Positions 1-64,000 of a stretch of DNA of 64,000 nt are shown here, one piece after another. The notes under the pieces were generated by a model. That model was not told where the DNA came from. It ran no database searches and saw only the letters and a program-made list of their open reading frames with translations. Each line of letters starts with the position of its first letter. The stretch's first letter is position 1. Location of the stretch: NCBI RefSeq assembly GCF_003002815.1, contig NZ_PVTF01000012.1, forward strand, positions 186,001 to 250,000, given 5' to 3'. The translations under genes were made by a program, and so were the position numbers. This stretch comes from Umezawaea tangerina. GTDB lineage: Bacteria > Actinomycetota > Actinomycetes > Mycobacteriales > Pseudonocardiaceae.

Positions 1-1
1 G

Positions 2-820
2 GTGGTCGGCGAGCTGTCCGGGTACGGCGAGGACGGGCCCTACGGCGGGCGGAAGGCGTTCGACGCGCTGATCCAGTCCGAGGCGGGGCTGGTGGAGCTG
101 ACCGGCGACGGCGACGTGACCGCGCGGGCCGGGATCTCGGTCGCGGACATCGCCGCCGGGGTCCAGCTGCACTCCGCCGTGCTGGCGGCGCTGCTCGCCA
201 AGGCGCGCACCGGGCAGGGCGCCACGTTGCGCCTGAGCCTCTTCGAGGCGCTGGCGGAGTGGATGCACCAGCCGATGCTCTACGCGGCCGGTACGGGGGC
301 CGCGGCGCCCCGCAGCGGGGCCCATCACCCGAGCATCGCGCCCTACGGGCCGTTCCCCTGCCGGGACGGCGCGGTGCACCTGGCCGTGCAGAACGACCCG
401 CAGTGGCGGCGGCTGTGCGCCGAGGTCCTCGACCGCGCCGCGCTGGCCGACGACCCGCGCTTCGGCACGGTCGCCGACCGGGTGCGGCACCGCGCGGAGC
501 TGCACGCCGAGCTCGACTTCCGCACGTGGGCCGCCGCGGACCTGCTGGCCGCCCTCGACGCCGCCGACGTGCCCGCTGCCCGCACGCGCGCCGTCACGGA
601 GCTGCTCGACCACCCGCAGCTCGTGGCGCGTGACCGACGTCACGACGTGGCCGTCCCCGGCGGGTCCGCGGTCATGCTTCGGCCGCCCGTCGACTCCGAC
701 ACCTGGGGCTGGACGCCCGGCGCCGTCCCCGCGCGGGGTGAACACACTGAGCACGTACTGCGCACGCTCGGCTACACAGCGGAGGAGATCGCCGCCTTCC
801 GGGACGATTCCCCGCGCTGA
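2..820 (+). CDS. CaiB/BaiF family CoA-transferase, 5'-truncated by window edge
   Basis: The visible 272 residues are the C-terminal two thirds of a class III (CaiB/BaiF) CoA-transferase, which moves CoA between carboxylic acids. The start of the read (GELSGYGEDGPYGG, then KAFDALIQSEAGL) matches the conserved segment following the CoA-binding part of the large domain. The segment around residues 115-135 (PYGPFPCRDGAVHLAVQNDPQW) is also typical of the family. Full members have about 380-400 residues, so roughly 110-130 residues and the catalytic Asp lie upstream of the window. The first GTG at base 2 is probably not the true start. The acyl substrate cannot be told from this fragment. It is followed closely by a Tat-type hydrolase on the same strand. 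Confidence 0.85.
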   Translation: MVGELSGYGEDGPYGGRKAFDALIQSEAGLVELTGDGDVTARAGISVADIAAGVQLHSAVLAALLAKARTGQGATLRLSLFEALAEWMHQPMLYAAGTGAAAPRSGAHHPSIAPYGPFPCRDGAVHLAVQNDPQWRRLCAEVLDRAALADDPRFGTVADRVRHRAELHAELDFRTWAAADLLAALDAADVPAARTRAVTELLDHPQLVARDRRHDVAVPGGSAVMLRPPVDSDTWGWTPGAVPARGEHTEHVLRTLGYTAEEIAAFRDDSPR

Positions 821-888
821 GGAAGAACTGGGGTGTGAAACGGCGCCCGACCAGCGCACGATGTGTGGTGCGGAGGTATCGGGGGACC

Positions 889-1800
889 ATGGAAGAGCGG
901 ACACGGCGCACGGGTGTGCCCAGGCGGACGGTGCTGTCGGCACTCGGCGCCGCGGGCGTGACGGCGGCCGGACTCGGGCTGACGCTCAACGGCTCGGCGC
1001 CGCTGGGCGAGGCGCTGCGGCTGGCGGTCGGCATCGCCGGGCCCAAGCCCGCGGGCAAGCGCGCCGTCGTGCGCGTGGACCGGGTGCACTCGACGGCCAG
1101 GGGCCGCGACGTGGACCTGCTGACCATCCTGCCGCCCGGCCCGACGCCGAAGAACCTGCCGATGTCGATCCTGCTGCACGGCCTGCACGGCAACGCCCGG
1201 TACGCCGCCGTCGGCGGCATGGTCGAGGTGTTCACCTCGGCCGTCGTCCGCGGCGCCGTGCCCCCGTTCGGGTTCGTGGCGGTCGACGGCGGCGACAACT
1301 ACTGGCACGAGAACATCCCCGGCGACGACCCGATGGCCATGCTGCTGGAGGAGGTGCCCCGCTGGCTCGTCGAACGCGGCCTCGGCGGCACCGGCGGCCT
1401 CCCGTTCGCCTGCACCGGCGTGTCCATGGGCGGCTTCGGCGCCCTGCTCTACGCCCGCCGCCGCGCCGAACGCCGCCGGCCGCTCCAGGCCGTCGCCACG
1501 ATCGCGCCCGGCCTGCTCACGTCGTGGCCGGAGATGGCGAAGCGCAAGGCGTTCGCCAACGCCGAGCAGTGGGCCTCCCTCGACCCGCTCAAGCACCTCC
1601 CCGACCTGGGTGACACGCCCATCGGGGTGTGGATCGGCGACAAGGACCGGTTCATCGTCGGCACGCGGCAGTTCATCAAGGAGAAGCACCCGGTCGTCGG
1701 CTCGATCGGCCCCGGCGGCCACGACGACCGCTTCTTCCGCCGCGCCGTGCCGGACGTGATCAGGTTCGTGGGGAAACGGGTGCCCAAGTCGGGCGTCTGA
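889..1800 (+). CDS. Secreted alpha/beta-hydrolase (esterase D-like), Tat-type leader
   Basis: The 303-residue protein begins with a twin-arginine type leader: PRRTVLSALGAAG near residue 10, then a hydrophobic stretch. An esterase-D/PHB-depolymerase-like alpha/beta-hydrolase fold follows. The oxyanion segment is LLHGLHGNARY, the nucleophile elbow is GVSMGGFGALLYARR, and a late GGHDDRFFRRA region supplies the probable catalytic His. The ATG at 889 has GGAGG at 872-876 and starts just before the Tat motif, so it is preferred to a longer reading from 835. The likely role is an exported serine esterase of unknown substrate. It may be cotranscribed with the CoA-transferase, the gap being 68 bp. Confidence 0.8.
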   Translation: MEERTRRTGVPRRTVLSALGAAGVTAAGLGLTLNGSAPLGEALRLAVGIAGPKPAGKRAVVRVDRVHSTARGRDVDLLTILPPGPTPKNLPMSILLHGLHGNARYAAVGGMVEVFTSAVVRGAVPPFGFVAVDGGDNYWHENIPGDDPMAMLLEEVPRWLVERGLGGTGGLPFACTGVSMGGFGALLYARRRAERRRPLQAVATIAPGLLTSWPEMAKRKAFANAEQWASLDPLKHLPDLGDTPIGVWIGDKDRFIVGTRQFIKEKHPVVGSIGPGGHDDRFFRRAVPDVIRFVGKRVPKSGV

Positions 1801-1825
1801 AGACCGCCGGGGTGGCCCGAAGGGG

Positions 1826-2410
1826 TCAGCGCGGCGTGAGCGGCGTGCGGTCGCTGCGGACCCACTTCAGAACCGCGGGCCACGAGCCGTAGTCGCTGTC
1901 GGCGTTGAGGTGGCCGCCGCCGACGATGACGTCCAGGTCGACGCGGAGCGTCTCGGCGAGGAGCTTGGCCTCGGCGAGGGTGAGGTTCGGGTCGCCCTCG
2001 CCCGCCACGAGGCGGGTGGTGACCGCGGCCCGGCGCAGCGCCGCCGGGTCCTGCGGGGGCGGCATGAACGTGGTGACGAGCGGTTCCACGTGGTCCGGGC
2101 GGGGCGGGGCCACCAGGAGGACGCGGTCCACGCGCAGCGCGGGGTCGTCGAAGGTGTCGGCGTGGTGCAGCCACAGCAGGCACCCGAGCGAGTGGGCGAC
2201 AACGACACGTTCACCCGTACTGGGGGCGGCCATCAGGTGGGTGCGGAGTTCCGCGAGCCACACGTCGAGGGTCGGGCGGTCCGGGTCGCCGAACACGGGC
2301 ATGTCCACCTGGGCACCGTGGTGGGCGAGTTCGCCCGCCAGCCAGTTCTGCCAGTGGGCCGGGCCGGAGCCGTTGAGGCCGTGCAGCAAGAGGACGTAGG
2401 GCAGTGACAC
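1826..2410 (-). CDS. RBBP9/YdeN-family serine hydrolase
   Basis: This 194-residue protein is a compact alpha/beta-hydrolase of the RBBP9/YdeN family. It has the N-terminal LLLHGLNGSGPAHWQNW motif (oxyanion loop with the typical HWQ segment), the nucleophile elbow VVAHSLGCLLWLH (Ser around residue 73), and a C-terminal GGGHLNADSDYG that gives the catalytic His. Length and motif order fit the family, whose members are cytoplasmic hydrolases of unclear natural substrate. It converges with the hydrolase ending at 1800 and lies downstream of clpX on the same strand, separated by a hairpin. Confidence 0.85.
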   Translation of the reverse strand: MSLPYVLLLHGLNGSGPAHWQNWLAGELAHHGAQVDMPVFGDPDRPTLDVWLAELRTHLMAAPSTGERVVVAHSLGCLLWLHHADTFDDPALRVDRVLLVAPPRPDHVEPLVTTFMPPPQDPAALRRAAVTTRLVAGEGDPNLTLAEAKLLAETLRVDLDVIVGGGHLNADSDYGSWPAVLKWVRSDRTPLTPR

Positions 2411-2433
2411 GACGGACCTCCGGAAAAACGAGC

Positions 2434-2461
2434 GGGCGCACCCCGTGACCGGGGTGCGCCC
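2434..2461 (-). terminator. Terminator after clpX
   Basis: An 11-bp GC-rich inverted repeat (GGGCGCACCCC and its complement) with a short loop, followed on the minus strand by GCTCGTTTTT. This is a canonical intrinsic terminator placed 16 bp past the clpX stop and before the next minus-strand gene. Confidence 0.8.
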
Positions 2462-2476
2462 ATCCGCTTCGTGTTC

Positions 2477-3757
2477 TTAAGCCGACTTCTCGCGACGTTC
2501 GCGCCTGCTCGGCTGGCGGGCGACGATCGTCGGGTTCACGTTCTCCTTGACCGTCTGCTCCGTGATGACGACCTTGGCGACGTCGGTGCGGCTCGGGATG
2601 TCGTACATCACGGGGAGCAGCACCTCCTCCATGATCGCCCGGAGCCCACGGGCACCGGTGCCGCGCAGGATCGCCTGGTCGGCGACGGCCTCCATGGCGG
2701 TCTTGGTGAACTCGAGCTCGACGCCGTCCATCTCGAAGAGCTTCTGGTACTGCTTGACCAGCGCGTTCTTCGGTTCGGTGAGGATCTTGACCAGGGACGG
2801 CTTGTCCAGGTTCGTGACGCTCGCGACCATCGGGAGACGGCCGATGAACTCCGGGATGAGGCCGAACTTGATCAGGTCCTCGGGCATCGAGTCGGCGAAG
2901 TAGTCCGCCGCGTCGACCTCGGCCTTGGTGCGCACCTCGGCGCCGAAGCCGAGCCCGCGCTTGCCCACGCGGTCCTGGATGATCTTCTCCAGGCCCGCGA
3001 AGGCGCCTGCCACGATGAACAGCACGTTCGTCGTGTCGATCTGGATGAACTCCTGGTGCGGGTGCTTGCGGCCGCCCTGCGGGGGCACGGAGGCCGTGGT
3101 CCCCTCCAGTATCTTCAGCAGCGCCTGCTGGACGCCCTCACCGGACACATCACGGGTGATGGACGGGTTTTCACTCTTCCGGGCGATCTTGTCGACCTCA
3201 TCGATGTAGATGATGCCGGTCTCGGCGCGCTTGACGTCGTAGTCGGCCGCCTGGATGAGCTTGAGCAGGATGTTCTCGACGTCCTCGCCGACGTAGCCCG
3301 CCTCGGTGAGCGCGGTCGCGTCGGCGATGGCGAAGGGAACGTTCAGCATCTTCGCCAGGGTCTGGGCGAGGTAGGTCTTGCCGCACCCCGTCGGCCCGAG
3401 CATCAGGATGTTCGACTTCGCCAGCTCGACGCCGTCGTCCCTGCCCTCGCGCCCCCGATCACCCGCTTGGATGCGCTTGTAGTGGTTGTAGACCGCCACC
3501 GCGAGAGTCCGCTTCGCCTCGCTCTGACCGATGACGTACTGGTCGAGGAACTCGTGGATCTCAGACGGCTTCGGCAACTCATCGAGCTTGACGTCGCCCG
3601 CTTCCGCGAGCTCCTCCTCGATGATCTCGTTGCAGAGGTCGATGCACTCATCGCAGATGTAAACGCCGGGGCCAGCGATGAGTTTCTTCACCTGCTTCTG
3701 GCTCTTTCCGCAGAAAGAACACTTCAGCAGGTCGCCGCCGTCACCGATACGCGCCAT
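2477..3757 (-). CDS. clpX: ATP-dependent Clp protease ATP-binding subunit ClpX
   Basis: ClpX is the hexameric AAA+ unfoldase that feeds substrates to the ClpP1P2 peptidase. Visible features are the N-terminal zinc-binding domain (Cys13, Cys16, Cys35, Cys38), Walker A GPTGCGKT at 121-128, the pore-loop GYVGED, Walker [10 protein letters not shown], and the sensor 2/GAR motif [13 protein letters not shown] near the C-terminus. The GLGF segment resembles the loop that docks on ClpP. At 426 residues the length is normal. ATG at 3757 starts the conserved [13 protein letters not shown]; the upstream in-frame GTG would add ten unconserved residues. The gene lies downstream of clpP1-clpP2 on the same strand, 191 bp away, so it may have its own promoter. 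Confidence 0.98.
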
Positions 3758-3948
3758 GACCGCTGACCTCTGTCCCCTCCGGCGCACACCTGATGTGCGG
3801 CGCCTGATCGTGTGGCGGAAGCCCGTTGGACACGAGTTCCACCCATTCCTCTCGACGGTACCTGGCCAACCCGTCCGAGCGGGAGGACCAGCGTCCCCCG
3901 GACCCGCCGAACCAACCGGTAGGCCCGGTCAGCTCGGCGTGTCGGGCG

Positions 3949-4578
3949 TCACTTCTTGCCCGAGAGCTTCCGGTAGGGCAGCACGGCGTCCACGATGCCG
4001 TACTCCTTGGCCGCGTCGGCCGTCAGGATCTTGTCGCGCTCGACGTCCAGCCGGACCTGCTCCGGGGAGCGGCCGGTGTGGTGCGCCAGCGTGGTCTCCA
4101 TCAGGCGGCGGACGCGCTGGATCTCGTTGGACTGGATCTCCAGGTCCGACACCTGACCGTAGACGCCCTCGGTGGACGGCTGGTGGATCAGGATCCGGGC
4201 GTTCGGCAGCGCGTGCCGCTTGCCGGGGGTGCCCGCGGCGAGCAGGACGGCGGCGGCCGAGGCGGCCTGGCCGAGGCAGTAGGTCTGGATGTCCGGGCGG
4301 ACGAACTGCATCGTGTCGTAGATCGCCATCAGCGAGGTGAACGAGCCGCCGGGCGAGTTGATGTAGAGCAGGATGTCGCGGTCGGGGTCGTCCGACTCGA
4401 GGCACAGCAGCTGCGCCATGACGTCGTTCGCCGAGGCGTCGTCGACCTGCACGCCGAGGAAGATGATGCGTTCCTCGAACAGCTTGTTGTAGGGGTTGGA
4501 CTCCTTGACCCCGTAGCTGGTGCGCTCGACGAACGACGGCAGCACGTACCGGGACTGAGGCGCGTAGGACTGGTCCAC
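3949..4578 (-). CDS. clpP2: ATP-dependent Clp protease proteolytic subunit (ClpP2 type)
   Basis: This 209-residue serine peptidase is one of the two ClpP paralogues of actinobacteria, which form a mixed ClpP1P2 tetradecamer with ClpX or ClpC. The catalytic triad is visible: Ser in [14 protein letters not shown], His in RILIHQPS, Asp in [15 protein letters not shown]. The SxA(A) context around the serine and the N-terminal [15 protein letters not shown] propeptide-like stretch are typical of ClpP2. It follows clpP1 after 26 bp with an AGGAGAG ribosome site, so the two are cotranscribed. The order matches Rv2460c-Rv2461c in M. tuberculosis. Confidence 0.97.
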
Positions 4579-4604
4579 TTGATCTCTCCTGGGTTGTGCC
4601 GCGG

Positions 4605-5213
4605 TCAGGCGTTCGAGACGCGGGTGGGGCGGGTGATCACCTTGTCGACGAAGCCGTACTCCAGCGCCTCGGCCGCGGTGAACCAGCGGTCGCGGTCCGA
4701 GTCGGCGATGATCCGGTCCACCGGCTGACCGGTGTGCTCGGCGATGAGCTCCGCCATCTCCTGCTTCGTGCGGGTCAGCATGTCCGCCTGGATCGCGATG
4801 TCGGCCGCCGTGCCGCCGACGCCCGCGGAGGGCTGGTGCATGAGGATCCGCGCGTGCGGGAGGGCCGAGCGCTTGCCGGGCGTGCCCGCGGAGAGCAGGA
4901 ACTGGCCCATGGAGGCCGCGAGGCCCATGGCGACCGTGGCGACGTCCGGCTCGATGAGCTGCATCGTGTCGAAGATGGCCATGCCCGCGGTGACCGAGCC
5001 GCCGGGCGAGTTGATGTAGAGCGTGATGTCCTTGTCGGGGTCTTCGGCGGCGAGCAGGAGGAGCTGCGCGGTGATCTGGTTGGCGATGCCCTCTTCGACC
5101 TGGGAACCCAACACGATGATCCGCTCTCGGAGCAGCCGCTCGTAGACCGAGTCGTTGAGGTTCATCCCCGCGGACGACCGCATCTCGGGCGTCGGGAAGG
5201 AGTGCTGCGTCAC
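4605..5213 (-). CDS. clpP1: ATP-dependent Clp protease proteolytic subunit (ClpP1 type)
   Basis: First gene of the clpP1P2 pair, 202 residues. The triad is Ser in [14 protein letters not shown], His in [10 protein letters not shown] and Asp in [16 protein letters not shown]. The [23 protein letters not shown] start of the mature domain is conserved; a short N-terminal propeptide (about 15 residues) is expected to be removed. The promoter should lie in the 146 bp between this start and the trigger factor stop. I looked there for a ClgR-type operator and could not identify one with confidence. Confidence 0.97.
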
Positions 5214-5313
5214 GTCTGCCTGCCTTACTCCAGGAGGAACGGGGAGGACTGCTCCGCCGTGGCTTGACTCTGATCCGGTCCGACCGGATTCCCTACAAGT
5301 GACCTTAACGAAG

Positions 5314-5345
5314 GCGGGCGGCGTCGACTTCCCGACACCGCCCGC
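5314..5345 (-). terminator. Terminator downstream of tig
   Basis: A 13-bp inverted repeat (GCGGGCGGCGTCG with one mismatch in the other arm) lies 15 bp past the trigger factor stop codon on the minus strand. It has no clear T run. It would separate tig transcription from the clpP1P2 unit that begins just downstream. Confidence 0.55.
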
Positions 5346-5359
5346 GTTCGCTCAGGGCT

Positions 5360-6718
5360 TTACTGCTCGACGGATTCCTCAGTGGAGTCGTCCGACTTGG
5401 ACTCGCCGAACAGCTCGTCCAGGTCCAGCGCGTTGCCGGTGGCGTCGGTCACGGTGGCCCCGCGGACCACGGACGCGAGCGCCTTGCCGCGGCGGACGTC
5501 GGCGAAGATCGCGCCGAGCTGGCCGGACTGCTGCGCGCGCTTGACGTACTCGTCCGGGCTGATGCCGAACCGCTGCGCCTGGTAGATGATCCGCTCGGTG
5601 AGCTCGCCGTCGGTGACGCTGATCTCCTCGGCGTCGGCGATCGAGTCGAGCACCAGCTGCGTCTTCACGGCCTGCTCGGCCGCGGTGCGCACCTCGGTGT
5701 CGAACTCCTCCTGCGTCTGGCCCTGCTCGGTCAGCCACTCGGCGAAGCGGGCCTCGTCGTGGTCGAACGAGTGCACGGCGTCGTGCTTGCGCGCGTCGAC
5801 CTCGCCCTGGACGACGGCCTCGGGCAGCGGGACCTCGACGGTCGCCAGCAGCGCCTCGAGGACCTTGTCGCGGGCCTCGACGCCCTGCTGCATCTTCTTC
5901 ACGCGGCCGAGCCTGGTGCGCAGGTCGCCCTTCAGCTCGTCCAGCGTGTCGAACTCGCTGGCCAGCTGGGCGAACTCGTCGTCCAGCTCGGGGAGCTGGC
6001 GCTCCTTGACGCTGTTGAGCACGACGCTGACCTCGGCCTCGCGGCCGGAGTGCTCGCCCGCGACCAGCGTGGTGGTGAACGTCTTGGTCTCGCCCTCGGA
6101 CGCGCCGACCAGGGCGTCGTCGATGCCCTCGACGAGCTGGCCGGAGCCGATCTCGTAGGACAGGCCGGAGGTCTTGGCCTCCTCGACCTCCTCGCCGTCC
6201 ACGGTCGCGGACAGGTCGACGACGACGAAGTCGCCCTCGGCCGCCTCGCGCTTGACGCCGGTCAGGGTGCCGAAGCGGGCGCGGAGCTCGTCGAGCTGGG
6301 TGTCGACGTCGGACTCCTCGACCTCCTGGTCCTCGACGCTCACGGACAGCTCGCCGAACGCGGGCACGGTGATCTCGGGACGGATGTCGACCTCGGCGCT
6401 GAACGCGAGGGAGTCGCCGTCGGCGATGTTCGTGACCTCGAACTCGGGGCGGCCGAGGGTGCGCACCTCACCGCTGTTCACGGCCTCGAGGTACTTGGCC
6501 GGGATGGCCTCCTGGACGACCTCGTCCAGTACGGCGCCGCGGCCGATGCGGCTCTCCAGAACGCGTGCGGGTGCCTTGCCAGGACGGAAGCCGGGGATGC
6601 GCACCTGCTTGGCAAGCTTGCGGTAAGCGCGGTCGAAGTCCGGCTTGAGCTCGTCGAACGGCACCTCGACGTTGATCCGGACCCGCGTCGGGCTCAGGTG
6701 CTCGACGGTGCTCTTCAA
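5360..6718 (-). CDS. tig: Trigger factor, ribosome-associated chaperone
   Basis: A 452-residue trigger factor: N-terminal ribosome-binding domain with the signature PGFRPGKAP, a central FKBP-type peptidyl-prolyl isomerase domain ([19 protein letters not shown] onward), and a C-terminal SurA-like helical chaperone domain ending in an acidic tail. It binds nascent chains at the ribosome exit. The start is a TTG at 6718 (product begins [15 protein letters not shown]), preceded by GAGGAG at a good distance. The longer open frame to 6856 is unconserved. Its position upstream of clpP1P2 is conserved widely in bacteria, although the hairpin between them suggests separate transcripts. Confidence 0.97.
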
Positions 6719-6901
6719 CGTGGTCTCCTCGTAACGAACATGACGTGCGGAACACCCCGAAACACCACGACAGGCGCCGGGATTCCGGTCGAGTCTAGGT
6801 GAGTCGTCAGGTCGGCCGGGCCGCCGGGGGTGGGCTGGCCCCCTACCCGGCCGCACGTCCAGGCCTTACCGTGAGGGGTCTAGACCAATGTGAGGTGGCG
6901 G

Positions 6902-7468
6902 ATGGCACTGCGCGCGATCACCGCGGCGTCGACCGGACTGCTCCTGCTGGCGGCGTGCGCGTCCGCCGACCCGCCCGCCGACCCGCACGCGGGCCACCAC
7001 CCCACCTCCTCCGCGGTCGCGGGTCCGGCGGGCCCGTTCACGACCCTGGACGAGGTCGTCCGGTGGACGCGGGCCGCCAGCGGCCAGTGCGCCGACGCCA
7101 GGACCGCGACGATGCCGGAGCTCACCTCCTACCTCGGCGCGGACCGGGCGCGGCTGTACGAGCCGTTCATCGCCGAGTGGGCGACCTGCTCCGTGCCGCC
7201 GTTCAGCAAGGTCGGCCTCGTGCTGTTCAAGCCCGACGGCGTGCGGGCGCTGCAGGAGTCCTGGAAGCGCGGCCTGGCCGACGGGACGCTCACCGAGAAC
7301 CCCGACTTCGGCTTCGGCGACGGCTTCGCGCTCACGTCCGAGGAGCTGGGCACCGACGACCTGGGGCTGCGGCACCTCTGGTGCAAGCCGGTTCCCGGCA
7401 CCGACGCCGAGCAGGAGCCCGCGGGCGTCGACGGGTGCGTGTTCGCGAGGACGAAGGGGCACCACTGA
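6902..7468 (+). CDS. Putative lipoprotein
   Basis: 188 residues with a classic lipoprotein signal: basic start, hydrophobic core, and lipobox LLLAAC about 18 residues in, so the mature protein starts at that Cys and is membrane-anchored outside the cell. The rest has three further cysteines (GQCADAR, EWATCSVPP, LWCKPV...DGCVF), which may form disulfides, and no recognisable enzymatic motif. ATG 6902 is chosen because AGGTGG precedes it; a GTG at 6890 is in frame. A TAGACC hexamer at 6881-6886 could be the -10 element. Divergent from tig. Function unknown. Confidence 0.7.
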   Translation: MALRAITAASTGLLLLAACASADPPADPHAGHHPTSSAVAGPAGPFTTLDEVVRWTRAASGQCADARTATMPELTSYLGADRARLYEPFIAEWATCSVPPFSKVGLVLFKPDGVRALQESWKRGLADGTLTENPDFGFGDGFALTSEELGTDDLGLRHLWCKPVPGTDAEQEPAGVDGCVFARTKGHH

Positions 7469-8391
7469 CGGCCCCTCCGGGCCACCACCGCGGATCGGAC
7501 CCGCGATCCGGAGGAACCGTCCGGCTCCCCGCGGCGTCGGAACGTGAGCCGCGGCGTCCGAACGAGGCGCTGGGCCACCAGGGGGTACCACCGGCACCTA
7601 GCAGGGTCAGCGGAGTCACCCGTGGGAGCGCTTGCCCCGGTCGCGGCAGGTGCGGGCGATGGCACCCGTGCGACCGCCCGGCCTATTCGGCACTAGCCGG
7701 TTCAGCAGCACATTAGGCCATTCGAGTGGCAAACACATCTGATGACTCTCCGAAGCCATACAACAAGTGCATGGGTTACCTAAGGTTGCCGTCGTAACAC
7801 GAGTGCCGCAGTCGGACTCACCGACCGCAACGAGAACCAAGGGGGGTTACGCACAACGAGTGAATAGAGGCCAACCGGAGTAGCGCCTCACGGAAAACTT
7901 TCACTTGTTGAGATGACTCCACTCGCCGTAGTCCATTCGTGTGCAGGTCAGGTAGCGTGACGCGCGAGCCTGGGCCCACCTTGCTCACCCAAAGAAAGTT
8001 GCCGGACGTTCTGGGGGGAACCAGAGGCGGACGCAACCGGTAACGGGACGCAAGAAACGAGCGAGACAATGTCATCGAGCTTTTCAACCACCTACCAGAC
8101 AAGGTGTCGATGACCCGATGAGATCCATTCCGCCGCTGCCCCCGACCGACGACCGGCCGTTGTCCGCAGGCACCACCCGCGTCTCCCGGCGCGGAGCAGG
8201 CCTGGTTCCGACATGGCTCTACCTGTTCCCTCCGGTACCCAGCACGGTTGCCCGGCGATGTTGACGGTTCAACCGGCCTGACTGCACACCTACCCGCAGC
8301 CAGGTCGACGACCGCCAACGCACCGGACCCCACGACGCCGTCCTACCCCGGCGTTCGTGGATCACTCTTTTACGCACCGTTGGGGAGCTCC
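7469..8391 (+). other. Long non-coding stretch before the LysR gene
   Basis: About 920 bp without a convincing gene. It starts with a small hairpin (7491-7510) that could end the lipoprotein transcript, and a near-perfect 15-bp tandem repeat (CGCGGCGTCGGAACG-like) around 7537-7568. From about 7690 the base composition drops clearly below the neighbourhood. Two short minus-strand open frames here have no ribosome sites or normal codon use. The region presumably holds the promoter and a long leader of the LysR gene, and possibly a small RNA, but no known RNA family is recognised. Confidence 0.5.
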
Positions 8392-9297
8392 ATGGAGACG
8401 CGTCAGCTTTTGGCGTTCACAACTGTGGTTCAAACGGGAAGTTTCACGAAGGCCGCCGCCACTCTGAATTGCTCGCAGCCCACGATCACTACCCGTATCA
8501 AGGCACTCGAGGAGACCCTCGGGGTGTCGTTGTTCCGACGACTTCCCCGTGGCATCCAGATGACGTCCGCGGGCGTTGAGCTACTGCCCTTCGCACGCAA
8601 CATCATCACCCTTACCGACAAGGCCAGAAAAGCCATCACGATGAACGGCGAGCCGCACGGCAAGCTGGTCATCGGCAGCGCACAGAGTCTGACCGACTAC
8701 CGGCTGTTACCACTCATCGAGTACATGTGCTGGCGCTATCCGAGCGTCCAGATCTCGCTGCACTCGAGGAACACGCAGTCGAACCTGTCGTCGGTCCGGG
8801 AAGGACGCCTCGACTGCGCGTTCTTCATCGGCCCGATCGAGCCCCGCGAGGGACTGGAGTCGACGGTGCTCTGCCCCGAACCGCTGGTCATGGTCAGCGG
8901 ACCGACGCACGCCCTCACCAGGCGGTCGGTGATCACCGAGGACGAGCTGCGCGGCAGCACGCTGGTCAGGGCCGAGAACGGCGCCAGCTACTACGAGCAG
9001 TTCGAACAGGCACTGGGGCTGCACGACACCGAGTCGAGGTCGCCGGTGCTGGCGCTCGACTCGATCGACGCCGCCAAGCGCGCGGTCGCCTCCGGCCTGG
9101 GGATCTCGCTGGTCCCCGAGGTCACGGTCGCCGCGGAGCTGGCGGACGGCAGGTTGCGCAGACTGCCCTGGGTGCCGCCGTTCCGGGTGTACACGCAGTT
9201 CGCGTGGCGCCAGGACAACTCGGGCAACCCCTCGGTGACCGCCCTGGTCTCCGCGGCCGCCCAGGTCGTCAGCGAACAGGTGGCCACCCCGGCCTGA
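8392..9297 (+). CDS. LysR family transcriptional regulator
   Basis: A 301-residue LysR-type regulator. The N-terminal winged helix-turn-helix covers about residues 1-60 (METRQLLAFTTVVQTGSFTKAA, then CSQPTITTRIKALEETLGVSLFRRLPRG). The periplasmic-binding-like effector domain follows from about residue 90. ATG 8392 is the family-typical start and has GGGGAG upstream. No divergent target gene is next to it; the threonine-synthase-like gene follows in the same direction 174 bp later and could be a target, but that is conjecture. The effector cannot be inferred. Confidence 0.92.
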   Translation: METRQLLAFTTVVQTGSFTKAAATLNCSQPTITTRIKALEETLGVSLFRRLPRGIQMTSAGVELLPFARNIITLTDKARKAITMNGEPHGKLVIGSAQSLTDYRLLPLIEYMCWRYPSVQISLHSRNTQSNLSSVREGRLDCAFFIGPIEPREGLESTVLCPEPLVMVSGPTHALTRRSVITEDELRGSTLVRAENGASYYEQFEQALGLHDTESRSPVLALDSIDAAKRAVASGLGISLVPEVTVAAELADGRLRRLPWVPPFRVYTQFAWRQDNSGNPSVTALVSAAAQVVSEQVATPA

Positions 9298-9471
9298 ATT
9301 GCGGGACCGTTCTTGGGCCTTCGGGCGCGAAAGCGCTCAAGAACGGTTCCGACGGGGTGACGCGGTGCCTCCTCCCCGCACCCCTCCGGTCCACGTGCGG
9401 ATTCCCGCGGACCGGGACCGGGCGATTCCGCCGGAGCACCGCCGCGGGTGATCCGTGGTTGGCTGGCGGTC

Positions 9472-10689
9472 ATGACGTTCAGCCGGTTGACGCACCTGGA
9501 CTGCGCCCGCTGCGGGCGGCGCCACGACGCGGACGTGCTCGCGAACCTGTGCGAGTGCGGGTCCCCGCTGCTGGCGCGCTACGACCTCGACGCCGTGCGC
9601 GCGTCGGTCACCCCCGCCGACCTGGCCGGGCGGCCGCCGACGCTGTGGCGCTACCACGAGGTGCTGCCGGTGCGCGACCCCCGGCGCGTGGTCACCCTCG
9701 GCGAGGGCATGACGCCGCTGCTGCCGCTCCCCCGGCTCGGCGAGGCGCTCGGCGTCCCCGGTCTGCTGATGAAGGACGAGGGCCTGGTGCCGACCGGGTC
9801 GTTCAAGGCCCGCGGCGCGGCAGTCGGCGTGTCCCGCGCGGCGGAGCTGGGCGCGACCGGCATCGCCATGCCGACCAACGGCAACGCGGGCGCGGCGTGG
9901 GCGCTGTACGCGGCGCGCGCCGGGCTGCGCAGCGTGATCGCGATGCCGGTGGACGCCCCGGAGATCACCCGCGCCGAGTGCGCGGTCAGCGGCGCGGACC
10001 TCTACCTGGTGCGCGGGCTCATCGGCGACGCCGGGAGGATGATCGGTGAGCTGGTGTCCACTTCGGACGGCGAGCTGTTCGACACCTCGACGTTGAAGGA
10101 GCCCTACCGCATCGAGGGCAAGAAGACCATGGGGTACGAGATCGCCGAGCAGCTGGGCTGGAGGTGCCCGGACGTGATCCTCTACCCGACCGGCGGCGGG
10201 GTCGGGCTGATCGGCATCCACAAGGCGCTGCTGGAGATGCGGGAGCTCGGCTGGATCACCGGGAAGCTGCCGCGGCTCGTGGCCGTGCAGGCGACCGGGT
10301 GCGCGCCGATCGTGAAGGCGTTCGAGGCGGGTGAGCGGACCGCGGAGCAGTGGCCGGACTCGTCGACGATCGCCTTCGGCATCAACGTGCCCAAGGCGCT
10401 GGGCGACTTCCTGATCCTGGACGCGCTCTACGACACCGGCGGCACGGCCATCGCGGTCGACGACGAGGCGCTGCTGGCGGCGCAGGAGCTGTGCGCCCGG
10501 CTCGAAGGGGCGTTCGTGTGCCCGGAGGGGGCGGCCGCGTTCGCCGCCGTCCGCCTGCTCCGCAAGGAGGGATGGCTCGGCGAAGGCGAGGAGGTCGTCG
10601 TGCTCAACACCGGAGCCGGCATCAAGTACCCCGACACGGTGGGCGTCGAGGTGCCCACCCTCGACATCGGCGACAGCCTGCCGCGATAG
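9472..10689 (+). CDS. Threonine synthase-like PLP-dependent enzyme
   Basis: 405 residues of fold-type II PLP enzyme related to threonine synthase (O-phosphohomoserine to threonine). The N-terminus has a rubredoxin-like knuckle pair (DCARCG...LCECG). The PLP lysine lies in PTGSFKARG, the substrate loop is MPTNGNAGAAW, and the phosphate-binding glycine loop is YPTGGGVGLIG. A NTGAGIKYP block closes the protein. The zinc-knuckle subgroup includes true ThrC but also cysteate synthase-like and other paralogues, so the exact product is open. ATG 9472 starts the conserved LTHLDCARCG; a GTG at 9448 is in frame. A hydrolase gene follows after 12 bp and is probably coupled. Confidence 0.85.
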   Translation: MTFSRLTHLDCARCGRRHDADVLANLCECGSPLLARYDLDAVRASVTPADLAGRPPTLWRYHEVLPVRDPRRVVTLGEGMTPLLPLPRLGEALGVPGLLMKDEGLVPTGSFKARGAAVGVSRAAELGATGIAMPTNGNAGAAWALYAARAGLRSVIAMPVDAPEITRAECAVSGADLYLVRGLIGDAGRMIGELVSTSDGELFDTSTLKEPYRIEGKKTMGYEIAEQLGWRCPDVILYPTGGGVGLIGIHKALLEMRELGWITGKLPRLVAVQATGCAPIVKAFEAGERTAEQWPDSSTIAFGINVPKALGDFLILDALYDTGGTAIAVDDEALLAAQELCARLEGAFVCPEGAAAFAAVRLLRKEGWLGEGEEVVVLNTGAGIKYPDTVGVEVPTLDIGDSLPR

Positions 10690-10701
10690 GAGAAGACCCT
10701 G

Positions 10702-11499
10702 ATGGTTTCGGTCAACGGGCTGGAGATCGCCCACCGGCAGAGCACCGGCACCGGGAGACCGGTGGTGCTCGTGCACGGGAACTCGTCGTCGTCCAGGACG
10801 TGGCAGCCGCTGCTGGACGGGCCGTTCGGCAAGCGGTTCCGCTGCCTGGCACCGGACCTGCCGGGCCACGGCGGGTCGCAGGCACCGGACGGCGGCTACT
10901 CGATCGCGACGTTCACCGCCGCCGTCGCCGGGTTCGCCGAGGTCTCGGACGCCCTCGACGCGGTGTTCGTCGGCTGGAGCCTCGGCGGCCACATCGTGAT
11001 CGAGGCCGAGCCGCGCCTGCCCGACGCGGCGGGCCTCGTCGTCTTCGGCACGCCGCCGCTGCCCAACCCGGCCGCGGTGCCGTCGGCGTTCCTGCCGAAC
11101 CCCGCGATGGGCGTCGGCTTCACCGGCCAGGTCTCCGAGGAGGACGCCACCGCGTACGCCGCGAGCTTCGTCGCGCCCGGCTCCCCGTTGCCGCTGCACG
11201 GTTTCGTCGCCGACATCCTGGCGACCGACCCGGCCGCGCGGGAGGGCATCGGCAACGCCATCGGCTCCGGCTCGATCGCCGACGAGGCCGCGATCGTCGC
11301 GGGCCTGGCGAAGCCGCTGGCCGTGCTGCACGGCCGCGAGGAGCAGCTGGTGTCGCTGGACTACCTGCGGGGGCTGGACATCCCGACGCTGTGGCGCGGA
11401 GAGGTGCAGGTGATCGACGGCGTGGGCCACGCGCCGCAGGAGGAGGACCCGGAGGCGTTCGCCGAGCTGCTGACCCGGTTCGTGGAGGACCTGGACTAG
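10702..11499 (+). CDS. Alpha/beta-fold hydrolase
   Basis: A 265-residue alpha/beta-hydrolase: VVLVHGNSSSSRTW oxyanion region, LPGHGGS, nucleophile elbow FVGWSLGGHI (Ser near residue 95), a late PLAVLHGREEQLV strand with the acid, and GVGHAPQEEDPEAF with the catalytic His. AGGAGA lies just before the ATG. The 12-bp gap to the threonine synthase-like gene indicates one transcript. The substrate is unknown. The stop codon TAG is the first part of a CTAG that also borders the 170-bp palindromic element downstream. Confidence 0.85.
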   Translation: MVSVNGLEIAHRQSTGTGRPVVLVHGNSSSSRTWQPLLDGPFGKRFRCLAPDLPGHGGSQAPDGGYSIATFTAAVAGFAEVSDALDAVFVGWSLGGHIVIEAEPRLPDAAGLVVFGTPPLPNPAAVPSAFLPNPAMGVGFTGQVSEEDATAYAASFVAPGSPLPLHGFVADILATDPAAREGIGNAIGSGSIADEAAIVAGLAKPLAVLHGREEQLVSLDYLRGLDIPTLWRGEVQVIDGVGHAPQEEDPEAFAELLTRFVEDLD

Positions 11500-11665
11500 G
11501 GCGTGTATCGAAGTCCGTGTTCGCGGTAGCCGGGCCTGAGGTGGTTCCTGGGGGCACGGCCGACTGGCCCGCATACAACAGGCGGTATGCGGGCCAGTCG
11601 GCCGCACCGCCAGGAACCACCTCAGGCGCGACTCCCATCGAACGAGACTTCGATACACGCCCTAG
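11496..11665. mobile_element. 170-bp palindromic MITE-like element flanked by CTAG
   Basis: Two ~80-bp arms form a large imperfect inverted repeat around an 8-nt loop (11577-11584). The outermost 20 bp match perfectly on both ends (CTAGGGCGTGTATCG and its complement at 11651-11665, continuing inward). The inner arms match well from CCTGAGGTGG to GCCCGCATAC, with a mismatched patch between. CTAG at both edges fits the YTAR-type 4-bp target duplication of IS5-family transposases, so a non-autonomous IS5-type MITE is the best reading. Both convergent genes use the edge CTAG as their TAG stop codons. It would also act as a strong bidirectional terminator. There is no ORF inside. Confidence 0.6.
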
Positions 11666-12681
11666 CGCGGCGGGCCGGTGCTGCCCCTCGGGACCAGCAC
11701 CGGCACCTGGTCCTCCACGTCCACGGGCGCCCCGCCGTCCAGCACGGTCAGCAGTGCCGTCGCCGCCCGGCCGCCGAAGGCGAACGTGTCCCGCGCCAGC
11801 GCCGTGAGCGGCGGGTGGATCAGCCTGCACAGCGGCGAGTCGTCCCAGGCCACCAGCGACACCCCACCCGGCACCGCCACCCCGAGCTCGGCCGCGACCC
11901 CCGCGCCCGCCACCGCCATCACGTCGTTGTCGTAGACGATCGCGGTCGGCGGGGTCGGCCCGGACAGCAGCTCGCGGGTGGCGCTCGCGCCCTGCTCGTC
12001 GGTGTAGTCGGTCGCCACGCACTCGGCGGCCGTGATGCCCCACGCGCTCGCGGCCTCGTGGAACGCGGTCGTGCGGCGTTCGGTGTGCAGCAGTCCGGGC
12101 AGGCCCGCGACCCGCGCGATCCGCCGGTGCCCCAGCGAGCCCAGGTGCTCGATGATCGACACCATCGCCTTGGCGTCGTCGGCCCACACGCTGGCCAGCC
12201 CGCCGTGGTGGCCGGGGCCGCCGATGACGACGGCGGGCAGTCCCAGCTCCTCGACGAGCGCGACCCGCCGGTCGTCCACCCGCAGGTCGACCAGGAACAC
12301 CCCGCCCACCCGCTGCTCGGAGCACCAGCGCCGGTAGACCTCGATCTCGGCGTCCTGGTCCTCGACGACCTGGAGCATCAGCGCGACGGACCTGGTGGAC
12401 AGCTCGGCCTGGAGTCCGGAGATCAGCTGGAAGAAGAACGACTCCACACCGAGCGTGCGGGCGGGCCGGGCGAGCACCAGGCCGACTGAGTCGGCGCGGG
12501 CCGCCGAGAGCGCGCGGGCCGCGCTGTTGGGCCGCCAGGCCAGCTCCTCGGCCACGGCGAGGATGCGCGACCGGGTCGTCTCGGAGACGCCCGGTCTGCC
12601 GTTCAGCGCGAGCGAGACCGCGCCCTTCGAGACACCGGCGCGGAGCGCGATGTCGCGGATGGTCGGACGTTTCACGCTCAC
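11662..12681 (-). CDS. LacI family transcriptional regulator of the sugar locus
   Basis: A 339-residue LacI/GalR repressor. The N-terminal helix-turn-helix is TIRDIALRAGVSKGAVSLALNG followed by the hinge helix RPNSAARALSA. The effector-binding domain has the usual periplasmic-binding fold, ending with GGRAATALLTVL. It starts at GTG 12681, or TTG 12684 with nearly the same upstream GGACAGG. It diverges from a sugar ABC transporter and glycosidases, and the 91-bp gap holds two LacI-type palindromes, so it very likely represses that operon until a mannose-containing sugar is present. Its stop codon lies in the CTAG edge of the palindromic element. Confidence 0.9.
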   Translation of the reverse strand: MSVKRPTIRDIALRAGVSKGAVSLALNGRPGVSETTRSRILAVAEELAWRPNSAARALSAARADSVGLVLARPARTLGVESFFFQLISGLQAELSTRSVALMLQVVEDQDAEIEVYRRWCSEQRVGGVFLVDLRVDDRRVALVEELGLPAVVIGGPGHHGGLASVWADDAKAMVSIIEHLGSLGHRRIARVAGLPGLLHTERRTTAFHEAASAWGITAAECVATDYTDEQGASATRELLSGPTPPTAIVYDNDVMAVAGAGVAAELGVAVPGGVSLVAWDDSPLCRLIHPPLTALARDTFAFGGRAATALLTVLDGGAPVDVEDQVPVLVPRGSTGPPR

Positions 12682-12704
12682 CAACCTGTCCGGAAGTAGA
12701 CAAG

Positions 12705-12741
12705 TGAATCGATTGAGGGTAGCTGCAGCTATACCGGTTTA
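12705..12741. promoter_or_regulatory. Two candidate LacI-family operators
   Basis: Two palindromes with the central CG typical of LacI/GalR operators lie between the divergent repressor and transporter genes. They are TGAATCGATTGA at 12705-12716 and TATACCGGTTTA at 12730-12741, with centres 25 bp apart. Binding here would cover both promoters and give control of the sugar operon plus autoregulation. Not demonstrated; inferred from symmetry and position. Confidence 0.5.
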
Positions 12742-12772
12742 GCTACGGTCCGGACAACACGGAGGTGCGGTC

Positions 12773-14047
12773 ATGCGGACGACTCGGCGGGTATTCCTGA
12801 TCGGTCTGGCGGCGGCGACCCTGGCGGGCTGCGGGCTGTCCGGCACGAACGAGCAGGGAGGTGCGGTCGCGGGTGAGGTCAAGGGCGAGATCACCTTCCA
12901 GACGTGGGCGCTCAAACCCAAGTACACCCAGTACGTCGAGGGTGTCATAGCCTCCTTCCAGCAGGAACACCCCGGCACGACGGTCAAGTGGATCGACCAG
13001 CCCGCCGACGGGTACCTGACCAAGGTGCTGGCCGACGCCTCCGCCGGGTCGCTCCCGGACGTGATCAACGTGCCGCCGGACCTCAGCTTCCCGCTCGCCA
13101 AAGCCGGTCAGCTGGTGAACCTCGACGAGGCGGCGGCGGATGCCAAGAAGGACTACCTCGACAACGCGTGGGCCGCTTACGCCATTCCGGGTAAAGCGGG
13201 TACGTACGGTTTTCCGTGGTACCTGAACACCGGTCCTGTTTTCTACAACAAAGCGCTGTTCCAGCAGGCCGGGCTCAACCCGGACAGCCCGCCGACGACG
13301 TTCGCCGAGCTCGAGACCGCCGCGCTGACCATGGCCCAGAAGACCGACCGCAAGGTCGCCATGCTCGGCCAGACGCCCGCCATCGCGGACTTCGGGCTCT
13401 ACGGCGTGGAGATGATGAACGCCGACGGCACCAAGTTCACGTTCAACTCCGCCAAGGGCGTCGAGCTGGTCGAGATGTACAAGCGGATGTACGACGCGGG
13501 CGGGCTGGTCGCGGAGGCGCTGACCCAGAACTACACCGGGTCCGGGGCGAAGTTCATGGCGCAGCAGACCGCCCTGACCCCCGGCTCCGCCTACGACCTC
13601 GGCAAGTTCAAGACCGACGCGCCGTCGCTGTACGCGAACATCGGCATCACCAAGCCGATCACGAACACCGGCAAGGCCAACATGTTCGTGCACGGCGTCT
13701 CGGTGCCGACCTCCAGCAAGAACAAGCCGACCGCGCTGGCGTTCGGCCGGTTCGTGACGAACGCGGCCAACCAGCTGGCGTTCTCCAAGGTCGCGACGAT
13801 CTTCCCGAGCAGCCGCGACGGCATGAAGGACCCCTACTTCACCACCGAGGACGGGTCCGACGAGGCCAGGGTGCGGGTGGCCGCGGCCAAGCAGCTCGGC
13901 GACTCGGTCAACTACACGCCGGTGCAGTTCAGCCAGCAGATGCAGGACTCGCTGCGGCAGAACCTCGCCGACGCCATGCTGGGCAAGAAGTCCGCCAAGC
14001 AGGCCCTCGACGACGCGGTCGCCGAATGCGACCGCCTGCTCGGGTGA
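12773..14047 (+). CDS. ABC transporter sugar-binding lipoprotein (CUT1 family)
   Basis: 424 residues. The signal peptide MRTTRRVFLIGLAAATLAGCG contains a twin-arginine start and a lipobox (TLAGC), giving a lipid-anchored extracellular solute-binding protein. The body is the MalE-type fold (KGEITFQTWALKPKYTQYVEGVIASF at the start, many aromatic residues for sugar stacking, GKKSAKQALDDAVAECDRLL at the end). GGAGGTG precedes the ATG. It is the first gene of an operon with two permeases, a GH5-like hydrolase and an alpha-mannosidase, which suggests import of mannose-containing oligosaccharides. Confidence 0.93.
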   Translation: MRTTRRVFLIGLAAATLAGCGLSGTNEQGGAVAGEVKGEITFQTWALKPKYTQYVEGVIASFQQEHPGTTVKWIDQPADGYLTKVLADASAGSLPDVINVPPDLSFPLAKAGQLVNLDEAAADAKKDYLDNAWAAYAIPGKAGTYGFPWYLNTGPVFYNKALFQQAGLNPDSPPTTFAELETAALTMAQKTDRKVAMLGQTPAIADFGLYGVEMMNADGTKFTFNSAKGVELVEMYKRMYDAGGLVAEALTQNYTGSGAKFMAQQTALTPGSAYDLGKFKTDAPSLYANIGITKPITNTGKANMFVHGVSVPTSSKNKPTALAFGRFVTNAANQLAFSKVATIFPSSRDGMKDPYFTTEDGSDEARVRVAAAKQLGDSVNYTPVQFSQQMQDSLRQNLADAMLGKKSAKQALDDAVAECDRLLG

Positions 14048-14916
14048 CCCGCTGGTACACGCCGTGGCTGTTCCTGCTGCCGGGACTGGCCGTCGTGGTC
14101 ACGTTCAGCCTGGTGCCGTTCGTGAACATGATCGTGCTGGCGTTCACCGACGCCACCGCGCTCGGCGGCGGGCACTTCACCGGGCTGGCGAACTTCCAGC
14201 GGATGCTCGACGACCCGAAGTTCTGGGTGGCGCTGCGCAACAGCACGCTCTACCTGGTGGGCGTCGTGCCGCCGCTGGTCGTGCTGCCCCTGCTCATCGC
14301 CCTGCTGGTTCGGAAGAAGCTGCCCGGCATCACGTTCTTCCGCACCGCGTTCTTCACCCCGGTGATCGCCTCGGCGGTGGTCGTCGGGCTGATCTGGACG
14401 TGGCTGCTGGACAGCCAGGGGCTGGTCAACAACGTCCTGCGCGCGCTGGGCTGGGTCAGCAGGCCGGTGCCGTTCCTGACCGACGAGTGGCTGCTGCTGG
14501 TCAGCGCCATGCTCGTGACGATCTGGAAGGGCCTCGGCTACTACATGATCATCTACCTGGCGGCGCTCGGGAACGTGCCCGCCGACCTGCACGAGGCCGC
14601 CCAGGTCGACGGCGCCGGTCCGGTGCGGCGGTTCTTCGCGGTCACCGTCCCCGCGCTGCGGCCGACGATGGTGCTGGTGGCCGCGCTGTCCGCGGTCAAC
14701 GGGTTCCGGGTGTTCTCCGAGATCTACCTGCTCTCCGGCGGGTCGGGCGGGCCGGGCGGCGCGGACACGTCGCTGGTGATGCTGATCCAGCAGACCGGCA
14801 CCGGCCTGACCGGCAACGTCGGCTACGCGTCCGCGCTGAGCATGGTGCTGTTCGTGGTCACGCTGGGACTGCTGCTGGTCACGTTGCGGCTCAACCGGCG
14901 GGAGGAGGCGCTGTGA
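14044..14916 (+). CDS. Sugar ABC transporter permease (MalF type)
   Basis: 290 residues with about six membrane helices beginning at WLFLLPGLAVVVTFSLVPFV. The EAAxxDGA cytoplasmic loop, which docks the ATPase, reads LHEAAQVDGAGPVRRFFAVTVPAL. The start GTG at 14044 overlaps the stop of the binding protein gene (GTGA), showing translational coupling. Together with the next gene it forms the heterodimeric membrane channel of a CUT1 sugar importer. Confidence 0.93.
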   Translation: MTRWYTPWLFLLPGLAVVVTFSLVPFVNMIVLAFTDATALGGGHFTGLANFQRMLDDPKFWVALRNSTLYLVGVVPPLVVLPLLIALLVRKKLPGITFFRTAFFTPVIASAVVVGLIWTWLLDSQGLVNNVLRALGWVSRPVPFLTDEWLLLVSAMLVTIWKGLGYYMIIYLAALGNVPADLHEAAQVDGAGPVRRFFAVTVPALRPTMVLVAALSAVNGFRVFSEIYLLSGGSGGPGGADTSLVMLIQQTGTGLTGNVGYASALSMVLFVVTLGLLLVTLRLNRREEAL

Positions 14917-15719
14917 GGCGGGTCGGGCGGTACGCGCTGCTGCTGTTCGTGCTGGCCGTCACCATCGGGCCGTTCCTGTGGCAGCTGTCGACCTCGCTCA
15001 AGGGCGCGGGCGAGGACGTGTACGCGCCGGACTTCGTGCCGTCGCAACCGACGCTGGCCAACTACGCGGGCGTCGCCGACGTCGTGCCGGTGTGGACGTT
15101 CGTGCTGAACTCGCTGTTCGTGGCTCTGGTCAACGTGGTGGCCAACTGCGTCGGCGCGTCGATGGCCGGGTACGCGTTGGCGCGCCTGAGGTTCCGCGGT
15201 CGGCGGCTGGCCGCGCTGGTGTTCGCCTCGGGCATCCTGGTGCCGTTCGAGGTCATCCTGATCTCGTTGTTCCTGGTCATGCGGTCGTTCGGGCTGACCA
15301 ACACGCTGACCGGCGTGGTGCTGCCCGGTGCCGTGGCGGCGTTGAACGTCCTGCTGATGCGCAACGCCTTCCTCGCCCTGCAACCGGAGGTGGAGGAGGC
15401 CGCGGTCATCGACGGGGCGAACGCGTGGCAGCGGTTCGCCCGGATCGCGGTGCCCTCGGCGCGCGGGACGATCCTGGTGGTCGCGCTGTTCTCGTTCATG
15501 TTCAGCTGGGACGACTTCCTGTGGCCGCTGGTGGTGCTCAGCGACCCGGACAAGTACACGCTGACCATCGGTCTGGCCTACCTCCAGGGCACGTTCTTCC
15601 AGAACCAGCGGCTGGTCGCGGCGGGCACGATCATCGCCGTCGCACCGCTGATCGTGTTGTTCATCAGCCTGCAGAAGCACTTCTTCCGCGGGGTCGGCGA
15701 AGGTGCCATCAAGGGCTAG
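14913..15719 (+). CDS. Sugar ABC transporter permease (MalG type)
   Basis: 268 residues, about six membrane helices. The EAA loop is VEEAAVIDGANAWQRFARIAVPSARGTILV. The start GTG at 14913 overlaps the upstream stop by GTGA. The C-terminal LQKHFFRGVGEGAIKG is the usual ending of MalG-type subunits. No ATPase gene is in the operon; in many actinobacteria a shared ATPase (MsiK type) encoded elsewhere powers such importers, and that is inferred here. Confidence 0.93.
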   Translation: MRRVGRYALLLFVLAVTIGPFLWQLSTSLKGAGEDVYAPDFVPSQPTLANYAGVADVVPVWTFVLNSLFVALVNVVANCVGASMAGYALARLRFRGRRLAALVFASGILVPFEVILISLFLVMRSFGLTNTLTGVVLPGAVAALNVLLMRNAFLALQPEVEEAAVIDGANAWQRFARIAVPSARGTILVVALFSFMFSWDDFLWPLVVLSDPDKYTLTIGLAYLQGTFFQNQRLVAAGTIIAVAPLIVLFISLQKHFFRGVGEGAIKG

Positions 15720-15730
15720 AGAGGACCGCC

Positions 15731-16861
15731 TTGCTGCGATTCGGCGTCAACTACACCCCCTCCTCCGGCTGGTTCCACCACTGGCTCGACTTCGACCTGG
15801 ACGCCGTGCGCGCGGACCTCGCCTCCATCGCGGCCCTCGGCCTCGACCACGTGCGGGTGTTCCCGCTGTGGCCGGTGTTCCAGCCCAACCGCGGCCTCGT
15901 GCGGCCGCGGGCGGTGCAGCAGTTGGTGTCGATGGTCGACGCGGCCGCCGCGGAAGGGCTGGACGTGCAGGTCGACGCCCTGCAGGGGCACCTGTCGAGC
16001 TTCGACTTCTACCCGTCGTGGGTGCAGACGTGGCACCGCCGCAACGTGTTCACCGACCCGGACGTCCTGGCCGGGCAGGCGTTCTACCTGCGCACGCTGC
16101 TGGAGGCGTTGCGGGACAGGCCGAACTTCCTCGGCCTCACGCTGGGCAACGAGACCAACCTGCTGACCGAGTCCAACCCGCTCACCCCCGACGAGGCCGC
16201 CGCGTGGCTGGACGAGCTGCTGCTCGTGTGCGCCGCGGTCGCGCCGGACCAGCCGCACGTGCACTCGGAGTACGACGCCGTCTGGTACTCCGACGACCAC
16301 CCGTTCCTGCCCGCGCACGCCGCGCGCAAGGGCGCCATGACGACCGTGCACTCGTGGGTGTTCAACGGGACCGCGCAGCGCTACGGGCCGTTGAGCGTGG
16401 AGAGCGTGCACCACGCCGAGTACCTGGTGGAGCTGGCGAAGGCGTGGGGCGCGCCGGACCGGCCGGTGTGGCTGCAGGAGATCGGGGCGGCGCAACCGGA
16501 GATCGGCGCGGAGCAGGCGCCGGAGTTCGCCGAGCGGACCCTGGCGAACGTGCTGTCGTGCACGAACCTGTGGGGCGTCACGTGGTGGTGCTCGCACGAC
16601 GTGGACCGGTCGCTGGTCGACTTCCCCGAGCGCGAGTACGAGCTGGGGCTGCTCACGACCGAGCGCAAGGTGAAGCCGCTCGGCGAGACCGTGGCGCGGA
16701 TCGTCGCGCGGGCACGGGAGGTCCCGCCGTCCCCGGTGGCGCGGACGACGTCGGTGAAATTGACTGGGGAGCGCTCGTCGTGGGGGCCGAGTGGCGCCGT
16801 CTTCGACGAGTGGATGGGCCTCGCGCGCGACGGCGTGCGAGCTTCGATCGAAGTGGGGTGA
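15731..16861 (+). CDS. Glycoside hydrolase, GH5-like clan A TIM barrel
   Basis: 376 residues resembling cellulase/mannanase-type (GH5-like, clan GH-A) hydrolases. The acid/base glutamate lies in LGLTLGNETNLL and the nucleophile probably in VWLQEIGAAQPE. HVRVFPLWPVF and VHSWVF are further barrel motifs. There is no signal peptide, so it acts in the cytoplasm on imported oligosaccharide. The TTG start at 15731 has GAGAGGAC before it; the gap to the permease is 11 bp. The subfamily and bond specificity (beta-mannoside is suggested by the neighbours) are unproven. The gene is followed after 2 bp by the alpha-mannosidase. Confidence 0.75.
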   Translation: MLRFGVNYTPSSGWFHHWLDFDLDAVRADLASIAALGLDHVRVFPLWPVFQPNRGLVRPRAVQQLVSMVDAAAAEGLDVQVDALQGHLSSFDFYPSWVQTWHRRNVFTDPDVLAGQAFYLRTLLEALRDRPNFLGLTLGNETNLLTESNPLTPDEAAAWLDELLLVCAAVAPDQPHVHSEYDAVWYSDDHPFLPAHAARKGAMTTVHSWVFNGTAQRYGPLSVESVHHAEYLVELAKAWGAPDRPVWLQEIGAAQPEIGAEQAPEFAERTLANVLSCTNLWGVTWWCSHDVDRSLVDFPEREYELGLLTTERKVKPLGETVARIVARAREVPPSPVARTTSVKLTGERSSWGPSGAVFDEWMGLARDGVRASIEVG

Positions 16862-16863
16862 CG

Positions 16864-19788
16864 GTGCACGACGAACGCGCGCTACTGGAAGAGCGGCTGA
16901 ACCGGGCCCTCAGGGAACGGATCAGGCCCGCGCTCTACGGCGACTCCACGCCGGTCGAGCTGTCGGTGTGGCACGCGCCCGGCGAACCCGTGCCGGTGGC
17001 CGAGGCGCTGGCCGCCACCTACGAGCCCGCCCGCGTCGGCGACGCGTGGGGGCCGCCGTGGAGCACCAGCTGGTTCCGGCTGGCCGCGGAGGTGCCGCCG
17101 GAGTGGGAGGGCAGGCAGGTCGAGGTGGTGGTGGACCTCGGGTTCACCCACCCCGGTCCCGGTTTCCAGGCCGAGGGGCTGGCGTACAACGCCTCCGGTG
17201 AGCCGGTGAAGGGCATCGAGCCGCGCAACACGCACCTGCCGGTGTCCGGGTCGAGCGTCCTGTACTACCTGGAGGCCGCGGGCAACCCGACGATCCTGGA
17301 CTTCGAGCCGTTCGTGCCGACCCCGTTGGGGGACAAGGAGACCGCGGGCACCGAGCCGCTGTACCGGATCCTGCGCGCCGACCTCGCGGTGTTCAACCCC
17401 GAGGTGTGGCACCTGGTCACGGACCTGCAGGCGTTGCAGGGGCTGATGAAGGAGCTGCCGCAGCACGAGCCGCGGCGGCACCGGATCCTGCACGCGATCG
17501 ACCGGTCGTTGGACCTGCTGGACACCCAGGACGTGGCGGGCAGCGCCGCCTCGGCGCGGTCGGCGCTGGTGGAGGTGCTGTCGCGGCGGGCCAACGCGAG
17601 CGCGCACCGGGTGTCGGCGGTCGGGCACGCGCACATCGACTCGGCGTGGCTGTGGCCGCTGCGGGAGACCGTGCGCAAGTGCGCGCGGACGTTCAGCAAC
17701 GTCACCGCGCTGATGGACGACTACCCCGAGTTCGTGTTCGCGTGCTCGCAGGCGCAGCAGTACGCGTGGATGAAGGAGCACCACCCCGCGGTGTTCGAGC
17801 GGATCGCCTCGAAGGTGGCGGCGGGCCGGTTCGTGCCGGTCGGAGGCATGTGGGTCGAGTCGGACACGAACATGCCCGGCGGCGAGGCGATGGCGCGGCA
17901 GCTGGTGCACGGCAAGCGGTTCTTCCTCGACGAGTTCGGCGTCGAGACCGAGGAGGTGTGGCTGCCGGACTCGTTCGGCTACAGCGCGGCGCTCCCGCAG
18001 CTGATCAAGCTGTCCGGCTCGCGGTGGTTCCTGACGCAGAAGCTGTCCTGGAACCAGATCAACAAGTTCCCGCACTCCACGTTCTGGTGGGAGGGCATCG
18101 ACGGCAGCCGGGTCTTCACCCACTTCCCGCCCGTGGACACCTACAACTCCTCGCTGTCGGGCGAGGAGCTCGCCCGTGCCAGCAGGCAGTTCGCCGAGCA
18201 CGCCGTCGCGACCAGGTCGCTGGTGCCGTTCGGGTATGGCGACGGTGGTGGCGGGCCGACGCGGGAGATGCTGGAGACGGCCAAGCGCGTGGCGGACCTG
18301 GAGGGCTCGCCGACCGTGACGATCGAGACGCCCGCGGCGTTCTTCCAGGGGGCGCAGGACGAGTACCCGAACGCGCCGGTGTGGGCGGGTGAGCTGTACC
18401 TGGAGAAGCACCGCGCCACCTACACCACGCAGGCGCGCACCAAGCAGGGCAACCGGCGCAGCGAGCACCTGCTGCGCGAGGCCGAGCTGTGGGCGACGGC
18501 GGCGCACCTGTCGTTCGGGTCCCCGTACCCGTACGACGCGTTGGACCGGCTGTGGAAGACCGTTCTGCTGCACCAGTTCCACGACATCCTGCCCGGCAGC
18601 TCGATCGCCTGGGTGCACCGCGAGGCCGAGGCGACCTACGCGCGGGTGGCCGGTGAGCTCGAGGGGATCATCGACAGCTCGGTGACGGCGTTGGCGGGCG
18701 AGGGGAAGGCGGACCTGGTGTTCGACGCGGTGTCGTCGACCGCGCGCGCCACGCCCCAGGCCGCTTTCGTGGCACCGGTCGGCGGCGTGCTGGACAACGG
18801 GCTGCTGCGGATCACCGTGTCCGACAACGGGTTGCTGACCTCGGTGTACGACATCGGGGCCCGGCGGGAGGTCCTGCCGCCCGGCGCGGTCGGCAACCTG
18901 CCGCAGCTGCACGCGGACACGCCGAACCAGTGGGACGCCTGGGACATCGACCCGTTCTACCGCAACAACCGCGTCGACCTGGTGGACGGCGAGGTGACCG
19001 CGTTGCCCGACGGGCTGCTGGTGCGGCGGTCGTTCGGGAAGTCGACGATCACCCAGACGTTGCGGCTGGCCGAGGACGCGCGGCAGCTGGACATCGACAC
19101 CGAGGTCGAGTGGCAGGAGGTCGAGAAGCTGCTGAAGCTCGCGTTCCCGCTGGACGTGCGGGCCGAGGTGTCGACGGCGGAGACCCAGTTCGGGCACCTG
19201 CACCGGCCGATCCACGTGAACACGTCGTGGGAGGCCGCCAAGTTCGAGATCTGCGCGCACCGCTGGCTGCACGTCGGCGAACCCGGTTACGGCGTGGCGT
19301 TGGCGAACGACTCCACCTACGGCCACGACGTGACCCGCACGACCCGTGACGACGGCGGCACGACCACGACCGTCCGGCTCTCCCTGCTCAGGGCCCCGCG
19401 GTTCCCCGACCCCCAGACCGACCAGGGCACCCACCGCTTCCGCCACGCGCTCGTGGTCGGCGCAGGCATCGCCGAGGCCGTCGCCGCCGGGTACCGCACC
19501 AACCTCCCCCAACGGGTCGTGCGCGGCTCGCGGGAGGTGGAACCGCTGGTGGCCGTCGACAACCCCGCCGTGGTGGTCGAGGCCGTCAAGCTCGCCGACG
19601 ACCGGTCCGGCGACGTCGTCGTCCGGCTCTACGAGTCGCTCGGCGGCCGGGCCCACGCGACGCTGCGCACCTCGTTCCCGGTGCAACGCGTCGTCGAGAC
19701 CGACCTGCTCGAACGCCCCCTGGCCGACACCTCCGTCGACCTGGAACTGCGCCCCTTCCAGGTGGTCACCCTGCGTTTCACGAGGTGA
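16864..19788 (+). CDS. Alpha-mannosidase, GH38 family
   Basis: 974 residues, a full-length class II alpha-mannosidase that releases terminal alpha-linked mannose. Domains in order are an N-terminal beta-rich region, a GH38 catalytic domain from about residue 255 with GHAHIDSAWLWPLRETVRK, the nucleophile Asp in GGMWVESDTNMPGGE (about residue 333), a helical middle domain (LLHQFHDILPGSSIAWVH), and C-terminal beta-sandwiches. No signal peptide. It starts at GTG 16864, 2 bp after the previous stop, so it is translationally coupled. It completes a locus for uptake and intracellular breakdown of mannose-rich glycans, such as fungal mannan or N-glycan fragments; the source is inferred. Confidence 0.95.
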   Translation: MHDERALLEERLNRALRERIRPALYGDSTPVELSVWHAPGEPVPVAEALAATYEPARVGDAWGPPWSTSWFRLAAEVPPEWEGRQVEVVVDLGFTHPGPGFQAEGLAYNASGEPVKGIEPRNTHLPVSGSSVLYYLEAAGNPTILDFEPFVPTPLGDKETAGTEPLYRILRADLAVFNPEVWHLVTDLQALQGLMKELPQHEPRRHRILHAIDRSLDLLDTQDVAGSAASARSALVEVLSRRANASAHRVSAVGHAHIDSAWLWPLRETVRKCARTFSNVTALMDDYPEFVFACSQAQQYAWMKEHHPAVFERIASKVAAGRFVPVGGMWVESDTNMPGGEAMARQLVHGKRFFLDEFGVETEEVWLPDSFGYSAALPQLIKLSGSRWFLTQKLSWNQINKFPHSTFWWEGIDGSRVFTHFPPVDTYNSSLSGEELARASRQFAEHAVATRSLVPFGYGDGGGGPTREMLETAKRVADLEGSPTVTIETPAAFFQGAQDEYPNAPVWAGELYLEKHRATYTTQARTKQGNRRSEHLLREAELWATAAHLSFGSPYPYDALDRLWKTVLLHQFHDILPGSSIAWVHREAEATYARVAGELEGIIDSSVTALAGEGKADLVFDAVSSTARATPQAAFVAPVGGVLDNGLLRITVSDNGLLTSVYDIGARREVLPPGAVGNLPQLHADTPNQWDAWDIDPFYRNNRVDLVDGEVTALPDGLLVRRSFGKSTITQTLRLAEDARQLDIDTEVEWQEVEKLLKLAFPLDVRAEVSTAETQFGHLHRPIHVNTSWEAAKFEICAHRWLHVGEPGYGVALANDSTYGHDVTRTTRDDGGTTTTVRLSLLRAPRFPDPQTDQGTHRFRHALVVGAGIAEAVAAGYRTNLPQRVVRGSREVEPLVAVDNPAVVVEAVKLADDRSGDVVVRLYESLGGRAHATLRTSFPVQRVVETDLLERPLADTSVDLELRPFQVVTLRFTR

Positions 19789-19926
19789 CCGACCCCTTAC
19801 CCGGCCGCGGATCCCTTACCGACCGTCCGTAAGGGATCCGCACCCAAGGCCACGTGATGCTCCGATGCCCCCGCGCGCACCTCAGCACGACTCTGGTCAC
19901 CACACCGACCCGAGGAGCTGAGTTCG

Positions 19927-20058
19927 ATGGAGTGGACCCCCGAGGCGCTCAAGGCCGAAGTCGAGTACCGCCAGTGCGCCCTGCGCACCGAAGCCCGCCA
20001 GTCCCGCCTGCTCACCAAGCCCACCCGGACCTGGTGGCACCGCCTCACGAACCGATGA
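19927..20058 (+). CDS. Small basic hypothetical protein (43 aa)
   Basis: A 43-codon frame starting MEWTPEALKAEVEYRQCALR and ending TWWHRLTNR, rich in Arg and Trp and predicted to be helical in the first half. GAGGAG lies 9-10 nt before the ATG and codon use is normal. It has no match I recognise. A longer open frame on the opposite strand lacks a ribosome site. It lies 138 bp after the mannosidase, near a hairpin shared with tRNA-Pro. Confidence 0.5.
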   Translation: MEWTPEALKAEVEYRQCALRTEARQSRLLTKPTRTWWHRLTNR

Positions 20059-20067
20059 CACGAAAAC

Positions 20068-20099
20068 GCCCCTGACCACCGTCATGGCTGGTCAGGGGC
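20068..20099 (-). terminator. Terminator of tRNA-Pro, possibly bidirectional
   Basis: Perfect 11-bp stem GCCCCTGACCA with its complement around a 10-nt loop; on the minus strand it is followed by GTTTTCG. It sits 6 bp past the tRNA-Pro 3' end and 10 bp past the stop of the small convergent ORF. Confidence 0.75.
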
Positions 20100-20104
20100 A
20101 ACCG

Positions 20105-20178
20105 TCGGGGCGACAGGATTTGAACCTGCGACCCCCCGCTCCCAAAGCGGGTGCGCTACCAAGCTGCGCCACGCCCCG
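20105..20178 (-). tRNA. tRNA-Pro (anticodon TGG)
   Basis: 74-nt cloverleaf on the minus strand: acceptor CGGGGCG pairing with CGCCCCG, D-arm GCGCAGCTTGGTAGCGC, anticodon stem CCCGC/GCGGG around TTTGGGA with anticodon TGG, and the T-arm GCAGGTTCAAATCCTGT. No CCA is encoded. It reads proline CCA/CCN codons. It lies back to back with tRNA-Gly, 60 bp apart. Confidence 0.97.
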
Positions 20179-20238
20179 GTCCCCCGTAGCTTAGCGCGAC
20201 ACGCTAAGCTGTTTCCGCGCCCTCCCCCAGAGGGCCAT

Positions 20239-20309
20239 GCGGGTGTAGCTCAATGGTAGAGCCCCAGCCTTCCAAGCTGGTCATGCCGGTTCGATCCCGG
20301 TCACCCGCT
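20239..20309 (+). tRNA. tRNA-Gly (anticodon TCC), AICE integration site
   Basis: 71-nt cloverleaf: acceptor GCGGGTG pairing with CACCCGC, D-arm GCTCAATGGTAGAGC, anticodon stem CCAGC/GCTGG around CTTCCAA with anticodon TCC, T-arm GCCGGTTCGATCCCGGT; CCA is encoded right after it (20310-20312). The 3' half, from within the anticodon loop to the CCA, is identical to 46 bp at 37405-37450, showing that a mobile element entered here and rebuilt the tRNA gene. The tRNA should stay functional. Confidence 0.97.
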
Positions 20310-20314
20310 CCACA
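20269..20314 (+). repeat. attL core (46 bp)
   Basis: Identical over 46 bp to 37405-37450. It covers the tRNA-Gly anticodon loop through CCA plus two bases. Beyond the identical part, both copies continue into a related AAGCCCAGGTC stretch that begins a terminator hairpin. Confidence 0.95.
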
Positions 20315-20316
20315 AC

Positions 20317-20358
20317 AAAAGCCCAGGTCCACAGCGTCTACTGTAGACCTGGGCTTTT
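20317..20358 (+). terminator. Element-borne terminator for tRNA-Gly
   Basis: A 13-bp stem AAAAGCCCAGGTC/GACCTGGGCTTTT around a 16-nt loop, directly after tRNA-Gly but inside the element. It resembles, without being identical to, the hairpin at 37454-37492 just outside attR, which was presumably the original chromosomal terminator. Confidence 0.8.
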
Positions 20359-20383
20359 GCTTTGAGGTGCCTCGACGTCCGAC

Positions 20384-20403
20384 GTGCCAGATTCGTGCCA
20401 GAT
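20384..20403 (+). repeat. Left arm-type integrase site, paired 9-mers
   Basis: Two tandem GTGCCAGAT 9-mers spaced 11 bp apart (20384-20392 and 20395-20403), 70 bp inside attL and overlapping the end of int. The same pair in the same orientation occurs at 37284-37303 near attR. Direct repeats of this spacing on both ends of an element are typical of arm sites bound by a tyrosine integrase N-terminal domain. Confidence 0.65.
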
Positions 20404-21632
20404 CAGACTGGCGGGTCCTGCTCTCCTTCCGACTCGGCCTCACGCATAGCGCCGCTGATCAAGGCGTTCAGGGCGGCTGCGATCTCTCGGTCACGCTCGC
20501 TGGTGGCGTGCTGGTAGACCATGGCCGCTCGCGTGCTGGAGTGCCCGATCCTGGACATGATCTCCTTCAGCGTTGCGCCCGTCTGAGCCGTCAGCGTCGC
20601 CCCAGCGTGACGCAGGTCATGTAGGTGCAGCTCGGGGTTGGCCTCTGCTTTGGCGACCGCGGTCTTCCATGTGCCGTTGAAGTTGTTCCGTCGGGGCGTG
20701 GCCCCTCGCGGCCCACGAAACAGCTTCCCGTCGGGCTCAGGGTCGGCGAACCCCGGCGTGGCCAGGTGTTGGCGCAGTACCGGCAGAATCGCGGCAGGCA
20801 ACGCCACTGTGCGCCTACCCGCTTCCGACTTGGGGGCCTTCAACTTCTGCTCCCCGGTGTCGAGCTGAGCCAACGCACGGTCGACCCGAATCGTCGGCGT
20901 CCCATCGTCGATCAGCTCGTCGGCATCAACTCCAGCTTCGATCTCCTCGGCGGTCGGCTTCCGCGGGTGCGGGAGGGTCAGATCACTACGGAGCAGCGCG
21001 ACCAGTTCTCCGAATCGCAGTTGGGCGAACGCTGCAAGGAGCACCAGCAGTCGATAGCGGCCGTCGATCCTCCCAGCGATCCGGAAGACCTCTGCAAGAG
21101 ACGCGTGCGGCCTCTCGGGTGCCCTTTCCTGTCCTGCCCCTTTGATTCGACACGGGTTCTTCCGGATCAACTCGTCATCAACGGCGGTGTTGAGAACGGT
21201 GCGCAGGAAGCGGTAGGACTTCGCCACGGTGGACGCCCCGGTCTTGGCATCGATCAACTCTGCCCGCCACGCTCGAACCCGAGGTGCGGAAATTTCAACA
21301 AGCACCAGTTCACCCAGGTGGGGTCCGATGTGATTCTTGAGATATCCCGCGTACAGCTCCCGAGTCCTGTCGCCTAGGTCCCGTTCCCGTATCCATGTTG
21401 TCGCGTAGTCCTTCAGCTTGACCCTTCCCGCCTCAGGGTCGATCCATTCTCCGTTCTTGATCTCCGCGCGGACGTCGTCGAGGAAATCATCGGCTTCCGT
21501 CTGCGTGCGGAATGTTTTGTCAGCAGGCCGAAGCTGTCCGTCCGGTCCTGGATAACGTGCCTGGAACCGGCCTGAGGGGAGCTTGCGTACTGCCCCGAAC
21601 CTTCGCTTGCGCCCCTTGTTGTTTCCTCCCAC
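20403..21632 (-). CDS. int: Tyrosine recombinase/integrase of the AICE
   Basis: 409 residues. The N-terminal arm-binding region reads GAVRKLPSGRFQARYPGPDGQ, a SAM-like core-binding domain covers about 70-165, and the catalytic domain covers about 175-385. Catalytic residues are Arg206 (QLRFGEL), His338-x-x-Arg341 (HDLRH), His364 (GHSS) and nucleophile Tyr373 (MVYQHA). It should drive site-specific insertion and excision between the tRNA-Gly 3' end and the element's attP. The GTG start overlaps the TAG of the xis gene by one base (TAGTG), so both are translationally coupled. Its stop codon lies next to the left arm site. Confidence 0.96.
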   Translation of the reverse strand: MGGNNKGRKRRFGAVRKLPSGRFQARYPGPDGQLRPADKTFRTQTEADDFLDDVRAEIKNGEWIDPEAGRVKLKDYATTWIRERDLGDRTRELYAGYLKNHIGPHLGELVLVEISAPRVRAWRAELIDAKTGASTVAKSYRFLRTVLNTAVDDELIRKNPCRIKGAGQERAPERPHASLAEVFRIAGRIDGRYRLLVLLAAFAQLRFGELVALLRSDLTLPHPRKPTAEEIEAGVDADELIDDGTPTIRVDRALAQLDTGEQKLKAPKSEAGRRTVALPAAILPVLRQHLATPGFADPEPDGKLFRGPRGATPRRNNFNGTWKTAVAKAEANPELHLHDLRHAGATLTAQTGATLKEIMSRIGHSSTRAAMVYQHATSERDREIAAALNALISGAMREAESEGEQDPPV

Positions 21633-21847
21633 TAGCCCACCCTCCTTACAGACCTCGCTGGCACGGTCTGAGATGCGATGTACGCGTTGAGCACGCTCAG
21701 GGCGATCCGGACATGCTTGCCGATGTGGACGAACTCGATACGGCGTTCCTCGATCAGGCGTCGGGGGAAACGCTCCGTTGTGCCAAGGATCTCAGCGACA
21801 TCCTTGACCGAGAGGTACCGCTCGGCTGGCAGGTCGACAACAGTCAC
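21632..21847 (-). CDS. xis: Excisionase (MerR-like helix-turn-helix, Xis)
   Basis: 71 residues with an AlpA/excisionase-type winged helix-turn-helix: YLSVKDVAEILGTTERFPRRLIEERRIEFVHIGKHVRIALSVLNAYIAS. Such proteins bend DNA and steer the integrase towards excision. It starts at GTG 21847 with CGGAGGTGCC upstream, overlapping the DUF3631 gene stop by GTGA, and ends overlapping int. It is thus the middle of a coupled rep-xis-int unit, as in other AICEs. Confidence 0.9.
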   Translation of the reverse strand: MTVVDLPAERYLSVKDVAEILGTTERFPRRLIEERRIEFVHIGKHVRIALSVLNAYIASQTVPARSVRRVG

Positions 21848-23064
21848 GCGGCACCTCCGGTGAAGTGGTTGAGGGGGGTAACCGTCCCAGCCGTCCCAAC
21901 CGTCCCGGCCCTGGTCAGGCTGGGACGGCTCGTGTCGGCGGGACGGTTCGAGCCGTCCCACAGCTCGGTTTGGCCAGGTTCGTCGGTGGTGTCCTCGGGT
22001 GGGCAGTACCGTCCCCAGGCGTCGAGGAAGTCCGATTTGCGGTAGCCCTTGAGTTGGGAGCCATCGGAGAATCGGACGTTCAACGATCGGATGTCGAATT
22101 CCCTGAGAAGCGCGCTCATCTTGTTCGCGGTGAGCCCGTTGGAACCGTAGGTGCACCACGGTGCTTCCGGGTCGGACTTCAACCGGTCGATCAGGACCCC
22201 GGTGGACAACGCCGTGTCCTTGGTGAAGGCCTTTCGGCAGTCCATCAACAGGCGGACGCGTTCGGAGGTGCTGCCGTCCTTGGAGGCTTCCTCGGTGAGT
22301 GCGGTGACGGCGATCCGGGCGCGTTTCGGCCATTCCCCGCCCGCGTGGTCGGCGACCGCGACGAGGGGTTCCCAGGTGTCGGCGGCCCGGTCCTCCACGG
22401 GCATGTCCGGTTCCATCGATTCCAGGACGTCGAGTGAGGCCCGTAGCCAGCCGTTGAGTTGGAAGGCGAGTGCGCGCAATGCGGGCCGGTCGCGTCGGTG
22501 GCGGTAGGGGGCTGCTTTTTCGCCGGGTCCGCGGCGGCGCATGTGCACGACCACGGCGCGGTCTTCGATGGTGTCGGGCATGGCTCCGATTCCTGCGAGT
22601 GCGGCCATGGCGAAGGTGGGGATGGATTCGACTTTGTTGGTGGCGGCGTCGTAGCGCTTGGCGGGGCGGTTGCGCTGGTGTCCGGCGTTGAGCAGTCCGC
22701 GGAGGTCTTCGTTGCCGTCCGCTTTCGGGCCGAAGATGGTGTCCGCTTCGTCCACGAGCATGGTGGGCGGGTCTTCGGTGATCGATCGGTAGACCGCGGC
22801 CGATGACGAGTTGACGGTGATGAACGGGTTGTGGCAGGTGGCTTCCACGACGTCGAGCAGTCGGGACTTGCCGCACCGCTTCTCCGGTCCGCGGATCACC
22901 ATGCGGGGTGCATGGGCCCAGGCGGGTTGGGCGTGGCTGGCGGCGATCCACAGGGTGACGGCGTCGGCGTACTCAGGGTTGGGCAGCACCACGTAGCGGG
23001 TGAGCGCGGCGTGGAGCGCGTCGAGCAGATCAGCCCCGGTGGGTTCGGTGGTGATGATGGTCAT
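21844..23064 (-). CDS. DUF3631 domain P-loop ATPase, AICE replication module
   Basis: 406 residues with Walker A RGPEKRCGKSRLL (59-67) and Walker B MLVDEAD (102-108), followed by an AAA-like segment and a DUF3631 region (LNGWLRASLDVL ... WEPLVAVADHAG). Proteins of this kind sit beside primase-polymerases in AICEs and phages and probably act as the replicative helicase or initiator. ATG 23064 has a strong GGAGGAG. The last ~30 codons contain six copies of a 7-bp GGGACGG iteron, read in part as GTVGTAGTV, in the same layout as the iteron block at 35.2 kb. Coupled to the upstream TGT-like gene (ATGA) and to xis. Confidence 0.85.
   Translation of the reverse strand: MTIITTEPTGADLLDALHAALTRYVVLPNPEYADAVTLWIAASHAQPAWAHAPRMVIRGPEKRCGKSRLLDVVEATCHNPFITVNSSSAAVYRSITEDPPTMLVDEADTIFGPKADGNEDLRGLLNAGHQRNRPAKRYDAATNKVESIPTFAMAALAGIGAMPDTIEDRAVVVHMRRRGPGEKAAPYRHRRDRPALRALAFQLNGWLRASLDVLESMEPDMPVEDRAADTWEPLVAVADHAGGEWPKRARIAVTALTEEASKDGSTSERVRLLMDCRKAFTKDTALSTGVLIDRLKSDPEAPWCTYGSNGLTANKMSALLREFDIRSLNVRFSDGSQLKGYRKSDFLDAWGRYCPPEDTTDEPGQTELWDGSNRPADTSRPSLTRAGTVGTAGTVTPLNHFTGGAA
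21882..21959. repeat. Six GGGACGG iterons inside the 3' end of the DUF3631 gene
   Basis: CCGTCCC at 21882, 21891, 21900 and 21953, and GGGACGG at 21922 and 21940. Relative offsets are 0, 9, 18, 40, 58 and 71. The block at 35203 starts with the same order and orientation at offsets 0, 9, 18, 40, 57 and 70, so the two are copies of one module. Confidence 0.75.
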
Positions 23065-23882
23065 GCCGCTCCTCCGGTGATGGTCTCGCGCAGCTGCGAG
23101 AGCGAGCCGGGTCCGCCCAGCAGGCGAGTGCGCCAGTCGAGTGCGAAGTCCAGGCAGTTGGCGCAGTTCCTGTGTCGGGTCGATCCGCACATCGGGCGCC
23201 GCTTGAGCCGGGCATCACGTGACCAGGCCAGGGAGTCCGCGGACTTGAGCGTGTCGCCGTAGAGCTGTAGTCCGAGGGTCTTGACCCCGAATCCGTGCAG
23301 GTTGCGGATGCCGCGCACGTGCAGGGCATGGATGATGTCGTGGGCTTCCGCGGTGGCCTGCCTGCGGCACACCGATCCCAGGCCGACCAGTGGTGCGCTG
23401 GTGAGGTCGACTCCGACCTGGTCGTAGAGGTCGGTGCAGGCAAGGTATTCGTCCCGGGTGTAGCCCTGGATGACCGGGACGAACGGCAATTCCGGTGCGA
23501 TGTCACGCAGGTGCAGGTAGTTGTCCACGGTGCGGCGCTGATGCTCGGCCACGGACAGCCTGGTGCCGACGAACCGCAACGGACCGAACTGCCCACCTGC
23601 GATGACGACGGGTTCGCACATCCAGTCCTGCGGCGCGGCCCAGTCCAGGCGGCCGATCTCATCGCGGTAGCGGCGGACCCGTGCCACGTAGTCGGTAGGG
23701 CTGACGGTCCAGGCCCCGTGGTACTGCAACTCGGTGAAACCACCGGAATCCAGCGCCCACGGCGCATCGGCACGGGGCAGCGTCTTGTAGACGCGCAGCC
23801 GGATGTCGGAGACGAACAGCGGGACCCCGGCGGTGGTGAGCCAACCGGGTTGGTGGGTGCCGAGCAGGAACCGTGCTTTCAT
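23061..23882 (-). CDS. TGT/DpdA-like queuine tRNA-ribosyltransferase-fold protein
   Basis: 273 residues with hallmarks of the tRNA-guanine transglycosylase barrel: DSGGF at 45-49 (general Asp and substrate loop), AAPQDW near 82-87, PVIQG at 136-140, GLGSVCRR at 168-174, HGFGVK at 196-201, and a compact Cys232/His237/Cys240/Cys243 cluster in place of the usual TGT zinc site. Relatives include DpdA enzymes that insert 7-deazaguanine into DNA and small TGT-like proteins of actinobacterial mobile elements. No preQ0 synthesis genes are visible in this window, so any base substrate must come from elsewhere. The gene overlaps its neighbours on both sides by ATGA. Substrate (DNA or tRNA) is unknown. 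Confidence 0.7.
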   Translation of the reverse strand: MKARFLLGTHQPGWLTTAGVPLFVSDIRLRVYKTLPRADAPWALDSGGFTELQYHGAWTVSPTDYVARVRRYRDEIGRLDWAAPQDWMCEPVVIAGGQFGPLRFVGTRLSVAEHQRRTVDNYLHLRDIAPELPFVPVIQGYTRDEYLACTDLYDQVGVDLTSAPLVGLGSVCRRQATAEAHDIIHALHVRGIRNLHGFGVKTLGLQLYGDTLKSADSLAWSRDARLKRRPMCGSTRHRNCANCLDFALDWRTRLLGGPGSLSQLRETITGGAA

Positions 23883-24202
23883 GCCGCGGGCCTCTCTTCG
23901 TGGTCGACGAGTTCTTCGGGGGTCAGGTATTCGCGGCCCCACCGGGACCACTGCGCCGGTTCCACCCATGTCCAGGTGCGGGCAGGGCCGTACTTGTCGG
24001 TGATGGCGGAGTTGGTGTTGACGGCCATGCGGTCGGTGGGCAGGTAGCAGCGCGGGACTGCGCAGTGGTGGTGAAGCGGGTACCGGCCACGGCGACTGGA
24101 GTCCCGCAGGGCCAACCAGTCGGCGTAGAAGAACCATCGGCGGTTCTGCGGCCCGCCAGAGAGGGCGACCAACGGTGTGGTCGGGTCGTCGTAGACGCTC
24201 AT
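23879..24202 (-). CDS. Small hypothetical protein between TGT-like gene and primase
   Basis: 107 residues starting MSVYDDPTTPLVALSGGPQNRRWFFYADWLALRDS, rich in Trp and Tyr. A PLHHHCAVPRCYLPTDR segment could bind a metal. It is overlapped by ATGA at both ends, so it is part of the same translationally coupled operon. I do not recognise a family. A partner or specificity factor of the TGT-like protein or the primase is possible, but only from position. Confidence 0.65.
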   Translation of the reverse strand: MSVYDDPTTPLVALSGGPQNRRWFFYADWLALRDSSRRGRYPLHHHCAVPRCYLPTDRMAVNTNSAITDKYGPARTWTWVEPAQWSRWGREYLTPEELVDHEERPAA

Positions 24203-25176
24203 GCCGCACCGCGGCGGGTGGGTGCGGTGCGGGGTTTGGCCGCTCCGGCACGGAGTCCTGCGGTGATGACGCGGCGGACCTCGTTGTCGGTGCACCCGCA
24301 GGTGTCGGTGATCATGTGGACTGCGGCGGTGGTGAGTTCTACTTCGGCTCTAGACGCGGGGAGCAGTCCTCCCGCGACGAGTTGCCCCAGTGCGGTGGAT
24401 GCCACGTAGAGCACGATGTTGTGCTCGTTCGGTGCGGCCGCTGCGACCTTGTCGACCTCGCCCCGTATTGCGGCGGTGACGTAGGCGGGGAGCCTGTCCA
24501 CGGCGCTGTGGACGGGCCGTGAGACGGCCGTGACGGGCCTGGGAGCAAGGCGGTGGACCAACCAGGTGGGCAGATCCAGCATCGGGAGTTCGCGGGTGAT
24601 CCGGTACGGGCCGTCCGGGGTGGTCGATCCGGGTGCCATGGCGTAGCCGCCGTGCCCGCGGGTGTCGATCTTCCAGCCCAGTCCGTTGCCGCGCTCGTTC
24701 TGGGTATTGCCCAACTGCACCCCTTGGGGTGCCCGGTAGAACAGGTGCGTCCCGCCGCTGGGTGTGGCCCCGGTCAGGGTGCCCAGCGGTACGGGCTGCC
24801 CGGCCTGGGCGCAGACGGACCGGAACGTGTCCGCCCCGGTCCGGACCGGCTCCCCGCGTCTAGAGCCGTCCTTGGGTTGCTCGGTCGGTGACCGTGGGAC
24901 GTCGAGGTCGACGAGTACGAGGTTGCTGGGCCCGCAGGCGACACCGACGTTGCACCCGCCGTAGCGGGTGCTGCCCCAGATCCATCGGACCAGGTCCGGA
25001 TCTGCCACGGCGCGTTGCTCCCATCCCTGGTGGGTGGTGGCGCAGATCCCGGTGTGAGGGCAGGAGGTTTGCCCGTGGAAGGCAGGGGGTCTCTTGGATT
25101 CCGGGTGGACAGGGAAGACGTGCCATCCGCGGGCAACCGCGTCCAACGCGACGGCAAGCATGCGCGACGTGCTCAC
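24199..25176 (-). CDS. Bifunctional DNA primase/polymerase (prim-pol)
   Basis: 325 residues. An archaeo-eukaryotic primase-type domain occupies the first ~210 residues: metal-binding VLVDLDVP (Asp90, Asp92), the SGGTHLFY strand (140-147), and GHGGYAMAPGS (174-184) for nucleotide binding. A helical C-terminal part follows (EVRRVITAGLRAGAAKPR). It should prime and extend DNA during autonomous replication of the excised element, together with the DUF3631 ATPase. The start is GTG 25176, with AAGGGA upstream. Confidence 0.93.
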   Translation of the reverse strand: MSTSRMLAVALDAVARGWHVFPVHPESKRPPAFHGQTSCPHTGICATTHQGWEQRAVADPDLVRWIWGSTRYGGCNVGVACGPSNLVLVDLDVPRSPTEQPKDGSRRGEPVRTGADTFRSVCAQAGQPVPLGTLTGATPSGGTHLFYRAPQGVQLGNTQNERGNGLGWKIDTRGHGGYAMAPGSTTPDGPYRITRELPMLDLPTWLVHRLAPRPVTAVSRPVHSAVDRLPAYVTAAIRGEVDKVAAAAPNEHNIVLYVASTALGQLVAGGLLPASRAEVELTTAAVHMITDTCGCTDNEVRRVITAGLRAGAAKPRTAPTRRGAA

Positions 25177-25357
25177 GGTGGAGTCCCTTCTGTGGGGCGG
25201 GTGAAGTGGTGGTGCGGTGCCGCGCCGGGGCGGTGTGGTCACGTCCGGCGCGGCACCGGGTCGATACGCGAGGGGCCCGGTGTGGGGCCCGGTGCTGCGT
25301 GGTCGCCTGAGGCAGTCCACGAAGTGGTCGTTCCGGGTTCCGCTGGTGGGCGAAGGT

Positions 25358-25534
25358 CTAGAGCAGGGTGACGGTGCAGGGCAGGCCGGTCAGGTCGTCG
25401 GACACGTCGGTGTGGACGGTCACGCTGTCCCACTCGCCAACGGTGCACCTCTTGGTGACGGTGGCTTCCCGGCCGGGGCGGATGAGGATGCGGTCGCCGG
25501 GCCTGAGGTCCAGGACGTTGACGGTGCGGGGCAT
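25358..25534 (-). CDS. Small hypothetical protein, beta-rich (58 aa)
   Basis: 58 residues, MPRTVNVLDLRPGDRILIRPGREATVTKRC..., with a predicted SH3-like all-beta pattern (LRPGDRILI is a common small-barrel motif). GGAGATACC precedes the ATG. It is one of several small AICE proteins between replication and transfer genes. Function unknown; a similar GD-I pattern occurs in the small protein at 31386. Confidence 0.65.
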   Translation of the reverse strand: MPRTVNVLDLRPGDRILIRPGREATVTKRCTVGEWDSVTVHTDVSDDLTGLPCTVTLL

Positions 25535-25598
25535 GGCGGTATCTCCTTGCGGTGTTGGTGGTGTCACGTCCCCTTGCGGTGCTGGGGTTTTCGTGTGG

Positions 25599-26147
25599 TC
25601 AGCGGCCGAATCGGAACCCGACCTGTTGGGCCACGACGTCGTCACCGCTGGCGACGTTGGTGTTGCTTCGAGGCTGGCCGTGGCCGGTGGCGCGGTGGAC
25701 CCGGTCCACCGCGCGCTGGACTTTCGCGAGAGCGTCGGCGACCACGTCGGCCACCTGGTCGTCGTCGAGGTCGGGGCCGATGCCGGTCACGTCGTGCTGA
25801 CTGCCGACGCGCGCGTTGCCGGTCACGCTGTTGACGTTGTGGATGGTGAAGCCGATACGGCGAGGCTGGTCCTGGTGGCCCATGTCGGTGTCCTTTGTGG
25901 TCGATGAGGTGTGGTCGGTCACGTCCCCGCACTGATCTGCGGTGTCGTGGGCGGCGGCTGTGTGCTTGGCGTCCTGGTGGGCTTGCCGTGCCGCGGTGAG
26001 CCGGTCGCGTGCCGCGGTGACCTGGTCGTCGTCGCCGGTCTGTTTCGCCTTGCGTAGTGCGGCTTTGGCGCGGGACACGGACTGTCGGGTGTTCTGTGTG
26101 GACCGTCCGCCCGCGCCGGGGCAGCGGCGTCCTCCTGCTCTGCACAT
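25599..26147 (-). CDS. Hypothetical AICE protein, two-part
   Basis: 182 residues. The N-terminal half is basic and helical (MCRAGGRRCPGAGGRSTQN, then VSRAKAALRKAKQTGDDDQVTAARDRLTAARQAHQ, a likely coiled coil). A hydrophilic linker is followed by a second half starting MGHQDQPRRIGFTIHNVNSV. ATG 26147 has GGGGA upstream. An internal ATG at 25883 also has AGGA, so the frame may produce two proteins or be a fusion of two formerly separate small genes. No family recognised. Confidence 0.6.
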   Translation of the reverse strand: MCRAGGRRCPGAGGRSTQNTRQSVSRAKAALRKAKQTGDDDQVTAARDRLTAARQAHQDAKHTAAAHDTADQCGDVTDHTSSTTKDTDMGHQDQPRRIGFTIHNVNSVTGNARVGSQHDVTGIGPDLDDDQVADVVADALAKVQRAVDRVHRATGHGQPRSNTNVASGDDVVAQQVGFRFGR

Positions 26148-26183
26148 GTCACGTCCCCTTGCTGTGCTGGGTTTTGGGTGGGT

Positions 26184-26357
26184 TCAGTGGGTCCGGTCGT
26201 AGGCCTTGCAGGTGGGGCACCACGTGCGGTTGGTGAACCAGGTCCACACGCCGTGCGCGCCCTGGATGGCCTGACCGCACGCGGTGGTGGACTTGCCGGT
26301 CCACCAGGACTTTGCGACCTCGACGTGGATCAGGTTGTCGTCGTCTGCGCCGCTCAT
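26184..26357 (-). CDS. Small zinc-finger-like protein (57 aa)
   Basis: 57 residues, MSGADDDNLIHVEVAKSWWTGKSTTACGQ...TWCPTCKAYDRTH, with one isolated Cys and a WCPTC knuckle that may bind zinc. The many Trp residues are notable. AGGGGTTCCTG precedes the ATG. Small Cys-containing proteins of this size are common between tra and replication genes in AICEs. Function unknown. Confidence 0.6.
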   Translation of the reverse strand: MSGADDDNLIHVEVAKSWWTGKSTTACGQAIQGAHGVWTWFTNRTWCPTCKAYDRTH

Positions 26358-26530
26358 CAGGAACCCCTTTGTGACTGTGAGTGATCGACTGCGGGTATGT
26401 AGGAGCGACCTGCAAGGCGCGACCTGTGGTGCTGGGCGCGGGCTTGCCGGTGATGCAGGGAAGAGGGGAAACGGAGTGGAACAGCCTTGGTTCCGGCCGT
26501 TCCAGCCGGTCGCAGGCTTAGTTTGTTGAT

Positions 26531-26633
26531 CTTCCCCTGGCTTGATCAGCACTGGTGGGATGCGGGGAAGAGGGGTGGGGAAGTCGCGGGGGAAATTTCC
26601 CCCCGTCGACTCCTCTTCCCCATGGTCTTCCCC
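26531..26633. repeat. GGGGAAG repeats and nested palindrome next to tra (candidate clt)
   Basis: Five exact copies of GGGGAAG or its complement (26531, 26564, 26577, 26615, 26627) within 103 bp. Outer inverted copies at 26564-26573 and 26612-26621 enclose a perfect 16-bp palindrome GGGGGAAATTTCCCCC at 26588-26603. It lies 18 bp past the end of the tra gene. In pSAM2/pSVH1-type systems the cis-acting transfer locus with short repeats bound by TraB lies next to tra, so this is a candidate. It could instead be a terminator. Confidence 0.45.
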
Positions 26634-26650
26634 TGTGTCCGGCAGCGCTT

Positions 26651-28912
26651 CTAGTCGTCGCTGTCGGTGTCGTCGCCAGTCGCGTCATCCACATTCTCAT
26701 TACGCTGAGTGAGAACTGTGGTGACCTCGGCCAGGGCCAGGACGCTGTCTCCCCGGTACTTGCGGATCTGCACTCCGACCGTGTCGAGCATGGCGCTGAA
26801 CGCTTGCGAGGACATGCCGGTGTAGGTGTCGGGATCGTGCTCGATGAGTCGGGCCAGCACTACGGTGGTGCGCACCCGAGGCTCATCGCGCAACGCGGCC
26901 TCGATGTTGGCCAGGTGATCGACCGGTACGGGCTGCTCGGTCGGTTCGGTGGTCGGGTCCACGGTGCGGCCGTAGCGCTTGAGAATGGCCATCGCACGGG
27001 CGATGACGCCGTAAGCCTCCTTTGTGGACACGTAGTGCGTGCGGGTGATGACGAACGCCTGGCCGGTGGGAATGTCCTCCACTTCCCCGGTCGCGACCAC
27101 GGTTCCGGCGTCCACCATCGGGCGCAGGTCCTGCGGTCGGGCGCCGCGGTCCACGGCGTCGGCCAGGATCATCCGGGCGGTGGACTCGTTGGGGACGTTG
27201 AGCGCGCACCGCACGTGCGCGCCCTCACGGACCCGTACGGGCAGCGTCCGGTCATCAGGCCGCTGGGTGGCCTGCATCAGGTGGACGTTGACCGCGCGTG
27301 CCTGGTCGTGCAGCTTCTTCGCCGCCTTGACCGCGCGGGCGTCGGACTTGGTGCCTCCGATGGGGTGCTCCGCGCCGTAGAGCACCTGGCACTCGTCGAC
27401 GAACAGGTAGATCGGGTGGAAGCCCGATCCCTTGCGCCGCGACAGTTCCCGGCTGATCGGCCCGACCACGTTCTGATCGGATTTGGCCTGGTAGCGGCGT
27501 TCCATCTCCGCCACACCCCACTCGAGCATCTCGCAGGTGGCTTCCGCGTCCTCCGGAGTGGACCCTTCGATGTAGCGGGTGGCCCGCGGCTGGAACATCT
27601 TCCAGTCGCCGTCGCCCTTGAGATCGGCCACCAGCAGTTCGACCGTCGGGTCCAGCGCCAGGCCCAGGGCGAGCAACCGCATGACGGTGGACTTGCCCTG
27701 CTTGGAGGTGGCGCCGATCAGCCAGTGCTTTTGCAGCATCCCGACGGCGATCTGTTCCTGGCGCATGGTCGCGCCCCAGGGCAACCGGTCGCGGAAGACG
27801 TCGAACTCCCCGTCCGCGAGCAGCGGCCACGCGGGTGCGGGCCGGTCCATGGTGCCCTTGTCCGCGATCCACAGGTCCAGCACGCGGGCATCGGCCGCGG
27901 GGTCGCGCTGCGGCCACACCTCGTGCTTGTGACGGCCCAGGTTGCCCGCCAACAGTTCCACCTTCGCGGTGGCCAGCAGATCGGCCGCGACCACACCCAA
28001 CGGCAACCGGATCTGGGTGTAGGTGCCGCCTCCCTGCTCACGGGGCTGGATCAGGTACTCCAGCGCCCCGCCGTGCTTGAGGAACGCAGCCAGTTCCTTG
28101 ACCTTGACGTGGGCCAGGGCGCGGTTGATCAGGTCTGGGGTGATCTCCGAATCCATCTCGGCGCGCTCGGTCTCCGACACCAGCCAGCGCGGCACCATCG
28201 CGGAGCGGCGACCCTCGCGCCACGCGGCGAACAGCAACGTGGGCAGCGTGCCCCACATGACGATCTGCACCGCCAGGCCGATCAACACTCCGAGGACTCC
28301 GAGCACGTCACCGACCATGTCCCACCAGGCGAACCAGTTGGTGCCACCAGGACTGAACTGGAACACGATCCCGGCCACCAGCAGCACACCGGCCAGCACG
28401 GTGATCGTGACGAACAACGCTTTGAGCGCGGAGAACAGCGTGGCGGGCAGTTGCTGCAACCGCTGCGCGCGCCCGTCCTTGAGCAGTGCCAGCCGCTCGG
28501 TCCACTCGGCCAACGCCACCCGGTCGCCGACCTGACGGGCCAGGCGGATCTGTTCACGGACATGGCCGTGAGTGGCCGCGTCGGCAGCGCGGCGCGCCCA
28601 ACTGGCGTGTCCTTGGGCCACGGTGACCGCGGACCGGACGGTGACACGAGTGCCCTTGCCCAGTCCGCGCCGCGAGTGGGACGCGCCGGTCTTGACCTTG
28701 CGCCACACCACAGGGGGAACCGCGGGGCGACGGACCTTCACCGCCCCCGCCGTGGTGGTGTCGGCGGGGGCGGTGCGGACGGGGGCGTCGTCGGGGACGA
28801 TCTCCCCCGCCACGATGATGCGGTCCAGACCGGCGCCGGGCGCGACCGTGTCCGGTCCTGCCTCGTCGGTGTCACGACCGGGAAAGGGGTAGACGTTGGT
28901 TGCTTCGGACAT
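26651..28912 (-). CDS. FtsK/SpoIIIE-type DNA translocase, conjugal transfer protein (TraB/TraSA-like)
   Basis: 753 residues. A basic N-terminal region precedes two or more membrane helices (about 164-185 and 201-222). The motor domain has Walker A GATSKQGKST (400-409) and Walker B LFVDECQVL (about 503-510). The C-terminus ends with a winged-helix-like region (TGMSSQAFSAMLDTVGVQIRKYRG) that may read repeats on the DNA, as the gamma-like domain of TraB does. A single such protein suffices for double-stranded mycelial transfer in AICEs. ATG 28912 has GGAGGTG at the right distance; an in-frame GTG three codons earlier overlaps that site. Confidence 0.93.
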   Translation of the reverse strand: MSEATNVYPFPGRDTDEAGPDTVAPGAGLDRIIVAGEIVPDDAPVRTAPADTTTAGAVKVRRPAVPPVVWRKVKTGASHSRRGLGKGTRVTVRSAVTVAQGHASWARRAADAATHGHVREQIRLARQVGDRVALAEWTERLALLKDGRAQRLQQLPATLFSALKALFVTITVLAGVLLVAGIVFQFSPGGTNWFAWWDMVGDVLGVLGVLIGLAVQIVMWGTLPTLLFAAWREGRRSAMVPRWLVSETERAEMDSEITPDLINRALAHVKVKELAAFLKHGGALEYLIQPREQGGGTYTQIRLPLGVVAADLLATAKVELLAGNLGRHKHEVWPQRDPAADARVLDLWIADKGTMDRPAPAWPLLADGEFDVFRDRLPWGATMRQEQIAVGMLQKHWLIGATSKQGKSTVMRLLALGLALDPTVELLVADLKGDGDWKMFQPRATRYIEGSTPEDAEATCEMLEWGVAEMERRYQAKSDQNVVGPISRELSRRKGSGFHPIYLFVDECQVLYGAEHPIGGTKSDARAVKAAKKLHDQARAVNVHLMQATQRPDDRTLPVRVREGAHVRCALNVPNESTARMILADAVDRGARPQDLRPMVDAGTVVATGEVEDIPTGQAFVITRTHYVSTKEAYGVIARAMAILKRYGRTVDPTTEPTEQPVPVDHLANIEAALRDEPRVRTTVVLARLIEHDPDTYTGMSSQAFSAMLDTVGVQIRKYRGDSVLALAEVTTVLTQRNENVDDATGDDTDSDD

Positions 28913-28948
28913 GCCGGTCACCTCCTGCGGTGAAGTCGGGTCGGCGGG

Positions 28949-29956
28949 TCAGTGGGTGGTGCGGTTGAGGGCGTCGCGGACCTCGGTCGCGGTGGCCATC
29001 GAGCAGGACAGCGCCCGGCGGATCGGCCGCACCCCCACGTCCGGGCGCAACTGGCCCGCGGTGATGAGTGCCCGTACCCGCTCGACCAGCGCGGCCAGTT
29101 CCGGGCGGGGTCCGGCGGGGGTGTTTGCGCTGCACGATGGGCCAGTGACCCCGTCACCGTCGGTAGCGTGGATTCCCGCGGTGGTGCGCAGTGCGGTGTG
29201 GTGCAGGTCGGCGAAGCGGGCCAGGATCACCGGCAGGGTGTGGGTGACCGCCACCGCGACGATCGGCCCCAGCAGGTGCACCACGACCGGCGCGAGGGTG
29301 AACGCCTGCCCGGCCGGGAGCGTCCAGGGCAGGTAGGGCCAGATGTTCATGAACACGATCAGGGCGAGGAACACCCGCTCGATCCGGGTCACCGCGGTCG
29401 CGTCCAGCGGGGTGCCGCGCACCGCGAGGTAGGCGCGGGCCCCGACGATCATCAGCAGTGCCAGGGAGCACACCGGCTCCACCAGCCACGCCAGCCACCA
29501 CCCGACGGAGTAGGGCTGCGAGGTCGCCGCGGCGAAGTGCTGCACCCCGGCGGTGGACCACGCCAACCCCAGCACGAGGGCGGCCATGCCGAGGGTGATG
29601 ACCAGGCGGCGCATCCGGGCGTCGCGGTAGGCCAGCGCGGCGGGGTCCTGGTCGAGCAGGTAGAGCTGACCCGCGCGCCGCACGGCCTTGCGGCGCTTGC
29701 GCACGGACTCGGACTCGATCAGGAACGGCGTGTCGTCGTCGTCGAGTTCGAGCAGTTGGGCGGCTTCGGTGTGCTCGGCCAGCCGCTTGGACACCCGCTT
29801 GGACATGATCGGCGTGGCCACCGGGGCCGGGGTCGGGGCGGGCGCGGTCGGTCGGGGTGCGACGGAGGCCAGGTGCGCGGTGAGGGCGTCCAGCCCGCGG
29901 GTGATCTCGTCGTCGTGGTCGCCTGGGTCGTCGGTGTGGTCGGCGGTGGTGCTCAT
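28949..29956 (-). CDS. SpdB-like membrane protein (DUF2637-like)
   Basis: 335 residues: an acidic Pro-rich N-terminus, four predicted membrane helices between about 120 and 260 (LVITLGMAALVLGLAWSTAG, GWWLAWLVEPVCSLALLMIVG, and two more), and a helix-turn-helix-like C-terminus (LRPDVGVRPIRRALSCSMATATEVRDALNR). This arrangement is typical of SpdB/DUF2637 proteins, which help spread the element between mycelial compartments. The start overlaps the stop of the next gene upstream (ATGA). It lies directly upstream of tra. Confidence 0.75.
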   Translation of the reverse strand: MSTTADHTDDPGDHDDEITRGLDALTAHLASVAPRPTAPAPTPAPVATPIMSKRVSKRLAEHTEAAQLLELDDDDTPFLIESESVRKRRKAVRRAGQLYLLDQDPAALAYRDARMRRLVITLGMAALVLGLAWSTAGVQHFAAATSQPYSVGWWLAWLVEPVCSLALLMIVGARAYLAVRGTPLDATAVTRIERVFLALIVFMNIWPYLPWTLPAGQAFTLAPVVVHLLGPIVAVAVTHTLPVILARFADLHHTALRTTAGIHATDGDGVTGPSCSANTPAGPRPELAALVERVRALITAGQLRPDVGVRPIRRALSCSMATATEVRDALNRTTH

Positions 29957-30294
29957 CGGAACCCCCTCGGGTGGACGTGGTGCGCGGGAATGCGGGCGGA
30001 TGCGGACAGGCGTGCCGCGGTGATCAGGGCCGGGACCAGCAGCACCGCGGCACGGGAGACCGGGTCGGGCAGCAGGGCCAGGCCCACGAACTGGGCACCG
30101 CCGATGAGGCAGGTGAGGAGCAGGACCCGCAGGGCGCGGGACCCGGCGCCGCGGGCGTGGCGCAGACGGGCGGCGGTGCGCGCGGCGCGGTAGCGGACAC
30201 CGCGGACCACCCACCACATGCCCAACACCGACAGCAGCGCCAGTGCGGCGGCCCACGGGAGCACCGCGTCCGGGACGTGGTCGGGCAGGGTCAT
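29953..30294 (-). CDS. Small membrane protein of the spread module
   Basis: 113 residues with two predicted membrane helices (VLPWAAALALLSVLGMWWVV and VLLLTCLIGGAQFVGLALL) and a third weaker one, separated by a strongly basic loop (YRAARTAARLRHARGAGSRALR). Overlaps both neighbours by ATGA. Probably an Spd-type accessory membrane protein; no specific family is recognised. Confidence 0.7.
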   Translation of the reverse strand: MTLPDHVPDAVLPWAAALALLSVLGMWWVVRGVRYRAARTAARLRHARGAGSRALRVLLLTCLIGGAQFVGLALLPDPVSRAAVLLVPALITAARLSASARIPAHHVHPRGFR

Positions 30295-30560
30295 CGGCCA
30301 CCGCCGTAGGCGTGCGCCGTGCCGCGGTAGTGGAGGAACGGGGCGGGTTCGGGCAGGTCGGTGGTCCCGTGCTCGTGCGCGGCCTCACGGGCGGCCTGAC
30401 CAGCGTCGGCGATCCGGTCGGCGACCTCGGCGACCAGGGCGAACGCGTAGGCGGTGACGCGTGCGAGCAGGGTCAGGGTGGTGATCAGGACGTAGGCGAT
30501 GGCGGCGGGGACGGACAGGGGGCGCAGGACCGCGCGCACGCCGAAGACGGTGGTGGACAC
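30291..30560 (-). CDS. Small membrane protein of the spread module
   Basis: 89 residues with a hydrophobic N-terminal half (LSVPAAIAYVLITTLTLLARVTAYAFALV) and a hydrophilic tail. It starts at GTG 30560 with AAGGAG upstream and overlaps the next gene by ATGA, so it opens the spd-tra transcription unit. Function inferred only from position. Confidence 0.65.
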   Translation of the reverse strand: MSTTVFGVRAVLRPLSVPAAIAYVLITTLTLLARVTAYAFALVAEVADRIADAGQAAREAAHEHGTTDLPEPAPFLHYRGTAHAYGGGR

Positions 30561-30660
30561 TGGTGGGGCTCCTTCTGGTCTGGTGACGGGTCAGGGGGTG
30601 TTGTGAGGCCCGGTCCGGCGGAACGTCCGGCCAAGTTCGAGCCGCCGGACCGGGGCACAG

Positions 30661-31101
30661 CTAGCGGGACAGTGCGGTGAACAGGTCCAGCGCGTCGGCC
30701 AGGACCGCGGCGTGGTCGAATGCCAGCGCGGTGGGCAGGGTGTCGATGCGGACCCAGCGGGCCATCACGGCGTCGTCGGCGCCGACCGCGATGGGCCGGT
30801 CCGGGACGATCGCGAGGAACGCGACGCTGACGACTCGGCCGCGGGGGTCGCGGTCGGGGGTGTCGTAGATGCCGACCTGGTGCAGACGGTCCGGGGTGAC
30901 GGTGACGCCGGTTTCCTCGGCGAGTTCGCGCACCGCGGCCTGGAGGAAGGTCTCGCCGGGCTCGACGTAGCCGCCGGGGAGGGCGAGGTGTCCGGCGAAC
31001 GGGGCGTGGCCGCGTTCGATGAGCAGCACGGACGGGAGCCCGGTGGGGTCGTGGCCGATGACGACCATGTCCGCGGTGATGTTGGCGTTGGCGGTCTTCA
31101 C
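30661..31101 (-). CDS. Nudix hydrolase
   Basis: 146 residues with a complete Nudix box, GGYVEPGETFLQAAVRELAEETGV, which binds the metal and the diphosphate of a nucleoside diphosphate derivative. ADP-ribose-like or NADH-type pyrophosphatases share the following SVAFLAIVPD and A.WVRIDTLP segments. Nudix genes are frequent in AICEs, where one of them has been linked to control of replication or excision; the target here is unknown. It starts at GTG 31101 with GGAAGCGAG upstream. A 100-bp gap separates it from the spd genes. Confidence 0.9.
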   Translation of the reverse strand: MKTANANITADMVVIGHDPTGLPSVLLIERGHAPFAGHLALPGGYVEPGETFLQAAVRELAEETGVTVTPDRLHQVGIYDTPDRDPRGRVVSVAFLAIVPDRPIAVGADDAVMARWVRIDTLPTALAFDHAAVLADALDLFTALSR

Positions 31102-31172
31102 GATGGTTCTCGCTTCCGGTCGGTGTCCTGTGTGGACGGTGCGGTGTTCCGGGTGGTGGGGCTGTGCTGGGG

Positions 31173-31358
31173 TCACACGGGCTTGTTGACGGTGACCTTC
31201 TCGTTGGCGCCGAAGTAGGTCTTCGTGCCGTCGTCCATGGTGATCAGGACGTCCGGGCCCTTGATCTCGACGGAGGCGACCAGACCGGCCAGGTTGGTCA
31301 ACGAGGCGCCTTTCCTGACGTTCTTGGCGGAGACGGGTGTGGGGTGGGTCCTACCCAT
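31173..31358 (-). CDS. Small hypothetical protein (61 aa)
   Basis: 61 residues, beta-rich (VASVEIKGPDVLITMDDGTKTYFGANEKVTVNK). GGAGAACC lies ahead of the ATG. The pattern looks like a small beta-barrel of the type also seen in its upstream neighbour at 31386-31565; both end in V-T-V-x(1,2)-P. They may be diverged duplicates. Function unknown. Confidence 0.6.
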   Translation of the reverse strand: MGRTHPTPVSAKNVRKGASLTNLAGLVASVEIKGPDVLITMDDGTKTYFGANEKVTVNKPV

Positions 31359-31385
31359 GACGGGTTCTCCTCGCTGTCGGTGCTG

Positions 31386-31565
31386 CTAGGCGGGGCGGTA
31401 GACCGTGACGCGGGCGGTGGTGGCGAAGCTGGCCCGGTTGCCGTTGGTCAGGATGGCGATGACGTCGGTGCCGACGGTGGTGGTCGTGGAGACGATGCCG
31501 CGGCTGGGGATCTGGTCGCCGGATCGGAGGTTGGGGGCGGGAAGGTCGGTGATGGTCTGGAGCAC
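31386..31565 (-). CDS. Small hypothetical protein, beta-barrel-like (59 aa)
   Basis: 59 residues, MDVLQTITDLPAPNLRSGDQIPSRGIVSTTTTVGTDVIAILTNGNRASFATTARVTVYRPA (written here in short: starts MDVLQTITDL, ends RVTVYRPA). It starts at GTG 31565 with AGGAG seven nt before. All-beta pattern and the SGDQI segment resemble the small protein at 25358. No family recognised. Confidence 0.55.
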   Translation of the reverse strand: MLQTITDLPAPNLRSGDQIPSRGIVSTTTTVGTDVIAILTNGNRASFATTARVTVYRPA

Positions 31566-31603
31566 GTCGACACTCCTGAGGGTGTCCGGTGTGGATGGTC
31601 GGG

Positions 31604-31750
31604 TCAGCGGGTGCGGGCCGGGGTGTGGCACCGGGTGGCGAAGGTGCCGCAGTGCACGCGGGTGGTGCCGGTGCCGGTCCGGGCCTCCACGGTCGGCTGA
31701 CCACAGTCGTGGCAGGGCTTGTTGGTGCCGACGGGATCGGGGATGTTCAT
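31604..31750 (-). CDS. Small zinc-ribbon-like protein (48 aa)
   Basis: 48 residues, MNIPDPVGTNKPCHDCGQP ... HCGTFATRCHT, with a CHDC knuckle and later HC and RC positions that could complete a zinc ribbon. GGGAGGA precedes the ATG, which overlaps the stop of the upstream gene by ATGA. Too short for most gene finders but well supported by the ribosome site and coupling. Confidence 0.6.
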   Translation of the reverse strand: MNIPDPVGTNKPCHDCGQPTVEARTGTGTTRVHCGTFATRCHTPARTR

Positions 31751-32052
31751 CGCGGGGTTCCTCCCGTGCTGTGGTGGTCGACAGTGCGGGCCAGCGCACG
31801 GAACGTCCGTCCCTGGCCGTAGGCGAAGTACTCGACCTCTCCGGAGTCCATTCGGACCGCGTCGCCGTTGAGGGCGGTCGCGAGGTGCGCGATGGTGTCG
31901 CGCAGTTCGGGGTACCGGTCCACGGCGGCGATCAGGTCAAGCAACAGGGGCTTGCCGAGCTGCATTCGGCGCCACAGCTCGATGGCGTCCGCCGCGGTCA
32001 ACGTCCGCGCGTCGGGCGTCTCCGTCACTGCGACGGGCGTGGGGCCGGGCAT
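31747..32052 (-). CDS. Hypothetical AICE protein (101 aa)
   Basis: 101 residues, helical (TAADAIELWRRMQLGKPLLLDLIAAVDRYPELRDTIAHLATAL), ending with a small beta segment (GEVEYFAYGQGRTFRALART). It overlaps the downstream gene by ATGA and the upstream gene by TGATG, so it belongs to the coupled small-ORF string. Family not recognised. Confidence 0.65.
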   Translation of the reverse strand: MPGPTPVAVTETPDARTLTAADAIELWRRMQLGKPLLLDLIAAVDRYPELRDTIAHLATALNGDAVRMDSGEVEYFAYGQGRTFRALARTVDHHSTGGTPR

Positions 32053-32486
32053 CACGCCACCGCCGCGGGGGTCGTGGTGATGGTGCGCAGCAGCGCGGAC
32101 GGGCTGATCTCCACGTGGGTGCCGCGGGTGGGGGCGGGAAGACCCAGACCGGTGAACACGGTGGCGGTGTCGGCGGGGGTCAGGTGGTTCCACACCTGCA
32201 TGGCGTGTCCGTCGATTCGGGTCTGCGCGGCGATCTGCGTGAACGTGTCGGCAACCGAGAAGCTGACGGTGCAGTCCAGCGTGCGGGCCCAGTTGGTCAC
32301 CGCGGTCGCCACCCCGGTCAGGTCGCTGTCCGGTGACAGTTGCAGGGCGATCTCGACTTCGACGTCGTCGGACACGAGCAGCGGGCGGAGGTTGATGCCG
32401 ACCACACGCGGGAGGTCGGGGTGGTCCTGGAGCAGACGCGCGGCCACGGTCGCGGCATGGGCCAGGGCGGTGAGGTGGTTGTCCAT
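32052..32486 (-). CDS. Hypothetical AICE protein (144 aa)
   Basis: 144 residues starting MDNHLTALAHAATVAARLLQDHPDLPRVVGINLRPLLVSDD, with alternating helix and strand and a VEVEIALQLSPDSDLTGVATAVTNWARTLDC middle. GGAGG stands 8 nt before the ATG. Its first 169 bp overlap the open tail of the upstream zinc-binding ORF in another frame. Codon use favours this frame in the overlap. Function unknown. Confidence 0.65.
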   Translation of the reverse strand: MDNHLTALAHAATVAARLLQDHPDLPRVVGINLRPLLVSDDVEVEIALQLSPDSDLTGVATAVTNWARTLDCTVSFSVADTFTQIAAQTRIDGHAMQVWNHLTPADTATVFTGLGLPAPTRGTHVEISPSALLRTITTTPAAVA

Positions 32487-32920
32487 CGGGCAGCCTCCAA
32501 GCTGTCGGTGTCGGTGGTTTCCAGGCAGGGCACGCACATGCGCAGGTCGCGCGGGATGATGTAGCCGCGGTCGCGCCCGCACTGCGGGCAGATCCGCCTG
32601 GCGAGGTTGGCTTTCGCGAGCGCGGTCCACTTGGCGCGGGTCATCGGCCGGACCGGTTTCGCGGTGGCGACCAGGTAGAGCGAGGCGAACCACGTGGTGC
32701 TCGACGGGTTGTGGCGGCCGTAGAGCACCGCGACCGGGTCCGCACCGCCGGGGCGCAGGCCCAGTGCCCGCAGTTGGCGGTAGGTGGCGAGCAGGTGGCG
32801 CGGGGCCATGTGCCGGGACAGCAGCGGTAGCCCGTCGTGGATTCCGCGGGTGAAGGTCGGACCGGCCTGCCAGGGCACGTGCTCGGTCCACACCCACCCA
32901 AACGCCCTGCCCGCCATCAC
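32318..32920 (-). CDS. RRQRL-motif-type zinc-binding protein with extended tail
   Basis: Up to 200 residues. The conserved part, about residues 1-140, has the TYRQLRALGLRPGG motif, YLVATAKPVRPMTRAKWTALAKANLARRICPQCGRDRGYIIPRDLRMCVPC. CPQC and CVPC form a zinc ribbon. This is the family called RRQRL motif-containing zinc-binding protein, common in AICEs. After CLETTDTDSLE the frame has no stop for another 57 codons and runs through the next gene; that tail is Ser/Pro/Arg-rich and looks like a shadow reading. Either the original stop was lost or the protein is really longer. The start is GTG 32920 or ATG 32917. Confidence 0.7.
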   Translation of the reverse strand: MMAGRAFGWVWTEHVPWQAGPTFTRGIHDGLPLLSRHMAPRHLLATYRQLRALGLRPGGADPVAVLYGRHNPSSTTWFASLYLVATAKPVRPMTRAKWTALAKANLARRICPQCGRDRGYIIPRDLRMCVPCLETTDTDSLEAARWTTTSPPWPMPRPWPRVCSRTTPTSRVWSASTSARCSCPTTSKSRSPCNCHRTAT

Positions 32921-33156
32921 GACACCCCCGCCGCCACGATCAGGTGCGCCTGGTCGCGATCCGCGGTGGCCAACGCGCGCATCTCATCGCCCAACACCCG
33001 GTCGACGCCGGGAGTGGCGGCCAGCCTCTCCCGCAGGTCGGCGTGCTCCCGCAACCACAAGGCCTGTTCGGCAGGTGTCGCGTCGGCCGTGGGCCTGGCA
33101 CAGGAGTGGGTCAGCAGTGCCATAGCGGGGGCGATGTCCGGGGTCGGCGCCATCAC
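32917..33156 (-). CDS. Small hypothetical protein (79 aa)
   Basis: 79 residues, almost all helical: PDIAPAMALLTHSCARPTADATPAEQALWLREHADLRERLAATPGVDRVLGDEMRALA. Start GTG 33156 or ATG 33153; both ends overlap neighbours by short TGA/ATG overlaps. Part of the coupled string. Function unknown. Confidence 0.6.
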   Translation of the reverse strand: MMAPTPDIAPAMALLTHSCARPTADATPAEQALWLREHADLRERLAATPGVDRVLGDEMRALATADRDQAHLIVAAGVS

Positions 33157-33497
33157 GCCACCCGGCCCAGGTTCGCCGCGGCACGCGCAGCTGCGCGGCG
33201 GGCCTTGCGCCCGGTGCGCTTGGTCTTGCCGAAGACCGGCGCGGGGAGGGTGAGCGTGGTGACCGGCTGCGGCGTGGCCTCCGACTCACGGACCACCTGA
33301 GCCAGCGTGACGCCGAACCGGGCGGTGACACCGGCCAGCGCACGGGCCGCGATACGGCGGTTACGACGCTCCAGAGCGGAACCGTCCAGCAGCGCCGATG
33401 TCGGCGCAGGGGATGCGATCTCGACTGAGATCAGGGCCTGGATGCGGCCCAGAACCGACGGGGTGATGCCGTCGGGGTAGGTACTCGTGCTGGTCAT
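33153..33497 (-). CDS. Hypothetical basic AICE protein (114 aa)
   Basis: 114 residues. A Ser/Thr/Pro-rich N-terminus is followed by a helical region (RRNRRIAARALAGVTARFGVTLAQVVRESE) and a strongly basic tail (KTKRTGRKARRAAARAAA), which suggests nucleic acid binding. AAGGGAG precedes the ATG. It is the first gene of the leftward operon that begins opposite the GntR gene, so it is the gene most directly exposed to the two operators upstream. Confidence 0.65.
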   Translation of the reverse strand: MTSTSTYPDGITPSVLGRIQALISVEIASPAPTSALLDGSALERRNRRIAARALAGVTARFGVTLAQVVRESEATPQPVTTLTLPAPVFGKTKRTGRKARRAAARAAANLGRVA

Positions 33498-33543
33498 CTG
33501 CGACTCCCTTGATACTTACGGACGAGGTCCGCATGTCTGTCGG

Positions 33544-33600
33544 TCTGTATGCAGACATTAGGAGTCGCGCTGGATGGCTGTCAAGACTCTGTATGCAGAC
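33544..33600. promoter_or_regulatory. Twin operators of the GntR/KorSA-like repressor
   Basis: TCTGTATGCAGAC occurs twice exactly, at 33544-33556 and 33588-33600, 44 bp apart. The first copy extends to the near-perfect palindrome GTCTGTATGCAGAC. They lie in the gap between the divergent GntR gene and the leftward small-gene operon, the position of KorSA operators in pSAM2-like elements. The second one covers the probable -35 region of the GntR gene. Confidence 0.75.
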
Positions 33601-33605
33601 TGCTC

Positions 33606-33611
33606 TAGACT
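33606..33611 (+). promoter_or_regulatory. -10 element of the leaderless GntR gene
   Basis: TAGACT ends 6 nt before the ATG at 33618, the spacing expected for a transcript that begins at the start codon; no ribosome site is present. Confidence 0.55.
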
Positions 33612-33617
33612 GGGTAG

Positions 33618-34391
33618 ATGACCAGCGGATTCACTGACGCTCGCCCACTTCAGGTGCAGGTAGCGGACGATGTCCGGTTGAAGATCGAGAGTGGGGAGTG
33701 GCCTCCCGGTCACAAGTTGCCCTCGTTCGACGAGCTCGCGACGGCTCACGGCTGTTCGCTTGCGGTGGTACGCAAGGCTGTAGACCTGCTGAAGCAGCAG
33801 GGTCTCATCGTGACAATGCAAGGCAGTGGAACATTTGTTCGTGATCATCCGATTGCACAATTGCAAGGAATTGAGCGCTACTCGCGCAGCCTTTGGCAAT
33901 CCGGTAAGACTGTGCTTGTCGCTACGCCTAGGGACTCGATTTACGGTAAGGCGAGTCAGGAAATTCGAGCACTCGAACAAGTTCCTGCTTCCAAGTTGGT
34001 GGCTGATCGCTTGAGGATTGCGGTTGGGACACCCGTGTGGGCACGACGCAGGACTACCGCCGTTGATGGTCGTCCTAATCAACTTGCGGATAGCTACTAC
34101 GAACTTGACGTCGTCCGCGGTACGGCGATCATGGAGCCCGATACGGGACCCGGTGGCGGGTTGGCTCGACTTGAAGAGAATGGCTACCGGCTTGCCGAGG
34201 TGGAAGAAGAGCTCTCTACCAGAATGCCTACTGGACCTGAGTCTGTTTCATTGCAGCTCCCGCCGGGCACTCCGGTACTTGAGCTTGTAAGGACGATCTA
34301 CGATGACACCGGCCGTGCAGTGGAGGTTATGACTTCTGTGATTGCCGGTGATACTGCTGCCTTTCGCTACCGTTTTCCCATTCCGGACTAA
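33618..34391 (+). CDS. GntR/HutC-family repressor (KorSA-like)
   Basis: 257 residues. The GntR winged helix covers about 10-75 (PLQVQVADDVRLKIESGEWPPGHKLPSFDELATAHGCSLAVVRKAVDLLKQQGLIVTMQGSGTFV), followed by a UTRA ligand-binding domain to the C-terminus (GTPVLELVRTIYDDTGRAVEVMTSVI). In AICEs a GntR protein, KorSA, represses its own gene and the pra/replication operon and so keeps the element integrated. The twin 13-bp palindromes upstream fit that role. GC content is lower than in the transfer genes. The PP2C-like gene follows after 9 bp. Confidence 0.92.
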   Translation: MTSGFTDARPLQVQVADDVRLKIESGEWPPGHKLPSFDELATAHGCSLAVVRKAVDLLKQQGLIVTMQGSGTFVRDHPIAQLQGIERYSRSLWQSGKTVLVATPRDSIYGKASQEIRALEQVPASKLVADRLRIAVGTPVWARRRTTAVDGRPNQLADSYYELDVVRGTAIMEPDTGPGGGLARLEENGYRLAEVEEELSTRMPTGPESVSLQLPPGTPVLELVRTIYDDTGRAVEVMTSVIAGDTAAFRYRFPIPD

Positions 34392-34400
34392 GGGGTCCAG

Positions 34401-35159
34401 ATGCGAGCCGTAATGGAAAGTCGGGCAACACCTGGTCGAGTGAACGATGACTATGCTGTGGTCGGCTTGGAATGGGCGGTCGTGCTGGATGGGGCGACTG
34501 CGCTGAAGCCGGAAAAAAACGGCTGTATCCATGACGTTCCATGGGTGGTGCACAGACTTGCCGGAAATCTGGCTCAGCTACTCACCACTGCTTCAGACCT
34601 TGTGCTAGCAGATGCCCTGGCTGAGTCAATCGCTCACACCTGTGCGGCCCATGAGAAAACATGTGACTTGAGCAACCCGGACAGTCCGTCGTCAACGGTG
34701 ACGATATTGCGTCATCGTGATGATTTTCTCGACTACCTAGTTCTTGGAGATTCCCCGCTTCTTGTCAGCCATGCGGGAAAAATTGAACCCGTTCTCGATG
34801 AGCGAATGGCAAACCTCAACGATTACTCGTATGACGCTGTGATGGCTGTGCAAAACACGCCAGAGGGGTATTACGTTGCTAACACCATGCCCGATGCCGC
34901 CTATCAGGCCGTGCACGGTAGCTTCCCGGCGGGGAGTGTAGATTCGGCGGCATTGTTGACCGATGGTGCGAGTCGCCTCGTAGACGCATTCCAGTTGATC
35001 TCATGGGAAGAACTGTTTCGCATCCTGTCTGATGAAGGGCCCGCGAGTCTGATTACGCAGACGAGGAAGGTTGAAGCTGGCGGTGTCGTATCGAGTGACG
35101 GTCGGACACGCAAGCATCATGATGACGCGACAGCGGTTTTCGTGAACCTTGTGCCGTAG
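34401..35159 (+). CDS. PP2C-like protein phosphatase-fold protein
   Basis: 252 residues with the metal-dependent PP2C motif order: a short version of motif 1 (RVNDDYAVV), then WAVVLDGAT (the DG pair), SSTVTILRHRDDFLDYLVLGDSPLLV, AALLTDGASRLVDAF, and KHHDDATAVFVNLV with the final acidic metal ligands. It probably dephosphorylates Ser/Thr residues, although some relatives are inactive. It is coupled to the GntR gene (9-bp gap), so it may modulate the repressor or sense host kinases. GC is low compared with the backbone. Confidence 0.75.
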   Translation: MRAVMESRATPGRVNDDYAVVGLEWAVVLDGATALKPEKNGCIHDVPWVVHRLAGNLAQLLTTASDLVLADALAESIAHTCAAHEKTCDLSNPDSPSSTVTILRHRDDFLDYLVLGDSPLLVSHAGKIEPVLDERMANLNDYSYDAVMAVQNTPEGYYVANTMPDAAYQAVHGSFPAGSVDSAALLTDGASRLVDAFQLISWEELFRILSDEGPASLITQTRKVEAGGVVSSDGRTRKHHDDATAVFVNLVP

Positions 35160-35197
35160 GGGTACTGCTACGACAGATCCTTGCCTGCACTGAGGGG

Positions 35198-35342
35198 GGT
35201 AGCCGTCCCAAGCGTCCCAGCCGTCCCACCGCAGGTCAGGCCGGGACGGCTTGTTTTATGGGACGGCTCAATCCGTCCCAGTGATTCGTGCCGTCCCGCC
35301 CTGACCTGCGGTGGGACGGCTGGGACGGCTGGGACGGTTACC
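35198..35342. repeat. Palindromic iteron block, candidate replication origin
   Basis: Two 53-bp arms (35198-35250 and 35290-35342) are near-perfect inverted repeats around a centre holding a smaller palindrome, TGGGACGGctcaatCCGTCCCA (35259-35280). In total ten 7-bp units occur: CCGTCCC at 35203, 35221, 35273, 35291 (GCGTCCC at 35212) and GGGACGG at 35243, 35260, 35313, 35322, 35331. Spacing is 9, 9, 22 on each arm. The first six match the six inside the DUF3631 gene. An iteron origin or a bound termination/regulatory site are the main readings. Confidence 0.7.
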
Positions 35343-35787
35343 TCTCTCGACACGAAGGTGATGAGCGAAGGCGGCGACCTGTTGTGGACCCGAATGGTGT
35401 CTACGAGTTCCTGCGTGATTAAGCCTCTACAGACGTCGCCAGGCCTCCTACTGAGGGATTGAACCCTGTGCTCTCTATGGACAAGCTTCCGCCTCACCGG
35501 TCATCTCATACGCTGCCGTTAAGCCTGTGCCCTCCGCGGTTCAGGGGCGTTCATCGGAGGGCGCCGACCAGGGTAGGAGCGTCCAGCGGACCGGGAGGTA
35601 CGGCCATTCTGACGCTTTACGCGCGAAGGATGATGACCCATTTGAGGCGCGAATTCCGCGACATCTGCGAGATTTGACTCGACTAAGATTGCCACCCCTC
35701 CAGTTGGAATATTAGCTATAGGCTTGCGCACCTCACTTGCCCACTTGAGCAATTGCTTCTCTGGACCGACTATTTTACAGTGACTAC
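35343..35787. other. Non-coding stretch between iteron block and PIN gene
   Basis: About 445 bp. A few short open frames exist on both strands, but none has a ribosome site or consistent codon use. A patch around 35520-35600 is GC-rich like the backbone, whereas 35680-35787 is AT-rich and probably serves as the 3' end and terminator region of the minus-strand PIN gene. Nothing else is recognised. Confidence 0.4.
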
Positions 35788-37173
35788 TTACATCTCGGCC
35801 TCTGCAAGACCTATACTCTTAACGCCCGATGTTCCCATGTAATGACCAAATGAATTCCATACAAAGTACGATTCATCTCGAACATCCATCGAACTCATCG
35901 ATACTGAAGGCGCAGAAGAAAGCAATGCGACGAATTTGACGGAATAACCTCCAGTTGAGTCAAACTGAGACGCCCATTCGTTGTAGGCAATCTTCATCTC
36001 ACCAAGGCCATCATGCGCCACATAAGGCGATGGCAAATACTTAACATAGTAGAACGACAGCCCTTTCTCCACAACCAGGTCAAACGGACAATCAGGGCCC
36101 ATAAGTAGAGGCCTAAATCCTTGCGTTGCCAAATATTGATCATATTTTCCCACAGCTCGCAAAACCTCTTGCCGATCCCTCCCGTAGCTGATCTTTATCC
36201 GGTTCAATTTTGCGTCTTTATCAACTTTTTCCACCTCGGCAAGCGCCAAGGTGGATATATTTATCCCCGCGGCTTCTGCGGCGTGCTGCAAGAACTGTTC
36301 CGGCTGGAGCATGTATAGGGTGGCACCCGAATCATGATGCAGTTCTTCACACAGTTCCACACGTGGGCCCCGCGCGTTTCCGCGGTCATCGTGTCGCCAC
36401 CAATCAGGCTTGGTGTCTCCGGTAACAAAGAGAACGTCTTGCCAACTTCTTTTCCTGCATTCACTCAATATTTGCAGCCACACAAAGTAGTCTCCCACCC
36501 TTTTCTCAGGAGGTTTGTTCTTATCCTCGTAACCCGGAGGGACTTTATCTTCTATGCGCTTCACTGCCTCACTGGCAGCTTGCCGCTTTTCTTTTACTGT
36601 AAACGGGGAGCCTACTCGATCGGCCAACAAGACTTCCAATGCAAGTAGCACTCGGTCTTTGCTCGTATCCTGAGCCTCCTCTAACCAGGCACCTCGATAG
36701 CTACTAATTCTAGAAACCGTACTCTCCGTGACCTCTCGGATTTTATTCAATAAACCCTCCTTTTCTACGTTAGAAAGAGATATGCGATTCGCCCAAGTTT
36801 CCAATGCTTGCCCCTGCGTTTCAAGCCCTTTACGGAGAGCCTGTGTCGCCTGGTTAGTCGCCTTGCTGAAGTCCGCCAGAGCCGAGTCACGGTTACGCCA
36901 GAATTCAGCGGCAACCTGATTTGGAATCCAGATTCTTCCACTAATGGCTGACATTACATTCAGGAAGTCTGAGCAGACGGCAGGAGTATACCTATAAAGG
37001 TTCAGCAATGCATTCGTATCAAATACTACTGCCCCGCTTTGAAATATTCTACGATAATCTTCCTCGTGAACCGTGGCGTACGCACGAAAGCCATCACGAA
37101 GCCCTCTGGGAATATTTCGTTCTGTCGAGTCTTCACTCGAACTATCTTGCGCTAATTCCATAGGATCCATCAT
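35788..37173 (-). CDS. PIN-like domain protein (PIN_8 type), probable defence cargo
   Basis: 461 residues. The N-terminal PIN-like nuclease domain (about 45-290) has GAVVFDTNALLNLYRY with the first metal-binding Asp, then IPNQVAAEFWRNR with a conserved Glu. A long charged coiled-coil insert follows, then KRVGDYFVWLQILSECRKRSWQDVLFVTGDTKPDWWRH, which supplies the remaining acidic residues. The C-terminal 170 residues have no recognised fold. PIN_8 proteins are predicted RNases often found in defence islands and mobile elements. GC content is clearly lower than anywhere else in the element, with rare codons such as ATA and TTA, which indicates recent acquisition. Start ATG 37173 or 37170. It stands alone next to attR. 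Confidence 0.75.
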   Translation of the reverse strand: MMDPMELAQDSSSEDSTERNIPRGLRDGFRAYATVHEEDYRRIFQSGAVVFDTNALLNLYRYTPAVCSDFLNVMSAISGRIWIPNQVAAEFWRNRDSALADFSKATNQATQALRKGLETQGQALETWANRISLSNVEKEGLLNKIREVTESTVSRISSYRGAWLEEAQDTSKDRVLLALEVLLADRVGSPFTVKEKRQAASEAVKRIEDKVPPGYEDKNKPPEKRVGDYFVWLQILSECRKRSWQDVLFVTGDTKPDWWRHDDRGNARGPRVELCEELHHDSGATLYMLQPEQFLQHAAEAAGINISTLALAEVEKVDKDAKLNRIKISYGRDRQEVLRAVGKYDQYLATQGFRPLLMGPDCPFDLVVEKGLSFYYVKYLPSPYVAHDGLGEMKIAYNEWASQFDSTGGYSVKFVALLSSAPSVSMSSMDVRDESYFVWNSFGHYMGTSGVKSIGLAEAEM

Positions 37174-37283
37174 GCCGCATGGAGATCACCTGAGCTTGCC
37201 ACGGCGTCTCGTGTTGCCTCGCCTGAGCCGCTAAGCGAGGCAAGGACACTTGGGGTCTATGAGGCTGGATTGGCTATCTGACC

Positions 37284-37303
37284 GTGCCAGATCCGTGCCA
37301 GAT
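37284..37303 (+). repeat. Right arm-type integrase site, paired 9-mers
   Basis: GTGCCAGAT at 37284-37292 and again at 37295-37303, same sequence, spacing and orientation as the pair at 20384-20403. It lies about 100 bp inside attR. In the circular form both pairs would flank the core as P and P' arms. Confidence 0.65.
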
Positions 37304-37404
37304 AGGACAGCTAACCAGGGGGAGCTACGGGGAACTACAGCGCACACTGACACGTAAACCGTGTTTGGCGTCTCGGCTGATGACGCGCTCTCACTGGGAC
37401 TCAA

Positions 37405-37450
37405 CTTCCAAGCTGGTCATGCCGGTTCGATCCCGGTCACCCGCTCCACA
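37405..37450 (+). repeat. attR core (46 bp, tRNA-Gly 3' remnant)
   Basis: Exact copy of the tRNA-Gly 3' half and CCA at 20269-20314. It lacks the 5' half of the tRNA and is therefore not a tRNA gene. It marks the right boundary of the element; chromosomal DNA resumes after it. Confidence 0.95.
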
Positions 37451-37453
37451 TCC

Positions 37454-37492
37454 AAGCCCAGGTCATCCGGCGTCCCGGTGGCCTGGGCTTTT
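37454..37492 (+). terminator. Original tRNA-Gly terminator, now stranded beyond attR
   Basis: 9-bp stem AAGCCCAGG/CCTGGGCTT followed by TT, immediately after attR. Before integration this hairpin would have followed tRNA-Gly; the element brought its own similar one to the left end. Confidence 0.7.
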
Positions 37493-37587
37493 GTGTTGGG
37501 TGAGCTTGAGCGTCGTGGTGGAAGAGGCCAATGTGGTGGGTGTGTCAAGCGGTTGATTGTCACGGTTGAGGGGAAGGGTGGGGCGGT

Positions 37588-37593
37588 TAGGCT
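37588..37593 (+). promoter_or_regulatory. -10 element, leaderless start of the MFS gene
   Basis: TAGGCT ends 6 nt before the GTG at 37600; no ribosome site is present. Confidence 0.5.
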
Positions 37594-37599
37594 CGGGGG

Positions 37600-38841
37600 G
37601 TGTCTGAGCACCGTTCGCTGCCGCTGTGGGCGGGGCGGGGGGCGGCGTTGGTGGGGATTGTGCTTGTCGCGCTGACGTTGCGGCAGGCGGTGGCGGCGGT
37701 GTCGCCGATTCTTGGGGACATCCGGGTGGACGTTCCGATGTCGGACATCGGGGTCGGGGTGTTGGGGACGTTGCCGCCGATCCTGCTTGCGGTGTCGGGG
37801 TTCGTGGCGCCGCGGGTGGCCCGTGGTATCGGGCTTGATGGTGGCATTGTGGTTGCACTGCTGCTCATGACCGCGGGGCATCTTGTGCGGGCGTTCGCGC
37901 CTGGGTTCGCGGTGCTGCTTGGGGGCAGTGTCGTGGCGCTTGCGGGTACGGGCATCGGGAACGTGTTGTTGCCGCCGATCGTGCGGCGGTACTTCCCCGA
38001 CCGGGTAGCGCTGATGACGGCGGTCTACGCGTGCGTGGTGGGGGTGAGCACGGCGGTGCCCGCGGCGCTCGCGGCGCCGGTCGCGGAGCGGGCGGGGTGG
38101 CGGTTTTCGCTGGGGCTGTGGTCGGTGACGTCGGTGGTGGCGCTGGTTCCGTGGATCGTGATCATCGCGAAGGAACGGCGTCGGCGGGCGTTGGACACCG
38201 GTGTTGTCGAGTCGGCGCCTCCTGCGCTGGTCACGAGGCTGTGGCGGTCGCGTGTGGCCTTGTCGATCACGGTGATGTTCTCGACCAGTGCGATCTGCAC
38301 CTACGCGGCGTTCGCGTGGCTGCCGGAGATCCTGGGCGACATCGCGGGCTCGACGCCGACCGAGGCGGGTGTGCTGCTGGCGGTCACCGGTCTCATCAGC
38401 GTGCCGGGTGCGCTCATCGCGCCGCTGCTGGTGGCGCGGTTGGGCAACGTGGGCTGGCTGATCGGCGCAGGTATCGCGAGCTTCGTGCTCGGCTACCTCG
38501 GCCTGTTGATCGCGCCCGCGACGCTCACGCTGCTCTGGGTGCTGCTGATCGGTTCGGGGTCGATCCTGTTCCCGGTCAACCTCGTGCTGATCAACGTCCG
38601 CACCCGGACCCAAGGCGGCACGGTCGCGTTGAGCGGCTTCGCGCAGGGGGTCTCGTACGCGCTTGGCGCGCTCGGTCCGCTGTTCGTGGGGCTGCTGCAC
38701 GACGTGAGCGGCGGATGGACCCTGCCGTTGCTGTTCCTGCTCGCCGTCATCCTCGTGACGATCATCCCGGCGATCATGCTGGCGAAGCCCGCGTTCGTCG
38801 AGGACGAGCTCGGCCACGACGTTCCGGCCGGGTTGACCTGA
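37600..38841 (+). CDS. MFS transporter, CynX/NimT family
   Basis: 413 residues and about twelve membrane helices. It has the CynX/NimT pattern: LTLRQAVAAVSPILGDIRVDVPMSDIGVGVLGTLPPILLAVSGFVAPRVARGIG in the first repeat and TPTEAGVLLAVTGLISVPGALIAPLLVARLG in the second. Relatives move cyanate, nitroimidazoles or other small compounds, and many are uncharacterised exporters. The GTG start at 37600 fits a leaderless message. It is the first chromosomal gene after attR. The substrate cannot be assigned. Confidence 0.9.
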   Translation: MSEHRSLPLWAGRGAALVGIVLVALTLRQAVAAVSPILGDIRVDVPMSDIGVGVLGTLPPILLAVSGFVAPRVARGIGLDGGIVVALLLMTAGHLVRAFAPGFAVLLGGSVVALAGTGIGNVLLPPIVRRYFPDRVALMTAVYACVVGVSTAVPAALAAPVAERAGWRFSLGLWSVTSVVALVPWIVIIAKERRRRALDTGVVESAPPALVTRLWRSRVALSITVMFSTSAICTYAAFAWLPEILGDIAGSTPTEAGVLLAVTGLISVPGALIAPLLVARLGNVGWLIGAGIASFVLGYLGLLIAPATLTLLWVLLIGSGSILFPVNLVLINVRTRTQGGTVALSGFAQGVSYALGALGPLFVGLLHDVSGGWTLPLLFLLAVILVTIIPAIMLAKPAFVEDELGHDVPAGLT

Positions 38842-38894
38842 CCCGCGTTGTCCGACCGCTTCACAACAGCCGCGTCCACCGTGCGATCACCCCT

Positions 38895-38900
38895 TAGCGT
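38895..38900 (+). promoter_or_regulatory. -10 element, leaderless start at 38908
   Basis: TAGCGT ends 7 nt before the ATG at 38908, with no ribosome site. Confidence 0.45.
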
Positions 38901-38907
38901 GCCGGGT

Positions 38908-39774
38908 ATGAGTGGGCCCGGTGAGCAGGTAGCGGAGTGGGTGGGGGCGGAGGTCGGGGCGTTCGTGCCGTTGGGGAGTCGCGACGGTGGGCCTTGGCGG
39001 GTGGCGGTCGGGGGCACCGAGGTCGTGGTGAAGGTGGGACGGCGGCGGGAGCCGTTCGTGGTCGAGGTGGCGGCGCTGGAGAGGGCGGCAGCGTTCGGGG
39101 TGGCGGCGCCCCGTGTGCTCGCGGCGGATCTTGGGGGTGGGCTGGCCGGGCACTTCGGGGTGGTCACGTCGGTCGTGCGCGGGAGCAGTCGGATTCCGGT
39201 CGACGTGCGGGCTGGGCGGTTGCGGGAGCTGGGGGCGGCCGCGGCGCGGTTGCACCGGGTCGTGGTGGAGCCGACGGCGGAGCTGCCGTTGCGGGAGCGG
39301 GCGATCGAGGACGTGGACTTCGCGGCGGACTGGCGGGAGCGGGGCCCCGCCGAGCTGTTGGAGGAGGCCGAGCAGGTCCTGGAGGGGTTCGACCGCGACG
39401 GTGGGCCGCGGGTGTTCCTGCACGGGGATCTCTGGCAGGGCAACACGATGTGGGTGGGCGACTCGTGCACGGGGATGGTCGACTGGGACGGGGCGGGGAC
39501 CGGGCCCAGCGGGGTGGACGTCGGGTCGATGAGGTGCGACGCGGCGATCCTGCACGGGCTCGGGGCGGCGGACCTGGTGCTGGACGGGTGGGAGCGGGAG
39601 GCCGGGAGTCGGGCTCCGGACGTGGCGCGGTGGGACGTGGTGGCCGCGTTGGGCACGCCTGCGGACCTGGGTGACTGGTTGCCGGTGATCCACGGGCAGG
39701 GGCGGGGTGATCTGGACGCGCGGACCGCCACGGCGAGGCGGGACGAGTTCCTGAGGGCGGCGCTGGGGAGGTGA
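38908..39774 (+). CDS. Aminoglycoside phosphotransferase/choline kinase-like protein
   Basis: 288 residues with the APH-type kinase fold: TEVVVKVGRRREPFVVEVAAL supplies the ATP lysine and helix C glutamate, FLHGDLWQGNTMW is the catalytic loop (HGD, with Asn), and MVDWDGAGTGPSGVDV holds the metal-binding Asp. Such enzymes phosphorylate small molecules (aminoglycosides, choline, sugars, homoserine). This protein resembles uncharacterised members and resistance should not be assumed. ATG 38908 is chosen over 38848 because the family begins near this point and a -10 element is well placed. Confidence 0.85.
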   Translation: MSGPGEQVAEWVGAEVGAFVPLGSRDGGPWRVAVGGTEVVVKVGRRREPFVVEVAALERAAAFGVAAPRVLAADLGGGLAGHFGVVTSVVRGSSRIPVDVRAGRLRELGAAAARLHRVVVEPTAELPLRERAIEDVDFAADWRERGPAELLEEAEQVLEGFDRDGGPRVFLHGDLWQGNTMWVGDSCTGMVDWDGAGTGPSGVDVGSMRCDAAILHGLGAADLVLDGWEREAGSRAPDVARWDVVAALGTPADLGDWLPVIHGQGRGDLDARTATARRDEFLRAALGR

Positions 39775-39783
39775 GGGCGCGGT

Positions 39784-40398
39784 TCACGAACGCGTCGCCG
39801 TGGGAGCCGGTTCGCGCAGCAGTTCGACGGCCAGCCAGGCGCAGCCCGCGGCGATGAGGACGCCGTGGGCGATGCGGAACGGGGCCGGGGTGAAGAACTG
39901 CGGGATGAACAGGGCGAAGCCGGTGGCCAGAGGCACCGCCGACCACCTGGGGAGGTGGCCGGAGCGGTGGACGTCGACGGCGGCGGTGATGGTGCCCACG
40001 GCGATCAGTGCCAGGCCCAGGACGAACATCGTGGCGGCGGCCGGGGTGTAGCGGATGGCGTCGACCATGGTGAGCAGGCCCAGGTCGTGGTCGGTGGCGA
40101 TCCGCTGGCCGATGGCGTGCAGGCCGAAGACCTCGGCGCCGTAGTACGGGAGCGTGAGGCCGACGCCCAGGTACGTGGTCAGGTGGGCGGTTCGGCCGAC
40201 GTGCAGCCCCTGCAACGCCAGGGGCAGCAGGATGAAGCCGAGGACGGCCGCCAGGTGGGCGGTGATCCAGGAGCCGGTGGCGAACGAGAGCGCGCCCGCC
40301 ATGGTTGTCTCGTCGACGTAGGGCCTGACCAGCGGGTAGGCGAGGAAGAGCAGGCCGGTCGCGGCGAAGGCGGCGGCGGTCTGGCGCGGGGTGGTCAT
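39784..40398 (-). CDS. Integral membrane protein, TetR-controlled
   Basis: 204 residues with about six membrane helices (AAAFAATGLLFLAYPLVRPYV, AHLAAVLGFILLPLALQGLHV, and others). No enzymatic motif is evident and I do not recognise a named family. AGGAG lies 5 nt before ATG 40398. It is divergent from a TetR gene, and two matching palindromes occupy the gap, so it is the probable repressed target. Likely a small transporter or stress-related membrane protein. Confidence 0.75.
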   Translation of the reverse strand: MTTPRQTAAAFAATGLLFLAYPLVRPYVDETTMAGALSFATGSWITAHLAAVLGFILLPLALQGLHVGRTAHLTTYLGVGLTLPYYGAEVFGLHAIGQRIATDHDLGLLTMVDAIRYTPAAATMFVLGLALIAVGTITAAVDVHRSGHLPRWSAVPLATGFALFIPQFFTPAPFRIAHGVLIAAGCAWLAVELLREPAPTATRS

Positions 40399-40426
40399 CG
40401 GCACTCCTGGAGGCGCTTGTCACTTT

Positions 40427-40488
40427 AGTGAGCGGTGCTCTCTCAGTGTTGACGAGTGCCCGGCCATCCGTCAAGAGCGGTGCTCACT
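40427..40488. promoter_or_regulatory. Twin TetR-type operators
   Basis: GAGCGGTGCTC occurs at 40430-40440 and again at 40475-40485, 45 bp apart. The sites extend to AGTGAGCGGTGCTCTCT and AGAGCGGTGCTCACT, near-palindromes with a 3-bp centre. They lie between the divergent membrane protein and TetR genes. Confidence 0.7.
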
Positions 40489-40504
40489 GAAGTTGCCGGC
40501 GCTC

Positions 40505-40510
40505 TAGACT
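40505..40510 (+). promoter_or_regulatory. -10 element, leaderless start of the TetR gene
   Basis: TAGACT ends 6 nt before the ATG at 40517; the same hexamer and spacing is used by the GntR gene at 33618. Confidence 0.55.
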
Positions 40511-40516
40511 CGGCCC

Positions 40517-41194
40517 ATGACCCCACGGCAATGGGCGCGCGAGCAGGCGATGGCCGACATCAAGCGGATCGCGCGGGAGCAGCTGGCGGTGCAGGGCGGG
40601 GCCGCGCTGTCGTTGCGGGCGATCGCGCGGGAGCTCGGGATCGTGTCGTCGGCGATGTACCGCTACGTGCCGAGTCGCGACGAGCTGCTGACGATGCTGA
40701 TCGAGGACGCCTACAACGCGGTCGGGGACGTGGCGGAGGCGGCGGACGCGGCCTGCGAGCGGGCCGACGTGGTGGGGCGCTGGAAGGCGATCGGGACGGC
40801 CGTGCGCGCGTGGGCGGTGGCGGTGCCGTCGGAGTACGCGCTGATCTACGGCAGTCCGGTACCCGGTTACGCGGCGCCGCCGGACCGGACGATCACGCCG
40901 GGGACGCGGGTGACGAGGCTGCTGATCGGGGTGATCAGCGAGGCCGATTCCGCTTACGCGGGGCCGAATCCGGTGATGGCGCCGCCGGTGCGGGAGGACG
41001 TGCGGGGGATCCGGGAGAGCCTCGGCGTGCGCGGGGACGACGACCTGGTGGCACGGGCGGTGCTGGCGTGGACGGCGGTGTTCGGGTTGATCAGCTTCGA
41101 GCTGTTCGGGCAGTTCGCGGGCGGGGTGCACGACCCCGCGGCGCACTTCGACCACCAGCTGGACCGGCTCGCGCTGCTCGTCGGATTGGCGTGA
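40517..41194 (+). CDS. TetR family transcriptional regulator
   Basis: 225 residues. The N-terminal TetR helix-turn-helix covers about 10-55 (ADIKRIAREQLAVQGGAALSLRAIARELGIVSSAMYRYVPSRDELLTMLIEDAY). The C-terminal ligand domain contains a conserved WxxxG-like region (EYALIYGSPVPGYAAPPDRT), as in the TetR_C_13/WHG-type subgroup. Probably represses itself and the divergent membrane protein through the two palindromes. Ligand unknown. Confidence 0.92.
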   Translation: MTPRQWAREQAMADIKRIAREQLAVQGGAALSLRAIARELGIVSSAMYRYVPSRDELLTMLIEDAYNAVGDVAEAADAACERADVVGRWKAIGTAVRAWAVAVPSEYALIYGSPVPGYAAPPDRTITPGTRVTRLLIGVISEADSAYAGPNPVMAPPVREDVRGIRESLGVRGDDDLVARAVLAWTAVFGLISFELFGQFAGGVHDPAAHFDHQLDRLALLVGLA

Positions 41195-41222
41195 TCACCC
41201 GTTCGCCGCAGGTCGGCGACCG

Positions 41223-41228
41223 TACGCT
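41223..41228 (+). promoter_or_regulatory. -10 element, leaderless start of the ArsR gene
   Basis: TACGCT ends 6 nt before the GTG at 41235; no ribosome site. Confidence 0.5.
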
Positions 41229-41234
41229 GGACGC

Positions 41235-41576
41235 GTGAGGCAGGAGCATCCCGACCTGGAGCGGGTGAAGCTGACGGACGTCATGAGCGCGCTCGGCGAC
41301 CCCGTCCGGATCGGCCTGGTGCGCGTGCTGTCCGACGGCGCGGAACGGGGCTGGGGCGAGCTGCGGGCGCCGGTGGCGAAGTCGACGTTGAGCCACCACC
41401 TGAAGACCTTGCGCAACGCCGGGCTGACCTGGACGCGCGAGGAGGGCACGCGGTGCTTCGTGCGGCTGCGGAGGGCCGAGGTCGACGCGCGGTTCCCCGG
41501 TCTGCTGGACGCGGTGCTGGCCGCCGCGGCGGCGGAAGGCGTCGGCGGGCACGTCGGGCTTTCGCCGACCGGCTGA
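41235..41576 (+). CDS. ArsR family transcriptional regulator
   Basis: 113 residues, single ArsR-type winged helix: VMSALGDPVRIGLVRVLSDGAERGWGEL, then KSTLSHHLKTLRNAGLTWTREEGTRCFVRLRR. The usual metal-binding cysteine motif of ArsR/SmtB (ELCVCDL) is absent, so it probably does not sense arsenite or zinc at that site. Follows the TetR gene by 40 bp but seems to have its own leaderless start. No target gene is obvious next to it. Confidence 0.9.
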   Translation: MRQEHPDLERVKLTDVMSALGDPVRIGLVRVLSDGAERGWGELRAPVAKSTLSHHLKTLRNAGLTWTREEGTRCFVRLRRAEVDARFPGLLDAVLAAAAAEGVGGHVGLSPTG

Positions 41577-41763
41577 CCGGTATGCGACCGGGTTCTACCC
41601 CACCGCGCCGCGCGCCGTGACCACGAAAGCGTTTTCCGCCTTGCCCGCGAGGAGAAACCCCCAGCAAGCGCGGCGTCACCGGCGGCAGTTCTGCCGGTCG
41701 TTCTGCCTGGCGTTCCGCCGTCCCGTTCGGTGCAGTGGGGCCCTACGGATGGAGGTTTCCCCA

Positions 41764-42177
41764 GTGCAGCAGGTTCTGCTCGATTTCCGCACCGCGCCAC
41801 CGGCCGGTGGTGGGGACACCGCGCACCTGGCCGCCTCCTCGGGCGCGCAGTTCCGCGGTGACCACTGGGTGCTGCGGGCGGGAGGTGAGGCGGTGATCGG
41901 CTTCTGCTGCTCGCCCGGCTCGCCGCTGGGACGGGTGACGCTGGTCGGGTCGCCGCGGCACGTGGCGCGCCGTCCCGTCGAGATCCGCATGGAGGCCAAC
42001 GGCACGCTCGTCTGGACGCGCGAGGGCCTGCCCAGCAGCCGGACGCGGGAGCTGGAGCGGTTCGACATCCCGGCGTCGGTGCTGCGGCCGGGCCAGAACG
42101 CCCTGACCGTGCGGAACTGCGGTCCCGAGGACTCGGTGTACCGCCTCTACAAGGTCTTCTTCGAGCCGTTGACCTAA
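41764..42177 (+). CDS. Hypothetical protein, beta-rich (137 aa)
   Basis: 137 residues with many beta strands (HWVLRAGGEAVIGFCCSPGSPLGRVTLVGS, PVEIRMEANGTLVWTREG, ALTVRNCGPEDSVYRLYKVFFEPL), resembling a jelly-roll or carbohydrate-binding-like sandwich. GTG 41764 has GGAGG 8 nt upstream; ATG 41749 in frame would place that site inside the gene. Not recognised as a named family. Confidence 0.6.
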   Translation: MQQVLLDFRTAPPAGGGDTAHLAASSGAQFRGDHWVLRAGGEAVIGFCCSPGSPLGRVTLVGSPRHVARRPVEIRMEANGTLVWTREGLPSSRTRELERFDIPASVLRPGQNALTVRNCGPEDSVYRLYKVFFEPLT

Positions 42178-42199
42178 CGTCCGGTCCACGGGCGCACGT

Positions 42200-42354
42200 C
42201 TGCGGCAGGTCGTGGTCGACAGCCACGAGCCCGCGCGGCTCGTCCGCTACTGAGCGGCGCTGCTCGGTGGCGAGACGGACGAGTCCGGCATCCCCCAGGT
42301 GGTGCGCGCCCCGGAGGGCGACGAGTTCTGCCTGGTGGGCGAGATCAGCGCTGC
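42200..42354 (+). pseudogene. VOC/glyoxalase-family remnant with in-frame stop
   Basis: A continuous reading frame gives RQVVVDSHEPARLVRY, stop, AALLGGETDESGIPQVVRAPEGDEFCLVGE. The pattern VVVD..EPARL..(F)W.ALLGGE...V..PEGDEFCLV is the VOC (glyoxalase_6-like) family motif. The stop replaces the usual Trp, consistent with a TGG to TGA change. The middle of the domain is missing and there is no start, so the gene is decayed. Confidence 0.65.
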
Positions 42355-42464
42355 ACCGCCCGCCACAGCTCCTCGCCGAACCTGATCGCCAGCAGCACCA
42401 GCAGGACGCCGAAGGTGAACGTCACCAGGCACCGCAGGACGATCCGCCAGGCAGGCCCCCGCAT
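42345..42464 (-). CDS. Single-helix small membrane protein (39 aa)
   Basis: 39 residues, basic start MRGPAWRIVLRC followed by one membrane helix (LVTFTFGVLLVLLAIRF) and a short polar tail (GEELWRAVQR). A strong GGGGAGG stands 4-5 nt before the ATG. It overlaps the end of the VOC remnant on the other strand. Small single-span proteins of this type are common in actinobacteria but rarely annotated. Function unknown. Confidence 0.55.
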   Translation of the reverse strand: MRGPAWRIVLRCLVTFTFGVLLVLLAIRFGEELWRAVQR

Positions 42465-42474
42465 CGCCCCTCCC

Positions 42475-43194
42475 CTACCCGGTCACGGCGGCGACCGCGG
42501 CGCGCAGCGCCCGCGCCGCGGCGGGGTCGCCCTCGATCGACAGGTCCTCTTCACCCGCGCGGCCCCACAGCCACAGGTCGACCGCCGAGGACGACCCGGT
42601 GACCACGGTGTCGGGGTCCGCGCCGTCGCAGAAGTCCACGACGCCGGGGTGCAGCGCGACCGTCCACTCGCGACCGGGCACGCGCAGCGCGACCGCACGG
42701 CCGTCCGCGTGCGCGCGCGGCGGCTGGTGGGTGCCGAGCCAGAGCCGGAGCACCTCGTCCACGCCGTCGGCGGCGAGCCGCGCGTCCAGCGGTGCCGCCA
42801 TCCCGGACGCGGCCTGCGCGTCGACCCGGTGCACCGCGGTCTCGTGCGCCATGCGCCGCAACCAGAAGCCCAGCGTCCGGTCCCCCGCGCACCACGTCGC
42901 CGCGGGCTCGGCCGCGCGCGCCGGGTCGAGCACGGCCAGCAGCGCGGCGACCCCGATCCGGTACCAGTCGAGGAGGTCGGTGTCCTCGGGGCAGTCGTCC
43001 CACGTCGTGGGCCTGCGGCCGGCGGTGATCCAGCGAGCCACCAGCCGGTGGACACCACCGAGGTGCCGGACGAGCCCGTCGACGGCCATCCCCGGACACC
43101 GGGGCACGGGGCGGTCGCGGGGCACTAGTCCGGCGGCCGCGGCGAAGGCCTCCGCGTCGGCCCGGAGCGCGCCCGCCAGCGCATGGGGGTCCAC
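42475..43194 (-). CDS. Maleylpyruvate isomerase-family mycothiol-dependent enzyme
   Basis: 239 residues: N-terminal DinB-like four-helix bundle with VDGLVRHLGGVHRLVARWI, typical of the mycothiol-dependent maleylpyruvate isomerase N-terminal domain (TIGR03083-type), including RRMAHETAVHRVDAQAA, which contributes metal-binding His residues. A C-terminal SCP2-like domain follows (VVTGSSSAVDLWLWGR). The real substrate is unknown for most members. The start is GTG 43194; the frame stays open far upstream, but that extension is antisense to the acetyltransferase gene. Its presence supports a mycothiol-making host. Confidence 0.85.
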   Translation of the reverse strand: MDPHALAGALRADAEAFAAAAGLVPRDRPVPRCPGMAVDGLVRHLGGVHRLVARWITAGRRPTTWDDCPEDTDLLDWYRIGVAALLAVLDPARAAEPAATWCAGDRTLGFWLRRMAHETAVHRVDAQAASGMAAPLDARLAADGVDEVLRLWLGTHQPPRAHADGRAVALRVPGREWTVALHPGVVDFCDGADPDTVVTGSSSAVDLWLWGRAGEEDLSIEGDPAAARALRAAVAAVTG

Positions 43195-43287
43195 GAGGGG
43201 CAGTGTCGCGGAGGAGCCGTCCGGTGACCAGACCTCCACCGGAAAATCCGTCGCGGCCGAGGTCGCGGGGGCGTATGACTTCGGGCC

Positions 43288-44493
43288 ATGGCCCTGACGA
43301 TCCGCACGCTGACCGACGAGGACTACCCGGAGTTCGGCCGGGTCGTCGAGGAGGCCTTCCTCGCGGACCCGGACGACTCGGACCACGATCTCGAGCGCCC
43401 GCTGTTCGACCTCGGCCGGGTGCACGGGATGTTCGACGGTGCCGAGATGGTCGGCTCCGCGGCCGTGGTCGGGCGGGAGATGACCGTGCCCGGCGGCCCC
43501 GTGCCGGTAGCCACCGTCACGTCCGTCGGTGTCAAGCCGGGGCACCGCAGGCGCGGTGTGCTCGGCGGGCTGATGCGCGCCCAGCTGCACGGCCTGCACG
43601 AGCAGGGCCGCGAGGCGTTCGCGGCGCTCTGGGCGTCCGAGGCGACGATCTACGGCCGCTACGGCTACGGCCTGGCCGCGCAGTTCAGCGACCTCCGGCT
43701 GACCAGGGGCGCCGCGTTCCACCCCGGCGTCGACGTCGGCACCGACCGGGTGCGCGAGGTGCCCCGCGAGGAGGCCATGCCGGTCATCCGCGCGCTCTAC
43801 GACCGGGTCGCACCGACCCGCACCGGCTTCCTGAGCCGCACGGACGCCGAGTGGGCCTACCACCTCGCCGACGGCGAGAAGCACCGCGGCGGGCTGACGC
43901 GGTACCGCTACGCCTTGCACCCCAACGGGTACGCGGTCTACCGGGTGCGGCACGCCAGGGGTGACCTCGGCCCGGCGCACGAGCTCAACGTCCGCGAGAT
44001 CACCGCGGCCGACGACCGGGCGTTCGCCGCGCTCTACCGGTACCTGCTCGACGTGGACCTGGTGGCCGAGCTGCGCTACTTCACCGGCTCGGGCGACCCG
44101 GTGCTGCACCTGCTCGCCAACCCCCGGCTGGCCAGGCGGGTCGACCGCGACTCGCTGTGGGTGCGGCTGGTGGACCTCGACCGCGCGCTGGTCCAGCGGC
44201 GGTACCTGTCCGATGTGGACGTCGTGCTCGACGTCACCGACGGCCTGTGCCCGTGGAACGCCGACCGCTGGCGGTTCACCGTGAAGTCGGGCGAGGCGGC
44301 CGTGCGCCGGGTCGCCGACGAACCGGACGTGGTGCTCGACGTCGCCGCGCTCGGGGCGGCGTTCCTCGGCGGCACCCGGCTGACCAGCCTGGCGGCCGCG
44401 CAGCACGTGCGCGAGCGGACGCCGGGTGCCGTGCGGGCGCTGTCGCACGCGTTCCTCGGCGACGTGGAGCCGCACTGCCCTGAAGTGTTCTGA
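43288..44493 (+). CDS. Eis-like GNAT family N-acetyltransferase
   Basis: 401 residues with the three-part plan of Eis: an N-terminal GNAT domain with the acetyl-CoA loop VTSVGVKPGHRRRGVLGGLMRAQL (pattern Q/RxxGxG/A), a second diverged GNAT domain (from about 170), and a C-terminal SCP2-like domain. The C-terminus is a carboxylate at Phe in PHCPEVF, as in Eis where it takes part in catalysis. Eis acetylates amines, including aminoglycosides in M. tuberculosis; here the substrate is unproven. The start overlaps no neighbour; TATGACT stands 7 nt before the ATG. Confidence 0.92.
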   Translation: MALTIRTLTDEDYPEFGRVVEEAFLADPDDSDHDLERPLFDLGRVHGMFDGAEMVGSAAVVGREMTVPGGPVPVATVTSVGVKPGHRRRGVLGGLMRAQLHGLHEQGREAFAALWASEATIYGRYGYGLAAQFSDLRLTRGAAFHPGVDVGTDRVREVPREEAMPVIRALYDRVAPTRTGFLSRTDAEWAYHLADGEKHRGGLTRYRYALHPNGYAVYRVRHARGDLGPAHELNVREITAADDRAFAALYRYLLDVDLVAELRYFTGSGDPVLHLLANPRLARRVDRDSLWVRLVDLDRALVQRRYLSDVDVVLDVTDGLCPWNADRWRFTVKSGEAAVRRVADEPDVVLDVAALGAAFLGGTRLTSLAAAQHVRERTPGAVRALSHAFLGDVEPHCPEVF

Positions 44494-44549
44494 GGGAACC
44501 GTTGACGGAGCGTCATCGTTGAGGGGGTATCTACCTCAGGAGGCATCCG

Positions 44550-45335
44550 GTGGGCACAGTCGTGTTGGTCGTGGTGGTGCTCGCGATCATCGGTGGCATC
44601 CTCTACCTGGTCAAGTCCGCCGGGGACACCAAGCGGCGCGAGCTGGAGGACGCGAAGTCCGAGGCCAGGCGCTGGGTCGAACGGCTCGGTGGCCAGGTGA
44701 TGAGCCTGAACGGCACCGACACCGCGTCCCGGCAGGCGATGGCGGACGCGTCGGAGCGGTTCACCGCCGCCGGGTCGCAGATGGAGCAGGCGCAGACGAA
44801 GGAGCAGGCGAGGCAGGTCACGCAGACCGCCATGGAGGGCCTGTACTACGTGCGCGCGGCCCGTGTGGCCATGGACATGGACCCCGGTCCGGAGCTGCCC
44901 GACCTCACCGGCCAGAGCCGGGCGGGCTCGGTGTCGGAGGAGCGCGACGTGACGGTCGAGGGCCACGAGTACGCGGCCTCGCCGAAGCCCGGTTCGCGCA
45001 CCCCGCACTACTACCCCGGTGGTGTCGTCGCAGGTCGCCCGGTGCCGCAGGGCTGGTACAGCGAGCCGTGGTGGAAGCCCGCGCTCGTCGCGGGCGCCTG
45101 GGGCCTCGGGTCGTTCCTGCTGTTCGACGCGATGTTCTCCGGCATGCACGGGTACTCCGGCGACGCGATGGGCTCCGCCTACGCCGACGGCTACCAGGAC
45201 GGCATCGACGCGGGTGACGGCGGCGGGGACGGCGGCGGCTTCGACGACGGTGGCGGCTTCGACAGCGGCGGCTTCGACGCGGGCAGCGACGGGTTCGACG
45301 CCGGTGGTTTCGACATGGGCGGTTTCGACTTCTAG
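44550..45335 (+). CDS. Membrane-anchored protein with GGFD-rich tail (DUF1542-like)
   Basis: 261 residues: an N-terminal membrane helix (MGTVVLVVVVLAIIGGILYLV), a helical domain (about 25-115), a second hydrophobic helix near 175-195 (WWKPALVAGAWGLGSFLLFDAMF), and a C-terminal 50 residues made of Gly/Asp/Phe repeats (GGGFDDGGGFDSGGFDAG..., last residues GGFDF). AGGAGGCATCC leads to GTG 44550. Such Gly-rich tails resemble flexible or phase-separating segments. Similar proteins are annotated with DUF1542; function unknown. Confidence 0.7.
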   Translation: MGTVVLVVVVLAIIGGILYLVKSAGDTKRRELEDAKSEARRWVERLGGQVMSLNGTDTASRQAMADASERFTAAGSQMEQAQTKEQARQVTQTAMEGLYYVRAARVAMDMDPGPELPDLTGQSRAGSVSEERDVTVEGHEYAASPKPGSRTPHYYPGGVVAGRPVPQGWYSEPWWKPALVAGAWGLGSFLLFDAMFSGMHGYSGDAMGSAYADGYQDGIDAGDGGGDGGGFDDGGGFDSGGFDAGSDGFDAGGFDMGGFDF

Positions 45336-45495
45336 TCCACAGTGGACGTCCTGGGCCGTCCGCGGGTCGGATCTCGCCTTCCGCCTGCCCTCGCCACTTC
45401 CGGTGGCCGCCGACCGACGAGTCCGGGCCGTACGAGGTGGTCGCCGCCGCCCGCGCCGAGTTCCCGGATCTCGCCGAGGTGGTGCGGGGCCCGCC

Positions 45496-46305
45496 CTACA
45501 CCGGTTGGCAGGTCGGGCACCAGTACAGGTTGCGGCCCGCCAGGTCGCTCATCGCGACCGGCGTCCCGCAGACCAGGCAGGGCATCCCGGTGCGGCGGTA
45601 GACGTAGACCTCGCCGCCGTGCCGGTCCTGCCGCGGCGCCCGCCCGGTCGCCTCGGGCAGGTGCTCCGGCCGGACGGTGTCGATGCGGCCGACCTTCACC
45701 CCGTCGCGCATCAGGAACACCAGGTCCGCCCACATCAGGTCCCACAGCTCGCGGCCGATCGCCGTGCCCGCCGCGAGCGGGTGCACGCCGTGCCGGAACA
45801 GGACCTCCGCGCGGTAGACGTTGCCGACACCGGACAGCACCTTCTGGTCCAGCAGCAGCACGGCGATCGGCGTGCGCGACCGGGAGATCCTGGTGAACAC
45901 CCGGTCCGGGTCGGCGTCGCGGCGCAGCGGGTCCGGGCCCAGCCGCGCGTGCACGGCGGCGACCTCGACGTCGGTCAGCACCTCGCACGCCGTGGGCCCG
46001 CGCAGGTCGGCCCAGTGCGACTTGCCGACGATCCGCATCCGCACCTGCCCGACCGGGGCCGTGGCGGGCAGCACGTGCTCGTCGAAGGTCCCGTACAACC
46101 CCAGGTGGACGTGCACCGTGGCGTCCGGGCCGTAGACGTGGAACAGGTGCTTGCCGTGCGCCTCGGCGCGCCTGAGCACCCGACCGTCCACAAGGGACGC
46201 CGACGAGGCGAACCTCCCCTGCGGACTGGACACCTCCACCGGCGACCCGGCGAACCTGCGGTGGTGCAGCTTCGCGAGCCGGTGCAGCGTGTGGCCTTCG
46301 GGCAT
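45496..46305 (-). CDS. Fpg/Nei family DNA glycosylase (Nei2-like)
   Basis: 269 residues. The N-terminal PEGHTLHR contains the catalytic Pro and Glu of Fpg/Nei enzymes. The helix-two-turn-helix reads VLSGVGNVYRAEVLFRHGVHP. The C-terminal zinc finger is YRRTGMPCLVCGTPVAMSDLAGRNLYWCPTCQPV. It excises oxidised bases and nicks abasic sites. It corresponds to Rv2464c by order and length. Followed by a one-base gap after rpiB, with which it is cotranscribed. Confidence 0.95.
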   Translation of the reverse strand: MPEGHTLHRLAKLHHRRFAGSPVEVSSPQGRFASSASLVDGRVLRRAEAHGKHLFHVYGPDATVHVHLGLYGTFDEHVLPATAPVGQVRMRIVGKSHWADLRGPTACEVLTDVEVAAVHARLGPDPLRRDADPDRVFTRISRSRTPIAVLLLDQKVLSGVGNVYRAEVLFRHGVHPLAAGTAIGRELWDLMWADLVFLMRDGVKVGRIDTVRPEHLPEATGRAPRQDRHGGEVYVYRRTGMPCLVCGTPVAMSDLAGRNLYWCPTCQPV

Positions 46306-46306
46306 G

Positions 46307-46792
46307 TCAGGGCAGCGGCGGGACGACGTGCGTGTCCTCGTACTCGGCGAGGATGCCGATGCGGCGGGCGTGCCGCTCCTCCTCCGAGAACGGGGTGGTG
46401 AGGAAGGCCTCGACGATCGCGACCGCCTCCTCCTCCGTGTGCATCCGCGCGCCGACGCCGATCAGCTGGGCGTCGTTGTGCTGGCGGCACAGCTTCGCGG
46501 TCTCGACGCTCCACGCCAACGCGGCACGGGCACCGGGCACCTTGTTCGCGGCGATCTGCTCGCCGTTGCCGGAACCGCCGATCACCAGGCCGAGGCTGCC
46601 CTTGTCGGCGACGACGCTGGTCGCGGTCGCGACGCAGAAAGCCGGGTAGTCGTCCTCGGCGTCGTACACAGCCGGGCCGACGTCGACCACCTCGTAGCCG
46701 GTGGCCGTGAGGTGCTGGACGAGGTGGGACTTCAGCTCGAAGCCCGCGTGGTCGGATCCAAGGTAAACGCGCACGTCCGGGGAGTCTGCCAT
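46307..46792 (-). CDS. rpiB: Ribose-5-phosphate isomerase B
   Basis: 161 residues of the RpiB/LacAB fold: VYLGSDHAGFELKSHLVQHL at the start, GSGNGEQIAANKVPGARAAL as the phosphate-binding loop, and RQHNDAQLIGVGARMHTEEEA. It interconverts ribose-5-phosphate and ribulose-5-phosphate in the pentose phosphate pathway. In actinobacteria the catalytic base is a Glu, consistent with GNGEQ here instead of the Cys of E. coli RpiB. ATG 46792 is preferred to the longer frame. It is the first gene of a two-gene unit with the glycosylase. Confidence 0.96.
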   Translation of the reverse strand: MADSPDVRVYLGSDHAGFELKSHLVQHLTATGYEVVDVGPAVYDAEDDYPAFCVATATSVVADKGSLGLVIGGSGNGEQIAANKVPGARAALAWSVETAKLCRQHNDAQLIGVGARMHTEEEAVAIVEAFLTTPFSEEERHARRIGILAEYEDTHVVPPLP

Positions 46793-46814
46793 CCCGTGCC
46801 GGCAAGCTTGCAGC

Positions 46815-47531
46815 ATGTTCGGTCAAGAGGGGTTCGGGCTGCGGCTCGAATGGGGTGGCGAGGGCGTGACGGCGCTGGGCGGGCTGTGCGCCGTGCTCGT
46901 GGTGGTCGACGTGCTGTCGTTCACCACTTCGGTCGACGTGGTCGTCGGCAGGGGCTCGGAGGTCAGACCCGTCCGGTGGCTCGACCGGGAGTCGGCCGAT
47001 CCCACCTGGTCGCTGCGGCCGTCGTCGCTCACCGGCGTCCCCCCAGGTCAGGTGCTGGACCTGCCCTCGCCGAACGGGGCGACGCTGTGCACGTTGGCGG
47101 ACAGCACCGGGGCGGCCGTGCTGGCGGGGTGCCTGCGCAACGCGGGCGCGGTGGCGCGGGTGGCGCTGGAGATCGCGGACGGGCGGCCCATCGGCCTGAT
47201 CCCCGCTGGCGAGCGGTGGGGGATCGACATCAACACGACCAAGTCGGAGCAGTTCTTCGGGCCGCTGCGACCGTGCGTGGAGGACTTCATGGGGGCCGGG
47301 GCGATCCTGGCGGCGCTGCTGGAGCAGGGGGCGGGCGGGGCGTCGGTGGAGGCGCAGGTGGCGGCGGACGCGTTCCGGAGCATGGCGCCGAGGCTGGAGG
47401 AGGTCGTGGCGGAGTCGGTGTCGGGGCGGGAGCTGATCGGGGCGGGGCACGCGGGGGACGTGGAGATGGCGACGCTGGTGGACGTGAGCGAGGCGGCGCC
47501 GCGGCTGGTGGACGGCGTGCTGCGGGGGTGA
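46815..47531 (+). CDS. ComB family 2-phosphosulfolactate phosphatase-like protein
   Basis: 238 residues of the ComB family: VVVDVLSFTTSVDVVVGRG at the start, SPNGATLC as a conserved loop, and IGLIPAGERWG, CVEDFMGAGAIL near the middle. ComB in methanogens removes phosphate from 2-phospho-3-sulfolactate during coenzyme M synthesis; in actinobacteria, which lack that pathway, the substrate is unknown. Divergent from rpiB with a 22-bp gap between start codons. Confidence 0.85.
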   Translation: MFGQEGFGLRLEWGGEGVTALGGLCAVLVVVDVLSFTTSVDVVVGRGSEVRPVRWLDRESADPTWSLRPSSLTGVPPGQVLDLPSPNGATLCTLADSTGAAVLAGCLRNAGAVARVALEIADGRPIGLIPAGERWGIDINTTKSEQFFGPLRPCVEDFMGAGAILAALLEQGAGGASVEAQVAADAFRSMAPRLEEVVAESVSGRELIGAGHAGDVEMATLVDVSEAAPRLVDGVLRG

Positions 47532-47570
47532 GCCGCCGGACCCCACCCGCCTGCGCTGTGACACCTGACA

Positions 47571-47614
47571 CGCGGAACGCCCCCTGGCGTGTCGCACCAC
47601 GGGGGCGTTCCGCG
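47571..47614. terminator. Bidirectional terminator
   Basis: A perfect 14-bp inverted repeat CGCGGAACGCCCCC/GGGGGCGTTCCGCG with a 16-nt loop between the convergent comB-like and nitroreductase genes. No T run, as is common for strong GC-rich terminators in these bacteria. Confidence 0.75.
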
Positions 47615-47622
47615 TCGGGGAC

Positions 47623-48237
47623 TCAGGTGAAGTCGAGGTCGCCCGTGCGGGTGCGCTTGAGCTCGAAGAAGTACGGGTAGTCGGCCAGCAGGCGGGCGCC
47701 GTCGAAGACCTTGCCGGCCTCCTCCCCCTTCGGGATCTTGGTCAGCACGGGGCCGAAGAAGGCGACGCCGTCGATGTGGATGGTCGGCGTGCCGACGTCC
47801 ATGCCGACCGGGTCCATGCCGCGGTGGTGGCTGGCCTTGAGCTCCTCGTCGTACTCCGTCGACGTGGCCGCCTCGGCCAGCTCGGCGGGCAGACCGGCCT
47901 CCTCGAGAGCGGCCTTGATCGCGCCCTCGTAGTCCTTGTTCGCCTCGTTGTGGAAGCGGGTGCCGAGCGCGGTGTACAGCGGCAGCAGCACCTTGTTGCC
48001 GTGCGCCTTCTCCGCGGCGATGGCCACGCGGACCGGGCCCCAGGCCTTGTCGAGCATCTGGCGGTACTCCGCCGGCAGGTCGCGGCCCTCGTTGAGGACG
48101 GCGAGGCTCATCACGTGGAAGCTCAGGTCGATGTCGCGGACCTTCTCGACCTCGAGGATCCAGCGGGACGTGATCCACGCGAACGGACAGACCGGGTCGA
48201 AGTAGAAGTCGACCTTCGCCTTGGCCTCTGACGACAT
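47623..48237 (-). CDS. Mycothiol-dependent nitroreductase, DsbA fold (Rv2466c-like)
   Basis: 204 residues of a DsbA-like thioredoxin fold: [18 protein letters not shown] holds the CPFA active site with one Cys, followed by a helical insert and the cis-Pro loop [18 protein letters not shown]. Rv2466c of M. tuberculosis uses mycothiol and this motif to reduce nitro prodrugs and respond to oxidative stress. Length and order (next to pepN) fit. Divergent from pepN. Confidence 0.92.
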
Positions 48238-48455
48238 GTGCAAGCCCCAATTCTTGTTCACGGTGGGTGCGGGGCGCCACGAAGGCACGCCCCGAACAGA
48301 CCAACAAACGCCGACCGGCGCCTCTTCCCGATCCTGGAGTCCACTTGCGGCGGCGTCACGTGATTGGATGCGTGAGGTCGTGTCACGGACACGGCGACTT
48401 CCCATTCCGACGACGTCGGTGTCGAGCACGGGGACGCCGGCAGACGAGGTGACCA

Positions 48456-51020
48456 GTGGCGGCACCCAACCTCACTCGCGACCAGGCCCAGCAGCGCGCG
48501 GCGCTGCTGGAAGTCGACTCCTACCGGATCGAGCTGGACCTGACCGACGGCGGCGGCAAGCCGGGGTCGGAGACGTTCCGCTCGACGTCGACGGTTGCGT
48601 TCCGCAGCCTGGCGGCGGGGGCGTCCACCTGGATCGACATCGTGGCCGCCACCGTGCACCGGGCCGTCCTCAACGGTGTGGAGCTGGACGTCTCCGGCTA
48701 CCGCGAGGAGGACGGCATCCCGCTGCCCGACCTCGCGGAGACCAACGAGCTGACGATCGAGGCCGACTGCCGGTACATGAACACCGGCGAGGGCCTGCAC
48801 CGCTTCGTCGACCCGGTCGACGGCAGCGTCTACCTGTACTCGCAGTTCGAGACGGCCGACGCCAAGCGGATGTTCGGCTGCTTCGACCAGCCCGACCTGA
48901 AGGCCGTCTACGACCTCACCGTGACGTCGCCGTCGGACTGGAAGGTCATCTCCAACTCCGCGATCGAGTCCACAGAGGACGCCGCGGGCGGCGCTGACAA
49001 GCACACCTTCGGCACGACCAAGCCGATGTCGACGTACCTGGTCGCGCTGGTCGCGGGCCCGTACGCGGAGTGGCGCGACGAGTTCACCGACGGCGACTCC
49101 ACGATTCCCCTCGGCCTGTACTGCCGCGCCTCGCTCGCGCCGCACATGGACGCCGAGCGGCTGTTCACCGAGACCAAGCAGGGTTTCGGGTTCTACCACG
49201 AGGCGTTCGGCGTCAAGTACCCGTTCGGCAAGTACGACCAGTGCTTCGTGCCGGAGTTCAACGCGGGCGCGATGGAGAACGCGGGCTGCGTGACCTTCCT
49301 GGAGGACTACGTCTTCCGCAGCCGCGTGACCCGCTACCTCTACGAGCGCCGCTCCGAGACCGTGCTGCACGAGATGGCGCACATGTGGTTCGGCGACCTC
49401 GTGACGATGCGCTGGTGGGACGACCTGTGGCTGAACGAGTCGTTCGCCACCTGGGCGTCGGTGCTCGCGCAGGCCGAGGCCACCGAGTACAAGCACGCGT
49501 GGACGACGTTCGCGAAGATCGAGAAGTCGTGGGCCTACCGGCAGGACCAGCTGCCCTCGACGCACCCGGTCGCGGCGGACATCCCGGACCTGCAGGCGGT
49601 CGAGGTCAACTTCGACGGCATCACCTACGCCAAGGGCGCCTCGGTGCTCAAGCAGCTGGTGGCCTACGTGGGGCTGGACAACTTCCTGGCCGGGCTGCGG
49701 GTGTACTTCGCCAAGCACGCGTGGGGCAACGCGACCCTGGCCGACCTGCTCGGCGCGCTGGAGGAGGCGTCGAGCCGCGACCTGTCGTGGTGGAGCGCGC
49801 AGTGGCTGGAGACGACGGGCCTGAACCCGTTGCGCCCCAAGTTCTCCGTGGACACCAACGGCAACTTCGCCGACTTCGCCGTGCTGCAGAGCGGGGCCCG
49901 GCCGGGCGCCGGCGAGCTGCGCACGCACCGGATCGCGGTCGGCGTGTACGACGACGACGGCAGCGGCAAGCTGGTGCGCACGCGGCGGGTGGAGCTGGAC
50001 ATCACCGGTGAGCGCACCGAGGTGCCCGACCTGGTGGGGCTCCCGCGCGGCAAGCTGGTGCTGGTCAACGACGACGACCTCACCTACTGCACGATGCGGC
50101 TCGACCCGGACTCGCTCACGACGCTGGTCGACCGGATCTCCGACATCGCCGAGCCGCTGCCGCGCACGCTGTGCTGGTCCGCGGTGTGGGAGATGACCCG
50201 CGAGGCCGAGCTGAAGGCCCGCGACTTCGTGAACCTCGTGCTGGGCGGGCTGCACTCGGAGACCGAGGTCGGCGTGGTGCAGCGGCTGCTGCTGCAGGCG
50301 CAGACCGCGCTGTCGTCCTACGCCGACGCCTCGTGGCGCGACGAGGGCTGGCGCCGGTTCACTACCAAGACCCTGGAGCTGGTGCGCGCCGCCGAGCCGG
50401 GCTCCGACCACCAGCTGGCGTTCGCGAACGCGCTGGCGGGCTCGGTGCTCGACGACGAGGCGCTGGCCGTGGTGCGCGGCTGGTACGACGGCTCGGACGT
50501 GCTGGAGGGCCTGGAGGTCGACACCGACCTGCGCTGGCGGCTGCTCCAGGCGCTCGTCGCGCACGGCGCGGCCGGTCTCGACGAGATCGCCGCCGAGGAG
50601 GAGCGCGACCCCACCGCCACCGGTCGTCGGCGCGCCGAGTCCTCGCGGGCGCTGCGCCCGACGGTCGAGGCCAAGGACGAGGCGTGGGACCGGGCGGTCA
50701 ACGACGACGAGCTGCCGAACGCGGTCAGCGAGGCCATCATCGCCGGCATCCCGCACGCGTCCCAGAAGGCGCTGCTCGCCCCGTACGTCGAGCGGTACTT
50801 CGCCGACGTGACCGGGGTGTGGGAACGGCGCTCCAGCGAACGCGCCCAGTCGATGGTCGTCGGACTCTTCCCGGCGTGGTCCATCACACCCGAGACGGTG
50901 ACCGCGTCCGACGAGTGGCTCGCCTCGGCGGACCACCCGCCGGCTCTGCGCAGGCTCGTGTCGGAAGGCCGCGCGGGCATCGTGCGCGCACTGGCGGCAC
51001 AGGAGTTCGACCGGTCCTGA
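48456..51020 (+). CDS. pepN: Aminopeptidase N (M1 metallopeptidase)
   Basis: 854 residues. The M1 zinc site is [10 protein letters not shown] (305-309) with the distant Glu in NESFA, and the aminopeptidase exopeptidase motif is GAMENAGC upstream of it. Domain order is N-terminal beta domain, thermolysin-like catalytic domain, beta-sandwich and a large helical ERAP1-like C-terminal domain. It removes N-terminal residues from peptides in the cytoplasm and may process products of Clp proteolysis. The GTG start at 48456 is preceded by GAGGTG. Same position as Rv2467. Confidence 0.97.
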
Positions 51021-51120
51021 CGGCTCGGCGGGGTGGGAACGCACGGCCTCCCACCCCGCCGGTACCGGACGTTTTTCCCAGTTCTCCGGTTACGCCCAGT
51101 ACGGTTCTCGTCCGGAACGA

Positions 51121-51156
51121 CCGGAGGCCGCACCCGTGTCGGGGTGCGGCCTCCGG
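51121..51156. terminator. Terminator after pepN
   Basis: Stem CCGGAGGCCGCACCC/GGGTGCGGCCTCCGG around a 5-6 nt loop, 100 bp after the pepN stop and just past the convergent DUF5130 gene. Confidence 0.75.
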
Positions 51157-51172
51157 TGCGTCGTGGGACTGG

Positions 51173-51667
51173 TCAGGCCTTGGGGGCGGAGCCCGCCTGG
51201 TCGGTGAGCATGCGCAGGCCGCCGATGAGGCCACCGGCGAGGTCGCCCTCCTTGAAGGAGGCGACCATGCTCATGACCGCGAGCTTCGCGCCGCGGTCGG
51301 GGATGCGGCGGCGGGACTCCTCGCCGGTGACGATCTCGACGACGCGCTGGCCGGGCGAGACCGCGATGAGGACCGCGTGCGAGGCGCGCGCGCCGACGGT
51401 GGAGTGCATCTCCTCGGCGGTGGCGCGGGTGTCGTCCGCGAGGTCGCCGAGGTACACGCTGAAGTCCAGGCCGGTCTCGCGGCTGGACAGGGTGAGGGCC
51501 TCGTCGAGGCTCGCGAGCTGGCTCGGGGTGAACGGCACGGCGGGCGCGTGCGGCTCGTACATGCGCGCGACGGACAGCCTGCCGCTGTTGGTGATCACCT
51601 CGCCGACGGCCAGGTCGGACGGGTCTTCCTGCGCGCGGCGGGCTACGACGACGTCACCAGTTGCCAC
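51173..51667 (-). CDS. DUF5130 family protein
   Basis: 164 residues, TPM-like fold: ASLDEALTLSSRETGLDFSVYLGDL..., then HAVLIAVSPGQRVVEIVTGEESRRRIPDRGAKLAVMSMVASFKEGDLAGGLIGGLRML. This is the Rv2468c-type family of unknown function, restricted to actinobacteria. GTG 51667 has GGGGAGG at the right spacing; the upstream GTG overlaps that site. It overlaps the ctaJ gene end by 14 bp, so both are coupled. Confidence 0.85.
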   Translation of the reverse strand: MATGDVVVARRAQEDPSDLAVGEVITNSGRLSVARMYEPHAPAVPFTPSQLASLDEALTLSSRETGLDFSVYLGDLADDTRATAEEMHSTVGARASHAVLIAVSPGQRVVEIVTGEESRRRIPDRGAKLAVMSMVASFKEGDLAGGLIGGLRMLTDQAGSAPKA

Positions 51668-51911
51668 GGGCACCTCCCCTGGCAGTGCGTGCGGGGACGC
51701 CCTCGCCGGCCGGGGCCGCGTCGGACGTCTGGTGGGTCGAGCTGACCCCGGCCGGGTTTCCGCTCCACCACACCGGTGCGTAGCCCCACTCCTGCCCAGG
51801 GCGGTACCGGGTGATGCGGGTGGCCTTAGGCCTCAGCGTCAGTAGCGTGATCACGCCGTAGATGGCCAGCGGGATCAGCGCGAAGACGAGCACGGTCTCC
51901 ACGATGGTCAC
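51654..51911 (-). CDS. ctaJ: aa3-type cytochrome oxidase small subunit, CtaJ-like
   Basis: 85 residues: one N-terminal membrane helix (IVETVLVFALIPLAIYGVITLLTL), then a conserved cytoplasmic part ITRYRPGQEWGYAPVWWSGNP and a variable tail. This matches the small subunit found in the actinobacterial cytochrome bcc-aa3 supercomplex and named CtaJ. The GTG 51911 start lies 7 nt after TACCGT on the minus strand, without a ribosome site, which fits a leaderless message. Its position next to the DUF5130 gene is conserved in mycobacteria. Confidence 0.75.
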   Translation of the reverse strand: MTIVETVLVFALIPLAIYGVITLLTLRPKATRITRYRPGQEWGYAPVWWSGNPAGVSSTHQTSDAAPAGEGVPARTARGGARGNW

Positions 51912-51918
51912 GGCGGCT

Positions 51919-51924
51919 ACGGTA
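51919..51924 (-). promoter_or_regulatory. -10 element, leaderless start of ctaJ
   Basis: TACCGT (minus strand) ends 7 nt before the GTG at 51911. Confidence 0.45.
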
Positions 51925-51949
51925 ACCGATCGCCCACGTGGCGGCGCCC

Positions 51950-53149
51950 TCAGGTGCGCATGAGCGGGCGCGCGAGGACGGTGGCGGTGATCACGGTCGC
52001 CGCGCCCGCCACCAGGTAGACCGCGCCGAGCGACGTGGACACGGCCAGCGGGCCCGCGACGGCGGCGCCGACCGGCGACAGCCCCCAGGTGAGGACGCGG
52101 TACGCGCTGGAGACGCGGCCCATCAGCGGGACCGGGGTCAGGCGCTGCCTGCGGGTGGCGGACAGGACGTTCCAGCCCGCCGACGCGACGCCGAACAGGA
52201 GCACGGCGACCACGCCGACCGAGACCAGCGGCACGGCCCCGTACAGGGCGAACGCGGCCCCCAGCAGCACCAGCGCGCCGACCATGACGGGGCCGACGCC
52301 GAACCGGGCGGCCAGCGCCGGGCTCGTGCGGGCGCCCGCGAGCGCGCCGAGGGAGAGCACCACCACAAGCCACGGCACCGCCGACGGCGGCAGGCCGAGC
52401 TCGGTGACCGCGTACAGGGCGAACATGGCGTTGACCGCCGACGCGCAGACCGCCGTCACGCCCACGGCGACCACGAGCACCCGCAGCTCGGGCGACCGGA
52501 AGAGGAAGCCCGCGCCCTCGGCGAGCTGGGCGCGCAGGTTCGTGCGCGGCGGGCGGTCGGGCGCGACCTCGGGCAGCCGGAACACGAAGTACGCGGCCAC
52601 CACGAACGTCAGCGCGTCCAGGGCGAAGCAGGCGGCGGGCTGCCACCAGAACAGGGCGCTCGCGGCGAGCGGGCCGACCAGGTCCATGCCGACCGTCTCG
52701 ACGGTCACGAACCGGCCGTTGGCCTGCTCCAGCTCGGCCGGCCCGGCCAGCTCGACCAGCAGCACCTGCGACGCCGTGTCGGCGAACGTCTCCGCGGCGG
52801 TGAGCAGGAACGCGCACCCGCACAGCAGGGCCACGCCCGCCCGGTCGGTGTACACCGCGAGGGCGAGCAGCGCCGTGACCACGGCCCGGAACGCGTGCGC
52901 GACGGCGACCACCCGGCGGGGCGGCCACCGGTCGACCAGGACACCGGCGGGCAGCGCGACCAGCAGCCACGGCAGCGCCATCGCGACGGCCACCGCGGAG
53001 GCCGCCAGCGGGCTGCGGGTGCTGATCGCGGTGTAGAGCGGGAGCGCGACCGTGCGCACCCCGTCCCCCACCAACGACGTCGCCCAGGCACCGGTCAGCC
53101 GCCGGAACTCCGGCGTCCGCACACCCGTCGCCCGGAGCGCGTCGACCAC
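51950..53149 (-). CDS. MFS transporter (MFS_3/enterobactin exporter-like type)
   Basis: 399 residues with 10-12 membrane helices: FRRLTGAWATSLVGDGVRTVALPLYTA at the start, the loop motif VDRWPPRRVV between helices 2 and 3, ETFADTASQVLLVELAGPAELEQANGR, and PLMGRVSSAYRVLTWGLSPVGAAVAG. This is the MFS_3-like exporter type, often involved in siderophore or drug efflux. The GTG 53149 start has GAGG upstream. It is absent from the M. tuberculosis order and lies beside the repeat-protein gene, from which it is divergent. Confidence 0.88.
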   Translation of the reverse strand: MVDALRATGVRTPEFRRLTGAWATSLVGDGVRTVALPLYTAISTRSPLAASAVAVAMALPWLLVALPAGVLVDRWPPRRVVAVAHAFRAVVTALLALAVYTDRAGVALLCGCAFLLTAAETFADTASQVLLVELAGPAELEQANGRFVTVETVGMDLVGPLAASALFWWQPAACFALDALTFVVAAYFVFRLPEVAPDRPPRTNLRAQLAEGAGFLFRSPELRVLVVAVGVTAVCASAVNAMFALYAVTELGLPPSAVPWLVVVLSLGALAGARTSPALAARFGVGPVMVGALVLLGAAFALYGAVPLVSVGVVAVLLFGVASAGWNVLSATRRQRLTPVPLMGRVSSAYRVLTWGLSPVGAAVAGPLAVSTSLGAVYLVAGAATVITATVLARPLMRT

Positions 53150-53414
53150 GGCACGACCTCGTTTCCGACCTCGGCGGCGAGGGAACTCCCCTGAAGCTAC
53201 GCACCGTGTCCAGACGGTGACAATCGCACCAACGAAGGCCGTTCACGCGGGTCAACGGCTACGACCGGACGGTCTGCGACCGTACGGCGGCGCGCGGCGG
53301 CCGGTTTGGCGTCTTGTCATCGGGCCACTCGGCTTCTAGCTTTTCACCTATACGGGTCTTGCATTTCCTCTATCGACCATAATTCGAGCTTCAGCGCGTC
53401 CAGGAGGACACCAC

Positions 53415-54080
53415 ATGTACACGATCCCCGCTGTCCAGGCCCCCTCCGTCACCCTTTCGAAGTACGGCCAGGTAGCGCACAGCGTTACCACTGTTCAGCG
53501 GCGCGATCAGGCTGTTGCGTCCGTTCGGATCACCATGGACGACTCCGTTCGGATCACGCGACGCGACTCCGTTCGGATCACGGCGGCCGCGGATTCGGTT
53601 CGGATCACCGCACAGGGCGAGTCGGTGCGCATCACGGCGCTGGACTCCGTGCGGATCACCGCTTCGTCCGGTTCGGTGCGGATCACGGCCCGCGACTCCG
53701 TCCGGATCACCGCCCGCGACTCGGTGCGCATCACCGCGCGTGACTCCGTGCGGATCACGGCACGGGAGGACTCGGTCCGGATCACGGCGCTCGACTCGGT
53801 CCGGATCACCGCGCGGGAGGACTCGGTGCGCATCACCGCGCACGACGACTCCGTCCGCATCACGGCTCAGGCGGACTCCGTGCGCATCACCGCGCACGAC
53901 GACTCGGTGCGGATCACCGCGAGCGACTCCGTTCGGATCACCGCACACGAGGACTCCGTGCGGATCACCGCGCACGAGGACTCCGTGCGGATCACCGCGC
54001 ACGAGGACTCCGTGCGCATCACCGCGGACGGCTCGGTGCGCATCACGGCGCGCCGCGACGAGCTCGCGCTGGCGGCCTGA
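53415..54080 (+). CDS. SVRIT(A) tandem-repeat protein, novel
   Basis: 221 residues: an N-terminal 35-residue leader-like part (MYTIPAVQAPSVTLSKYGQV ... TTVQRRDQAVA), then 21 copies of SVRIT, usually DSVRITA followed by 1-2 variable residues (R, L, HE, HD, RE), giving an 8- or 9-residue period, and a short tail RRDELALAA. AGGAGG stands 8 nt before the ATG, a perfect ribosome site. Copies differ mainly at third codon positions (TCC/TCG, GTT/GTC/GTG, CGG/CGC, ACC/ACG), so the peptide is under selection, not the DNA. The alternating polar/non-polar strand-like unit suggests a beta-solenoid or amyloid-like stack; no signal peptide or membrane helix is seen. No family is recognised. A repeated-core peptide precursor is a less likely option. 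Confidence 0.8.
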   Translation: MYTIPAVQAPSVTLSKYGQVAHSVTTVQRRDQAVASVRITMDDSVRITRRDSVRITAAADSVRITAQGESVRITALDSVRITASSGSVRITARDSVRITARDSVRITARDSVRITAREDSVRITALDSVRITAREDSVRITAHDDSVRITAQADSVRITAHDDSVRITASDSVRITAHEDSVRITAHEDSVRITAHEDSVRITADGSVRITARRDELALAA

Positions 54081-54138
54081 GGACCGGACCGCCCGCGAGC
54101 ACGGCCACCCTCAGCACCGCAGGCGCGAGCCCGCCGGA

Positions 54139-54714
54139 CTAGGCAGCGGGCTCGCCGAGGTAGGGCAACCAGAGCGGATCGGCCTCGGTGACGCCTGCCA
54201 GCAACCGCCAGTGCGGCCCCCTGGGCGCGTTCGGCACGACGCGGAGCCGCCACCCCAGCTCGGACAGCAGCTTGTCCGCCTTGCGGTGGTTGCACTTCGC
54301 GCAGCACGCGACGCAGTTCTGCCAGGTGTGGGGCCCACCCCGGCTGCGCGGGACGACGTGGTCGATCGTCTCGGCCCGACCGCCGCAGTACGCGCACCGG
54401 AAGCGGTCCCGGTGCATCAACCCGGCCCTGGTCAACGGAACGCGCCCCCGGTAGGGGACGCGCACGTAGGTACTGAGCCGGATCACGGACGGCACTATGA
54501 CCTCGGCCGACGACGAGTGGACCATGGATCCCGCGGGATCCCCGTGGACGACCTCGGCCTTGCCGCAGACGACGAGCACGACCGCGCGGCGCAGCGACAG
54601 CGCGGTGAGGGGCTCGAACGTGGCGTTGAGCAGGAGCACTTTTCTTCTACCCCAGGGGAACACGACCGGTGCGTGACCGGTACCCTCCCCATTGCGGTCC
54701 CCGTCGTCCGACAC
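54139..54714 (-). CDS. HNH endonuclease family protein
   Basis: 191 residues with the actinobacterial HNH pattern: RKVLLLNATFEPLTALSLRRAVVLVVCGKAEVVH at the start, CAYCGGRAETIDHVVPRSRGGPHTWQNCVACCAKCNHRKADK as the zinc-bound beta-beta-alpha metal motif (two CxxC knuckles and H...N...H). The role is unknown; similar single-copy HNH genes are conserved in this order (Rv2469c). The start is uncertain: GTG 54714 is used here, but a start near VLLLNATFEP is possible, since the first 20-25 residues are not conserved. Confidence 0.85.
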   Translation of the reverse strand: MSDDGDRNGEGTGHAPVVFPWGRRKVLLLNATFEPLTALSLRRAVVLVVCGKAEVVHGDPAGSMVHSSSAEVIVPSVIRLSTYVRVPYRGRVPLTRAGLMHRDRFRCAYCGGRAETIDHVVPRSRGGPHTWQNCVACCAKCNHRKADKLLSELGWRLRVVPNAPRGPHWRLLAGVTEADPLWLPYLGEPAA

Positions 54715-54936
54715 GGAGCGGACGATGGCCTGTTTTTGGCCAGCAGGGACCCTCGGCGCTACCCCGGCCGTAGTCAGGGCGCCGATCGGGGTCGGTTGTC
54801 GGTCTGGCACGCGACCACCTCCACCGGTACAGCCATAGCAGACCACAGATCACCCCCAAAAGGCACGTGTCCCAGCACACCTGAGATCGAAATGTGGGCG
54901 AACGCGGGCCTAACGGTGATGGTTTTCAACCAACGC

Positions 54937-54942
54937 TACGCT
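54937..54942 (+). promoter_or_regulatory. -10 element, leaderless start of the prolyl oligopeptidase gene
   Basis: TACGCT ends 7 nt before the GTG at 54950; no ribosome site is visible. Confidence 0.5.
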
Positions 54943-54949
54943 TCGCGGG

Positions 54950-57043
54950 GTGACTGAGGTTCCTTCCGCAGCTCTGCCTGCGACGATGACCTACCCGGCC
55001 GCCGTTCGGCTCGACCTCGTCGAGCACCTGCACGGCCGACCGGTGGCGGACCCCTACCGCTGGCTGGAGGACGCCGCGGACCCCCGTACGGCCGAGTGGT
55101 CGGCCGCGCAGGACGTCCTGGCCCGGTCGTGGCTGGACGCGCTGCCCGGCCGCGAGGCGCTCGGCGGGCGCCTGCGGGAGCTGACGCGGACCGGCTCGGT
55201 GTCCACGCCGACGTGGCGGGCGGGCCGGGCGTTCTTCACCCGCCGCGGCCCGGACCAGGACCACCCGGTGCTGCACGTGCGCGAGGCCGACGGCACCGAG
55301 CGCGTGCTGCTCGACGTGAGCGCGCTGGACCCGTCCGGGCGCACGACGCTGGACGCGTGGTCGCCCAGCGACGAGGGCACCCTGCTGGCCTACCAGGTGT
55401 CGGTCGGCGGGAACGAGCAGTCGCTGCTGCACGTGCTCGACGTCGACTCCGGCGAGCTCGTCGAGGGCCCGATCGACCGCTGCCGCTACTCCCCCGTCGG
55501 CTGGCTGCCCGGCGGCGAGGAGTTCTACTACGTCCGCCAGCTCGACCCCGCGGACCTGCCGGAGGACGAGCGGCTGTTCCACCGCCGCGTGTGGCGGCAC
55601 CGGGTGGGCGCGGACCCGGCGACCGACGTGCGGGTGCACGGCGACGGCCTGGACCACACCTACTACTACGGGCTCAGCGTGTCGCCCGGCGGCCGGTGGC
55701 TGGTCGTGAGCGGCAAGCCCGGCACGGTCCGCCGCGACTCGGTGTGGATCGCGGACCTGCACGGCGACGCGGAGCTGCGCCCGGTGGTCGACGCCGACGC
55801 CGGTGCCCAGTGCACGGCGTGGGTCGCCCGCGACGGCAGGCTCTACCTCCACACGTCGCTGGACGCGCCGCGGTTCCGGCTGTGCGCGACGGATCCGGTC
55901 ACCCCGACCCCGGAGCACTGGGTGGACGTGGTCGCCGAGCAGGACGACTCGGTGCTCGACGGCGCGAAGTGGCTGGACGGCGCGCTGGTCGTGCTGCGGA
56001 CCCGGCACGCGGTGTCCGAGCTGCACCTGCACGACCCGGTCACCGGCGAGCACCGCGGCCCGATCCCGTTGCCCAGCACCGGCTCCGTGCACGGCATGTC
56101 CATTGTGGACGACGGTCCCGCCGACGACGTGTGGTTCGGCTACTCCGACTTCGTCACGCCGATGTCGGTGTTGCGCTACTCCCTGTCGCGCGGCACGACC
56201 GAGGTGCACGAGGCCGCGCCGGGCGCGGTCGAGCTGCCGGATGTGGTCACGCAGCAGCTGGAGTACACCTCCATGGACGGCACCACCGTGCGGATGTTCG
56301 TGGTGTCCGGCGAACGCAGCCCCGACGAGCCCCGGCCGACGCTGCTGTCGGGCTACGGCGGGTTCGCCGTCGGCCGCGGCCCCGGCTACAGCGCGACGAC
56401 GCTGGCATGGGTCGAGGCGGGCGGCGTGTGGGTGCACGCGTCGCTGCGCGGCGGCGACGAGGAGGGCGAGCAGTGGCACCGCGCCGGGATGCGCGAGCAC
56501 AAGCAGAACGTGTTCGACGACTTCCACGCCGCGGCCGAGCGGCTGGTGCGCGACGGGTGGACCACCCCGCAGCAGTTGGCGATCATGGGCGGCTCCAACG
56601 GCGGCCTGCTCGTCGGCGCCGCGCTGACCCAGCGACCGGAGCTGTACGCGGCCGTGGTGTGCTCGGCCCCGCTGCTGGACATGGTGCGGTACGAGAACTT
56701 CCTGCTGGGCAGGCTGTGGGCCGAGGAGTACGGCACGGCCGCGGTGGCCGAAGAGTTCACGTGGCTTTCGTCCTACTCCCCGTACCACCAAGTGCGCCCG
56801 GAAGTTGAGTACCCTTCGGTGCTGTTCACGGTGTTCGAGTCGGACAGCCGAGTGGACCCCAACCACGCCCGGAAGATGTGCGCGGCACTGCAGCACGCCA
56901 GCGCGTCCGACGCGACGAAGCGCCCGGTGCTGGTCCGCCGGGAGACCGAGGTGGGGCACGCGGGCCGTTCGGTCGGCCGCGCGGTGGGCTTGGCCGTGGA
57001 CCAGGTGACCTTCCTCGCCCACGCGACGGGGCTGAACTTGTAG
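54950..57043 (+). CDS. Prolyl oligopeptidase family (S9A) serine peptidase
   Basis: 697 residues: N-terminal seven-bladed beta-propeller (from [21 protein letters not shown]) and C-terminal alpha/beta-hydrolase domain (about 430-697). The triad is Ser in [13 protein letters not shown], Asp in [14 protein letters not shown] and His in [19 protein letters not shown] and [24 protein letters not shown] are family landmarks. It cleaves short peptides after Pro, or after basic residues if closer to oligopeptidase B. No signal peptide. Starts at a GTG with a leaderless-type -10. Followed by the mscS gene after 13 bp. Confidence 0.95.
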
Positions 57044-57056
57044 GAGGACGACGTTC

Positions 57057-57956
57057 GTGCAGGGACTGGATGACGCCAAGCAGGCGCTGGCCATCGACTG
57101 GTGGGTGGAGAACGGGCCGAAGCTCGCCCAGGCGGGGCTGCGCATCGCGCTGATCCTGCTGATCGCGATCGTGGTCCGCTGGCTCATCCGGCGCCTGATC
57201 GACCGGCTCACCAGGGGAGGCGAGGCCGACCGCAAGCCGTCGCTGCTGCGCCCCCTGCGGGAACGCGCTCCGCAGGCCCTGGGCGCGCTGGTGTCGGAAC
57301 GCCGGGACCAGCGCGCCAAGACCATCGGCTCGGTGCTGAAGTCCGTGACCACCATGGGCGTCTTCGGCATCGCGTTCATCCAGGTGCTCACCGAGCTGGG
57401 CATGAACGTGGCGCCGATCCTGACGTCTGCGGGCATCCTCGGCGTGGCGATCGGCTTCGGCGCGCAGAACCTGGTGAAGGACTTCCTGTCCGGGATGTTC
57501 ATGATGCTGGAGGACCAGTACGGCGTCGGCGACGTCGTGGACCTCGGTCCCGCGACCGGCACCGTGGAGGCGGTGGGCCTGCGGATCACCACGATCCGCG
57601 ACGGCAACGGCACGGTCTGGTACGTCCGCAACGGCGAGATCCTGCGCGTCGGCAACTCCAGCCAGGGTTTCGCGGTCGCGGTCGTCGACCTGCCGCTGGC
57701 CTACGGCTCGAACCTGGCCGACGCCAGCGAGGTGCTGGAGCGCGTGTCCCTGGAGGCGACCGAGGAGGAGCCGCTGTCCAAGGACGTCATCGACAAGCCG
57801 CAGGTGCTCGGTGTGGAGAAGGTCACCGTGGACGGGATCACCATGCGCGTCACGGTGAAGGTGCGGCCCGGCCGCCAGTGGTCGGTGCAGCGGGCGTTGC
57901 GCGCGAAACTCATGCCCGCCTTGGAGAAGTCGGGCGTGACCACGGTCAAGTCGTAG
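57057..57956 (+). CDS. MscS-type small-conductance mechanosensitive channel
   Basis: 299 residues. Two membrane helices precede the pore-lining helix and beta domain: [30 protein letters not shown] is the MscS pore/hinge signature, followed by the beta barrel [28 protein letters not shown]. It releases solutes on osmotic downshock. The start is GTG 57057 with AGGAGG upstream; cotranscribed with the peptidase gene. Confidence 0.94.
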
Positions 57957-58054
57957 CCGGTTTGCGCTGTTGGGGCCGCCGGGGCTTCCTTTGGTGGCCC
58001 CGACACCGGCCCCCCGACGAGCGCGCGGGCCGGTGCGTGAGTCAGGATGGACGA

Positions 58055-58438
58055 GTGGCCACTCCGGAGAACTTCTACGAAGCGGTGGGCGGGTACGACA
58101 CCTTCCACCGCATCGTCGCGCGCTTCTACCAGGAGGTGGCGACCGACGAGGTGCTGCGACCGCTGTACCCGGAGGAGGACCTCGGCCCCGCCGAGGAGCG
58201 CTTCCGGATGTTCCTCATGCAGTACTGGGGCGGTCCGCACACCTACTCCGACCAGCGCGGCCACCCGAGGCTTCGGATGCGGCACCAGCCGTTCTCCATC
58301 GGCCCGGTCGAACGCGACGCCTGGCTGCGCTGCATGAAGATCGCCGTCGACGAGGAGGACCTGGCGCCCGAGCACCGCGCGCAGCTCTGGGCCTACCTGG
58401 AGATGGCCGCGAACAGCCTCATGAACGCCTGGGTCTGA
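58055..58438 (+). CDS. glbO: Truncated haemoglobin, group II (GlbO)
   Basis: 127 residues of a 2-on-2 globin: [64 protein letters not shown] with the proximal His in LRMRHQPF and TyrCD1-type residues. Group II members bind oxygen tightly and are linked to respiration and protection from nitric oxide. GTG 58055 has AGGA upstream. Position equals Rv2470. Confidence 0.96.
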
Positions 58439-58509
58439 CCCCCTCCACCACCGCGCCCGGCCCCCGGATGGGGAGACCCACGCCACCCCGAATGGCAGGA
58501 TGAACACTC

Positions 58510-60105
58510 GTGCGACGATCCTCCGACCTCCAACCAGAGATCGCCGACGAGTCCGCCTGGTGGCGCGACGCGGTGTTCTACCAGGTGTACGTCCGCTCCT
58601 TCGCCGACTCGAACAACGACGGCATCGGCGACCTGGACGGCATCCGCTCCCGGCTCGGCTACCTGGAGCTGCTGGGCGTCGACGCGCTGTGGCTGACGCC
58701 GTTCTACCGCTCGCCGATGGCCGACCACGGCTACGACGTGTCGCACCCCAGGGACGTGGACCCGATGTTCGGCGACCTGGCCGCGTTCGACGCGCTGGTC
58801 GCCGACGCGCACTCGCACAACATGCGGATCACCATCGACCTGGTCCCGAACCACACCAGCGACCGGCACGACTGGTTCCAGGCGGCGCTCGCCGCGGGAC
58901 CCGGCAGCCGTGAGCGCTCGCGCTACGTCTTCCGCGACGGCTCGGGCTACGACGGCTCGCAGCCGCCGAACAACTGGACGAGCATCTTCGGCGGGCCCGC
59001 GTGGACCCGCGTCCGCGACGGCCAGTGGTACCTGCACCTGTTCGCCCCGCAGCAGCCGGACCTGAACTGGGACAACCCGGAGGTCCACGCCGACCTGGAG
59101 CAGACGCTGCGGTTCTGGCTCGACCGCGGGGTCGACGGCTTCCGCATCGACGTGGCGCACGGCATGGCGAAGCCCTTCGACCTGCCGAACATGGACCCGC
59201 GCTCGCTCGGCACGTCCGGGGTGCTCAGGGATGACGTCCGCGACCCCCGGTTCGACGACGACGGCGTGCACGAGATCCACCGGATGATCCGCAAGGTCCT
59301 GGACTCCTACCCCGGCCGGATGGCCGTCGGCGAGGTCTGGGTGACCGACGACGAGCGGTTCGCCCGCTACATCCGGCCCGACGAGCTGCACCTGGCGTTC
59401 AACTTCCGGCTGGTCGAGGCCGGGTTCGACGCCGACCAGGTGCGGTCGGCGATCGACCACTCCCTGGGCGCCGTCCAGCCGCTGGGCACACCGCCCACGT
59501 GGACGCTGTCGAACCACGACGTGGTGCGGCACGTGACCCGCTACGGCGGCGGGGCGCTCGGCGAGAAGCGGGCGCGGGCGATGATCCTGGTGGAGCTGGC
59601 GCTGCCCGGCGTCGTGTACCTGTACAACGGCGAGGAGCTGGGCCTGCCGAACGTCGAGCTGCCCGAGTGGGCGCTGCAGGACCCGACCTGGGAGCGCTCC
59701 GGGCACACCGAGCGCGGGCGGGACGGCTGCCGCGTGCCGATCCCGTGGGAGGGCGACGTCCCGCCGTTCGGGTTCTCGCAGAACGCGCACACGTGGCTGC
59801 CGGTACCCAACGAGTGGAACCACCTGACGGCCGAGGCGCAGCTCGAAGACCCCGGTTCGATGCTGTCGCTCTACCGGCACGCCTTGGAGCTGCGCAAGAC
59901 GCAGCAGGCGATCTCGGGTGACGAGCTGGAGTGGTACGGCGCCCCTCCCGGCTGCTTCGCGTTCCGCCGCAAGGGCGGGGGGCTCATCTGCGCCCTCAAC
60001 ACCTCCGGCGCGTCGGTCCCGTTGCCGCCCGGCGAGATCCTGATCTCCAGCGGTCCCATGGACGGCGCGCAGCTGCCCCCGGACACCTCGGTGTGGCTGG
60101 TCTGA
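58510..60105 (+). CDS. aglA: Alpha-glucosidase, GH13 family (AglA-like)
   Basis: 531 residues of a GH13 alpha-glucosidase/oligo-1,6-glucosidase type. YVRSFADSNNDGIGDLDGIRSRLGYL is the start of the barrel. Catalytic residues lie in GVDGFRIDVAHGM (nucleophile Asp), RMAVGEVWV (acid Glu) and WTLSNHDVVRH (transition-state Asp). A C-terminal beta domain ends at LPPDTSVWLV. It hydrolyses or transfers alpha-glucosyl units, e.g. from maltose, isomaltose or trehalose-related sugars. GTG start with AGGA about 10 nt before it. Rv2471 in M. tuberculosis has the same position after glbO. Confidence 0.94.
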   Translation: MRRSSDLQPEIADESAWWRDAVFYQVYVRSFADSNNDGIGDLDGIRSRLGYLELLGVDALWLTPFYRSPMADHGYDVSHPRDVDPMFGDLAAFDALVADAHSHNMRITIDLVPNHTSDRHDWFQAALAAGPGSRERSRYVFRDGSGYDGSQPPNNWTSIFGGPAWTRVRDGQWYLHLFAPQQPDLNWDNPEVHADLEQTLRFWLDRGVDGFRIDVAHGMAKPFDLPNMDPRSLGTSGVLRDDVRDPRFDDDGVHEIHRMIRKVLDSYPGRMAVGEVWVTDDERFARYIRPDELHLAFNFRLVEAGFDADQVRSAIDHSLGAVQPLGTPPTWTLSNHDVVRHVTRYGGGALGEKRARAMILVELALPGVVYLYNGEELGLPNVELPEWALQDPTWERSGHTERGRDGCRVPIPWEGDVPPFGFSQNAHTWLPVPNEWNHLTAEAQLEDPGSMLSLYRHALELRKTQQAISGDELEWYGAPPGCFAFRRKGGGLICALNTSGASVPLPPGEILISSGPMDGAQLPPDTSVWLV

Positions 60106-60114
60106 CGGCGGGTG

Positions 60115-60647
60115 CTCAGCGGCCGTCCAGGCGCGGGTGGTCCTCGCCGAAGACCATCGGGTGCCGCTCGCACTGCTCGATGAACTCCGCCGGGAAGCCG
60201 ACGGAGAAGCCGGTCGCGGAGTCCAGGCGCAGCACGGCCTCCGGTGGCAGCACGTCCACGGCGCCCAGGTCGTCGGCCAGCTGCTCGACCGTGCCGGCGC
60301 TCGACCGTGCCGGCGCCGATGATCGGGTGCACGGACCGGGACTTGGCCAGGTACCAGGCGATCGCCACCTGCGCCGGGGTGGCGGAGACGCCGGCGGCCA
60401 CCTCGCGCACGGTCTCCTCGATCGGCGTGTGCCGGTCCCGCACGTGCACCCAGTACACGTCGACGTGGTCGACGCGCAGCCGCCGGAGGCTGTTGTCCAG
60501 TGAGCGCATCAGGTTCTTGCGGTGGTTGCCCGCGGCGTTGAGGTCCGCGGTCAGGCGGTGGGCGTCGTCGGTAGCGAACCCCGTGGCGCCCAGGAACAGT
60601 TCGGAGACCCGAAGGCCCGTCCTCCCGAAAAGCCGGTACCTCGTCAC
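60115..60647 (-). pseudogene. Decayed aldo/keto reductase gene
   Basis: Starts with RYRLFGRTGLRVSELFLGATGF, the family N-terminus, then jumps to NAAGNHRKNLMRSLDNSLRRLRVDHVDVYWVH, having lost about 60 residues including the catalytic Asp/Tyr/Lys part. It then jumps to VSATPAQVAIAWYLAKSRSVHPIIGAGTVE with another internal loss of over 100 residues. A 16-bp tandem duplication (60283-60298 and 60299-60314) shifts the frame; removing one copy restores EQLADDLGAVDVLPPEAVLRLDSATGFSVGFPAEFIEQC to the stop at 60115. Not functional. Confidence 0.85.
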
Positions 60648-60731
60648 GACTCCCGACCGGTCGCGCCGTTCCCCACGGTGGTCGTCGCGCGAGTGTTCAC
60701 GCGCGCGGCGCCGCGTGTCCACCGCGTCGGG

Positions 60732-63700
60732 TCACGCCGGGTGCAGGACGGTGTCGGGGCGGGGTTCGCGGGCCTCGCGGCAGCCGTGGCGTTCGAAGAT
60801 CGACAACGCCTCGGCCCACGTGCGGTCCGAGGCGTCGGCCTCGCCGAGCGCGGCCTGGACGGTGGCGAGGTCGCGGAGCGTGCGGGCGCGCCAGACCGGC
60901 AGGCCGAGCGCGGTCCACCACTGCAGGGAGCGTTCGAGGTAGCGGTGCGCGACCTCGGGCCTGCCCACGGCCAGCTCGAGCTCGCCCAGGGTGCGCAGCA
61001 GCAACGCCTGGCCGAAGCCGTCCTGCATGTCGTTGCACGTCGCCAGGCACTCCAGCAGGTCGCTGCGGACGGCGTCGCCGCGGCCCTGGCGGATGCGGAC
61101 CTTCGCCAGCGCCTGCACGGCGTAGGCCGACATCAGCCGGTCGCCGAGGCGGCGCAGGGTGTCGACGGCCACCTCGCCGCGGCGGGCGGCCTCGTCGTAC
61201 CTGCCCGCGGCGCGGTGCACGATCGCGAGCGAGCGGTGCGCGATGGCGGTGCCGCGGCGGTCGCCGAACGACTCGTAGGTCGCCAGGGTCCGCTCGCACG
61301 CCTCCAGGGCGGCGTCCAGCTCGCCCTGTTCGGTCAGCACCCGGCCGAGCTCGTGCACGGCCTGGGCGACGGCGTGCGGCTCGCCGAGGGCGCGCAGCTC
61401 GGCCAGTGCGAGGTCGAGGGACTCGCGGGACTTCGCCAGCAGGCCGTGCTCGCGCTGCACGGTGCTCAACGCCAGCCGCGCCGACGCCTGGCCGTGCGCG
61501 TCGGAGGTGTGCGCGTACGCCTCCAGCGCCTGCTCGTAGTACAGGGCGGCCTCGTCGAAGCGGTCCTGCTCGTAGCGCAGCCAGCCGAGCCCCGCGAGCA
61601 GCCGGGCCTCGCCGTCGCGGTCGCCGACCCGGCGGGCGGCCTCCAGCGCGGCGGAGTGGGTGCGCCACCACTGGCCGAACAGGTTGCGCACCGAGAACCG
61701 CGACGAGCACAGGGCCGCGGCGAGCCGGGTCGCGATGTCGGTGAGGTCCAGCTCGCTGATCCGCTCGACCACGCCGACCAGGTCGGTCTGCTCGGCGTCG
61801 AACCAGGCCTCCGGGTCGGTCAGCAGCTCGTCGGTGAGGTCCTGCCCCAGGTAGGACGACGTGCTCGGCTGGGCGGAGACCTCCAGGGTGGCGTGCGGCA
61901 TCCGTTGACCCGCGGTCTCGACGAGGGCCAGCCAGCACTCGGCCGCGCGCGTGCACGCCGCCCTGACCTCGGCGCCGGACTCCTCGGCCTCCCCGCGCTC
62001 GCGGGCGAACGCGCGGGTCAGGTCGTGCAGCTGGTAGCGGAGCGCGCCGCTCTCGTCGCTGGTCACGACGTCGAGCAGCTGCGCGTCGACGAGCCGTTCG
62101 ACGACCTCCTCGCCGTCCTCGGGCGAGCAGTCGATCAGCGGGGCGACCAGCCAGCCGCCGAACGTGGACACGTCGAGCAGCCCGATCCGGCGCAGCGCGG
62201 CCCGTTCCCGCTCGGCCAGGCCGTCGTAGCTCAGCGCGAGGCTGCCGCGGACCTCCAGGTCGCCCATCGTCAGCTCCTGGAGCACCCGGCGCTGCACGCG
62301 CAGCCGTTCGGCCAACCGGGAGAGCTTCCAGTGCGGCCGGGCGGCCAGGCGCGCGCCCGCGATGCGCACGGCCAGCGGCAGCCGTCCGCACAGCCGCACG
62401 AGGTCGTGCGCGGCGTCCGGCTCGGCCGCGGCCCGGCCGTCGCCGATGACCCGGTCCAGCAGCTCGAACGCCGCCGCGTCGTCGAGGACGCTCAGGTCCA
62501 GCTGGGAGGCGCCACCGAGCGCCCCGAGCCGTTCCCGGCTGGTCACGAGCACCGCGCAGGCCGCGCCGCCGGGCAGCAGCGGGCGGACCTGGCGCTCGTC
62601 GGCGGCGTTGTCCAGGACCACCAGGACCCGCCGGTCGGCCAGCAGCGTGCGGTAGAGGCGGGCGCGTTCGTCCAGGTCGGCCGGGATCGCCGCGTCGGCC
62701 ACGCCGAGCGCGCGCAGGAACCCCGCGAGCACTTCGGCGGGGTCGGCCCGCACGGCCTGGACACCGCGCAGCGTGGCGTAGAGCTGGCCGTCCGGGAAGT
62801 GCGCGCGGACGGCGTGCGCGACGTGCATGGCCAACGTCGACTTGCCCGCACCCGGCTTGCCGGAGATCGCGCACAGCCGGACCGCGGTGCCCTCCGCCGA
62901 CAGGTGCCCGGTCAGCTCGGCGACCTCGGCCGACCGGCCGGTGAAGTCGGCGATGTCGAACGGCAGCTGGCTCGGCCGGTGCGGCACGACCGGCGGCTCC
63001 GCGGCGTCCGGCCTCGACGCGGCAGGGGCGGTGGGCCCGTCGTCGGCGCGCAGGATCCGGTCGTGCGTCGACCGCAGCGCCTGCCCCGGTTCCAGGCCCA
63101 GCTCGTCCAGCAGGACCCGGCGGCCCTCCTGGTAACAGGCGAGGGCGTCCGCCTGCCTGCCCGACTGGTAGAGCGCCAGCATGAGCTGGCTGCGCAGGCG
63201 TTCGCGCAACGGGTGCGCGGTGACGGCGGCGCTCAGCTCGGGGACCAGCGCGTCACCGCGGCCGATCGCCAGGTCCGCGTCCACCCGGTCCTCCAGGGCG
63301 GCCAGCCGCAGCTCCTCCAGCCGGGACCGCTCGGCCTCGGCCCACGCTCCTTGAGCGCCGCCGAGGGCCGGTCCGCGCCACACCGACAGCGCGGCGGTGA
63401 AGCGCGCGGCGGCCTCCTCGATGTCACCCTCGGCCAGCGCCCGACGGCCGGCGCCGACCTCGGCGGTGAACACGTGCAGGTCGACCAGGTCCGACGCGGC
63501 GTCGAGCAGGTAACCGCCGCCGCTGCGGCCCAGCACGTCGGCGTCGTCGCCGAACGCCCGGCGCAGCGTGGACACGTAGGTGTAGACGGCGGCACGGGTC
63601 TGCTCCGGCGGGTCGTCACCCCAGACGGCGTCGACCAGCTGTTCCTGCGACACCACCCGGCCCGCGTGCACGGCCAGCAGCGCCAGCAGCGTGCGCGGCT

Positions 63701-63770
63701 TGGGCCCGCCGACCGGCACGGCGGTACCGGAGCGGTACGCCTCCACCGGTCCGAGGACCCGAAACTCCAT
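60732..63770 (-). CDS. SARP/AfsR-type regulator: BTAD, NB-ARC and TPR domains
   Basis: 1012 residues. The N-terminal OmpR-type DNA-binding domain (MEFRVLGPVEAYRSGTAVPVGGPKPRTLLALLAVHAGRVVS) is followed by the BTAD domain to about 250 (LRERLRSQLMLALYQSGRQADALACYQEGRRVLLDELGLEPG). Next come the NB-ARC ATPase with Walker A GKPGAGKST near 300 and LVVLDNAADER (Walker B), a winged-helix region, and C-terminal tetratricopeptide repeats from about 700. Such proteins activate secondary metabolite clusters, sometimes from nearby. No biosynthetic genes are visible in this window next to it; they may lie to the right. ATG 63770 has GGGGGAG upstream. Confidence 0.93.
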   Translation of the reverse strand: MEFRVLGPVEAYRSGTAVPVGGPKPRTLLALLAVHAGRVVSQEQLVDAVWGDDPPEQTRAAVYTYVSTLRRAFGDDADVLGRSGGGYLLDAASDLVDLHVFTAEVGAGRRALAEGDIEEAAARFTAALSVWRGPALGGAQGAWAEAERSRLEELRLAALEDRVDADLAIGRGDALVPELSAAVTAHPLRERLRSQLMLALYQSGRQADALACYQEGRRVLLDELGLEPGQALRSTHDRILRADDGPTAPAASRPDAAEPPVVPHRPSQLPFDIADFTGRSAEVAELTGHLSAEGTAVRLCAISGKPGAGKSTLAMHVAHAVRAHFPDGQLYATLRGVQAVRADPAEVLAGFLRALGVADAAIPADLDERARLYRTLLADRRVLVVLDNAADERQVRPLLPGGAACAVLVTSRERLGALGGASQLDLSVLDDAAAFELLDRVIGDGRAAAEPDAAHDLVRLCGRLPLAVRIAGARLAARPHWKLSRLAERLRVQRRVLQELTMGDLEVRGSLALSYDGLAERERAALRRIGLLDVSTFGGWLVAPLIDCSPEDGEEVVERLVDAQLLDVVTSDESGALRYQLHDLTRAFARERGEAEESGAEVRAACTRAAECWLALVETAGQRMPHATLEVSAQPSTSSYLGQDLTDELLTDPEAWFDAEQTDLVGVVERISELDLTDIATRLAAALCSSRFSVRNLFGQWWRTHSAALEAARRVGDRDGEARLLAGLGWLRYEQDRFDEAALYYEQALEAYAHTSDAHGQASARLALSTVQREHGLLAKSRESLDLALAELRALGEPHAVAQAVHELGRVLTEQGELDAALEACERTLATYESFGDRRGTAIAHRSLAIVHRAAGRYDEAARRGEVAVDTLRRLGDRLMSAYAVQALAKVRIRQGRGDAVRSDLLECLATCNDMQDGFGQALLLRTLGELELAVGRPEVAHRYLERSLQWWTALGLPVWRARTLRDLATVQAALGEADASDRTWAEALSIFERHGCREAREPRPDTVLHPA

Positions 63771-63836
63771 GTGCTCCCCCAGCGGGCCGTGCACCGATCA
63801 CCACCGTAGCCGTTCCGCCGACCGGGTGGCCCGCGC

Positions 63837-64000
63837 TCACACGAGCAGCGGGAGCATGGAGTGCCTGCGGCGGACGATCGCGCCGAACCGGGCGTCGATG
63901 CGCAGCCACGAGTCCGTGGCCGTCACGCGCACCTCGTCCTCCTCGGACGTGCCGAGGAAACCCATGCCGGACAACGCGAACAGGCACCGCAGCGGCACCT
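63837..64000 (-). CDS. Unknown protein, C-terminal end only (cut by window edge)
   Basis: Reading from the window edge gives RCLFALSGMGFLGTSEEDEVRVTATDSWLRIDARFGAIVRRRHSMLPLLV and a stop. The frame is open throughout, with normal codon bias, and ends 67 bp before the SARP gene start on the same strand. It is probably the end of a beta-strand-rich protein. I cannot name the family from 50 residues. Confidence 0.45.
   Translation of the reverse strand, partial: VPLRCLFALSGMGFLGTSEEDEVRVTATDSWLRIDARFGAIVRRRHSMLPLLV

Follow-up and report, generated by a model that had tools for sequence, protein, structure and literature searches.

Multi-copy peptide precursors (multi-core RiPPs and those of the yeast alpha-factor type), the tmRNA (ssrA) degron, beta-solenoid and beta-helix proteins, and the DUF2345/VgrG spike (PF10106; PDB 6sjl) are the described systems closest to the repeat protein of Umezawaea tangerina that we analyse here. 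As in the precursors, the array protein has a leader-like N-terminus and many identical short units that change together, but no exporter is conserved in its slot and any processing is putative. The tails of the array proteins (RDELALAA, xDFSLAA, ADYALAA) resemble the tmRNA tags of the family (QRAFALAA, QREFALAA, QRDYALAA); unlike those tags, however, the tail is encoded by the gene itself, sits on a tandem array and occurs in half of the distinct proteins, where it is a putative degron. The strand pattern that AlphaFold2 (AF2) draws for the window protein recalls beta-solenoids and beta-helices, whereas the period is not conserved among orthologues and the model of an orthologue with the word GTRVT is not confident. 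Likewise, proteins built on the word SVRIT match DUF2345 (E 7.2e-25 and 4e-20), but the array protein is a stand-alone chain of 221 residues and its PDB sequence match reaches only E 0.0093. A literature search by repeat words and topics, from whose coverage subscription papers largely and preprints wholly fall out, found nothing on these proteins, and the gene is apparently undescribed.

The gene lies in a 64,000-nucleotide stretch of DNA (the window), in which we read the following features:

53402..53407, forward strand: AGGAGG Shine-Dalgarno sequence, 7 bases before the ATG, with similar sites in relatives
53415..54080, forward strand: open reading frame of 221 residues with 21 exact SVRIT units
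53415..53519, forward strand: unique N-terminus, residues 1-35, read from the open reading frame
53520..54047, forward strand: array of 21 SVRIT units, read from the open reading frame
54054..54077, forward strand: C-terminal RDELALAA, a tail like the tmRNA tag (BLOSUM62 score 14 against QRAFALAA; maximum of 283 controls, 12)
54078-54080, forward strand: stop codon of the array gene

The 21 units, the 35-residue N-terminus and the AGGAGG site of the original prediction are all borne out by this reading, and Tandem Repeats Finder also detects the array. Across the family the same anatomy recurs: the N-terminus is short, one arginine-centred pentapeptide follows in 3 to 48 copies, and in many lineages the chain ends in an ssrA-like tail. 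N-termini are shorter (..RPQA..TLPSYK) in the array proteins of Lentzea.

What is kept in the array is the peptide. Counting as a relaxed unit any stretch of five residues that agrees with SVRIT in three or more, which yields 21 units in the window protein, we found 0, 0 and 438 pairwise differences between units at codon positions 1, 2 and 3. All DNA variation within the five-residue core is therefore synonymous in the window, where it had been described as mostly so, and 14 distinct DNA versions occur among the 20 units counted. Over the 91 distinct array proteins of the family the same count gives 6186, 9493 and 43043, the first two values including changes between the serine and arginine codon families and some loose stretches. 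Together with the constancy of the arginine across units, this codon pattern gives good support to the predicted selection on the peptide. The earlier suggestion that a lack of homologues or equal change at all three codon positions would mark a dead repeat is answered by both results, since homologues exist and the window units show the 0/0/438 pattern.

A unit number that runs from 3 to 48, and the ease with which repeats expand, would suit a non-functional minisatellite or an RNA-level element that is open by chance, yet the codon positions are not equally changed, and the start, ribosome site, tail and upstream box are common to orthologues. Nor did the RNA level speak for it: coding sequences folded no better than their synonymous shuffles (z -2.15 to +2.19, of both signs, for the first 450 bases or less of 14 hand-picked genes with 60 synonymous codon shuffles each), 45 sequences gave no shared 5'UTR fold, and Rfam had no match at gathering score in 50000-57000. 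On these grounds we rejected an RNA-level repeat, and we consider this whole explanation, already disfavoured, to be very improbable.

The array gene is a protein-coding gene of the Pseudonocardiaceae that is inherited with its slot. Two neighbours in the window serve to describe this slot:

51950..53149, reverse strand: MFS transporter gene, by Pfam and by its co-occurrence in relatives a sporadic neighbour outside the system
54139..54846, reverse strand: HNH gene (Pfam HNH_5, 9e-12), convergent and adjacent in array loci, a slot marker that we do not claim as a partner

We built a tree of the HNH proteins from 82 Pseudonocardiaceae loci, which were hand-picked and form no random sample; at 71 of these an array stands beside the convergent HNH gene. 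The tree leaves out duplicates (L098, L099, L101), L106 (no array; slot unchecked), L107, L108, L104 (whose contig stops before the HNH gene), the Lentzea-group stretches L052-L073, L075 and L076, and 18 of the 26 loci from named genomes. The set of 91 distinct proteins has no identical copies, omits L107 and L108 as off-slot, and takes in only stretches of at least 3 units. Array presence changes 3 times on the tree, as against at least 9 times in 200 shuffles. The 11 tree loci without an array comprise six true empty slots and five from one genus (g31), whose HNH relatives are only 52-57% identical, with no DUF5130 nearby, so that the slot itself may be absent there.

All three genomes of the same GTDB genus carry the array gene, and G001 and Umezawaea endophytica (loci L002 and L005) share an identical array protein. 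A scan of named genomes gave the 26 loci, from Lentzea, Umezawaea, Actinosynnema and one 'Nocardia' strain; the record titled Nocardia sp. NRRL S-836 (L027) falls among Lentzea on the HNH tree and is possibly misnamed. A search of 390 family genomes matched in 111, spanning 20 of the 46 genera, in a list that holds some false or off-slot matches and misses many arrays of other words. When 40 matched places were fetched, 37 proved to be an array with the expected neighbours, L106 had none, and L107 and L108 lay elsewhere. Among 39 genomes without a match that we re-examined, an HNH relative was present in 38; the stretch was read in 36, and 25 of these held an array of another word (at least 3 units), four with only 3 or 4 units. 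The HNH gene is found in 91 of the 94 rows examined (many rows being repeats of one species), and in this set the distance between the end of the array gene and the aligned 3' end of the HNH gene is -2 to +66 bases; in the further no-match loci the gap is mostly below 250 bases and once 612. Upstream, where the stretch reaches, lie DUF5130 and an M1 peptidase gene (called PepN). The array is thus the usual occupant of its slot in the sampled family, not a local insertion between conserved genes as first supposed, and the statement that nothing comparable exists for this slot was wrong, for orthologues occupy it across the family.

By Pfam, the neighbours in the window are M1 peptidase, DUF5130, MFS, HNH, S9 peptidase and an MscS-type channel; the small ORF 51654-51935, which we take to be the gene earlier called ctaJ, has no Pfam match. 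With the window's MFS protein as tblastn query, 8 of the 26 long-flank loci L005-L030 lack the gene, and it turns up in only 4 of 39 loci from L079-L118 and 1 of 36 loci L129-L164. Because it is missing from these long-flank loci and from nearly all other genera read, we regard the MFS gene as a passenger, and the proposed multi-core precursor exported by the MFS protein loses its exporter, which does not co-occur.

Counting family members, searches of the order and the class matched 66 of 397, 19 of 394 and 201 of 397 genomes; many of the matches outside the family hit a single stretch in more than one frame or from both strands. In nine outside loci that we read (L230-L238), none had two core units in one frame, and the HNH gene was present only at L230, without an array; these nine revealed no true member outside the Pseudonocardiaceae. 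The phages searched gave no match. Among the plasmids searched, four Bacillus records matched the window protein at 25-34% identity; these (L241, CP120579.1, and three more) encode hypothetical proteins that possibly share just a strand-like periodicity. A candidate second array in the own genome (G000:C3) was rejected as a low-complexity frame. In genus g23, L107 (G218) and L108 (G215) are off-slot small ORFs with 4-5 DSVRIT(SDP) units and an N-terminus like a signal peptide, and another genome of that genus (G222, L131) has a GTRVT array in the HNH slot; the off-slot ORFs may be paralogues, captured genes or products of chance. The slot also has minimal forms at L147 (G378), L130 (G229) and L152 (G362), with a 31-residue ORF of four GVRIN units and ORFs of 49 and 63 residues with three units; these are either decayed or minimal functional versions.

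Upon comparison of the 91 distinct proteins, the word changes wholesale by lineage within the pattern [S/G][V/T/I]-R-[I/V]-[T/S/N/E]. It is SVRIT in 39 proteins, GVRIS in 25, GTRVT in 18, GTRIT and GVRVT in 2 each, and GVRIE, GIRVN, GVRVN, GVRIN and GIRVT in 1 each. Leave-one-out counts place the arginine in 1497 of 1505 units, the other positions being G/S, V/T/I, I/V and T/S/E/N. Single-word arrays make up 78 of the 86 with at least five core-pattern units, and in 83 of the 86 one word accounts for 90% or more of these units; at the DNA level, the median proportion of distinct versions per array is 75%. On the HNH tree the word type changes 11 times, as against at least 31 times in 200 shuffles, with the SVRIT rows in one group (support 92/70, bootstrap unsettled) and GVRIS in two places. 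At L094 (G330), where the word is GVRIE, glutamate replaces Ser/Thr at position 5 in all 19 units counted. In GTRVT arrays such as L225 (G150) and L229 (G136), a search with the GTRVT protein matches both strands, and T-R-V codons can read as the palindrome ACCCGGGT.

What surrounds the word is far less constant. Successive units in the SVRIT-type proteins of the family are separated by steps of 8 (317 cases) or 9 (249 cases) residues and seldom by any other, which upholds the predicted period of 8-9 residues for this type. GVRIS units, too, are most often 8 or 9 residues apart, the most frequent distance being 6 in GTRVT, 7 in GIRVT and 11 in GVRVT, and individual arrays combine odd with even steps. 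The proteins range in net charge between -11 and +60, and its sign differs between lineages, which speaks against the ion-binding scaffold once suggested; every GVRIS, GTRVT and GTRIT type carries a positive charge, and most SVRIT types are neutral or acidic. With common spacings anywhere between 6 and 11 and no conserved charge, selection acts on neither a constant period nor a charge, and separately read motifs fit better than one solenoid.

Because the cores are invariant, spacing and charge free, the arrays homogeneous and the tail of a degradation type in many lineages, we favour a multivalent display protein that is read motif by motif and, in the tagged lineages, controlled by ClpXP; we put the probability of this reading at about 0.35. 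Each [S/G][V/T/I]R[I/V][T/S/N/E] unit would form an extended strand with positions 2 and 4 on one face and positions 1, 3 and 5 on the other, and the units would be recognised singly by one common putative cellular partner. Spacers would act as linkers and copy number would set valency. The protein is probably cytosolic, judging by eye from its N-terminus. Where it ends in xLAA, ClpXP would quickly remove it, possibly with its cargo, and such fast removal would let the protein level track the dedicated promoter. A shift in the partner's preference within a lineage would then replace all units together. In line with this display model, arrays are near-pure (78/86) despite differing DNA copies, word types follow the HNH tree, the start-site box occurs at 68 of 71 array loci and at none of the 11 others, and LAA tails mark the SVRIT types. 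Several facts count against it: some loci retain no more than 3 or 4 units, the window protein's AF2 model suggests a folded array, and 3 of 71 array loci lack the start-site box. A gene kept in its slot throughout a family of soil actinomycetes, with all its copies rewritten yet one arginine retained, would be a rare natural experiment in the concerted evolution of a recognition motif.

The main competitor is structural. With 28 sequences, AF2 modelled the window protein at pLDDT 79.4 and pTM 0.82 with a strand at each unit, drawn as a solenoid, and in VIA-align many beta-helix chains scored a high Z (16.6 at best), several of them with an rmsd of ~12. In a beta-solenoid or cross-beta fibre, strands would stack with V/I inside and an Arg/Ser/Thr ladder outside into a rod or filament, and LAA would clear unassembled chains. 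However, the GTRVT orthologue L135 reached only pLDDT 56.5 and pTM 0.43, and Foldseek found no PDB match to the model of the window protein at E 0.001 (best E 0.49). According to PMC11795689, AF2 yields confident but unreal solenoids from repeats, random ones included. Moreover, the period is not constant but 8/9, 6, 7 or 11 by lineage, and mixed odd and even steps would flip the faces. The beta-solenoid or amyloid of the original prediction thus keeps its model for the window protein and loses generality, with a poor GTRVT model and an unconserved period; a beta-solenoid is a possible, weakly supported fold, and we rank this explanation next after the display protein, as a tentative second.

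The window protein exceeds Pfam cut-offs for DUF2345 (88 bits), ChapFlgA, Sarcoglycan_1 and DUF3540, and L009, also of SVRIT type, exceeds that for DUF2345. The GTRVT orthologues L146 and L132, by contrast, match none of these families, and the GVRIS orthologue L111 matches only Sarcoglycan_1, below cut-off. As orthologues from the same slot fail in this way, we read the four matches as strand periodicity, and rejected DUF2345/VgrG membership; by Pfam there is no VgrG core or type VI neighbour among the window genes. No NCBIfam cut-off was reached by the window protein, and PHROGs gave a few matches (E 3e-6 to 9e-4), to function-unknown families that differ per word type. The claim that the protein is unlike any known family therefore holds in substance. 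Since the array proteins fall outside the families tested, we rate the family as new, as a family and in its anatomy rather than in its mechanism.

The tail links some of these proteins to ClpXP. The own tmRNA tag is AKSNDQRAFALAA, and the tags of 20 further family genomes all end in [FY]ALAA. LAA ends 45 of the 91 distinct array proteins and LAG two more, which leaves 46 without LAA (44 if LAG is allowed). By word, LAA is present in 35/39 SVRIT, 3/25 GVRIS, 5/18 GTRVT, 1/2 GTRIT and 1/2 GVRVT proteins; the tail is absent from the whole of the larger GVRIS clade (21 rows), and in 8 of 25 GVRIS types the C-terminus is the word itself. In a BLOSUM62 comparison with the last eight residues of the U. 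tangerina tag, 36 of 39 SVRIT types score higher than any control, and LAA ends none of the 283 control genes, which a simple GC3 rule called within 464 kb of the own genome, although the array-protein sequences are related and the tail counts are not independent. Likeness to the tmRNA tag is thus above the genome background in the SVRIT types, and the tail is far from general in the family. On the HNH tree it changes 10 times, as against at least 15 times in shuffles.

In E. coli, a YALAA end makes GFP a ClpXP substrate, which LAA by itself fails to do (PMC7652416). In the present hosts FSLAA or ELALAA may be active as degrons, and the tail offers a direct experimental handle on the array protein. 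With LAA missing in 46 of 91 proteins (22/25 GVRIS, 13/18 GTRVT), ClpXP cannot be the general core of function. For the same reason, a ClpXP decoy or throttle, in which a tagged, slippery or hard-to-unfold repeat would occupy the protease, seems unlikely: the tail stands far above background in SVRIT types, yet half of the distinct proteins keep the array without it, and a decoy would not need an invariant arginine. A tentative idea, which we hold less firmly than the display protein as such, is a self-tagged multivalent bait under its own operator that would capture a specific partner for ClpXP or give rise to a lineage-specific peptide through it. As a bait that delivers its partner to ClpXP, the protein would be a natural multivalent degrader; as a peptide source, it would open a new intracellular route to signals.

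ClpP makes short peptides. A multi-copy precursor from which ClpXP and other peptidases cut lineage-specific signals of 6-9 residues would thus agree with a word that is specific to its lineage and changed in all copies together, and with the ssrA-like tail of many members; M1 and S9 peptidase genes also flank the slot in the window, which may be coincidence. Yet the MFS gene is not conserved, no signal peptide is apparent by eye, spacer residues vary and half of the proteins lack the tail. Pfam places no modifying enzyme or dedicated exporter among the window genes, the MFS gene being sporadic. We consider such a precursor doubtful and rank it after the solenoid.

The array gene has its own conserved start-site box, which in the window follows two promoter-like hexamers:

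53314..53319, forward strand: -35-like hexamer TTGTCA (putative), 17 bases ahead of the -10-like one; most upstream regions in the alignment retain its TTGT
53337..53342, forward strand: -10-like hexamer TAGCTT, in the family mostly TAnnTT (putative)
53341..53362, forward strand: start-site box TTTTCACCTATACGGGTCTTGC, with a conserved 15-base core

The order shared upstream is TTGT, ~17 bases, a TA-containing hexamer and then TTTTCACCTrTAyGGgyCTTGC. A consensus scan reports no promoter at the hexamers; their conservation suggests a sigma-70 type. With up to 2 mismatches, the 15-base core is present in 68 of 71 array loci and in 0 of the 11 without an array (which include the five g31 loci), and within 260 bases upstream of 87 of the 91 distinct genes. 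For 89 genes (best match with at most 5 mismatches), the box lies 56 to 61 bases before the start in 63 and 38 or 39 bases before it in 24 Lentzea-group genes, with two outliers.

A protein that binds nucleic acid and regulates itself by reading this box would account for the conservation of the box and for its single exact occurrence in the own genome, and the GVRIS, GTRVT and GTRIT types all carry the positive charge for it. Most SVRIT types, however, are neutral or acidic yet keep the box, and no DNA-binding family rises above cut-off, which makes this reading improbable. In the own genome we found one exact copy of the box and four at two mismatches, with 1 in the reversed control. The four places looked unconvincing on inspection and we rejected a regulon for the box, though a degenerate one would escape this search. 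A near copy, ATTTCACCTGTACGG, lies on the reverse strand (L166, own genome C2:63597-63611), ~45 bases before the ATG of an ORF that starts like a secretion signal.
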